Shown here piece after piece: positions 1-32,997 of a DNA stretch of 32,997 bases. The notes under the pieces are model-generated. The model did not search any database. It was given only the letters and a program-made list of their open reading frames with translations, and had not been told where the DNA came from. Positions within the stretch are counted from its first letter, which is position 1; each line of letters begins with the position of its first letter. The DNA comes from a virus, in the IMG/VR virus record IMGVR_UViG_3300037493_002835, positions 1 to 32,997 of that record; one strand, 5' to 3'. The position numbers and the translations under genes were made by a program.

Positions 1-1527
1 CACTTCCTGCATCACCTCCACCGCCACCGGCACGCCGCGCGTCGGCATGTCCATGAATTTTGCTTCGCGGCCAGGCACATACTCGTTTTGCACCGCCGGC
101 CCGATCTTGTATCGCGTGCTGATCCCTTTCGGCACGTTCAACGGGGGCACAACGCTGATGCTCGCGAGGTCCACCACGCTATCAATCATGTTCTTCTCCA
201 CCATCTGATACGTGTTCAGGATTTCAGGCAGACCGCGAGACGCGAGCCACGACCGATCAAACCGCTCACGCCGACCCACGATGATGGGATACGCCGCGCG
301 CGGGTTGTTCAGGATGCCGTCTTTGCCCGCGAGTTCTTTGCCCGACCCGTTTGCTGTCACATGCGGATTGAACACCGTGTATTGCACCTGGGTGATGCCG
401 TCCTCGTCCACTTGCTTGCGATACGCCCACACCGTCTCGATGAACCAACTGCGATTATCAATCGCGCGCCAAGAATAGGTGCCGTTGGGCTGATACGGGT
501 TGTTCAGTTCCCACGTCGAGAATTTGCCGCGTGTCTTAATCGCTTCCTCCACCCATTCCTCGCTCCAGCCATCGGCCAGAACGCGACTCCGCAAATCCGC
601 TTCCGTCATCAACTGGCGCACGAACACAATCGGGCTGTCCTGAACCTCGCCCGCTTCCGTGGGCATCACGAAATCGCGATACGGTTTCAACGCCCGGATG
701 CTGGGCTGATTCTTGCACAGATACGGCATGGGCAATTCCGCCGTGCCGTCCTCGCGCAATCCCCGCACTGCCGCCTTCGCCCGTTTCGTGCTCAACAGCA
801 ACACGTCGCTCTCCTGCAACTCATCATCCTCGGCGATCTGGCGGCGCACGTAGATGTCGTAAATGTATTTCACCGCCTCAACCGCCTGCGCTTCCAGCGT
901 CGGGTCGAGCAGCAGTTGCGGGAACACGGCGATCACTTGCGCCAGTTCCGCCTCTGGCCCTTGCGCGCCGCCTTGTTGTAGGGCTTGCTGCGCTTGCTGG
1001 CTCATCGCCATCAAATCCTGCATCTTCACCTTCACCATCTTGCGCCCCACCTCGCGCTCCCAGAACACGCCCAACCCCACGCTGCCGTGCGCGTTGAAGT
1101 ATTGCGCGCTCAACTCCACTTCCGCGTCCAGTTCGCGATGCAGTTGAAAATGCACCATCCAATCCAGATACGTCGTCGCCGTGGCGCTGTCGTCAATGTC
1201 GTTGGGGCTGGACCCGGCCAGCTTCATCACCGAGTTCCAAAAACTCATGTAGAGCATTGCGGAGATTTCGTTCACCGCGCCGTCGCTGGTGTAGTTCCGC
1301 ATGTCGCTCGCGCCTTCCCACGGGAACGCCTCTTTTCCGTCCGGCAAATCTTCCGCGTGCTTCTTGCCATCGTCGGATTGACCCACCCAGCGCGAGAGCC
1401 GCACATCCTCGCCGGCGGTCACGCGCCCGAAATGATCCCCCTGCGATCCGCACCGCTTGAACTCGTTGATCAGTTCGCCGACCCGTAGCTCGGTGCTGAC
1501 GTTTGAAAGTGTCGTTTGATTATCCAT
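1..1527 (-). CDS. Phage portal protein (3' end beyond window)
   Basis: Portal proteins form the dodecameric ring at the capsid vertex through which the terminase pumps DNA and onto which the tail docks. The reverse strand is open from an ATG at 1527 to the window edge, giving 509 codons with no stop. The protein opens MDNQTTLSNVSTEL and has an acidic, aromatic-rich composition. A PWEGASDMRNY segment near residue 70 resembles the 'PWxGASD' stretch of podovirus and Gifsy-like portals, and a glutamine/alanine-rich helix lies near residue 190. It is the third gene of a packaging set: large terminase, a 94-residue protein, then this one. The 200-bp gap before it carries a tandem repeat and a palindrome. 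The assignment rests on this motif, size and position. The C-terminal barrel is not in the window. Confidence 0.85.
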   Translation of the reverse strand, partial: MDNQTTLSNVSTELRVGELINEFKRCGSQGDHFGRVTAGEDVRLSRWVGQSDDGKKHAEDLPDGKEAFPWEGASDMRNYTSDGAVNEISAMLYMSFWNSVMKLAGSSPNDIDDSATATTYLDWMVHFQLHRELDAEVELSAQYFNAHGSVGLGVFWEREVGRKMVKVKMQDLMAMSQQAQQALQQGGAQGPEAELAQVIAVFPQLLLDPTLEAQAVEAVKYIYDIYVRRQIAEDDELQESDVLLLSTKRAKAAVRGLREDGTAELPMPYLCKNQPSIRALKPYRDFVMPTEAGEVQDSPIVFVRQLMTEADLRSRVLADGWSEEWVEEAIKTRGKFSTWELNNPYQPNGTYSWRAIDNRSWFIETVWAYRKQVDEDGITQVQYTVFNPHVTANGSGKELAGKDGILNNPRAAYPIIVGRRERFDRSWLASRGLPEILNTYQMVEKNMIDSVVDLASISVVPPLNVPKGISTRYKIGPAVQNEYVPGREAKFMDMPTRGVPVAVEVMQEV

Positions 1528-1572
1528 CACCCTTCTTCTCACCACAAAACCCCGTCACGCGCAAAGGCGGAA

Positions 1573-1612
1573 CGGAGTTTTGCGGAAGTTTGCGGAGCTT
1601 TGCGGAAGTTTT
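1573..1612. repeat. Four tandem 10-bp repeats next to the packaging genes
   Basis: The units read CGGAGTTTTG, CGGAAGTTTG, CGGAGCTTTG and CGGAAGTTTT. A 10-bp period is about one helical turn, so each unit faces the same side of the DNA, as in arrays bound by a multimeric protein. The array lies directly upstream of the portal gene and two genes from the large terminase. A pac-like recognition site is possible but is inference. Confidence 0.6.
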
Positions 1613-1626
1613 AACCGCTGAACAGT

Positions 1627-1703
1627 AAGGAGGAACTCAGAAACTCAGGAAAAGGTTTTTAATCGTCTTTGTTTTCAGTTCTTGAGTTCTTGAGTTCCTC
1701 CTT
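1627..1703. repeat. Imperfect palindrome, AAGGAGGAACTCA type, copy 1
   Basis: The left arm AAGGAGGAACTCAGAAACTC and the right arm ending GAGTTCCTCCTT pair over about 22 positions with three mismatches around a 33-base centre. The right arm holds the direct repeat TTGAGTTC twice. A second element with the same ends lies at 8572-8628. Both sit in intergenic gaps of the leftward operon. They could act as transcript hairpins, dispersed REP-like elements or both. Confidence 0.65.
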
Positions 1704-1727
1704 CACGTTTTTATTGCCTGCTGCCGC

Positions 1728-2012
1728 TCACAATTTGAACCCCGTCATCCGGGCGATCTCGTGTTTGTAGTAAAGCGTCTGACCGCCGTTCGGTTTCTTG
1801 AACGCCTTGAGGTGGCCCTCGCGCACTTCCGTGTCCAGTTCCTCGCGACTCAACCCGGTCCACTCGATGAACACCCCGGCGCGCACCAGGCCCGGCAATT
1901 TGTTGAACTCCGCTTGCGTGCAGTCGTTCACGCGCGACAGTCGCGGATTGCAAAACATCCGCCGTGCCGCCGCCAAAAACTCATCCAATTTTTGTTCCTG
2001 ATCTTTGGTCAT
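1728..2012 (-). CDS. Small protein with a winged-helix-like C-terminus, between terminase and portal
   Basis: This 94-residue protein lies 10 bp downstream of the large terminase gene and before the portal gene. Residues 1-45 are helical and charged. The C-terminal half (LSREELDTEVREGHLKAF, then QTLYYKHEIARMTG) has the spacing of a MerR or excisionase-type winged helix, in which an aromatic strand follows the recognition helix. A DNA-binding role in packaging or regulation would fit, and it could be a non-canonical small terminase, but I do not recognise the family. The ATG at 2012 is the only good start. The short gap to the terminase gene points to co-transcription. Confidence 0.7.
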   Translation of the reverse strand: MTKDQEQKLDEFLAAARRMFCNPRLSRVNDCTQAEFNKLPGLVRAGVFIEWTGLSREELDTEVREGHLKAFKKPNGGQTLYYKHEIARMTGFKL

Positions 2013-2022
2013 AATGTTTTTT

Positions 2023-3768
2023 TTAATACGCCCCGCCCCCTAAACTTTTCAACGTCGTGTCCGTGTAATGTTCCAACTCCGCCAACGCCATGTATCTCAC
2101 CAAATCCGCAAAGTCTTTCGCTCCCGCTTTCTCCCCGCCGCGTCCCGTGTAGTTCGTCATCATCCAAATGATCTGCTTGCACTCGCGACTCACAAACAGC
2201 CGGGGCGCATTGGTCACCATGTCCAGCAGCTTCGTGTTGTCCCACCACAACAAATCGTTCACCACACTCAACCCGCGCTCCACATCCACCCCGCTCGCCG
2301 GCGTCAGAATCATCGGGTTCTTCCCATCCGCGAACTGATCCACCAGACACGTTCCGCCGTGCAATTCCATGTGCGGATTCCGCCCCGCCCTCGGATCAAT
2401 GAAGCGCTGGAAGATTTCTTCCTTGGAGGAGGGTGGCACGTTGCCACCCTCCAGCCGCAGCCACGTCTCCTTCATCTGGTCCACGCCCAACCCCAAACTC
2501 CGCTGCGCGCTGCCCGGTTTGCCGTCCGGCTGCGTCGGATCATCCGCCGGCACTGCCCATTCCCCATACGTCTGCGCGTCCGGCCAGTCCCGGTATATCC
2601 ACATCTTGCCGCCCGGCGTCACGCGCACCCATAACGTCGCCCAGTTGCGCGCCCCTGCCGGGTCGGTGAACATGTAGTTCGTGCCCTGCGTCGGAATATG
2701 TTTCGGGTCAACGATGTTCCACTCGCCGAACATCGGGAACGCTTTGTTCATCACGTCGCGCGCGTAGCCGTAGGCGTTCTCCTCGATGTAATGGCTCGGC
2801 CTGCCTTGACACAACGATTTTACCCCGGCGTAGTTCTCACCGAACACGTTGAACTCCGTGAAGAAATAAATCGCCGCTGTCTTGGGCCGTGTGCAGGTCT
2901 GGATGTAAGGCATGTGCCCCACCGGCAATCCGGGGATGTTCACCCGATCCGGCAACAATTCCGCAAACCGGCTCTCCACCGTCTCCGGTGTGCCCAACAC
3001 TTCCTTGATCGTCGTCGTGATGCCTTCCGTGGTGCTGAACGTCCACAGGATTTTACCGCTGCGCGTTGTGCTGCGGAAATCCAACGTCTCCAGCCACGGC
3101 AACGTCAGATTCTCGTCCGCCCACGCGCCGATGTTCGCCACGGGCGGCGCACCGTCCGCCACATTCGCGCCGATCTCCCACCCTTGAAACTCTTTCACGT
3201 CCTGGTTGTAGGTCAGGAAATGAATTTCAGTCCGATTCGGCAACACGAGGATGCCGTTGGCAAACCCGTTGGCGGGCGAGTAAGAGATTTTGAACACGCG
3301 CCGACGATCTTCTTTCCCGTTCAATCGTTTTAATTCCGGTGGCAGAAATTTCCAGATGAGCTTCTGTTGCGTGCTGATGCTCGTCCGCACGTTGTCTTGC
3401 ATACACCAGAGGATGCCGCGCCCGTGCGCCAGCGCGGACTGCACCACGCGCTTGGCTGCCCATTCAGACTTGGAAGCGCGCTTGCCGCCGGCCACGTAGA
3501 TGAGTTTGTGATCCGTCATCAACCGATCTGCATCCGGCCAGTTCGTCAACTCGAACCCGCACCGCAACGGATCCCCGTCCTCGCTCGCCATCAGGATGCG
3601 TTCCTCGCGTTCCTTGAACAACGCGGCCACCTGCGCCGGACCGTCCGGCTGCCGCAACACCGGCACGATCTCGGCATCCGTGAACCACGGCAGGAACGGA
3701 TGCGGCGTGGGCCGCCACGTCGCCCGCGCCACCTCCAGCAAGTCCGCCTCTGTGATGGTGTCAATCAT
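2023..3768 (-). CDS. terL: Terminase large subunit (packaging ATPase and nuclease)
   Basis: This is the motor that cuts concatemeric phage DNA and drives it into the prohead. The 581 residues match the usual size. The N-terminal ATPase shows a deviant Walker A, YVAGGKRASKSEW (residues 91-103), and a Walker B ending in acidic residues, IGAWADEN (213-220). The C-terminal RNase H-like nuclease begins at YMFTDPAG with Asp369, and further acidic candidates lie at FIDPR (Asp458) and around 495-505. The start ATG at 3768 overlaps the stop of the preceding small gene as ATGA, so translation is probably coupled. No classical small terminase is obvious. The three short genes before it and the 94-residue gene after it are the candidates. 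Confidence 0.93.
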   Translation of the reverse strand: MIDTITEADLLEVARATWRPTPHPFLPWFTDAEIVPVLRQPDGPAQVAALFKEREERILMASEDGDPLRCGFELTNWPDADRLMTDHKLIYVAGGKRASKSEWAAKRVVQSALAHGRGILWCMQDNVRTSISTQQKLIWKFLPPELKRLNGKEDRRRVFKISYSPANGFANGILVLPNRTEIHFLTYNQDVKEFQGWEIGANVADGAPPVANIGAWADENLTLPWLETLDFRSTTRSGKILWTFSTTEGITTTIKEVLGTPETVESRFAELLPDRVNIPGLPVGHMPYIQTCTRPKTAAIYFFTEFNVFGENYAGVKSLCQGRPSHYIEENAYGYARDVMNKAFPMFGEWNIVDPKHIPTQGTNYMFTDPAGARNWATLWVRVTPGGKMWIYRDWPDAQTYGEWAVPADDPTQPDGKPGSAQRSLGLGVDQMKETWLRLEGGNVPPSSKEEIFQRFIDPRAGRNPHMELHGGTCLVDQFADGKNPMILTPASGVDVERGLSVVNDLLWWDNTKLLDMVTNAPRLFVSRECKQIIWMMTNYTGRGGEKAGAKDFADLVRYMALAELEHYTDTTLKSLGGGAY

Positions 3769-3965
3769 CCTCGTTTGGGTTTTGGTATGCCCATCGCCAC
3801 CCGTTCCAGTTCATACGCCTGGCATTGCAACCGCACCGAGGTGCGCACCAACTGATGCGCCTCCGCCGGCGTGAAGTCGCGTCCCACCTGCAACACCGCC
3901 GCGATAAGGTCCAACGCCTCCTGCGCCGCACCCGCCGCTTCCAATAGAGTCATCCCTGTTGTCAT
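3765..3965 (-). CDS. Short helical protein coupled to the terminase (66 aa)
   Basis: I do not recognise this protein. It is short, alanine-rich and predicted helical, beginning MTTGMTLLEAAGAAQEALD and ending in a basic GIPKPKRG tail. The frame is open further upstream to 4001, but I chose the ATG at 3965 because it overlaps the stop of the upstream gene as ATGA. Its own stop overlaps the terminase start in the same way. This double coupling places it firmly in the packaging operon. A small-terminase role is conceivable from position but unsupported by any motif. Confidence 0.65.
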   Translation of the reverse strand: MTTGMTLLEAAGAAQEALDLIAAVLQVGRDFTPAEAHQLVRTSVRLQCQAYELERVAMGIPKPKRG

Positions 3966-4237
3966 GCTGATTTCGTTAAAAGCTGTTCCAGTCCTCTGCA
4001 AAATTGCCGTGCCGATTGTCCGTCTGAGGTTCGCACCCGACCCAAGAACCGGCTGATGGAGACTTGCACCCGCTCGCCACGAGCCGATTCAATGCGGATG
4101 ATGAAATCCGGTTTGGCCTTGCGGGGCAGCCGCAGTTTGCTTGCAGGGTAGATTTCAGGTTCAGCCAATGCGCGATCAATCCTGATCCTCGCCTTAGCCT
4201 CAACTGCGTTTTTGCTATGTCGTTTCGTCCAGCGCAT
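3962..4237 (-). CDS. Basic phage protein of unknown function (91 aa)
   Basis: This is a basic protein with a central strand-like segment (KPDFIIRIESARGERVQVSI) that also looks like the core of a small nucleic-acid-binding fold. No family is recognised. The chosen ATG at 4237 has AAAAAGGA five bases upstream. A longer reading would start at a TTG at 4258. Its stop overlaps the next gene as ATGA. A competing frame (3976-4299) of similar length lacks such coupling, so I prefer this one. Confidence 0.6.
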   Translation of the reverse strand: MRWTKRHSKNAVEAKARIRIDRALAEPEIYPASKLRLPRKAKPDFIIRIESARGERVQVSISRFLGRVRTSDGQSARQFCRGLEQLLTKSA

Positions 4238-4280
4238 TTGTATCCTTTTTTGTGGCAACCAAGCCGCCTAATACATTGTT

Positions 4281-4547
4281 CTACGACTCGAACTCCCACG
4301 TTTTGAGAGCATCAGCTTTGTCGGATGCGGCGATTAGCATTTCACCGACCTTTCTGGCCATGCGGCTATCCATTCCAAACGCCTCTCCAGGCTCATCTGA
4401 TAGGTGTGGCAGTGTTAGTATCACGCGGCGCAGTCTGACGCCGCCCCAGTCCACGCCTTCCCATCTTACGGATGCCTCGACCGTCGTAGAACCACGCGCT
4501 TCAGCGAACCTGAGCGGGTTTGGGCTGTTTTGAGTTGCAGGTTTCAT
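4281..4547 (-). CDS. Hypothetical phage protein (88 aa)
   Basis: This 88-residue protein lies between the methyltransferase and the terminase-linked genes. It has a strand-rich middle (VRLRRVILTLPHLSDEP) followed by a helix (MARKVGEMLIAASDKADALK), which suggests one small folded domain. The N-terminus is polar. No family is recognised. It begins 13 bp after the methyltransferase stop with only a weak ribosome binding site, and its stop lies 43 bp before the ATG of the next gene, so it belongs to the same leftward transcript. Confidence 0.6.
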   Translation of the reverse strand: MKPATQNSPNPLRFAEARGSTTVEASVRWEGVDWGGVRLRRVILTLPHLSDEPGEAFGMDSRMARKVGEMLIAASDKADALKTWEFES

Positions 4548-4560
4548 ATTTACTTGCAGG

Positions 4561-5547
4561 TTATTCGCGCTCAGGTCGCTGAGCTTGGTCGTTCTCCATC
4601 ATTCGCGCCCATGCAGTTGCGACCACTGCTGGTATTTGTCCGTCGCCAAGGGCTGCAACCCGGTCCAGTCCACGGGCCACCCCATCAGCCACTCGACAAA
4701 GTTTGGATTCATCAGTTTGCCCAAGTTTTCCGGGATGATTTTGCCACCATCGTCCACGCACACAGCCGCGTTCAGTGGCAGACTGTTCCGATTGAATTGC
4801 TCCTTGCCGGCGGTGTTCTTCGAGTCGTTGACGGTTGGCGTCGGCCACACCCGTTGCCCGCGCTTGAAGGACACCGGATACTTCTCGGTATTCGTAGAGG
4901 TCGTCTTGTCCTGTTCCGATGCAGTCGCACTCATGCCAGTGGCAGTCACATTCGGGACACCACGGTTCTTCGCAGCACTCACACTCAAGCATGTCCCCGA
5001 TGTCTCGGACTCGTCGCCATTGTTGCTTTCCGACGATCCAAATTCGGCGTCTGACGTGGCTTGCTCCGACATCGAAACCGGATAGACAGTCCCATCGAGC
5101 ATCATACCCCGCCTCGGCCAGGTCTCGGAGGACTTGTCCGAAATAGCCGTGACTGCCGAGCAGTCCGACGACATTTTCCAAGAGGACATATTTTGGTTCA
5201 GCGAGGCGTATGGTTTCGATGGTTGCAGGCCATTGGTTTTTATCGCCAGTTCCGGCAGTGCCCTTGCCTGAGTGCATGTAGTTTGCGAGGGAAAATTCCT
5301 GGCACGGAAAGCCCGCCGATACGATGTCAACCACTCCGCGATATTGTGCTGCATATCCGTCCCGAACAAAGTCTCGGACATCGCCACAATAGACGGGTGC
5401 ATCGTCGAGAAACCCATCTGCAATGCGCTGGGCGAGCACACGGCAGCGGAGTTGTTCACGCTCGACGTAGCCGAGCGTGGTCCAGCCGAGGAGCTTGCTG
5501 CCAAGTAAGCCGCCGCCGCAACCAGAGAAAAGCGAAAGCTCACGCAT
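4561..5547 (-). CDS. dcm: DNA (cytosine-5) methyltransferase
   Basis: This enzyme transfers a methyl group from S-adenosylmethionine to C5 of cytosine. In phages it commonly protects the genome from restriction. The conserved motifs appear in order in 328 residues: motif I LFSGCGGGLLGSKLLGW (6-22), motif IV AGFPCQEFS with the catalytic Cys82, motif VI ENV (125-127), motif VIII HVRRRIWIVG (164-173) and motif X-like ALGDGQIPAVVATAW (299-313). In place of a long target-recognition domain is a cysteine- and histidine-rich block at 189-209, a possible zinc site. Before the IS insertion, the upstream small gene overlapped this start by eight bases (ATGCGTGA). A second open frame runs through almost the whole gene (see the next entry). 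No restriction enzyme partner is present. Confidence 0.92.
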   Translation of the reverse strand: MRELSLFSGCGGGLLGSKLLGWTTLGYVEREQLRCRVLAQRIADGFLDDAPVYCGDVRDFVRDGYAAQYRGVVDIVSAGFPCQEFSLANYMHSGKGTAGTGDKNQWPATIETIRLAEPKYVLLENVVGLLGSHGYFGQVLRDLAEAGYDARWDCLSGFDVGASHVRRRIWIVGKQQWRRVRDIGDMLECECCEEPWCPECDCHWHECDCIGTGQDDLYEYREVSGVLQARATGVADANRQRLEEHRRQGAIQSEQSATERGCVRGRWWQNHPGKLGQTDESKLCRVADGVARGLDRVAALGDGQIPAVVATAWARMMENDQAQRPERE

Positions 5548-5564
5548 AGATTTCGGCAGACCAT
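4599..5564 (-). CDS. Overlapping +1-frame ORF within the methyltransferase gene
   Basis: This 321-codon frame is open on the same strand as the methyltransferase, shifted by one base. Its N-terminal 60 residues are alanine- and serine-rich and look like translated noise. Later parts carry segments I associate with phage methyltransferase-linked proteins: SSWKMSS and SETWPRRGMMLDGTVYP (about 127-162), VWPTPTVNDSKNTAG (239-253) and KLMNPNFVEWLMGWPVDW (283-300), followed by LATDKYQQW. Both frames therefore look like known protein sequence over the same DNA. It may be a real overprinted gene, probably starting at an internal Met such as 62 or 71. It may also be a conserved shadow of the methyltransferase frame. 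I cannot decide without a substitution test. Confidence 0.35.
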   Translation of the reverse strand: MVCRNLCVSFRFSLVAAAAYLAASSSAGPRSATSSVNNSAAVCSPSALQMGFSTMHPSIVAMSETLFGTDMQHNIAEWLTSYRRAFRARNFPSQTTCTQARALPELAIKTNGLQPSKPYASLNQNMSSWKMSSDCSAVTAISDKSSETWPRRGMMLDGTVYPVSMSEQATSDAEFGSSESNNGDESETSGTCLSVSAAKNRGVPNVTATGMSATASEQDKTTSTNTEKYPVSFKRGQRVWPTPTVNDSKNTAGKEQFNRNSLPLNAAVCVDDGGKIIPENLGKLMNPNFVEWLMGWPVDWTGLQPLATDKYQQWSQLHGRE

Positions 5565-5568
5565 TTGG

Positions 5569-5576
5569 CTTCGTAT
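5569..5576. repeat. Target-site duplication of the IS element, left copy
   Basis: The sequence CTTCGTAT directly outside the left inverted repeat is repeated at 7014-7021 outside the right one. Eight bases is the expected duplication length for IS256-family insertion. The duplication fixes the element's borders and shows that it inserted as a single unit. Confidence 0.88.
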
Positions 5577-5604
5577 GGTTTTGTCCAGAAAACTGTGTAA
5601 GTGG
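5577..5604. repeat. IS256-family left terminal inverted repeat
   Basis: This 28-bp end matches the reverse complement of 6986-7013 at 21 of 28 positions. The inner 13 bases (ACTGTGTAAGTGG) are identical. That core is typical of IS256-family ends. Confidence 0.88.
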
Positions 5605-5739
5605 TTTTTTGTTTTGGTTTTTGTTTGTTCAATATCCCGGGCGTCAGCCGCGAGTTAAAATGAGCCGGGGGCGAGCGGCGAGCCCCAGCTCGCGCCCCCG
5701 GCGGTCAATGGTTCGTGAGTCGTTCTTCATCTCTTTTCC

Positions 5740-6957
5740 TCAGTCCAGCTTGGGCATCCGCTCCCCAAACTCGATCGCAAACCGATTCAACGCCTCGCTC
5801 CAGTTGGCGATCGGCATCGTCCACTTCTTGGCGATCCGCTCTAGGGCCAACCAGTATAGCTTGAGCAGCGATTCCTGATGCGGAAACACTCCTCGGTTCT
5901 TGCTGATCTTCCTCAAGGATCGGTTCACCGATTCTATCGCGTTGGTCGTGTAGATGGCTCGTCGTATCTCTTCAGGGTATTTCAGAAACATTACCAACTC
6001 CGCCCAGTGCGCCCGCCAGCTCTTGCTGATCGTCGGGTATTTGCGATCCCACTTGGCTTCAAATGCCACCAGTGCTTGCTCGGCTTGGGTCACCGTCGCC
6101 GCCCGATAGATCACTCTCAAATCCGCCGCCACAGCCTTGCGTTCTTTCCACCCCACATAGCTCAGGGAATGTCTCACCATGTGCACCAGGCACAACTGCA
6201 CTTGCGTCGCCGGAAACACCACTGCCATCGCTTCGGGAAATCCTTTGATCCCATCCACGCATCCAATGAAAATGTCCTTCACGCCCCGGTTCTTTAATTC
6301 CGTCAACACATGCTGCCAGAATTTCGCCCCTTCACTGCTGGCCACCCACATCCCCAGCACTTCCTTCTTCCCGGCCATCGTGATCCCCAATGCCAGATAC
6401 ACCGCCACCTTGCTCACCGTTCCGTTCTCTCGCACCTTGCCCCACAGCGCATCAAAATAAACAATCGGATACACGTCCTCCAACGGTCGGTTCTGCCAGA
6501 CCTGCACCTCCGCGCACACCGCGTCGGTCACTTGCGACACCAAACTCGGTGACACCTCCACGCCGTAGATCTCCAACAGGTGTCCCTCGATCTCACGCGT
6601 CGTCAGTCCTCGCGAATACAAGCTGATGATCGCCTGGTCAAACCCTTCAAACCGTCGTTGCCCCTTGGCCACAATCTGAGGTTCAAAGGTCCCGTTGCGA
6701 TCTCGCGGGGTCGCCAGCTCCATGCTCCCAAACTCTCCCTTGAGCGTCTTGGGTGTCGTGCCGTTGCGTGAGTTGCCGGTCTTTCGCCCGGCGGGGTCAT
6801 GCTTGCCGTAGCCCAAATGCACCGTCAACTCCGCCCCCATCGCTTTTTCAAGCAGTCGCTTCTGCAACACCTTAAGCAGCCCGTTCTGCCCCAGCAAATC
6901 CTCGGGCTTTTGATAATCCTTCAATAGTTCATCCAACACCGCTTCAGTTATGGCCAT
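5740..6957 (-). CDS. IS256-family transposase
   Basis: This DDE transposase of the mutator-like (Transposase_mut) group excises a copy of its element through a circular intermediate and inserts it elsewhere. The catalytic triad is visible: Asp169 (VYFDALW), Asp235 (GCVDGIKGF) and Glu342 (YTTNAIESVN). The C-x2-H signature of the group is at CLVHMVRH (256-262). At 405 residues it has the normal length, with no frameshift or stop. The start ATG at 6957 lies about 30 bp inside the right inverted repeat, leaving room only for a promoter in the end itself. It is transcribed in the same direction as the surrounding phage operon. Confidence 0.96.
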   Translation of the reverse strand: MAITEAVLDELLKDYQKPEDLLGQNGLLKVLQKRLLEKAMGAELTVHLGYGKHDPAGRKTGNSRNGTTPKTLKGEFGSMELATPRDRNGTFEPQIVAKGQRRFEGFDQAIISLYSRGLTTREIEGHLLEIYGVEVSPSLVSQVTDAVCAEVQVWQNRPLEDVYPIVYFDALWGKVRENGTVSKVAVYLALGITMAGKKEVLGMWVASSEGAKFWQHVLTELKNRGVKDIFIGCVDGIKGFPEAMAVVFPATQVQLCLVHMVRHSLSYVGWKERKAVAADLRVIYRAATVTQAEQALVAFEAKWDRKYPTISKSWRAHWAELVMFLKYPEEIRRAIYTTNAIESVNRSLRKISKNRGVFPHQESLLKLYWLALERIAKKWTMPIANWSEALNRFAIEFGERMPKLD

Positions 6958-6963
6958 AGTCTC

Positions 6964-7257
6964 CTATCCTCTCTCTTCGTTCTGGCCACTTACACAGTAA
7001 ACTCTACACATCCCTTCGTATCTCCTTTCGACTTCTTGGAGTTGCTGCGCCACACCATCCGCGTCGTAGTCGTAGATGTAGGCGGCGTCCCGGTCGTCAG
7101 TCCACGCCCAGTCTCCGGTTTTGCGGTCGCGGGTCATGTATTTCCCGTCCTCGCGTTTGATGAGCACTTTCTTGCCAGCGCACTCCTGGCTCATGTTGGT
7201 TGAGCGCGCCCAGGCATTGATTTCTTGCGGTGTCATATCTTCTTTATATTCGACCAT
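6964..7257 (-). CDS. Small phage gene whose 3' end is replaced by the IS end
   Basis: The reading frame begins MVEYKEDMTPQEINAW and is rich in charged and aromatic residues (GDWAWTDDRDAAYIYDYD). After RRYE the frame enters the IS right end and terminates with a foreign tail ending GQNEERG. Removing the element and one target duplication restores ...VERRYEAKWSAEIYA and a stop that overlaps the methyltransferase ATG (ATGCGTGA). The original product was thus about 90 residues and coupled to the methyltransferase. The start is uncertain: the ATG at 7236 has a slightly better ribosome binding site, and an upstream GTG or ATG is possible. Function is unknown. Only the last eight native residues are lost, so the product may still work. 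Confidence 0.65.
   Translation of the reverse strand: MVEYKEDMTPQEINAWARSTNMSQECAGKKVLIKREDGKYMTRDRKTGDWAWTDDRDAAYIYDYDADGVAQQLQEVERRYEGMCRVYCVSGQNEERG
6986..7013. repeat. IS256-family right terminal inverted repeat
   Basis: This 28-bp end is the partner of 5577-5604 and contains the identical 13-base core in inverted orientation (CCACTTACACAGT). The target duplication CTTCGTAT follows at 7014-7021. Confidence 0.88.
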
Positions 7258-7259
7258 GA

Positions 7260-7319
7260 TGGAGAACCAATCACTGGAGCGAATGTGCGCCGCGCACATC
7301 GCTCAGTTCTGCGTTAGCT
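7260..7319 (-). other. attC-like imperfect palindrome, site 2
   Basis: Read on the minus strand this starts AGCTAAC, whose TAA is the stop codon of the preceding 75-residue gene. It folds as GAACTGAGCGATGTGCGC paired with GCGCACATTCGCTCCAGT, with single unpaired bases on one arm, and ends near GGTTCTCC just before the next gene's start. Overlap of a gene stop with the outer box and unpaired bases in a hairpin are features of integron attC sites. The far-end box is not a good GTTRRRY match, so this is a weaker candidate than site 1. Confidence 0.35.
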
Positions 7320-7541
7320 GACTACACGTTTCAGCCATGAGTCCATTTCAGGGCCAACAGCCGCGATGATATTCCGTCCGGCTACATACGCGGCCACTGT
7401 CGGCCTGATTGCGTTTATGTCGTTGTAGGCACGGTCAAGCCTTCGTTGCAGTTCTAGTTTCTCGCTTTCGAGTTCGATATTGCGCTTGAGCACTTTGGCC
7501 GCAAACTTTGTTGTGACCGATGATGTTCGTTTCGATTTCAT
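7314..7541 (-). CDS. Coiled-coil protein of a small cassette-like gene (75 aa)
   Basis: The product is a basic, helical protein. After a polar start (MKSKRTSSVTTKFAAKVL) comes a heptad-like stretch, KRNIELESEKLELQRRLDRA, then a short C-terminal region ending EMDSWLKRVVS. A coiled coil suggests a dimer. No family is recognised. I chose the ATG at 7541; the frame is open to 7604, but the upstream part runs into the palindrome at 7557-7648. The stop TAA is part of the attC-like box at 7313-7319. The gene is therefore bracketed by two palindromes, as a mobile cassette would be. Confidence 0.6.
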   Translation of the reverse strand: MKSKRTSSVTTKFAAKVLKRNIELESEKLELQRRLDRAYNDINAIRPTVAAYVAGRNIIAAVGPEMDSWLKRVVS

Positions 7542-7556
7542 AATGATTTTGTCGTC

Positions 7557-7648
7557 AGCTAACAAGGTCGGTGCAGCGAACCCGGCTTGGCGTCGTGGTT
7601 GCAATCGGGGGCGTTCATAGAGCCGGGTCGCTGACCTTGCTGTTATGC
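7557..7648 (-). other. attC-like imperfect palindrome, site 1
   Basis: On the minus strand this 92-bp site starts GCATAAC and ends GTTAGCT, the box positions of an integron attC site. The arms AAGGTC, AGCGA and CCCGGCT pair with AGCCGGG, TCGCT and GACCTT. One extra A and a short unpaired stretch lie on the 3' arm, resembling extrahelical bases. The end box lies 15 bp before the next small gene. No integron integrase is in the window. It could also be an unrelated structured repeat. Confidence 0.45.
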
Positions 7649-7717
7649 CGCTTCATATCGTCTCCACTTGGGTTGCTTGTTTACTGGTTTGGCTGTCGTT
7701 CACTGGTTGGTGAAGTT

Positions 7718-8032
7718 TCATGTTTTCAGTAAGGTTTCGCCTTCGGTCGCAGAGCTTGGGTCGTTTGGCCCTTGCCACCCCTCTTGAAGTTTTCGCATGA
7801 GCGTCATGTCGTCATCACCCCGCAGCATCCGGTCGTGGACGTGCTCGCAGATGCCGCCTAGCCGCTGGATTTCAGAAGTTGCGGCGGCCAGCGTATCGGC
7901 GCAGTATTCAAACGTCTCGGACCGAGCCATTGCCCGGCGTGCAAGTTCTGGTTCTGCGTCACGCATATCGTCCGCCACTTTTCTCCACGCCGCAGCGCAG
8001 TCACGCCACGCCGCACACTGCGCCAGGTTCAT
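7718..8032 (-). CDS. Small helical protein of unknown function (104 aa)
   Basis: The protein is mostly helical and carries scattered cysteines (MNLAQCAAWRDCAAAWRKVADD ends its first helix). It later contains SEIQRLGGICEHVHDRMLRGDDD. No family is recognised. The frame is open upstream to 8266, but the ATG at 8032 overlaps the stop of the preceding gene as ATGA and gives a clean composition, so I chose it. Its stop again forms ATGA with a 22-codon frame (7653-7721) that leads into the attC-like palindrome. The gene belongs to the accessory string between dnaB and the methyltransferase. Confidence 0.65.
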   Translation of the reverse strand: MNLAQCAAWRDCAAAWRKVADDMRDAEPELARRAMARSETFEYCADTLAAATSEIQRLGGICEHVHDRMLRGDDDMTLMRKLQEGWQGPNDPSSATEGETLLKT

Positions 8033-8337
8033 ACGCGCAACCTCTGCTCCAGAGCTTGCAAACTGCCCCAGCCTGGCGTCGGGTTCGGCAGCCATGTATC
8101 CAGCTTGCGCCGCCAAAAGCGCGCTGATGGCGACTCCGGTTCTTCTTCCTCCCACTTGGCGCCCCATGGCCGACGGCACAGCAGTTCCTTTTTTTGTTCG
8201 CAACGCCAACACCGTTCGCAAATGCCTTCGTTGCCGTTGACCATCTTGAACGCCTTCGAGCCGCAAGCGCAGTGTGCCGACACCACGCGCCGCCGGCGCA
8301 TCATGTATTCCCGCATGTATTCTCTCGGTGTTCCCAT
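8029..8337 (-). CDS. Small cysteine-rich protein, possible zinc ribbon (102 aa)
   Basis: After a methionine- and arginine-rich start (MGTPREYMREYMMRRRR) the protein has HCACGS and, about 16 residues later, ICERCWRC, a C-x-C...C-x2-C-x2-C arrangement that could bind zinc. The C-terminus is acidic and then basic with tryptophans (FWRRKLDTWLP). No named family is recognised. Two adjacent ATG codons are available (8340 and 8337). The second lies six bases after AAAGGA, the better spacing. The stop is ATGA-coupled to the next gene. Confidence 0.65.
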   Translation of the reverse strand: MGTPREYMREYMMRRRRVVSAHCACGSKAFKMVNGNEGICERCWRCEQKKELLCRRPWGAKWEEEEPESPSARFWRRKLDTWLPNPTPGWGSLQALEQRLRV

Positions 8338-8350
8338 CATGTTTCCTTTC

Positions 8351-8557
8351 TCAATCCGTGTGTTTTCGTCGCATCCAACCCCGATTGTATTCATCGCGCT
8401 GACCCAACCGCTTCCAATCCACCAGCCGGTTCGGATGCGTCTGGTCCACCAGTCCCGGCTCAGTCTCATCCCACTTGTCTTGGCAGAACTGACCACACCA
8501 CCGACCCTTCCTCGCCGGCCTGCCACAGAACTCGCAGTTGCGTTCACGATTCTTCAT
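8351..8557 (-). CDS. Small zinc-finger protein (68 aa)
   Basis: The N-terminus holds CEFCGRPARKGRWCGQFCQ, a four-cysteine C-x2-C...C-x3-C motif like the treble-clef or zinc-knuckle stubs found in many small phage proteins. The rest is basic with tryptophans (VDWKRLGQRDEYNRGWMRRK). A nucleic-acid-binding or adaptor role is likely but not specific. The gene starts at ATG 8557, six bases after GAAAG, in the gap that follows dnaB and its palindrome. It ends 13 bp before the next gene. Confidence 0.7.
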   Translation of the reverse strand: MKNRERNCEFCGRPARKGRWCGQFCQDKWDETEPGLVDQTHPNRLVDWKRLGQRDEYNRGWMRRKHTD

Positions 8558-8571
8558 CTTTCAAAATTTTT

Positions 8572-8628
8572 AAGGAGGAACTCAAAAACTCAGGAAAAGT
8601 CTTTTCCGGCTTTCCTGATTTCCTCCTT
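8572..8628. repeat. Imperfect palindrome, AAGGAGGAACTCA type, copy 2
   Basis: The element starts AAGGAGGAACTCA and ends TTTCCTCCTT, with an inner hairpin GGAAAAGTCTTTTCC. It begins exactly at the dnaB stop codon on the minus strand. Copy 1 at 1627-1703 shares the ends and the ACTCAGGAAAAG block. The two copies occupy equivalent positions, directly between a longer gene and the next cistron. Confidence 0.65.
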
Positions 8629-10232
8629 CAATCCATCGGCACATCGTCGTCCTCGATGATGCTCGGTTGTTTCAACACCTGCGCTTCCCGCTCGCCGTCC
8701 TTCAACGTCTCCACCCCATGCCGCACCTTGAACAGATGCCAGTCCTCAAACTTGGTCAGGTTCGTGAAGAACACTTCCTTGGCGTGACCCACCGGGCCAT
8801 ACCGATTCTTCGCCACCACCATCTCCATCAATTTCGGTTTCTTGCTCCAATCCCAGCCCGCCGTGATGCGATCCAGCACGTCGTCATCCGACTCGCCATC
8901 GCCTTGCTTCTTGAATTTCGTGGCGGGTTTGTTCAGGAACAAAATCACATCCGCGTCCTGCTCCAACGCGCCGCAGTCCTTGAGGTCCGACATCACCGGG
9001 CGGCGCGCTTTGTCCGCTGTCTCGATGTTCCGGTTCATCTGCGCCAGCACGATCCACGGCACTTTCAATTCTTTCTTCAACCGCATGATGCCGCGCGAAA
9101 TCTTGGTCAACTCTTTCACCCGATCTATCCCCTTGCCGTCCTCGATCTCCACCAGTTGCACGTAGTCCAGGATGAACAGCTTGATGCCTTTCTCGCGCGC
9201 GATCTGTCGCGCCTTGGCGGCGATCTGGCCGATGGTTTGGCCCGGCGTATCGTCCACCCACACTTGCGCGTTGCTCAGTTTGCCCGCCACCTTGATCAGA
9301 TTCACGTTGTCGTCATTGCTCGCGAAGCCCTGACTGAACTCCGCCGTGTCCACGCCAGCCCGACCGAACAACAACCGATACCCAAGGCTCGTGCTGTCCA
9401 TCTCGATGCTGAACACCGCCACGGGGATGCCCTTGCGCTCCACGGTTTCCGGGTATTCCTCGTTTGTCTCGTGGTTCAACAACTTTTTGCCCGTGGGTTC
9501 GTGCCACACGTAGTCCAGCGCCAGATGTTCAAGGATGTTCATGGCCTTGGTGGTCTTGCCGTCGCCTGGCCGCCCCGCCAGCACCATGTAGTAGGTTTCC
9601 CGGATGCCGCGTAGCAACTTGTCCAGATAAACGCCCTGCGGCCCGGTGGGAAGCCCGCGCAACTGCGTCTTGCCGCGCACATACCGGAACTCCTCCATGT
9701 CCGAAATCACATCCTGCACGATCTGCTTCAACGGCTTCCACGCCGTCTCGTATTGGCCTACCGTCGCCAGTTCCAACAATTCACCGCTCGCCTCGGCGAT
9801 CACTTTCGCCACATCCTCCGCCGCCAACGCGCGCTGTTGAAACTCGCCGCACTTGTTCACGAACGCCCGCACCATCGCCTTGCCGCGCACCATGTCCGCG
9901 TAATGCCCCAGCACCCCCGCGCCCGTCACGCTGTCCTGCAACTCGTTCAGATACACGATGCCGCCGATGTCCTCCAGCGTGCCTCCGTCTCGCAAGGATT
10001 GCTGCACCGTGATGATGTCCACCGGCGTGTTCGCCTCGCGCAACTTGAGCATCGCCTCGAAGATCGTGCGATGCCGCAGGTCGTAAAAGAACTCAGGCTC
10101 GAACCGTTGCGCCGCCAACTTGTCCAACGCCGCCGCCGCCGAACCCATCACGTCCAGCACGCTGCCCAAGATGCCCTGCTCCGCCTCGTTCGCGTGCGGC
10201 GGTAGACGGTCGGGCGTGGGTTTGCCGCTCAC
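8628..10232 (-). CDS. dnaB: Replicative DNA helicase, DnaB family
   Basis: This hexameric 5'-3' helicase unwinds the fork for phage replication. In 534 residues it shows the N-terminal DnaB domain (EAEQGILGSVL near residue 16), the linker, and a RecA-like motor with Walker A GRPGDGKT (220-227), FSIEM (275-279), Walker B LFILDYVQLVE (352-362) and the AQMNRNIE plus SDLKDCGALEQDAD region that forms the arginine-finger side. The start is a GTG at 10232 overlapping the previous stop as GTGA. The next Met lies inside the domain. A 20-residue insertion at 245-265 is longer than in the E. coli protein. A DUF1376 protein precedes it, a common phage replication pairing. Confidence 0.95.
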   Translation of the reverse strand: MSGKPTPDRLPPHANEAEQGILGSVLDVMGSAAAALDKLAAQRFEPEFFYDLRHRTIFEAMLKLREANTPVDIITVQQSLRDGGTLEDIGGIVYLNELQDSVTGAGVLGHYADMVRGKAMVRAFVNKCGEFQQRALAAEDVAKVIAEASGELLELATVGQYETAWKPLKQIVQDVISDMEEFRYVRGKTQLRGLPTGPQGVYLDKLLRGIRETYYMVLAGRPGDGKTTKAMNILEHLALDYVWHEPTGKKLLNHETNEEYPETVERKGIPVAVFSIEMDSTSLGYRLLFGRAGVDTAEFSQGFASNDDNVNLIKVAGKLSNAQVWVDDTPGQTIGQIAAKARQIAREKGIKLFILDYVQLVEIEDGKGIDRVKELTKISRGIMRLKKELKVPWIVLAQMNRNIETADKARRPVMSDLKDCGALEQDADVILFLNKPATKFKKQGDGESDDDVLDRITAGWDWSKKPKLMEMVVAKNRYGPVGHAKEVFFTNLTKFEDWHLFKVRHGVETLKDGEREAQVLKQPSIIEDDDVPMD

Positions 10233-11095
10233 GCTGCACCCCCTTCCATCGTCTCAAGCTCCGCGATCAAAACCTCCACCGCCTTTTTTTCAGCGCGATA
10301 GTCATCCCCCAACGCCTTCATGTTCTCCACCTCGGCCTTGCCGGCGCGGATGGCCGCCTGCAACTCCGCCTTGCGTTTCCCGTCCTGAATCGCCACCACG
10401 GAGGCAGACACTTCCCCGGAATTTTTCGCGCCTTTTTTCTGCGGTGCTCCGCTGCCCGATGGCGTCCAAGTCTTGTGGTCGGCGCGCCAACACGAGACGA
10501 GCCAACGCCGCCAATTCCGAGGCCACTCACGCCGACCATTCAGCTTTTTGAGAGAGTCCATCACCCAGTCCAGCGGCATCGCGGGCGTGCCGCTGGCCGG
10601 CTCGCCCGGAAAGTGTGCCGCGAACTGGATCACAGCCTCGTCAGACACCGATTCCGGGAAGTCGCCCGAACCCGCCGCTTCCTCCTCCTTCAATGGATAT
10701 TGGTTATTGGTTAATGGAACGCGCGCGCGCGTTGGAGTCCGCGTTTCATCCGAATGGACTCCATTCGGAGTCCGTTCGGAGTCCCATCGCACAGCGTTCG
10801 CTTTGCGGGCGGAGTCTGATTTTCGTTGAAATGCTTGGATTTCTTCACAAGCCCGCTTGTTGCTATGACCGTCCTGCCGTTTCGGGAAGAACTCAGCCAC
10901 CACCTTGTCCACGGCCTTTTTTTCGGGTGAGTTTTGTGCCCGGCAGATGCGATAGATGGCGTCTTTTTCCTCTGGCAACGTCCGCTCGGTGGCATACACC
11001 CAGTCCAAAAGCACGGTATAGACCCCATGCTCGATCAGACTCAAGTGACCTGTGTCTTTGGCGTAGTCGCCCAGATGTCGTGTGTAGTAGTGCAT
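10229..11095 (-). CDS. DUF1376 replication-associated protein
   Basis: The first 50 residues (MHYYTRHLGDYAKDTGHLSL, then EHGVYTVLLDWVYATERTLP) match the DUF1376 (YdaU-like) family, which in prophages sits next to helicase or helicase-loader genes and is thought to help start phage replication. The domain spans about 1-85. A disordered, charged middle follows (SERTPNGVHSDETRTPTRAR). A second helical part has tryptophan clusters (EWPRNWRRWLVSCWRADHK), and a C-terminal coiled coil ends the protein. Organisation and coupling to dnaB suggest an initiator or loader. DNA binding at an origin is inferred, and no iteron array is evident in the gene. Confidence 0.82.
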   Translation of the reverse strand: MHYYTRHLGDYAKDTGHLSLIEHGVYTVLLDWVYATERTLPEEKDAIYRICRAQNSPEKKAVDKVVAEFFPKRQDGHSNKRACEEIQAFQRKSDSARKANAVRWDSERTPNGVHSDETRTPTRARVPLTNNQYPLKEEEAAGSGDFPESVSDEAVIQFAAHFPGEPASGTPAMPLDWVMDSLKKLNGRREWPRNWRRWLVSCWRADHKTWTPSGSGAPQKKGAKNSGEVSASVVAIQDGKRKAELQAAIRAGKAEVENMKALGDDYRAEKKAVEVLIAELETMEGGAA

Positions 11096-11125
11096 AGTAA
11101 GATCGTTAAGCAGCTCGCAGGATAA

Positions 11126-11611
11126 TCACCAACGGCCCTTTTTGCGCGGGCACGGGCCGACTAATTCATAGAGGTCCGCCTGCACATGAACCACTGGTAG
11201 CTCCATCGGCTTGCCGTCGTAGCCTACCCGCAAGAAATTGTCCGCGTTTTTCACCCGCACCCGCAGGATGTTCTGACGCAGGGCAGGATTCGTCCCCGCC
11301 GCATACGCTTCGAGGATGCGCCGGTTTTTCATTTTGGCGTTCCAGACCAGTAGCCGCGTAGCCGTTCCTGTGGCTTCGCTAGGCGCGGTTTTTTCCGTTT
11401 CCGAGGTGGAGACAGTCGGCAAGGCCGCAACGGGCGGTAATCGCAACACCGCCGCAATTTTTCCCACAGCGTCCTCAGTGAGACAAATGCGACCAGAGAT
11501 GGTTTCCCAATCGGCGAGATAAACCAGATGCTCCGCGCGCAACGCCCGCATCGTGTCGCGACTCAGCCCCAGCCGCCCCGCTACCTTTGATTCCCAATGT
11601 GTGCAATTCAT
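11126..11611 (-). CDS. Hypothetical early phage protein (161 aa)
   Basis: The N-terminus (KVAGRLGLSRDTMRALRAEHL) reads like a helix-turn-helix and is followed by DWETISGRICLTEDAVGKIA, which resembles a second binding element. A proline- and threonine-rich linker (about 78-105) leads to a C-terminal domain containing NAKMKNRRILEAYAAG and LRVRVKNADNFLRVGYDGKP. No family is recognised. The DNA-binding suggestion is weak. It lies between a helix-turn-helix protein and the DUF1376 gene in the early leftward operon, so a regulatory or replication role is plausible. Confidence 0.6.
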   Translation of the reverse strand: MNCTHWESKVAGRLGLSRDTMRALRAEHLVYLADWETISGRICLTEDAVGKIAAVLRLPPVAALPTVSTSETEKTAPSEATGTATRLLVWNAKMKNRRILEAYAAGTNPALRQNILRVRVKNADNFLRVGYDGKPMELPVVHVQADLYELVGPCPRKKGRW

Positions 11612-11668
11612 GGTCTTTTTGTTTTTATGGTCTATCTCGCCAACCCATCGTCATTCCTCATCCCCGGC

Positions 11669-12364
11669 TCAAACCCGACTCCCCCCCCCACCCTCTCCCG
11701 CTCCTGATCCTGCTCCGTTCGCCGCAGCCGTCGCCGCCTGGCTGCCGGCATCCGCTCCACGCACCGGCCCAACCTCGACAGCATCAATGACAGCATCAAT
11801 CTGCGTGAAATTCTCTTTTTGTTGGGGATTCGCCTCGGTTCCGCATGATGTGACAACACCGCGAGCGCGCTTCATGGCGTCCAGCTTGGCGGCGAACTCG
11901 CCCGCGCTGCCGCCGGCTAGCGTGTGCCGATGCTCCACGATCATCCCCGGATCGCCGTCCAACATTCCTTTTTTGTCGCTGAATATCCCAAACGAAACCG
12001 GTATTTGCCCCACCGGCACAGCACCGGCGGCGAGGGCTTCCTCGTAGCGGTCCGCGCTCATCTTCAAAATTCTCCCGATCTGCCCGCTCAGTTGTTTCTT
12101 TTCTATGGCTACCAGGTCTGGCCGCGAATCTCGCAGGGCAGACACGAGGTGATGCGACACCCCGAAGGCGCGCGCGATCCTCAGCAGTCCATGACCCTCG
12201 GCCAACGCCCGGCAGATCGCCTCACGCTTTGCCGCGTCACGCTCCAGGCTGGCGGCGGTGTATGCCTTCCGCGTCTCAGGCTCATCGAGCTTGATCAGCC
12301 GCAATTCATCCACCTCGAACAGTGACGGCTGCCCGGTCGTTAATTCTGTTGAATCCTCAGACAT
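11669..12364 (-). CDS. Helix-turn-helix protein (231 aa)
   Basis: Residues about 45-85 (REAICRALAEGHGLLRIARA, then FGVSHHLVSALRDSRPD) form a homeodomain-like helix-turn-helix similar to those of phage small terminases and resolvase-type regulators. A helical segment (KKQLSGQIGRILKMSADRYE) follows, then a low-complexity C-terminus rich in glycine, alanine and serine. I chose the ATG at 12364, two bases after the stop of the upstream winged-helix gene; the frame is open to 12448, but that part overlaps it. The protein may be a regulator or an unlinked small terminase. The sequence alone does not separate the two. Confidence 0.68.
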   Translation of the reverse strand: MSEDSTELTTGQPSLFEVDELRLIKLDEPETRKAYTAASLERDAAKREAICRALAEGHGLLRIARAFGVSHHLVSALRDSRPDLVAIEKKQLSGQIGRILKMSADRYEEALAAGAVPVGQIPVSFGIFSDKKGMLDGDPGMIVEHRHTLAGGSAGEFAAKLDAMKRARGVVTSCGTEANPQQKENFTQIDAVIDAVEVGPVRGADAGSQAATAAANGAGSGAGEGGGGSRV

Positions 12365-12366
12365 GA

Positions 12367-12627
12367 CTATTTTGAAAAAAACTGCGGCGTCGGCTGCACC
12401 AGGTGCGCGGCTTGCCAACCGGCGATTGCCTGCGCGCTGATGAACCACCGGCCACCATCGAAGAACACCGGGCCGAACTCGCCGCGCTTGAACGAATCCT
12501 TGATCCAGCGCGCACAGCGACCCGGAAAGAACTTTTCCCGCACCTGCGACACCGTGAACACCGGCAACGGCTCGCCGACCGTGGCCGCCGCCGGCGCATC
12601 ATCGAGAATCAGCCTGCGCGCTGTCAT
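12367..12627 (-). CDS. MerR/excisionase-type winged-helix protein (86 aa)
   Basis: The core VFTVSQVREKFFPGRCARWI, then KDSFKRGEFGPVFFDGGRWF and ISAQAIAGWQAAHL, has the HTH_17 layout: recognition helix, beta wing with paired aromatics, then a helix beginning with a charged or polar cap. Such proteins act as excisionases or small regulators. The start ATG at 12627 overlaps the previous stop as ATGA, with GGAGGG upstream. It lies about 3 kb from the integrase on the opposite strand, so an excisionase role is possible though not shown. Confidence 0.7.
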   Translation of the reverse strand: MTARRLILDDAPAAATVGEPLPVFTVSQVREKFFPGRCARWIKDSFKRGEFGPVFFDGGRWFISAQAIAGWQAAHLVQPTPQFFSK

Positions 12628-12791
12628 TTCAGCCCTCCGTTGATTTTTAGGAGGCGCGCCAGACGCCGCCCGCGCCGATTAGCACACCGAGCAGGTGGAC
12701 GCGGCAACGGTTTGGCCGCTGCCGCGCACAACCCCAACACCAACCACAAACCCGCCACCAAACACGCGGCGGAAAGTAAAATCCAGATCAT
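12624..12791 (-). CDS. Small membrane protein (55 aa)
   Basis: The protein begins MIWILLSAACLVAGLWLVLG, one hydrophobic segment long enough to span the membrane, followed by a basic, proline-rich tail (KPLPRPPARCANRRGRR). By the positive-inside rule the tail should be cytoplasmic. The ATG at 12791 has a strong AAGGAGG eight bases upstream and overlaps the stop of the preceding gene as ATGA. A longer frame to 12857 lacks such support. Function is unknown; membrane-anchored early proteins are common in temperate phages. Confidence 0.6.
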   Translation of the reverse strand: MIWILLSAACLVAGLWLVLGLCAAAAKPLPRPPARCANRRGRRLARLLKINGGLK

Positions 12792-13006
12792 CGGGAAACC
12801 TCCTTCACCGAAAAAAAAGCCGGGCGCACGGTCCGAGACGGCAACGGCACGCCACACGACGCGCCGCCTCTAATGACTCGTCCGGCTGGCACTGCGCCCG
12901 GTTTAATTTGCACCGGCTCACCCAGCGCCACGGGCCGCGCCACACGGCGCGCATCACGCGCCAGTTGCAGACCGAGCAGCCGCAGGATTGAGCGTTCGGG
13001 GATCAT
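12788..13006 (-). CDS. Small basic protein of unknown function (72 aa)
   Basis: The protein is arginine- and proline-rich with little recognisable structure (ERSILRLLGLQLARDARRVA at the start, FFSVKEVSR at the end). It is kept because its ATG lies two bases after the upstream stop and its own stop forms ATGA with the membrane-protein gene, so it fits the coupled operon. High GC makes chance open frames common here, and the composition is not strongly protein-like, so confidence is moderate. Confidence 0.5.
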   Translation of the reverse strand: MIPERSILRLLGLQLARDARRVARPVALGEPVQIKPGAVPAGRVIRGGASCGVPLPSRTVRPAFFSVKEVSR

Positions 13007-13008
13007 AA

Positions 13009-13251
13009 TCAGGAAAGCGACCGCTCCGAGAACACGGGCAGAGTCAAACCCGCCAGAATATCCGCTGCCGTCGTTCTGGACTCAGCCAGCCAGCCGGCGA
13101 GAGTGGACGGGCGAAACGGCGACGTCTGGACGATGAAACAATCCGGGCAAATCCCGTGGGAGATCAGCGCGCCGGCGAACAGCACCGGCGCTTTCACGAA
13201 ATTCTGCCCAGCGAACCAGCGCGAGCAATACGCGCAACAATGGGCACTCAC
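13009..13251 (-). CDS. Small zinc-binding protein (80 aa)
   Basis: Two cysteine pairs are visible, CCAYCSRWF near residue 6 and GICPDC near 34, an arrangement that can hold zinc. The C-terminal half (PSTLAGWLAESRTTAADILA) is helical. The start is a GTG at 13251 with AGGAGGT just upstream, overlapping the stop of the ribbon-helix-helix gene as GTGA. No named family is recognised. It is the second gene of the leftward early transcript, probably made soon after the promoter at 13432-13461 fires. Confidence 0.65.
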   Translation of the reverse strand: MSAHCCAYCSRWFAGQNFVKAPVLFAGALISHGICPDCFIVQTSPFRPSTLAGWLAESRTTAADILAGLTLPVFSERSLS

Positions 13252-13421
13252 GCGACCTCCTTGATGCGTCGCGCGTCGCGGTCCCGAAGGATCAAAAACT
13301 CGAGATAGTTTGAGAAGCTGCGACAGTCGCGCCGTGCGAGGTCTAAACCCACTGGAACGATGTCCGGGCTCAATGAAATTTGTTTGCGCGCTTTACCCTT
13401 TGTCCTTTTGCGTTGGCTCAT
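13248..13421 (-). CDS. Ribbon-helix-helix-like regulator, leftward copy (57 aa)
   Basis: A basic N-terminus (MSQRKRTKGKARKQ) leads into QISLSPDIVPVGLDLARRDC and RSFSNYLEFLILRD. A beta strand that would sit in the DNA major groove is followed by two helices with an S-x-S-x-Y-L-E turn, the plan of MetJ/Arc proteins. The 93-residue protein at 15000 shares this plan (QVSIHPDLVAVAQQN, SSFSAYLEMLIREE), so the two look paralogous. The ATG at 13421 follows the predicted -10 by only about 11 bases, implying a very short leader. First gene of the leftward operon, a natural place for an autorepressor. Confidence 0.65.
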   Translation of the reverse strand: MSQRKRTKGKARKQISLSPDIVPVGLDLARRDCRSFSNYLEFLILRDRDARRIKEVA

Positions 13422-13431
13422 CGTGACAATA

Positions 13432-13461
13432 CGTATAAACCATCCGCACAGCACCCGTCAA
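13432..13461 (-). promoter_or_regulatory. Leftward early promoter
   Basis: On the minus strand TTGACG (13461-13456) and TATACG (13437-13432) are 18 bases apart, a sigma70-like pair with one and two mismatches to consensus. The start point would be near 13425, four bases before the ATG at 13421, so the transcript would be almost leaderless. The -10 lies inside the palindrome ATACGTAT. Confidence 0.5.
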
Positions 13462-13467
13462 CTAATT

Positions 13468-13518
13468 TGTGTATAAAAGATGTTGAAGCGATGTGCGTAT
13501 GGTGTAGTCTATACACAC
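13468..13518. promoter_or_regulatory. Putative operators in the divergent control region
   Basis: TGTGTATA occurs at 13468-13475. An inverted pair, GTGCGTAT (13493-13500) and ATACACAC (13511-13518), flanks a 10-base spacer with one mismatch. The same TGTGTATA lies across the promoter of the second ribbon-helix-helix gene at 14981-14988. The 151-bp region between the divergent operons (13422-13572) has no other gene, and these sites are the best candidates for binding by the two related regulators. A rightward promoter is expected here, but its boxes are not clear. Confidence 0.45.
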
Positions 13519-13572
13519 GTAAGGCACAAACGCCCTATAAACATTGAACAAAACAACAACACCAAAAACAAA

Positions 13573-14037
13573 ATGAAAACACAAACAATCGAAGACGGAA
13601 ACAGCATGGAGTCCTTATTCGGAGAGGTTATTAGCATTTATTCACGCGCGCAGGGCATCGAGGATGGCGTTCTGGTGGACGTATCCGACGCCCTCACGCC
13701 CTGCCCGTTCAAATATCCCGTCGCCATGAGCCGAGCCGCCTACGAAACCACCATAGCCGCCGGCGGCGAGTGGGTGGCCATCGAAAAGCCCACGGATGAC
13801 ATGATTGAGGAATTGCAGTTACCCGGCGGCCAAGACGTGAAAGGCCGTTTGCATGACGTTTTCACAATGGCTCTGGAGGCTATCCGACGCGGCACGACCA
13901 CAGATCGCATCTGGTTCTCCGTTCTCGTGGACACCCACGGCAACGGGCGCAAAACAAAAGTGGACCTTTACAGCGTATGCGGCCCCGGCGACACCGCCGC
14001 ACCTGTCATCACCATCATGCTACGTGGCGAAGACTGA
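13573..14037 (+). CDS. DUF6573-like protein (154 aa)
   Basis: The segment SLFGEVISIYSRAQGIEDGV, then LVDVSDALTPCPFKYPVAMS and the C-terminal YSVCGPGDTAAPVITIMLRG, resembles the conserved start and end of the DUF6573 family seen on plasmids and phages, whose function is unknown. The first 14 residues are polar. The ATG at 13573 is chosen because everything before it is low-quality sequence; it has an adenine-rich leader and no Shine-Dalgarno. It is the first gene of the rightward operon that leads toward the integrase. Confidence 0.7.
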   Translation: MKTQTIEDGNSMESLFGEVISIYSRAQGIEDGVLVDVSDALTPCPFKYPVAMSRAAYETTIAAGGEWVAIEKPTDDMIEELQLPGGQDVKGRLHDVFTMALEAIRRGTTTDRIWFSVLVDTHGNGRKTKVDLYSVCGPGDTAAPVITIMLRGED

Positions 14038-14106
14038 CCCGCGTTCGCCGGGGCTGGCAACGGCTACCGGCGACCGCGCGCCAGTAACGCGCAACAAACA
14101 AACACC

Positions 14107-14307
14107 ATGAAAACGTATTCAATAAAACAAATCTGCGAGGACGTAGCCGACCAACTGCGCGGCTTCGTGCTGGACATTCCAATGGTTCGGCAGGCCATCA
14201 ACGACCACGCCGACGCATTGGACAAGGCCGGCCACAAGGTTAATTTCAACTTTAGCCAAGATCGGGCCGTCAAACGTGTCTTTAAATCTTTATCTCACCG
14301 CCGCTAA
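14107..14307 (+). CDS. Hypothetical phage protein (66 aa)
   Basis: The protein is short and helical (MKTYSIKQICEDVADQLRGF, then VRQAINDHADALDKAG) with a basic C-terminus. No family is recognised. The ATG at 14107 follows an ACAAACAAACACC leader without a Shine-Dalgarno, as for the neighbouring genes. Position suggests a lysogeny-side or accessory role. It ends five bases before the next gene. Confidence 0.6.
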   Translation: MKTYSIKQICEDVADQLRGFVLDIPMVRQAINDHADALDKAGHKVNFNFSQDRAVKRVFKSLSHRR

Positions 14308-14311
14308 TCTT

Positions 14312-14641
14312 ATGAAAACACAAACAACACAAAACTATCCCGTCACACACACATCCGGCCCGTGGAATTTTGTCCGCGATGGCTTCAGAATCACGTTGGG
14401 AAATGAAAAGACGAGCAACACAACCACACCGCATGACTACATGGTTGCGGAGATTGCAGACAATTCATTTCAGGCGGAGGCCAACGCCCGACTCATCGCC
14501 GCCGCGCCGGACCTGCTGGCCGCCCTGCAACGTATGACGCGCGCGGTGGACGACTACGACGGCAACATTCCTGCCGACATAGATTCACCCTATCACCAAG
14601 CCCTCGCCGCCATCGCCAAGGCCATAGGAGGAGAGTTATGA
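14312..14641 (+). CDS. Phage protein with the ARLIAAAPDLLAAL motif (109 aa)
   Basis: The stretch EANARLIAAAPDLLAALQRM is a very common signature of small temperate-phage proteins of unknown function, usually preceded by a strand-rich part that begins with a GPW motif. Here that is TSGPWNFVRDGFRITLGNE, so both halves are present and of normal size. The ATG at 14312 is chosen over an upstream GTG at 14276 because that would overlap the previous gene. The stop overlaps the next start as ATGA. Confidence 0.72.
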   Translation: MKTQTTQNYPVTHTSGPWNFVRDGFRITLGNEKTSNTTTPHDYMVAEIADNSFQAEANARLIAAAPDLLAALQRMTRAVDDYDGNIPADIDSPYHQALAAIAKAIGGEL

Positions 14642-14880
14642 CCGTGGAAGAACTGATTGCCGAGCTGCAAAAACATCCCGGCCACTACACCGCCCACATC
14701 TTCCGCGAAGGTTACGAACTGGAGGATTTTGTTGCCCAGATAATCGCCGTGGATTGCCAGAGCGAAATCAAATCCGTGGACATCGTGATCGAGTGGCCGC
14801 ATGAAATCATTTACGAAACCGAACCGATCCGGGGAAAATTCCGCGCCGCAATCATCAAAGCCACCGGAGGCCAACCATGA
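14638..14880 (+). CDS. Hypothetical phage protein (80 aa)
   Basis: The N-terminus MTVEELIAELQKHPGHYTAH reads as a helix then a strand, a start seen in small phage proteins that describe a 'percentage or quantity' fold. The rest (IIAVDCQSEIKSVDIVIEWP) is strand-rich and acidic. No named family is recognised. The gene is ATGA-coupled on both sides, with AGGAGAG before its ATG, and belongs to the rightward operon. Confidence 0.65.
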   Translation: MTVEELIAELQKHPGHYTAHIFREGYELEDFVAQIIAVDCQSEIKSVDIVIEWPHEIIYETEPIRGKFRAAIIKATGGQP

Positions 14881-14966
14881 CCCCCAACACCCGCGAAAAC
14901 ATCCAAGAAGCAGGCGTGGCGCTGCTCGTCTGGCTGCTCATCCTCGCCGCCCTCGTGCTGATTTGA
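14877..14966 (+). CDS. Tiny single-span membrane peptide (29 aa)
   Basis: The frame encodes a polar start (MTPNTRENIQEAG) and a hydrophobic segment (VALLVWLLILAALVLI) that ends at the stop codon, a typical one-span micropeptide. The ATG overlaps the stop of the upstream gene as ATGA, with GGAGG seven bases before it. Its role is unknown; phage membrane micropeptides often act in superinfection exclusion or lysis timing. The -35 box of the next promoter overlaps its stop. Confidence 0.6.
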   Translation: MTPNTRENIQEAGVALLVWLLILAALVLI

Positions 14967-14990
14967 CATGTGCGGCGTAATGTGTATATG
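14963..14990 (+). promoter_or_regulatory. Promoter of the second ribbon-helix-helix gene
   Basis: TTGACA (14963-14968) is a consensus -35 box. The -10 candidate TATATG (14985-14990) follows after 16 bases and overlaps the half site TGTGTATA (14981-14988), so a bound repressor would block polymerase. The ATG of the gene is ten bases further on, leaving almost no leader. Confidence 0.55.
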
Positions 14991-14999
14991 TTACCCATT

Positions 15000-15281
15000 A
15001 TGAAAACCAGAATCCAAGTCAGTATTCACCCCGATCTTGTCGCCGTGGCCCAGCAAAACATGGCCGTCCGCAAGTTTAGCTCGTTCAGTGCGTATCTAGA
15101 GATGCTGATCCGCGAAGAATACGCGCGCGGCCAGCAGTCCCCAATCAATTCCGCGCCAAGTCCGGCCTTCCAAGCGATTTTTGACGCAGCCGCCGCAACG
15201 GCTCGCGGCGCACAATCCGCAGCGCCGCCTCCAATTCGGCGATCAACAAAAGCACCTGCGCGGCGGAAAGTTGGGAAATGA
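15000..15281 (+). CDS. Ribbon-helix-helix-like regulator, rightward copy (93 aa)
   Basis: Residues 3-45 (TRIQVSIHPDLVAVAQQN, then FSSFSAYLEMLIREEYARG) match the strand-helix-helix plan of MetJ/Arc-type dimeric DNA-binding proteins and resemble the leftward protein at 13248-13421. The C-terminal half is alanine- and proline-rich and ends in a basic tail (KAPARRKVGK) that may be disordered. It has its own promoter with an operator-like site over the -10. Its position directly before the integrase suggests control of integration or of the divergent early promoters. Confidence 0.7.
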   Translation: MKTRIQVSIHPDLVAVAQQNMAVRKFSSFSAYLEMLIREEYARGQQSPINSAPSPAFQAIFDAAAATARGAQSAAPPPIRRSTKAPARRKVGK

Positions 15282-15503
15282 CCCCGGTAATTTTTACAGT
15301 TAAAGGCATGGGCTCAAAGTGCCATGAAAACTTTTCATGTCTATAAAAAAACGACCTTCTAACCCCCTCAAACGGGGGGGGGTTACAACTTAAAAATATG
15401 ACCCAGCCGCAACGCTTGCCCAATGCTGGCCCCGCAGCATCAAAGGCGGCATCAACCACCGTAACCCGTTGACGCACAAACAACCTCCAACTCCTTTACG
15501 ATC
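15282..15503. other. Gap upstream of the integrase; possible attachment-site region
   Basis: This 222-bp gap holds a perfect 8-bp inverted repeat, CATGAAAA/TTTTCATG (15323-15339), and a GC-rich hairpin (15361-15384). Phage attachment sites usually lie beside the integrase gene. The 3' side of this integrase overlaps another gene, so this gap is the better place for attP. No core sequence can be named without the host junction. Confidence 0.35.
15361..15384. terminator. GC hairpin between the regulator and integrase genes
   Basis: AACCCCC (15361-15367) can pair with the run of nine G plus TT (15374-15384) around a six-base loop. No U-run follows on the plus strand. On the minus strand a run of seven T lies about ten bases beyond. 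It could slow or end transcription, but it is not a canonical intrinsic terminator. Confidence 0.3.
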
Positions 15504-16901
15504 ATGAAACACGCGATTTTACAAGATGCTGATTTACAGGCGACGAGCGGCGCAAACCCCTCAGATTTACCCATATCCGCCAAAATTATTGTCTTGCCTG
15601 CTAGGCGCGATGTGGAAGAATCGACACCACTCAGCACCATGCAAACAGCATCAAAGACAGCATCAGCGGCCAAATTTCCGCACTTCCGTTTCACGTACGC
15701 AGGAAAGATGTGGAGAGTGTTTAGGCGGCCCGGAAGTGCGGCGTGGTATATTGTTTTCCAACGCGCCGGCAAACGGCACCTCCTGAGTTTGGGCGCGACG
15801 AAGGAAGCCGCGATTGCCGCCGCCAAGGTGAAGATTCAAGCGTGGAGCGAGGACCGCCTGGACGTGTTGCGCCGGAGCATGGAGCGACCCGGCGAGAAAC
15901 AATTCACGCGCTTGACCGAGTTCATCGCCGCTGCCCTTGCTGCGCCTTGTGGCAAACCCTCATCGCGCGCCGATCAAGCCGCCAAGCTGCGCCTCGTCGT
16001 CAAACGCGCCGGGCGCGATCCTGACACCGCCACCACTGGCGTATTCGGCGACAGCACGGCGCAAGACTACTTCCGCCACGTCGAGACCGAGGCCAACCGC
16101 ATCACGGACCAAAAAGCGAAATCGCGGTTTCTCAATTCCGCGCTGTCCACGTTCATTGGCGCGAACGCCACGATCACGCCGGCCAAGCTGCGGCATTATT
16201 CCGGTATCAATTTTCCTCTGGACCTCAAACCCTTCCGCGAGGGACTGATCAAATCCGGCTTGAAACAGAACAAAACCGCGCGAAACGATCCTTCGTGGCC
16301 GATGATCCGGGGACTGATGCGTGAATTTGTTTCGCTGGGCAAGCGCGCCGACTACGCGCCCGCGCCGTGCCGGTTCGAGTTCAGCCGGCGCAACGTGTTT
16401 CTCGCTATGGGTCTTGAACTTTGCTTCGGACTACGGAAGAACGAAGTCCGGCAAGTGCGCTGGGAATGGTTCAGCCAGGACACCTACGGCCCGGTGTTGC
16501 GCGGGGACGCGATGGTGAAGAACGGCAGCGGCGAGTTACGATTGACACCGCTCGATCCCTTTTGGCGGATATTTAACCGCATCGTGGACGCGAACGGCTG
16601 GCGGAAAACCACCGGCCTCGTGCTGGAAGGAGACACCATCAGCCACACGCGGGATTACCCCTTCGCGCACGTCGGCGCAATCGTGCGGCGTTGCGGCTGG
16701 ACCACGCAAAAGACAAACCACGCCTTGCGCGACCTGTCCGCCAGTCTCATCACCACCAAGTTCGGAGCGCAAAAGGCGCAATGGTGGGCGCGACATAGCA
16801 GCGTGACCACCACCGAGGCGCATTATAGCCGCTTTGTGGACCAGCGCGCCGCGCTGACAAACGAGAACGTGCTGCCGTGGCTACGATTCGCGAAGAAATG
16901 A
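15504..16901 (+). CDS. int: Tyrosine-family phage integrase
   Basis: The enzyme recombines attP with attB. The catalytic residues of tyrosine recombinases can be read: Arg311 in GLRKNEVRQVRW, His406 and Arg409 in NHALRDLSAS, His431 in WWARHSS, and the nucleophile Tyr441 in EAHYSRF. The N-terminal arm (about 60-110, HFRFTYAGKMWRVFRR) and a core-binding domain precede the catalytic part. At 465 residues it is somewhat longer than typical. The first 50 residues are weakly conserved in appearance, so a start at Met46 is also possible. No Shine-Dalgarno is seen. Its 3' end overlaps a convergent gene by 21 bp. Confidence 0.9.
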   Translation: MKHAILQDADLQATSGANPSDLPISAKIIVLPARRDVEESTPLSTMQTASKTASAAKFPHFRFTYAGKMWRVFRRPGSAAWYIVFQRAGKRHLLSLGATKEAAIAAAKVKIQAWSEDRLDVLRRSMERPGEKQFTRLTEFIAAALAAPCGKPSSRADQAAKLRLVVKRAGRDPDTATTGVFGDSTAQDYFRHVETEANRITDQKAKSRFLNSALSTFIGANATITPAKLRHYSGINFPLDLKPFREGLIKSGLKQNKTARNDPSWPMIRGLMREFVSLGKRADYAPAPCRFEFSRRNVFLAMGLELCFGLRKNEVRQVRWEWFSQDTYGPVLRGDAMVKNGSGELRLTPLDPFWRIFNRIVDANGWRKTTGLVLEGDTISHTRDYPFAHVGAIVRRCGWTTQKTNHALRDLSASLITTKFGAQKAQWWARHSSVTTTEAHYSRFVDQRAALTNENVLPWLRFAKK

Positions 16902-17045
16902 CCGCTGCCCATGCGCACGGCTCACCACCACGCCCGCCTCCGCCATTGCCACCTCATCGTAAAACCGTTTCTGCCGGCGCGCGCCCTTCGGCACAAACCG
17001 TTTCTTGCGCTGCTTCAAATCATGCTCGCGCTTTGTCCTGCTCAT
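16881..17045 (-). CDS. Short basic protein convergent with the integrase (54 aa)
   Basis: The protein is very basic (MSRTKREHDLKQRKKRFVPK, then GARRQKRFYDEVAMAEAG). No family is recognised; nucleic-acid or virion-interior binding would suit the charge. The ATG at 17045 overlaps the stop of the phosphoesterase gene as ATGA. It ends the leftward virion operon and overlaps the last 21 bases of the integrase gene on the other strand. Confidence 0.6.
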   Translation of the reverse strand: MSRTKREHDLKQRKKRFVPKGARRQKRFYDEVAMAEAGVVVSRAHGQRSFLRES

Positions 17046-18061
17046 AACACTTTCCCGTTCAGTAACCGGATCGTCTCCACGCCGAACTGGCCACTGGATA
17101 AATCCACCATCGCCGCCGAGTGCGTCCATTTATTGATGCGCGCATACCTCGGATACAACCCGCACAGACAACCCGTGGACCACGTTGAAATCAGCTTCCC
17201 GTTCGCACTCGTCTCCGAGTGCTGACTGTCCTTGTGCAGATGCCCCTGCAAACCGCACTCAATCGTCCGCATGAACAACCCGCGCGCCGGGTTCACGGGC
17301 GGCGCGATGCTCCCCTTGCCGAGTTCGTGCCCGTGATAGATGTTGAGCTTCCCGATCATTATCTTTTGTTGATCGTCCACCCACTCGACATCCTCCACCG
17401 GCTCGATGCTATCAATCTTGGCCGTGGTCAGATGTTTCAGACTCACGCCAGACACCCCGTAAAGCTCCGGTGCTTTGCGGAACAGATACTTGTCGAACCA
17501 TTCGTCGTGATTGCCCAGCTTGTAGATGAGACGCGCCTTGGGGAACTGTTGTTTTAACCACCCCAAAAACTGCCGCGTCAGGTCCAACTCCTTCTTGAGC
17601 GACGACTCCGTGGGATTCTTATCGAAGCGCGAGATGCTAAAAAAGTCGCACACGTCGCCATTGAGCAGGATGCACGTCGGGTCGGCGCGCTTGGCGCGAT
17701 GGATCACCGCCTCAATCGCCGCACGATCATGGAACGGGATGTGGATGTCTGAGAGGATCAGCGTGCGCGGTTCGTCCAGGTGCAGCGGCGCATACGACGG
17801 TGCAGACGAGCGGGGAAACTCCCAGGTGAAACCGCACTTGCCGTTGGGCCGCGCCAGTGGGCTGTCTTTGATCCGCTTGCGGTGGACATTTCCGACGTTG
17901 CCGCGCTGATAGCGCACGGCGGAATTAGCTGCCGCAAGCGTGGGAAACCAGTGCCGATGCTTTTTGTAGATGACGCGCGCGAGCGTCATGGAGGGTAGGT
18001 CTTTGAACTGGGCGCAGGCCGCCTTTACCGTTTGCAGTCTCTCTTTGTTTGTGCTTCGCAT
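17042..18061 (-). CDS. Calcineurin-like metallophosphoesterase
   Basis: The two-metal active site of this hydrolase superfamily is complete: SDIHIPFHD (Asp105, His107), LNGDVCDFF (Asp136), LGNHDEW (Asn184, His185), YHGHE (His243) and GHLH (His274, His276) in 339 residues. An N-terminal 90-residue extension may bind DNA or a partner. Substrate is unknown; phage homologues may act on nucleotides, RNA ends or DNA. The ATG at 18061 has AAGGGGG nearby. The frame continues upstream to 18106, but that overlaps the preceding gene more heavily. It follows the giant polyvalent gene and one small gene in the same transcript. Confidence 0.85.
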   Translation of the reverse strand: MRSTNKERLQTVKAACAQFKDLPSMTLARVIYKKHRHWFPTLAAANSAVRYQRGNVGNVHRKRIKDSPLARPNGKCGFTWEFPRSSAPSYAPLHLDEPRTLILSDIHIPFHDRAAIEAVIHRAKRADPTCILLNGDVCDFFSISRFDKNPTESSLKKELDLTRQFLGWLKQQFPKARLIYKLGNHDEWFDKYLFRKAPELYGVSGVSLKHLTTAKIDSIEPVEDVEWVDDQQKIMIGKLNIYHGHELGKGSIAPPVNPARGLFMRTIECGLQGHLHKDSQHSETSANGKLISTWSTGCLCGLYPRYARINKWTHSAAMVDLSSGQFGVETIRLLNGKVL

Positions 18062-18291
18062 TTCGCCCCCTTCTTCTTCCGGTGCAGATAGGTTTTCCAT
18101 CCACACGCCGAAAACAAACCCTTCAAAATCTCATGCGCCTCGGCGTTGCCGCCGAAGATATGCGCCTCATTGAGCGCCGGCAGGAAATCGTAATGCCCGC
18201 GCACCGGCGAGTTGCCCCAATCAATCCCCTCGTAATTCGCCTGAAACGACTGCGAGAAACAATTCCGAGGTGCTGATCCCTTGCCGTTCAT
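18025..18291 (-). CDS. Conserved small phage protein, MNGKGSAPR type (88 aa)
   Basis: The start MNGKGSAPRNCFSQSFQANY and the following EGIDWG match a small protein found widely in tailed phages and usually annotated as hypothetical. The C-terminal half (EAHEILKGLFSACGWKTYLH) is helical, then lysine-rich. The ATG at 18291 overlaps the stop of the giant gene as ATGA, and its 3' end overlaps the phosphoesterase start region by 37 bp. Its function is not known. Confidence 0.7.
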   Translation of the reverse strand: MNGKGSAPRNCFSQSFQANYEGIDWGNSPVRGHYDFLPALNEAHIFGGNAEAHEILKGLFSACGWKTYLHRKKKGAKCEAQTKRDCKR

Positions 18292-21200
18292 TTGGTCGCC
18301 TCCAACGCCCGCCGAGCTGTCTCGGTCGCCTGCTTGTAGAGTCTCCGCCGATCTTCCTGCTCCGTGGCGCGCGCTGCCATTTCCATCTGCAATTTGATTG
18401 CCGCGTGATACGCCGTGAGGATGCGGGCAGACACTAGCTCTTTGCTCGTCGCCGTCGGCTGGCCTCCGGCTTTGAGCGAGTGCGTGTTACCCTTGAGACG
18501 CGCCTGATGCTGCATGTAGCTGTCCCAGAAGTCCGCCAGGTATCTGCCGTTCGCCGAGAACTCGCCGCCACGCCGAAACAGACGCCCCATCACAGGGATG
18601 TCCGCCGGTTCAGATTCCCGCACCCCAGAGTCCTTTATTCCCATCATCCGCATCATCGCGCCGGGCGCATCTGCCAGATCACTCCCCACGCCACCGAAGA
18701 TGCCCCGCACCGCCGCGTCCACGCGACGAGGTGACACTGTGTTCGGGAACGCATCACCGAGCGACTTCGCGATGATGCTGGAGAAATACGCCCGTTGCTG
18801 GCCCGGCGGCAAATCCAGTTCGCCCCGTGGCACAATGGGTTTGTCAAAGAAATCAATCCGGTTTGACCATTGCTCTTTTGCCAGCTTCAACAACACCGGA
18901 TAATCCAGCGGGTTCTGCGTGGCGAAGATGTGTTTCAATCCTTCTTTGAGATAAACCGGGTCGCGCTGATACCACGAGTCGAGCAGGATTTCAGGCACCA
19001 CCTGAAACACATTGCCCCACTCCGCCGGACGCGGCACTTGAACAATCGTTCCATCACCGGCATCCACGTTGGTATATAGATAACGCTCGCGCCACGGCAG
19101 ATTGCGGTACCACTCCTCATCCTTGTTGCGCCACCAGTTGTAAATCGTGGGCAACGTGAGCAACGCCAACCCCGTGAGCGTGGCCTTGGCTGCGGCGTGA
19201 TCCTTGGTCTTGAACCCTTGTTCCTTTTTGAACGCCCGCCCAAAACTGCGCGTGCCCTGGATGACCGCGTTGTAAAACGGCACGGCTTGGTTCACCATCT
19301 TGCCCACGCGACCGCCTGCGCTGAAATCCGTCGTGACACGTTTCGCCGCCACCTTCATCGCCACGGCCTGATCCGGGGTCAGTCTTGCGCCCGGTTTCCA
19401 GCCTGATTCTTTGCCGACAAGATTCATCTCAGCGAGACGCGGCGCGCTCTCGGTGAAACTCAACGCTTCACGTAACGTCTCCACCGGACTCGCGAGCCGC
19501 CGAAACACTTTGCCGCGAAACAATCCTTTCACCTCACGTTGCGCCTGCCGGATGTCGCCACCGAGGAAGGTGCCGCCACCGATGCCAAGCTGTTTGAACG
19601 TCTGCCAGTTCGCCGACTCCTTGCCCGTCAATCCCGCCTGAACAATATCTTTCAACGAGCCGATGTATTCAGCCATGCGTGAAGCCGGATTGCCCGCAAG
19701 ACTCTGGTGCATGAACGTGGGAAGATCGCGCAGCGGGTTTGTGACCAACGAGAACGAGGCGCGCAAGCCCGTCGTGCCCATCTTAAAAGCCCGGTTCGGC
19801 ACGCCCAGAAACAAATCCGCGACCTTGCCGAGACGCGGCGCGTCCACGCCTTGCAACAGATCGAACAACCCCGCCGGCACTTGATACCATTCCGGTTTGC
19901 CATTGACCACTCGCACCATGATGGGATCGCTGCCCGTCGGCCTGTCCATGTGAGAAGCGTATTTCAGCAGCGTATCCGCCGGGATCGCCGTGGTGTCCAC
20001 GCCCATGCCTTCCAACTGTTCCCGAATCTTCTCGATGTTCAACCCCTCCATCACCTTCGTGCGCGGCACACGCTCCACGAGCCATCCCATACCCTCCGTC
20101 TGCGATAGCTTGAACACACTGTCCAGTACCATGTCTTTGTGCGCCCGGCTGATCAACCGTTCCGCAGTCAGCAAACTTTGCAGATAAATCTCACGCACCG
20201 GCAATCCGCTCCCGTGCATCTTCATCATGCCAGCGCCCATGCGCGACTGTGCCGCACGTTGCGCCGACTCCGGCAACACACGCGCCAACGGCACGTAATC
20301 ACTGCTTCCCGCCCGGATCGCATCCACAAGCGGGCCATTCGTCGCCGGACTCGCCGCCTTCACGTATTCAAGAACGCCATCCCACCATTGATACCACTTG
20401 CTTGCCGCATCAATGAACGCCGGGGTTTCCAGCTTGTTCTTGAGATACGTGGCATCCTCCAACGTCAGGCCGGGATTTTTGCCTTTGCCCCAACGCTCCA
20501 ACGCCCGCCGCGACCACAGATAATTTCTGAAATTCTCCGCATCCACCGGCTTCAATCGCGCAAACGCCTCTTTGAGACTTGGCCCGGTGCGATTGCCCCA
20601 GATGTCTTGCACGCCACGCTCGACGAAGTTCTCTAGGATGTGACCCGCCACGCCACGGTTTGCCGTTGCCAACATGAACGGGTCTTGGCTGGGCGCAAGC
20701 CGCTTGCCGCTGATGCGTTCAAAGCCGCGACTCAACTCCTCCAGGGGCGCGAACTCCTCCACCTGCGCCTGTTTGCCCAGATATTCCTTGGCGATCTTCT
20801 TCAACTGCTCGAAGCGCGTGTCCTGCCCTTTGGACTGAGCGGCGGCGCGACCTTCCGCACCTTGCCCGCGCCACACATCCACCAACTCGCGAGCCGCCGT
20901 CATGCTGCGTTTCAGTTCCGGTTGAGCGGCGAACAATTCAGACTCTAACCACTTCGCGGCGTGGGGTGCGCTCTTGGCCGCGTTCTCGGTGGTCAACCAG
21001 AGCCGCGTCAATTCGCTGAATCCTTCCGCCGTGTAACCAGCGGAGGGTTTGGTGCTGCCATACAACGCCCGACCCAACGCGCGCAACTCCGCCACAGCCT
21101 GCTTGTAGAGCGGGCTGGGTTTCATCGCGCGCATCAAAGCCGCGCTCCCGCTGCTGCCGAACACCGCATCCGATACCGCGTGAGCCACTTCATGCGCCGC

Positions 21201-24200
21201 CGTGGGGATGTTGTCCGCTGCCCGCAAGCGGATCACCTTATCGAATGTCTTGAAGATACCGCGAGCTTGCGCGTAGAACCTCCCGGTGCGGATGGGCGAC
21301 TCCGCGCCCACAGCCCGCACCACGTTCTCCATCGCGTCCATGATCGTCGGGATGTCCACCTGGCCGGGCACGATGCGTTCCATCGCCACGGGCATACGCC
21401 CGGAACTATGCACCCCAGACGGCACACCCGGCGGAATGGGTGGCATCATTGGATCGCCCACGGCAGACGTGCCTTTGCCGGGCTTTAATCTCGCAGGTTT
21501 TGCCACCACACCGCCGCGCGCTTCCGCTGACCACTTCTCGGCATTGAAACCGGGACGATCAGGTTCGGTGTAACCCTTACCACCGGACGATGTGTTTAAT
21601 TTTTGCGCCCGTTCGAGGGTTCGATTGATTGCGTAATGAGTTTTCTCGATTGTGAATGTGCCATCGCCTGGTATTTCCACCGTCACAGTGCCAGAGCGCT
21701 CCGGGTAAGCCAGCTTCTCCAACACACCGCCAGCCCACTCCTTAGCTTTTGAAATATCAACTGGGGATTTAAGCTGGCCGACTATATTTGACGTTCGAGT
21801 TCCCGATTTGCCAGATGTCTCGTAAATGCGAGCAACCCAACCATCCAAAGTTTTTGCCGCCTCAGAAACTTCAATAATGACATCGCCAAGACTGTAATTA
21901 AATTCACGCTTTCCGCCGCGAGTGATAACTTTGGATTCTTTGAACTCAGGCGTTGGTATATCGGCAGCCAATTTCTCCAACCTCTGAACCAATTCCGTTT
22001 TGATCTCCTTGGCGGCGCGTTTGGGAGATAGGAGTTGGGAGTTGGGAGATTGGGCAGGTTTGACCGGCTCAGTTTTCCCCCCATCTGCCATCTGCTTTCT
22101 GCCATCTGCCACATCCGTCACATGCTCCTGCACCTTCGCCACCGCCGCCACCGGAGTCGCAGCGGGTTTAGCCGATTCTGGAAATTTAACAATGCCCATC
22201 TCCTGCATGGCCCTGACGAAATCAGCCTTTGTGGTTTCGCGCAGGACGTGGCCGACACGATACGATGTAGCGCGGTTTCTGACCCTTTCCGCTTCTGCTT
22301 TTGACAATCCCGCATCCACAAGTGCTTTTGTCAGCTTACTTGTCTGCGCTCCAATCTCGGATGCCGTCGTTGGCCCACCCCACTTGGTCTTAATACTCTC
22401 AAGAGCGGTAATAAATTCTTGGCCCTGCACCTTCGCCACCGCCGCCACCGGACTCGCAGCGGGTTTGGCTTTGTTCAGAAGATGATTTGCAAAATCATAT
22501 TCCGCCTTCGTCACAACAAAGAATCCGCCGCGCGTCTCGTTCTCTAGCCTGTATTCTGCTTTTTGTCCGGCGGCAGCTTTGCGCTTGGCATGGTCCGCCT
22601 GCTGGCGATTATCCATGCGGTTAAATTGGGTGCGCGACGGGTCTTTGACTGCCGCAACCTGTTCCACTGTCGGCTTCCAGCCATCGGCCAACATCTGCGG
22701 AATCACGTCTTTGCGTGGGCCGTCGTAAATCTTGTCTCCGCTTCGCTTGGCGACACGCTCCAGTAACACCTTCTCCGCTTTACCCGCTGCCAGCGGCGTC
22801 ATCTGCGACGTAAAATCTACAACTTCCTGCCCCACTTTTGAAAGCCGGTCAGCTTGTTGTTTTGCGGCTTGCGCTTGATCCTTGGCAGCCTTCTCTGCCG
22901 CCACCTTCGCGGCGGCGGATGCGGTCATTTCTTGCCGTTGCTTTGCCGAGATTCCACCCCATTCATCTATCGCTGCCCCAATAGCTTCAATGTTTCCGGG
23001 AAGTTTCTTGCCCAACAACTCGAACACCACGGACTTGGTGCTGTCATTAAAACCTTTCCCGTGCATCGTCCAGCCACGCAATCCCTCAACGTCTTTGCGG
23101 TTTATCATGTCCGCAATCTTTTGCCCCATTGCCGTCCATGAGTTGTCCGGTTCGCGTTTCTTGTAGAGAGACTCGACAACTTCCGGCGAGATTTCCCCGC
23201 CAGCCTTGGCTTCGGGTGCTTTTGTGGTTTTCTGAGTTTCGGCTGGAACACTCTGTGCCCTCGGTGTCTCTGTGGCTAACGATCTGATATCAAACTGCTC
23301 TGCGGCGACCTGCTCGCGCATGGCTGCCACCTCATCAAGCACGTTTGAATACTTGTCGCTGACTTCAAACGTCGCCTTTAATGGATAGCCCCGATCTCTA
23401 GCCTCAATGCGAGCCAAATCCCAATCATAAATGTTTGTGTATGGGCTTTGTTCATATTCTGCCCGGCTGTGCCGGGCTGCAAACGCGGCGGCCTCAGCGC
23501 GAACATCCCCGGCGACTGGAGCAGACGCGGCTTGTGAAGTGGTGGCCGCGCGCGAAGGCGCAGCCGGTATTGGTGCAGGCGTCGTTTCAGCCACCGGGGA
23601 AATTTCAGACGGACGCGGCTCAGGAATTGAGTCTTGAGTCGCGGGTCTTGTGGCTCGTGTCGGGGACTCAGGACTCAAGACTTTAGGCTCAAGGCTTTGC
23701 CTCGGCGTTGTCCCCTCCCACGTCGGCACGCTCGCGCCTTCCTCGGCAGGCCCGGCATTGCGACGGTTGAAATCTCTCTCAATGCCCCGCATCGTCTCCG
23801 CGTTCGCGCTCGCCCGATCCGCCAGCACCTTGTCCGTGTTCTTCAACCGTTCACTGTGCCCCATCGTGCCCAGGAGAAACATGCTGCCCACATTGCCCGC
23901 CGCTGCGATCCACGCATCGCCCTGTTCTTCCTCCGGCAACTGGCTGATGTGATACGCCTCATCCGCGCCGATGAATCCCGCCGCACCCGCTGCCCCGCCG
24001 ATCTTCCCGAACGCTTGCAAGGCCGCCTCGCCGCTCACGCCTGCCCGTGCCGCCATGTTCTGCACCACCGCGCCGACCTTGCTGCCGATGAACGGCAACG
24101 CCGCTGCGATGGCCGCGTTCTTGGGTGAGAACCCTTCCGGCGTGAACCCGAACGCCAACGCGCCCGCGTAGGGATTTACCGCTGCAATCGCCATCTGCGG

Positions 24201-24659
24201 CGTGCTGCGAATCAATCCTTCCCCGCCACGAATCCCCGCCTGCACCGGCACGGGATATTTGCGAATGGCTTGATCCGTGGTCAGTCCGGGCCTCTGTTCT
24301 GTGTCAGCGGGTAGCCCGGCAATCTCCTCGATGCCGTGTTGCATCGCCGCCACGCCACCCTCGTAAGCCACATTGCCCACGTCATACAACCCTTGGCCGA
24401 TGGCGGCAGGCAGGTCGTGATACAGAGCCGTGGTGAGTCCTGTGCCCGCCTCGTTCATGGCATTGCCCGCGAGCCGATACTGTTCGTCTCGCGCTGCGCG
24501 TTCGCTCATGCCCGCCCATTGATCGGGCGTGATGACTTGCGGATTGGACTTACGGGCGTGAGCAAACAATTCGCTTGCGTCTTGCTCTGTGGGTGGGGCG
24601 TCACCCTCCACCACCAACGTCGTGCCCGTCTCAGAATCCTCGATCTGATAGCGTGCCAT
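18288..24659 (-). CDS. Giant polyvalent virion protein with a zincin motif (2,123 aa)
   Basis: Phage 'polyvalent' proteins of this size ride in the virion and are thought to enter the host with the DNA. Regions in order: a helical, alanine-rich N-terminus with possible membrane-active segments (150-235); low-complexity linkers (310-390, 460-490, 730-745, 830-880); a lysine- and alanine-rich coiled coil (575-610); a metalloprotease-like site with HEVAH at 1156-1160 and a candidate third ligand Glu1212 or Glu1216 in AEGFSE; and a C-terminal part around 1630-1910 (NPLRDLPTFMHQSL, YNWWRNKDEEWYRNLPWRER) resembling the LPD38-type domain of polyvalent proteins. Several linkers are encoded by dispersed repeats. 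The start at 24659 follows the preceding stop by four bases. Confidence 0.8.
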   Translation of the reverse strand: MARYQIEDSETGTTLVVEGDAPPTEQDASELFAHARKSNPQVITPDQWAGMSERAARDEQYRLAGNAMNEAGTGLTTALYHDLPAAIGQGLYDVGNVAYEGGVAAMQHGIEEIAGLPADTEQRPGLTTDQAIRKYPVPVQAGIRGGEGLIRSTPQMAIAAVNPYAGALAFGFTPEGFSPKNAAIAAALPFIGSKVGAVVQNMAARAGVSGEAALQAFGKIGGAAGAAGFIGADEAYHISQLPEEEQGDAWIAAAGNVGSMFLLGTMGHSERLKNTDKVLADRASANAETMRGIERDFNRRNAGPAEEGASVPTWEGTTPRQSLEPKVLSPESPTRATRPATQDSIPEPRPSEISPVAETTPAPIPAAPSRAATTSQAASAPVAGDVRAEAAAFAARHSRAEYEQSPYTNIYDWDLARIEARDRGYPLKATFEVSDKYSNVLDEVAAMREQVAAEQFDIRSLATETPRAQSVPAETQKTTKAPEAKAGGEISPEVVESLYKKREPDNSWTAMGQKIADMINRKDVEGLRGWTMHGKGFNDSTKSVVFELLGKKLPGNIEAIGAAIDEWGGISAKQRQEMTASAAAKVAAEKAAKDQAQAAKQQADRLSKVGQEVVDFTSQMTPLAAGKAEKVLLERVAKRSGDKIYDGPRKDVIPQMLADGWKPTVEQVAAVKDPSRTQFNRMDNRQQADHAKRKAAAGQKAEYRLENETRGGFFVVTKAEYDFANHLLNKAKPAASPVAAVAKVQGQEFITALESIKTKWGGPTTASEIGAQTSKLTKALVDAGLSKAEAERVRNRATSYRVGHVLRETTKADFVRAMQEMGIVKFPESAKPAATPVAAVAKVQEHVTDVADGRKQMADGGKTEPVKPAQSPNSQLLSPKRAAKEIKTELVQRLEKLAADIPTPEFKESKVITRGGKREFNYSLGDVIIEVSEAAKTLDGWVARIYETSGKSGTRTSNIVGQLKSPVDISKAKEWAGGVLEKLAYPERSGTVTVEIPGDGTFTIEKTHYAINRTLERAQKLNTSSGGKGYTEPDRPGFNAEKWSAEARGGVVAKPARLKPGKGTSAVGDPMMPPIPPGVPSGVHSSGRMPVAMERIVPGQVDIPTIMDAMENVVRAVGAESPIRTGRFYAQARGIFKTFDKVIRLRAADNIPTAAHEVAHAVSDAVFGSSGSAALMRAMKPSPLYKQAVAELRALGRALYGSTKPSAGYTAEGFSELTRLWLTTENAAKSAPHAAKWLESELFAAQPELKRSMTAARELVDVWRGQGAEGRAAAQSKGQDTRFEQLKKIAKEYLGKQAQVEEFAPLEELSRGFERISGKRLAPSQDPFMLATANRGVAGHILENFVERGVQDIWGNRTGPSLKEAFARLKPVDAENFRNYLWSRRALERWGKGKNPGLTLEDATYLKNKLETPAFIDAASKWYQWWDGVLEYVKAASPATNGPLVDAIRAGSSDYVPLARVLPESAQRAAQSRMGAGMMKMHGSGLPVREIYLQSLLTAERLISRAHKDMVLDSVFKLSQTEGMGWLVERVPRTKVMEGLNIEKIREQLEGMGVDTTAIPADTLLKYASHMDRPTGSDPIMVRVVNGKPEWYQVPAGLFDLLQGVDAPRLGKVADLFLGVPNRAFKMGTTGLRASFSLVTNPLRDLPTFMHQSLAGNPASRMAEYIGSLKDIVQAGLTGKESANWQTFKQLGIGGGTFLGGDIRQAQREVKGLFRGKVFRRLASPVETLREALSFTESAPRLAEMNLVGKESGWKPGARLTPDQAVAMKVAAKRVTTDFSAGGRVGKMVNQAVPFYNAVIQGTRSFGRAFKKEQGFKTKDHAAAKATLTGLALLTLPTIYNWWRNKDEEWYRNLPWRERYLYTNVDAGDGTIVQVPRPAEWGNVFQVVPEILLDSWYQRDPVYLKEGLKHIFATQNPLDYPVLLKLAKEQWSNRIDFFDKPIVPRGELDLPPGQQRAYFSSIIAKSLGDAFPNTVSPRRVDAAVRGIFGGVGSDLADAPGAMMRMMGIKDSGVRESEPADIPVMGRLFRRGGEFSANGRYLADFWDSYMQHQARLKGNTHSLKAGGQPTATSKELVSARILTAYHAAIKLQMEMAARATEQEDRRRLYKQATETARRALEATK
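22023..22112. repeat. Simple-sequence repeats inside the giant gene
   Basis: Two short-period tracts lie in one linker: GGGAGATAGGAGTTGGGAG and its repeat (22023-22050), and CCATCTGCCATCTGCTTTCT with a further CCATCTGCC (22080-22112). On the minus strand they encode the NSQLLSPK and ADGRKQMADGGK parts of residues 850-880. The period and base composition differ from the flanking coding sequence. Confidence 0.6.
22128..22170. repeat. 43-bp direct repeat in the giant gene, copy A
   Basis: This tract and 22425-22467 differ at about two positions and lie 297 bp apart, exactly 99 codons. Both encode KPAA(S/T)PVAAVAKVQ, a proline- and alanine-rich linker. The repeat separates two helical units and would permit recombination that deletes or adds a unit in frame. 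Confidence 0.75.
22425..22467. repeat. 43-bp direct repeat in the giant gene, copy B
   Basis: This is the partner of 22128-22170, encoding residues 732-745 (KPAASPVAAVAKVQ). Confidence 0.75.
23249..23280. repeat. CACAGAG-type dispersed repeat inside the giant gene
   Basis: On the minus strand this reads GCCACAGAGACACCGAGGGC followed by ACAGAG, a form I recognise as a widely scattered chromosomal repeat (CACAGAGACACAGAG-like) in several Gram-negative groups. Here it is read in frame and encodes ATETPRAQSV (about residues 462-471) in a linker. The identification with the chromosomal repeat is from memory. Confidence 0.5.
23627..23686. repeat. Palindromic AGTCTTGAGTC repeat inside the giant gene
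   Basis: AGTCTTGAGTC at 23631-23641 is inverted as GACTCAAGACT at 23672-23682, with further GGACTCA copies between. The element encodes part of the linker at residues 325-345. Its style (short ACTCAAG units in a palindrome) recalls the intergenic palindromes at 1627 and 8572. Confidence 0.5.
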
Positions 24660-24663
24660 GAGA

Positions 24664-25575
24664 TTATTTGAGTTCGACTATTTTGAAACGATTGGTTGCC
24701 GACGTGGCAGGCGGCGCGGAACTGGTGGAGTCGTTGCCACTGGCTGATTTCTTGGCACGTCTTGCATCATCCAATTCATTTGACCAATACGATTTTAATT
24801 CCGGGTTGGAGATAATGATGGGGTCTTTGAGCGCGTCCATCGCCGCCTTCTCGCGTCTGCCCGCATCGGCGAACTCGATGGCCGGTGTCACCTGGCCGCG
24901 ATTCTTACTGTAAGCGTCGGCCTTCACGTTCGGGTCTTGGACGATGCCCGCCATGTTGCCACGTCGCCAGCCGACCGCACCCGGAATGTTCGGCACGGGA
25001 TCGTATTGGATTGCGCCGAGGTCGGCGCGCGCACCCTCGCCCCCGCCCATCTCCCCATACGCGCGCATGAGTTTGTATTGGTCATCCGGGTTCACGCCGG
25101 ATTTCTGCATCAGATTGAATCTGTCCTCGCTGCTGATCGGTCCGCCGATGGTTTCCCCGCGATACAGCGGTCCGAACGTGCCGGGCGGTATCTGCATCGG
25201 CGTGGTCATGTTCGTGTTGCTGCGTTGGAATTGGGCAATCGCATCCGCCTGTTGCTTCTGTTGTTGGAAGGCGTATTGTTCCTGCTGCATCTTCTGATTG
25301 GCCGCCGCAAACTGTTGGATGCCGCGCTCAATCTCTTGCTTGGCGATGAAGCCTTTCACCATTCCCGTCGCGCCTTCGAGTCCGGCGTTGTTCAGTTCCT
25401 TGGCGTCCAGTCCCAACTGTTCGCCCATCGCGATGTAGGTCTTGTGAGATTTCGCGTCCGCCTTGACCTGTTCCTCTCGCTTTTGTTTGTCGCCGATGAA
25501 TTGCATCAGCGCGTTGCCCCAGCCGCTCATGTCCGCGCGAAACGGCACAGATTGTATTCCCGGTGCGTATGGCAT
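24664..25575 (-). CDS. Probable internal or structural virion protein (303 aa)
   Basis: The protein is rich in glutamine in its middle (AAANQKMQQEQYAFQQQKQQ, 100-120), with a preceding helical part and a glycine- and proline-rich region (IPPGTFGPLYRGETIGG) that resembles virion-associated proteins. The C-terminus is polar, with serine and threonine. No family is named. The ATG at 25575 has AAAGGAAA eight bases upstream. It directly precedes the giant gene and may be its partner inside the capsid. Confidence 0.65.
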   Translation of the reverse strand: MPYAPGIQSVPFRADMSGWGNALMQFIGDKQKREEQVKADAKSHKTYIAMGEQLGLDAKELNNAGLEGATGMVKGFIAKQEIERGIQQFAAANQKMQQEQYAFQQQKQQADAIAQFQRSNTNMTTPMQIPPGTFGPLYRGETIGGPISSEDRFNLMQKSGVNPDDQYKLMRAYGEMGGGEGARADLGAIQYDPVPNIPGAVGWRRGNMAGIVQDPNVKADAYSKNRGQVTPAIEFADAGRREKAAMDALKDPIIISNPELKSYWSNELDDARRAKKSASGNDSTSSAPPATSATNRFKIVELK

Positions 25576-25586
25576 AAATTTCCTTT

Positions 25587-25907
25587 TTAGTAACTGCTTT
25601 TACTCTGCTGATTTCCCACCCCAGTGCCCGCTGTGTAGCCTTTGTAAGCGTTTTGGTAGGGCGACTTGTTCATCTGCGAACCGAATCCATCTTGCGCAGT
25701 GCCCTTGCCCAATACTGACATCATCTGATCATACCAATTCACCGCGCCGGTCACGGTGGTCGGGCCGCCCGTAGTTTCCAGCAGGCTCTTGCTGGCGGGC
25801 GTCAGCGTGGTGTCTTTCTTTGCGCCCGCCATAAAACTCAGCGCGCGCCAGCCGCCACCGCCACCACGGGCGGATGTTCCTGATGGTTGATTATTCTGAT
25901 AGGGCAT
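25587..25907 (-). CDS. Short glycine-rich virion-module protein (106 aa)
   Basis: The N-terminus is polar and glycine-rich (NQPSGTSARGGGGGWRALSF), and the C-terminus is rich in glutamine, serine and tyrosine (SPYQNAYKGYTAGTG, NQQSKSSY), composition typical of disordered virion parts. No family is recognised. The ATG at 25907 lies eight bases after AAGGA and overlaps the end of the glycosyltransferase-like gene by 17 bp. Its start MPY resembles that of the following 303-residue protein. Confidence 0.6.
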   Translation of the reverse strand: MPYQNNQPSGTSARGGGGGWRALSFMAGAKKDTTLTPASKSLLETTGGPTTVTGAVNWYDQMMSVLGKGTAQDGFGSQMNKSPYQNAYKGYTAGTGVGNQQSKSSY

Positions 25908-26715
25908 AATTGTTATCCTTTTGACGAGTGACAGATTGCCACCAGCGCGGGCCGTTCCCCTGCTCTTGATAATAGAAGTCTTGCTGATGTTTCAGGCCGC
26001 GCGCCAGTTCCGGGTTGGCACAGATCGCCCGTTGCTTGGCCGCAAAATTGTCCACGCTCAAGTGTTTGCCAATCACATCCGCATACGTCCCACAATGCAG
26101 ATGTTCAAATCCGGCATCCTGTTCCGGCGTGAACGGCGTGCCGATACCTGCCTGCCACAGCCCGGCGGTGCTATCGTAGAACAGGGGTTTGCCTCCGCGT
26201 TGCGGCACAAAATGTTGACGGATGAACTGCGTCTCTGCTGCCGGGAACACGCTGGGCACATGCTGCGTCATCCAGTGGCGCGTCCACGCCCGGATGGTTT
26301 GCGGGTTCAGCAACATCAAGCACGTATGCAGTCGCTCCACATGCCAGCACCCCGTCCATTCCTCGTTGAACCCTGGCTCAAAACGCCCGATGAAATGTTC
26401 AGGCACAGACAGCAGTGATTCCATGTTGTGCCAGAAAATCATGTCGGTGTCGCAAATGCCAAACGGTTGCCCCTGCGTCTCGATCAATGTCTCTATCCAA
26501 GCGTCGTGCGTCGTCTGCGGTATCCAGACAAACTCGCACCCGCAAGATTCCGCCGCCCCCCGCACCTGCTCGCGCGAGTCGCCGAATAGCCCATTGGCGA
26601 ACACCCGCACCGGCCAGGTTGGAAATCCGACCCGCAGCGTTTTGAACACCAGCAACGCCGCATCTAACAACGCAGGATTGCGAACAGTGACGAGGATGTT
26701 AAGCGGCGTCATCAT
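25891..26715 (-). CDS. Glycosyltransferase-like protein (274 aa)
   Basis: The N-terminal half reads as a Rossmann-like sugar transferase: LNILVTVRNPALLDAALLVF, then WPVRVFANGLFGD, and a DxD motif, GICDTDMIFWHN (Asp89, Asp91), that would hold the metal and nucleotide-sugar. Acidic and tryptophan-rich segments (FEPGFNEEWTGCWHVERLHT) follow. It may sugar-coat a virion protein, DNA or host surface; which one is not shown. It is embedded among virion genes, ATGA-coupled upstream, so it is expressed late. A nucleotide-sugar fold without transferase activity remains possible. Confidence 0.65.
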   Translation of the reverse strand: MMTPLNILVTVRNPALLDAALLVFKTLRVGFPTWPVRVFANGLFGDSREQVRGAAESCGCEFVWIPQTTHDAWIETLIETQGQPFGICDTDMIFWHNMESLLSVPEHFIGRFEPGFNEEWTGCWHVERLHTCLMLLNPQTIRAWTRHWMTQHVPSVFPAAETQFIRQHFVPQRGGKPLFYDSTAGLWQAGIGTPFTPEQDAGFEHLHCGTYADVIGKHLSVDNFAAKQRAICANPELARGLKHQQDFYYQEQGNGPRWWQSVTRQKDNNYALSE

Positions 26716-26915
26716 CCCATGAACTCCAGCAGTTTGTATTCTCCGGGCTGCACCACATCACCCTGCCGGACGCCTCGACTTTGGATGCGGATGCGTTTAG
26801 CCATGCGGCCTGCGGCGTCTATGACACTGCCCACATAATGCACCCCTTCGACACTGATAGAGGCGAACCTACCAATGGGCGATGTCTTGGAACGCTTTGC
26901 GGTTGAATAGCTCAC
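26712..26915 (-). CDS. Small beta-rich protein (67 aa)
   Basis: The core SISVEGVHYVGSVIDAAGRM and AKRIRIQSRGVRQGDVVQPG is strand-rich with alternating charges, like a small barrel or head-tail fitting. No family is recognised. The GTG start at 26915 forms GTGA with the upstream stop, and its own stop forms ATGA with the glycosyltransferase-like gene. Confidence 0.6.
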   Translation of the reverse strand: MSYSTAKRSKTSPIGRFASISVEGVHYVGSVIDAAGRMAKRIRIQSRGVRQGDVVQPGEYKLLEFMG

Positions 26916-27085
26916 TCGTCCATGTCCTCGGTATTATTGTCCAGTAACGCCTTCTCTATTTTCATCAGTAGATGGCGCACGGGGGCATCATGCACCATTG
27001 AACTTAGCGCACACAATGTGGTCAGAAGCATCAGTGCCGAACTCTCGCCTAACGCCGCAGCCACTTTATCTTTTAGTTGCATCAT
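26912..27085 (-). CDS. Small helical protein (57 aa)
   Basis: The product begins MMQLKDKVAAALGESSALML and contains LCALSSMVHDAPVRHLLMKI; it appears to be two helices with a moderately hydrophobic face. No family is recognised. The frame is open upstream to 27244, but the ATG at 27085 overlaps the preceding stop as ATGA and has a good GAAAGG before it, so I chose it. Confidence 0.6.
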   Translation of the reverse strand: MMQLKDKVAAALGESSALMLLTTLCALSSMVHDAPVRHLLMKIEKALLDNNTEDMDE

Positions 27086-27525
27086 ATCGCCTTTCCGTCG
27101 CTCGTGTGATGTTCCAGCCAGCACGTTGCCCGAAGCTCCAGGCTTAGGCCGCGCGCGTGATCGTAGCCGCCACAAATCTGCGCGATGGCAATGACCATCT
27201 CCGCCCCGAAATGGCGGTAGTGATCGGCGAACTCGCGTTGCCACGGCACATCACTTTTCTCCCAAGCCAACGTGTCCGCGTAAGCGTTCGTGCAGTTCAA
27301 CACCACCTGCTTCAAGCGCGATTCGTGCGCCCGGAAGAACGGCGCGGTGTAAAGCTCCAAGGCCAGCACATAAACCCGCTGCCGAAACTCCGGCGTCGTC
27401 TCCTCGTCCTCGATGTCGTCAATCGCGTGGACATACTCGCGCCACAAGTTAAGCCAGGCCATCGCAGAAACATTCCCGCAACACACGCGCTCCAACGCTT
27501 TTTGGTCTTGCTCTAGGGGATTCAT
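27082..27525 (-). CDS. Hypothetical late phage protein (147 aa)
   Basis: The protein is helical and rich in aromatic and acidic residues (MAWLNLWREYVHAIDDIEDE, then RQRVYVLALELYTAPFFRAH). No family is recognised with certainty; size and position suit an assembly factor or internal virion protein. The ATG at 27525 follows the upstream stop within a few bases. Confidence 0.65.
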   Translation of the reverse strand: MNPLEQDQKALERVCCGNVSAMAWLNLWREYVHAIDDIEDEETTPEFRQRVYVLALELYTAPFFRAHESRLKQVVLNCTNAYADTLAWEKSDVPWQREFADHYRHFGAEMVIAIAQICGGYDHARGLSLELRATCWLEHHTSDGKAI

Positions 27526-27526
27526 G

Positions 27527-28363
27527 TCAGTAACTCATCGCGCTGCTCATCATTCCCGTCCGGTTGTTGCCCGTCGCAATCCGCGCGGCGGCGTCTGCAT
27601 TGTAATTCGTGTTGTTCACGTCGCTGGCATACGGGCTTAACTGCTCCCAATTCGTCGGCGCATCGCCGACCTTATCCGCCATGCCCATAAGCCCGTTCAG
27701 GTTGCCCGAATCTGCCGCGCCCAGCGCGTAGCTGTTGGCGGGGGCGGTGTAGAACTGGTTTTCCATGCCCGCCACACCTTGCGCGAACTGTTGCCGTTGT
27801 TGCTGGCGACCATCCCCAAACCGGCTCAACTGCAACGCTTCTTCCAACATGCCCGGCTGCGTTCTGCCCAAGCCACGATTTGACCAATCTTGACGCACCG
27901 GCTGCACCGTGTTGTAGATGTCCTGTGGCGCAAGTTGGTTTTCTGCCTGCAATCCCATCATGGCTTGCCGGTTCAATTCATCCATCAACGCTTGCTGTTG
28001 CGGGTTGGACGCCCGCATGGACGACGCCAATGGGCCGCCATACTGGTTCAAGTTGGAATAGCCCGCGCCGGCTTGCGCCCCGGATAACATCGGCATCGCC
28101 CGCATGTATTGATCCAGCACACCCGGCGTCTGGCCGTTCCCGTAGAGAGACAGGTTTTGATTCTGCAACCCCAACTGAGTGTATTTCGGCGCATACTCCT
28201 GCTGATTTTTATAGAGGTCCTCAGACGACGCCAGCATGTTCCGCATCTCGCCGGCAAAATCCCTAGGGGGCGGCGCTTTCACCTTTAGGGCATTATCAGC
28301 CCCCGCGATGCTTCCCAATGGAGACGTAAAAAAACCTCCTACACTTTTCCAGCTTAATCCCAT
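27527..28363 (-). CDS. Probable virion structural protein (278 aa)
   Basis: The protein is rich in asparagine, glutamine, glycine and methionine (NQNLSLYGNGQTPGVLDQYM, QQRQQFAQGVAGMENQFY) and has a polar C-terminus with repeated NNTNYNADAA. This composition is usual for proteins of the phage interior or tail tip. The first 20 residues are moderately hydrophobic (GLSWKSVGGFFTSPLG). The ATG at 28363 has AAAGGA upstream. No family is recognised. Confidence 0.65.
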   Translation of the reverse strand: MGLSWKSVGGFFTSPLGSIAGADNALKVKAPPPRDFAGEMRNMLASSEDLYKNQQEYAPKYTQLGLQNQNLSLYGNGQTPGVLDQYMRAMPMLSGAQAGAGYSNLNQYGGPLASSMRASNPQQQALMDELNRQAMMGLQAENQLAPQDIYNTVQPVRQDWSNRGLGRTQPGMLEEALQLSRFGDGRQQQRQQFAQGVAGMENQFYTAPANSYALGAADSGNLNGLMGMADKVGDAPTNWEQLSPYASDVNNTNYNADAAARIATGNNRTGMMSSAMSY

Positions 28364-28400
28364 AATGTTCCTTTCATCTTGTTCTCATCAAACAGTTCAC

Positions 28401-29303
28401 TCATGGACGGGCGTAAATCTTTGCTTTCCAGCGAGAGTGAACCAACTGCGTGGGGTTCGTCGTGCTTTTGTTCGCCACATACATGTAATAAACGCTCTGC
28501 ACGCAAAACACGTTCGTAGCGTTCGCCCCGAACGCGAACACGTCACCCCGCTCGAAACTTTCGCCGTTCTCCACACCCCCGCACGCGATCATGTCCACCT
28601 CATCTCCCACGGCATAACCCGCGTCAGAAGTTTGGCACACGATAACGCCGCGCACCTGAGTTGGCGTCATAGCCAATCCGTGTGCCGCGTTCAACAACAC
28701 CGTGGCAACGCCAGCGTTCAAAGATATTTCACTGCTGGCATACTGATTCGTCGCCAGAATCCTCGCGAACACCCCGATGTCCACCGTCTGACCCCGATTC
28801 GTGCTCGTGCCCACCACCACGCCGTTGCTCGCCACGTTCAGATACGTCGCGCTCAAGTTCGTCATCAGCGTCAACACATCGTTCGTGATGGTGAGGCTCA
28901 CATTGTCGGTCTTGTTTGACAGCGCGAACCCGTCGCCGCCGCCGAGTCCTAACCCAGCAAGGTTTGCATCAATCGCGTTCGTGCCGGTGTTGTAGGCTTT
29001 GAGGCGGATGGCGGTGGATCCGCCGTTATTAAAAAACTCAATCGTGTCGTCGTCCACCACGCTCGTCATCAGCATCGCGCCGCTCACGCTGTTCGCTGCC
29101 AATCCCACGTTCGTGCCGCCCAACGTGCCGCTCACCGTCACGGAAGGCCGCGCCAGCAGATTCAGGATCGCCGTGGTCGGACGTTCATTGGCCGAGAGCG
29201 TGTAACCCGGATACACCGTGGCCGTCAGTTCGGCGGAGCAATTAAAAATGCAAAATGTAAAATGCAAAATGCCGAGCAGTCCAAGTCTTGTTGTTGTATT
29301 CAT
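28401..29303 (-). CDS. Fibre-like protein with an N-terminal signal peptide (300 aa)
   Basis: A clear hydrophobic leader (LGLLGILHFTFCIFNCSA, about residues 7-24) is followed by a beta-rich, threonine- and asparagine-rich region (VSGTLGGTNVGLAANSVSGA, then NVSLTITNDVLTLMTNLSAT) with the low charge of phage fibres, and a compact C-terminus. Cleavage would follow CSA. A Sec signal on a virion protein is unusual and suggests export or a moron-like surface role. The DNA for the leader is an AT-rich repeat. Start ATG at 29303, preceded by a T/A-rich tract on the opposite strand. Confidence 0.65.
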   Translation of the reverse strand: MNTTTRLGLLGILHFTFCIFNCSAELTATVYPGYTLSANERPTTAILNLLARPSVTVSGTLGGTNVGLAANSVSGAMLMTSVVDDDTIEFFNNGGSTAIRLKAYNTGTNAIDANLAGLGLGGGDGFALSNKTDNVSLTITNDVLTLMTNLSATYLNVASNGVVVGTSTNRGQTVDIGVFARILATNQYASSEISLNAGVATVLLNAAHGLAMTPTQVRGVIVCQTSDAGYAVGDEVDMIACGGVENGESFERGDVFAFGANATNVFCVQSVYYMYVANKSTTNPTQLVHSRWKAKIYARP

Positions 29304-29337
29304 TCTTATTTTTTAATTTTTAATTTTTAATTTTGAA
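29241..29337. repeat. AT-rich dispersed-repeat tract over the fibre gene start
   Basis: Two blocks flank the start codon. One is the ATGCAAAATGTAAAATGCAA type (29241-29271), inside the signal-peptide codons. The other is TTTAATTTTTAATTTTTAAT (29311-29333), upstream of the ATG. Both have periods of 7-12 bases and far lower GC than their surroundings. On the minus strand the first encodes ILHFTFCIFN. Confidence 0.65.
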
Positions 29338-31869
29338 TTACGTTCGCCTTTTATGCGAACGCGGTTTTGTAAATCCCTGCACCTGTAACGTCATCAATCT
29401 CGCGCTGCCTTGCGCGTTGCTCACGATGATCTGCAACCCCACATCATCCACTCGCGCCGTGGCGCGTTCCTGCATGTTCTGATGCGCGTCCGGGTTGCCG
29501 ACCAGCAACTCCTCCGGCGTGGTGCTGTAATCTTCCCGATGCGGGATCGCATACGTGGCGTCCGTGCTGGTGGCCGGGTCATACGTGCCGGCGTTGAACC
29601 GCGTGTAGCGTGTGGCGTCATACGTGATGCCGCTCCGTAACGTCGTCAATTCGTTGTAGCCTGGGCTTTGCGCCTTCACCGTGAGGCTAGGTTGTTGGGT
29701 GTCCCAGTTGAGGTCAACGCGGGTTGTCAACACCCGTTGGCCCTGCCAGTATTCCCGCGTGGTCAGACTGGTGGCAATGGCGGTATCGCCGCTGTCCGTC
29801 CAGGCTTCGTGCAAGTAACAAACCTGCCCTGAGTAATCCACGAAACACAGCCGTTCCTCGCCATACACCTGATGCCGCGCGAACGCATACACCTCCAGAT
29901 CGTCCCCTTCCCACATCCCTTCCCAGCCGCCATTCAAAAAGTTATAGACCAGCACCATGTCGTTCTTGATCGTGTCCGTCTGACCCTTGCTCGGCACGGC
30001 AATGAAATACCGATTGTCCCACGTCGCCGCGCACGCGCCGCTCACGTTCGCCCAGTCCACCCGATCCAGATAGTCCTTCATCGGACGGCTCACTGAGTCC
30101 GTCACGCCCTGCAAAATCCCCTGCGCGGTTTGCGTCACACTCATCACCCCGCGCCGCGACAGCAGCCACACATCCGCCCCCACGATGATGCTGGTCAACG
30201 CCGCCGCGCACCCATACTCGCGCGTGATGCTTTGCTCCGCCCAACCGCTCGAATCCCCGCTTAACCCCGTGATCGCCACGATGCTGTTCTCCTTGAGAAT
30301 CAAGATGGCATCCTGCGACAGTGGCGTAATCGTCACCGGCCTGTCCGACTCGCCCTGATTCGTCGGCAACGTGTTCATAAACGGCGTGCATCGCAACGGA
30401 TCCAAGATGTCGCCGATGGTCACATTCTTGTCGCCCAACGCCACGATGCGGTTCTTGTAATAGATCGCCTCGTTGGCCGGCGGCAACGCCAGCGCGCTGG
30501 CGCCGACCCGTTGCACCGCATCCGACCCCGACGCGGCTGCCGCGATGGCCGTCGAATTTGCCAAGGCGGCGTCTTGTGTGGCGTGAACCGTGAACTCGTT
30601 ATCGTTCAGCGGACGCACATACTTTGTGCCCGCCGTGAAATAGGTGGTCGTGCCGAACACCACCGCATCGCCAGGGATAAACCTGTGATTCACCGCCACA
30701 ACTGTGGTCGCCGTATTCGTCGCCGTGATCCGCGCCGTGGTGTCCAGCGCCGCAAACCCCGCCTCGAAACAGGTCTGAGTGGCGTTCGGCTGCATGAGCA
30801 ACGGCGGCGCACCGTTGCCAAAGTAGCCGGGACTGGTCGCCGCCCGCTCCAGATAGAATTTTCCGACCGCAGCGGAATAGTCCAGCTTGCCCGTGTTCGC
30901 CAACGCGCCCGCGCGCGTGGTGTGCAACGTCACCGAGACAACGCTCGCGGCAATGGCCGTGCTCGTCGTGCCGTTATCCCCCACGTAATACGCCGCGCCC
31001 ACATTGGGCGGCGATGTCCCCACGAGTGAGGACGTTTGATCTGCGATGTTAAAAATGACTTCATCCCCGATGTTCCACGACGGCACACAATGCAGCGTGA
31101 TCACATCCGTGCCGGTGTTGACGTTGGACGCGATAAAGTAATGCCGCTCGTTCCCGTGTCGGAACGCGAGCATCCCGTTGTAAGCCTGCACCAGTCGCGT
31201 GGTGGAATAGATGTCCTGCCCGTTCAGCGGAATCTCAGACGGTGTTGAACCGCTTTTGATACGCCACGCGCGACCCCGACCGCCATCGCCGGCTGTGCGC
31301 CAGCCGTCTGTGAACAACACCAGATTGTCCACGCCATCAGGATCGTTGAAGCGTTGGAAGGCGAGGGGGTCGCCAGGGCTGGCAAGGGTGATTGTGTCCG
31401 TCCAATAAAACCCGCCCACGGACCAATTCGCGGCGGATGTCTTGATGAGGTAATACGTGGTCGCTGTGGCAACAAATGTTTGGCCAGAGGTGTAAATCGT
31501 GCCCGACGCAGTATAATCCCCCGTCTTGCCCGTGCTGAGTGTGGCTGCCACATCTTGAATCCATTCGTAAGTCTGCCCGATCACAAACCCGGTGACTGTT
31601 TGCCACGCAACATAAACCACGGGCGGCCCACTATCTTCGGCAATGGGGTTTAATGAGTCGCCATCCACAAGATTCGGATAGGAGCCGCCCCACGCCTGCT
31701 TCGCCACGCCCAATCTCGGCCAGGCTTCGCCGAACTCGAACCGCTGATTCACCGCATCCGCCACCTCGCCCGGCTGCAACTGGCCGGCAGCGCGCTGCGT
31801 GTCCACCTTCGTGAACGCATCGTCTCCGTCCATCACACTGACCCGGCCTTTTGGTTGTGCTGCTTGCAT
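29338..31869 (-). CDS. Tail nozzle or stabilisation-like protein (843 aa)
   Basis: This long, beta-rich protein of low charge and many aromatic residues resembles the tubular or nozzle proteins of short-tailed phages in length and texture. Features include an N-terminal arm (about 1-60, QRFEFGEAWPRLGVAKQAWG), repeats of DNLVLFTDGWR- and MLAFRHGNERHYF-type strands near 180-245, and the segment ILKENSIVAITGLSGD with REYGCAAALTSIIVGADVWL near 525-570, a pattern I know from podovirus tail-assembly proteins. It would lie at the neck or tail tip. The ATG at 31869 overlaps the preceding stop as TGATG. No catalytic motif is seen. Confidence 0.72.
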   Translation of the reverse strand: MQAAQPKGRVSVMDGDDAFTKVDTQRAAGQLQPGEVADAVNQRFEFGEAWPRLGVAKQAWGGSYPNLVDGDSLNPIAEDSGPPVVYVAWQTVTGFVIGQTYEWIQDVAATLSTGKTGDYTASGTIYTSGQTFVATATTYYLIKTSAANWSVGGFYWTDTITLASPGDPLAFQRFNDPDGVDNLVLFTDGWRTAGDGGRGRAWRIKSGSTPSEIPLNGQDIYSTTRLVQAYNGMLAFRHGNERHYFIASNVNTGTDVITLHCVPSWNIGDEVIFNIADQTSSLVGTSPPNVGAAYYVGDNGTTSTAIAASVVSVTLHTTRAGALANTGKLDYSAAVGKFYLERAATSPGYFGNGAPPLLMQPNATQTCFEAGFAALDTTARITATNTATTVVAVNHRFIPGDAVVFGTTTYFTAGTKYVRPLNDNEFTVHATQDAALANSTAIAAAASGSDAVQRVGASALALPPANEAIYYKNRIVALGDKNVTIGDILDPLRCTPFMNTLPTNQGESDRPVTITPLSQDAILILKENSIVAITGLSGDSSGWAEQSITREYGCAAALTSIIVGADVWLLSRRGVMSVTQTAQGILQGVTDSVSRPMKDYLDRVDWANVSGACAATWDNRYFIAVPSKGQTDTIKNDMVLVYNFLNGGWEGMWEGDDLEVYAFARHQVYGEERLCFVDYSGQVCYLHEAWTDSGDTAIATSLTTREYWQGQRVLTTRVDLNWDTQQPSLTVKAQSPGYNELTTLRSGITYDATRYTRFNAGTYDPATSTDATYAIPHREDYSTTPEELLVGNPDAHQNMQERATARVDDVGLQIIVSNAQGSARLMTLQVQGFTKPRSHKRRT

Positions 31870-32180
31870 CAGATTGTTTTCTTTTCAACACCCGAAATCA
31901 CAAAACTCACACCGTTACCGCTGGCAATGCCCTCGATCTTTGCCCCGTTGAACAACTCAATCGGTGCTTCGCTGATCGCCACCCCATCCGCCGCCAATGC
32001 CATATTCGTCGCCGTAATCGCCCGGCTCGTCCCGGACAAATTCACATACACCGTGCAGGTCCGAGCCGACCCGCTGCTATTGCTCACATGGATGCTGCCA
32101 ATGGAAGCCGCGAACCCAGCCGGGACAGCATACAAATCGCCCTTGCTCGTCGGCACCGTTCCATCAATCGGCAACGCCAT
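31869..32180 (-). CDS. Small beta-rich virion protein (103 aa)
   Basis: The protein is strand-rich and neutral (GFAASIGSIHVSNSSGSART, then CTVYVNLSGTSRAITATNMA), with the look of a small head- or tail-decoration domain. No family is recognised. The start ATG at 32180 lies one base after the upstream stop, and it shares its stop with the nozzle-like gene start. It is part of the virion operon. Confidence 0.68.
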   Translation of the reverse strand: MALPIDGTVPTSKGDLYAVPAGFAASIGSIHVSNSSGSARTCTVYVNLSGTSRAITATNMALAADGVAISEAPIELFNGAKIEGIASGNGVSFVISGVEKKTI

Positions 32181-32181
32181 A

Positions 32182-32361
32182 TCAGTTCTCCTCCCATCCA
32201 GCCGACCTCGACCCTTGCACCTGGTTGTTGTCCGTCACCGGCAACCACCAGCCGGCATCCCGCGAGAGCCGGGTCTGGTTATCTGCCGTCGTCGGCGTCC
32301 ACCATCCCTCCGCGACCACCGGAGGCACTACCGGACTGAGTTGTGACAGCAATAAACTCAT
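32182..32361 (-). CDS. Short tryptophan-repeat protein (59 aa)
   Basis: After MSLLLSQLSPVVPPVVAEG come two similar units, GWWTPTTADNQTRLSRDA and GWWLPVTDNNQVQGSRSA, then GWEEN. The internal duplication (GWW-x-P-x-T-x-DNQ-x5-SR-x-A) is clear. The small, polar, tryptophan-bearing repeats may bind another virion surface. The gene lies neatly between its neighbours: the start is four bases after the preceding stop and the stop is one base before the next ATG. Confidence 0.65.
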   Translation of the reverse strand: MSLLLSQLSPVVPPVVAEGWWTPTTADNQTRLSRDAGWWLPVTDNNQVQGSRSAGWEEN

Positions 32362-32364
32362 GGC

Positions 32365-32985
32365 TTACTCCCAGCTATAAATCGGCGTGTAAGTGAAATT
32401 GATTGTCTGTGATGCCGTGGCCGTTCCAGAAACAAATTTGCCAACCAATGCCACGAACTCGCCGGGATTGATAAAGATCGGCGCGTCGCCAAGATCAACA
32501 AACAAAGGCCCACATTGAGGTTGAGACCCTATACCTGCGCCGACGGCCCAAGCCATGTATCCGAGCGCAACGCGCCGAGGTGCTTTGGTTGTGGCTGTGG
32601 CCATTGACGCCGTTTCCGCTGTCGCCAACGAAACCGCCGTATGTCCAAACGCTAGACTGAATTGAATTGCGGTTGCAGTGGTGGCGACTGCTGCGCCAAG
32701 ATTGACTGCATTAACTAAGACACCGCGCAAGACGCAGCGCCGTCCTTGCACTGTCGCCGAACCTGCGGGAATTTGGTAACTGGACCAGATGCCGTCTGTC
32801 GCTGCTGCTACTGCTGCCGTCACTAATCCTTGTCCGCCAAATCCGCCCGGAAGATTGGCAGTCAGTGCCGTATTAGAGGGTGCAGCCGCAGTGGGATTGG
32901 TGCTGTTCACATACGTCGCCAAACTGCGGCTGCACCCTCTAATACGGCACTGACTGCCAATCTTCCGGGCGGATTTGGCGGACAA
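32365..32985 (-). CDS. Virion protein, 5' end obscured by an inverted repeat
   Basis: The readable part (from about residue 22, LATYVNSTNPTAAAPSNTAL) is alanine- and threonine-rich and beta-like, ending SQTINFTYTPIYSWE, and suits a capsid-decoration or fibre-base protein. The first 21 residues of the open frame come from the second arm of a 70-bp inverted repeat at the window end and are the antisense of the native gene, so they are probably not real. The true N-terminus lies beyond the window or is lost. No family is recognised. The gene would be the first in the window of the leftward virion operon. Confidence 0.55.
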   Translation of the reverse strand: MSAKSARKIGSQCRIRGCSRSLATYVNSTNPTAAAPSNTALTANLPGGFGGQGLVTAAVAAATDGIWSSYQIPAGSATVQGRRCVLRGVLVNAVNLGAAVATTATAIQFSLAFGHTAVSLATAETASMATATTKAPRRVALGYMAWAVGAGIGSQPQCGPLFVDLGDAPIFINPGEFVALVGKFVSGTATASQTINFTYTPIYSWE

Positions 32986-32992
32986 GGATTAG
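32823..32992. repeat. Perfect 70-bp inverted repeat at the window end
   Basis: Arm 32823-32892 is the exact reverse complement of 32923-32992, with a 30-bp spacer (32893-32922). The left arm is native coding sequence of the virion protein; the right arm repeats it backwards. The last ten bases of the window (ATTAGAGGGT) also occur at 32872-32881. A fold-back or assembly artefact at a contig end is likely; a genuine hairpin end is the alternative. Confidence 0.85.
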
Positions 32993-32997
32993 AGGGT

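Follow-up and report, generated by a model that had tools for sequence, protein, structure and literature searches.

A virus-derived DNA of 32,997 nt (the window) contains a stretch that is open in two frames of the same strand, and the question is whether both frames encode proteins under selection or whether one merely reflects the other. The initial annotation described a C5-methyltransferase in frame 0 together with an open +1 frame rich in phrases familiar from phage proteins. It left two alternatives: either a whole protein family is overprinted on phage methyltransferase genes, or an annotated family is only a conserved shadow. Stop avoidance, codon choice and stand-alone copies of the +1 protein support overprinting. 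We consider it quite probable that the products of the two frames make up a single C5-cytosine DNA methyltransferase, a two-polypeptide enzyme of the M.EcoHK31I kind; there are no expression or enzyme data.

Two open frames on one stretch of DNA

Both open reading frames lie on the minus strand and were found where they had been reported, with 328 aa in frame 0 and 321 aa in frame +1. The alpha subunit gene (4561..5547, minus strand) encodes a 328-aa C5-methyltransferase polypeptide with motifs I-VIII and X, matched by PHROG_363 (E 5.6e-46) and by PF00145 (E 2.3e-26). The PF00145 match is confined to residues 1-178, and the Pfam and TIGR00675 matches end at residues 178 and 198, respectively. 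GFPCQ, LLENV, RRRIW and GDGQIP are found in alpha, which satisfies the expectation of motifs I, IV (PCQ), VI (ENV), VIII and X in PF00145 enzymes. The further expectation, that motif IX and the TRD occur in the same polypeptide as the PF00145 domain, is not satisfied. Frame 0 had been credited with all C5-methyltransferase motifs, but motif IX is absent there and sits only in the +1 frame. Because frame 0 is without this motif and the +1 protein provides it, alpha and beta are taken as halves of one enzyme.

The beta open frame, +1 relative to alpha, extends up to an ATG at 5564 (5564..4599, minus strand, 321 aa). Its start is most likely not this ATG but the GTG at 5543, as inferred from homologues, which at the equivalent codon have a conserved beta ATG, 4 nt downstream of the alpha start. 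The beta subunit gene so delimited (4599..5543, minus strand) encodes 314 aa. SETWPRRGMM, WPTPTVND and NPNFVEWLMGWP, previously picked out in the +1 protein, are all present in it. Both PHROG_1008 and PHROG_26627 are matched by the window beta and by all 75 aligned beta proteins. The former is labelled only "DNA methyltransferase" and the latter has no function; neither records nesting inside alpha.

Several segments carry recognisable motifs in both frames. Motif IV of alpha, GFPCQEF with the catalytic Cys (5293..5313, minus strand), and RAFRARNFP of beta come from the same DNA, as the initial annotation had it. Across a 45-nt stretch covering this motif there are zero substitutions between the window and the homologous locus L001, whose alpha is 76% identical. 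The ENV of motif VI (5170..5178, minus strand) shares its DNA with beta SSWKM, a correspondence backed by codon choice in homologues, and motif VIII, RRRIWIVG (5029..5052, minus strand), was placed from the sequence and the comparison with L001. Beta motif IX, MNPNFVEWLMGWPVDW (4665..4712, minus strand), rests on a profile match and on the frame counts given below. Immediately after it comes the DNA of alpha motif X, DRVAALGDGQIPAVV (4621..4665, minus strand), which also encodes the beta tail GLQPLATDKYQQW and is supported by the substitution pattern.

An IS256/Mutator-type insertion occupies 5577-7013, with its transposase at 6957-5740 on the minus strand (Transposase_mut, E 3.8e-118). The element ends in imperfect inverted repeats and is flanked by an 8-bp target duplication, CTTCGTAT, at 5569-5576 and 7014-7021. 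The gene preceding alpha is broken by it some 11 codons short of the stop (YEAKWSAEIYA in the window; YGAKWTAEIYA in L001, where the gene is intact). Since the insertion lies just upstream, the alpha/beta pair may have lost a promoter or translational coupling, and the element may affect alpha/beta expression in the window.

Tests against chance and against a shadow

If only the methyltransferase were translated and selected, the +1 "family" would be a by-product of conserved alpha residues. Alpha does force part of the resemblance: first and second bases are fixed in some alpha motifs, and codon shuffles that preserve the alpha protein, when scored with the beta profile, still have a median of 43 bits. 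A +1 run as long as that of the window appeared in 18 of 5000 such shuffles. When the window was scored with a beta profile that left out the window and its nearest relative, it earned 203 bits, against a shuffle maximum of 104 and median of 63, with none of 500 shuffles close.

The beta profile retrieved 80 IMG/VR loci and 80 loci from bacterial genomes. These first 160 loci were found via the beta motif and are therefore beta-ascertained, so separate alpha-ascertained sets were used as well. Taking profile-found and earlier loci together, 171 of 172 homologous loci have beta in this +1 frame. Among 151 full-length pairs, the beta core is free of stops in every one, where shuffles predict about 8 to be open, and the real beta score exceeds that of all 20 shuffles at each of the 151 loci (median 157 vs 43 bits). 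In the methyltransferase-ascertained sample, +1 beta is intact in 78 of 80 and broken in 2.

Stops were counted in 89 diverged representatives against the expectation from alpha-preserving shuffles. The +1 frame has 27 stops before motif V (100 expected), 0 over motifs V-VIII (102 expected) and 2 in the TRD region (61.5 expected). The +2 frame, used as a control, has stops overall near or above expectation, with 264 vs 280 over motifs V-VIII and 367 vs 374 in the TRD region. The codon tests use no tree model and depend on keeping representatives under 70% identity and on control regions within the gene.

Codon choice was tabulated by column in 98 representatives with less than 70% identity. 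Alpha Asn-2 is AAT in 61 of 66 sequences (22 expected), which places an ATG four bases downstream of the alpha start; this 4-nt offset between alpha and beta starts occurs in 52 loci, and every other offset in no more than 3. Further along the gene, GTG is used for Val at motif VI in 58 of 58 (13 expected), giving the Trp of beta SSWKT, and GCC for Ala in 72 of 74 (24 expected), giving the Pro of beta TWP. One homologue column has Ile as ATA in 41 of 60 (5 expected), and another residue, Gly, is GGG in 86 of 94 (12.5 expected). To judge from these columns, alpha codons are chosen to suit beta from the beta start codon onward. Over beta residues 1-105 the constraint is patchy, with variation persisting at alpha third positions. 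Pairwise substitutions dominated by third positions had at one stage led to the N-terminal half of beta (SSWKT, TWPRSGM) being read as a shadow; the per-column codon choice overturned that reading.

Substitution positions were compared in 79 pairs. Over motifs I-VIII there is the usual excess at alpha third positions. From motif VIII to X, pairs of 85-96% amino acid identity have rates of 0.171, 0.023 and 0.010 at alpha positions 1, 2 and 3, an excess at first positions of alpha codons, equivalent to third positions of beta codons. At motif X the pattern is back to the alpha frame. Because the position excess moves and then returns at motif X, the conserved frame changes from 0 to +1 and again to 0 along the DNA, and alpha between motifs VIII and X looks, by this measure, like an unconserved linker. 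By the substitution pattern, conservation passes to the beta frame beginning with WPTPTVND of beta (4824..4847, minus strand).

Between the window and L001 the switch falls at about alpha residue 226, behind a Cys-rich insert, and from there on alpha first-position substitutions prevail. The insert, CECCEEPWCPECDCHWHECDC (4921..4983, minus strand), follows motif VIII and has the pattern CxCCxxxWCPxCDCHxxxCDC, conserved in L001. It evolves in the alpha frame, third-position substitutions dominating at alpha residues 181-225, and it looks metal-binding.

Selection on both frames across homologues, a criterion for dual coding, is satisfied, and the comparisons indicate that beta is no shadow. Avoidance of stops combined with alpha codon choice, substitutions at beta third positions where alpha is not conserved, the shuffle comparison at all 151 loci, and the separate beta gene of mycobacteriophages leave the shadow reading scarcely tenable. 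The outcomes that the initial annotation had listed as refuting went the other way: synonymous variation in frame 0 is strongly bent rather than normal, stops are missing from the beta core, and copies of the +1 protein with little or no overlapping methyltransferase exist (Peaches gp76, Ashwin gp6 and a second beta in locus L133).

Movement of motifs between the two frames

Across the methyltransferase-ascertained sets, motif IX was found in frame 0 in 77 loci, in frame +1 in 94 and in both frames in 0. The counts are pattern-based, and 53 loci were scored as having neither. Boundaries between the chains also move. Alpha stops after motif VIII in L121, L159 and L167, where motifs IX and X are on beta; in L330 the WVEWLMG motif is in frame 0, followed by motif X. 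In the mycobacteriophages Peaches, Artemis2UCLA and Ashwin, the annotation gives alpha and beta a gene each, with beta downstream; the two genes share 23 nt in Peaches and in Ashwin. One DLane polypeptide matches PHROG_363 (alpha) as well as PHROG_1008 (the C-terminal part of beta). Moving boundaries and tandem or fused forms are much easier to reconcile with beta as the C-terminal portion of a C5-methyltransferase than with beta as an unrelated protein.

A complete single-chain enzyme could in principle also be produced from such a locus by programmed frameshifting, with a +1 shift after motif VIII and a shift back before motif X. The conserved motifs do change frame twice along the DNA, and the partly fused arrangements in L178, L185 and L330 are in keeping with it. 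We nevertheless regard this as very improbable, since constraint on beta already sets in at the beta start codon, which precedes any shift site, and each chain would need two shifts. Moreover, alpha and beta of mycobacteriophages are annotated as separate genes, and M.EcoHK31I consists of two polypeptides (PMC3404938).

L178 (Gordonia phage MelBins) and L185 (Mycobacterium phage DLane) show yet another distribution over the frames: an LPTP-repeat TRD lies partly in +1, its remainder being in frame 0 with motifs IX and X. L133 has a second beta (2728-3699) downstream of an intact alpha/beta pair, and the alpha frame of this second copy retains only motif X; the second beta is possibly an alternative specificity subunit.

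Characterization of the beta protein

The beta segment containing SSWKM and SETWPRRGMMLDGTVYPV (5064..5231, minus strand) lies over alpha motifs V-VIII and is constrained at the codons of the matching alpha columns. AlphaFold2 predicts two beta hairpins in it, with strands at residues 113-124 and 146-155 of a low-confidence model. The beta motif IX profile aligns with RLTPxECERLQGFPD of single-chain C5-MTases at E 3.4e-4, with a probability of only 38%.

Searches of Pfam and NCBIfam with beta gave no match, nor did PDB sequence searches with beta alone and with the 75-row beta profile. Two AlphaFold2 models of beta alone are of low confidence (mean pLDDT 59 and 55), and Foldseek and VIA-align found no PDB fold match for the first of them. 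These weak models neither support nor refute a fold, and their weakness may be what one should expect for half an enzyme. In the absence of a fold match, the TRD assignment of beta rests on position and conservation. An out-of-frame HNH endonuclease was considered as the identity of beta and rejected: with no Pfam match, there is no HNH domain in the beta sequences tested.

A second +1 overprint on single-chain enzymes

A different +1 ORF, designated Q, occurs on single-chain phage C5-methyltransferases with in-frame motif IX. It has a median length of 162 codons, covers motifs V-VIII plus about 54 codons beyond, and follows the pattern QLTLFSxEEPPANPS...GRWxxSGMGSPTE...FLSxKACxGILRRAxKRGKxLP. 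Carriers are L346-L425, L284, L308, L310, L328 and L426 (2219-2713, P1 dmt). In 41 genes, two central stretches of Q have 0 stops each, against 17.8 and 43.4 expected, and the region just upstream of them has 3 against 17.1. Outside Q, +1 stops are at expectation (146 vs 148 and 125 vs 132). Codon constraint on Q begins where stop avoidance begins, and Q is sharply delimited.

Relatives of Q are found in the +1 frame of P1 Dmt and of methyltransferases from a Vibrio phage and a Roseobacter phage. The length of the ORF alone is unremarkable in P1 (69 of 1000 shuffles as long) and in the Roseobacter phage (50 of 1000); in the Vibrio phage it is remarkable (0 of 1000). Single-chain enzymes with a Q overprint apparently include P1 Dmt. 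Separately, in L268 and L272 alpha is truncated, and its +1 frame contains two distinct ORFs, one Q-like and one beta-like.

Q covers the same alpha motifs as the N-terminal half of beta does, and a weak profile similarity links the two, which suggests, without proving it, that overprinting preceded the split. We tentatively propose, at slightly less than even confidence, that +1 overprinting is general among phage C5-methyltransferases and predates the split enzyme. The split would trace back to a frameshift that fused the overprinted frame with the target-recognition region and with motif IX, so that the overprinted protein became a subunit of the very enzyme that it overprints.

The notion of beta as a genuine overprinted protein with some other job (regulator, homing endonuclease or anti-defence) gains something from the finding that enzymes already equipped with in-frame motif IX are overprinted by the N-terminal part of beta and by the related Q, and from the published out-of-frame HNH endonucleases within phage methylases (PMC11855218). 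Such a role is very unlikely: beta has motif IX exactly when alpha is without it, motif X is able to move into beta, and a PADLOC search returned nothing.

Model of a two-polypeptide methyltransferase

In the two-polypeptide model that we favour, alpha (frame 0) would contribute the SAM-binding and catalytic motifs I-VIII and a C-terminal motif X. Beta, read in +1 from a start four bases after that of alpha, would begin with a poorly conserved N-terminal region, followed by what is probably the target-recognition region, with its SSWKT hairpin, TWPxxG and WPTP repeats, and then by motif IX. Alpha and beta would together form an active enzyme for the methylation of phage DNA, probably as protection from host restriction. 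At the level of sequence, we have demonstrated that both frames are selected, that motif IX is absent from alpha and present in beta, and that beta homologues occur as a separate gene and also partly in frame with the methyltransferase. Translation of beta, assembly, specificity from the region upstream of motif IX and the biological role are inferred, as is the need for both polypeptides in methylation, for which there are no assay data. Beta models poorly and has no fold match, so a small-domain fold has not been shown. This counts against the model, as do the lack of expression and enzyme data, the patchy constraint on beta residues 1-105, the placement of the M.EcoHK31I TRD in the large subunit (PMC3404938) and, in the window, the insertion element that may affect expression.

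The nested arrangement is widespread in phages and almost always annotated as one gene, and many phage and prophage C5-methyltransferases are apparently two genes annotated as one. Some annotators did draw nested genes, as in Paenibacillus phage Diva (gp50, "g49 internal gene"). Cloning frame 0 alone or recoding it would destroy beta, and an inactive enzyme is predicted; a specificity assigned from alpha only would overlook the part responsible for recognition. The family is a rare natural series, comprising single-chain, tandem-split and nested-split forms and motifs that move between chains. With two nearly full-length overlapping proteins, both measurably selected, the origin and upkeep of long overlapping genes become directly testable.

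Comparison with known systems

The nested two-polypeptide C5-methyltransferase is already known as a kind. In M.EcoHK31I the small-subunit gene is nested in the large-subunit gene in another frame, and the window beta gene is likewise nested in alpha in another frame. The M.EcoHK31I beta is 176 aa, whereas beta here is about 230-450 aa (314 in the window) and spans nearly all of alpha. M.EcoHK31I (YGGCCR; Lee, Kam and Shaw 1995) has a large polypeptide with motifs I-VIII and X and a smaller one with motif IX (PMC3404938), a division that the window matches. Its TRD is placed in the large subunit (PMC3404938), in contrast to the conserved variable region here, which is read in the beta frame. 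A literature search, outside which most subscription journals fell, found no report of the phage breadth, of full-length dual selection, of motif movement between subunits or of the Q overprint.

The ShiLan insertion is an out-of-frame HNH endonuclease inside actinophage methylases (PMC11855218), and resembles the present case in that a second gene is hidden in another frame of a phage methylase. It differs in being a homing insertion with an HNH nuclease, whereas beta is no insertion and has no HNH match.

M.AquI (CYCGRG) likewise has two polypeptides, split within the variable region. Its beta carries both motifs IX and X, unlike the window, where motif X is in alpha and the AquI-type arrangement is not met. 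The genes of Peaches, Artemis2UCLA and Ashwin and the loci L121, L159 and L167 are M.AquI-like, and motifs IX and X are both in beta in L121, L159, L167 and L174.
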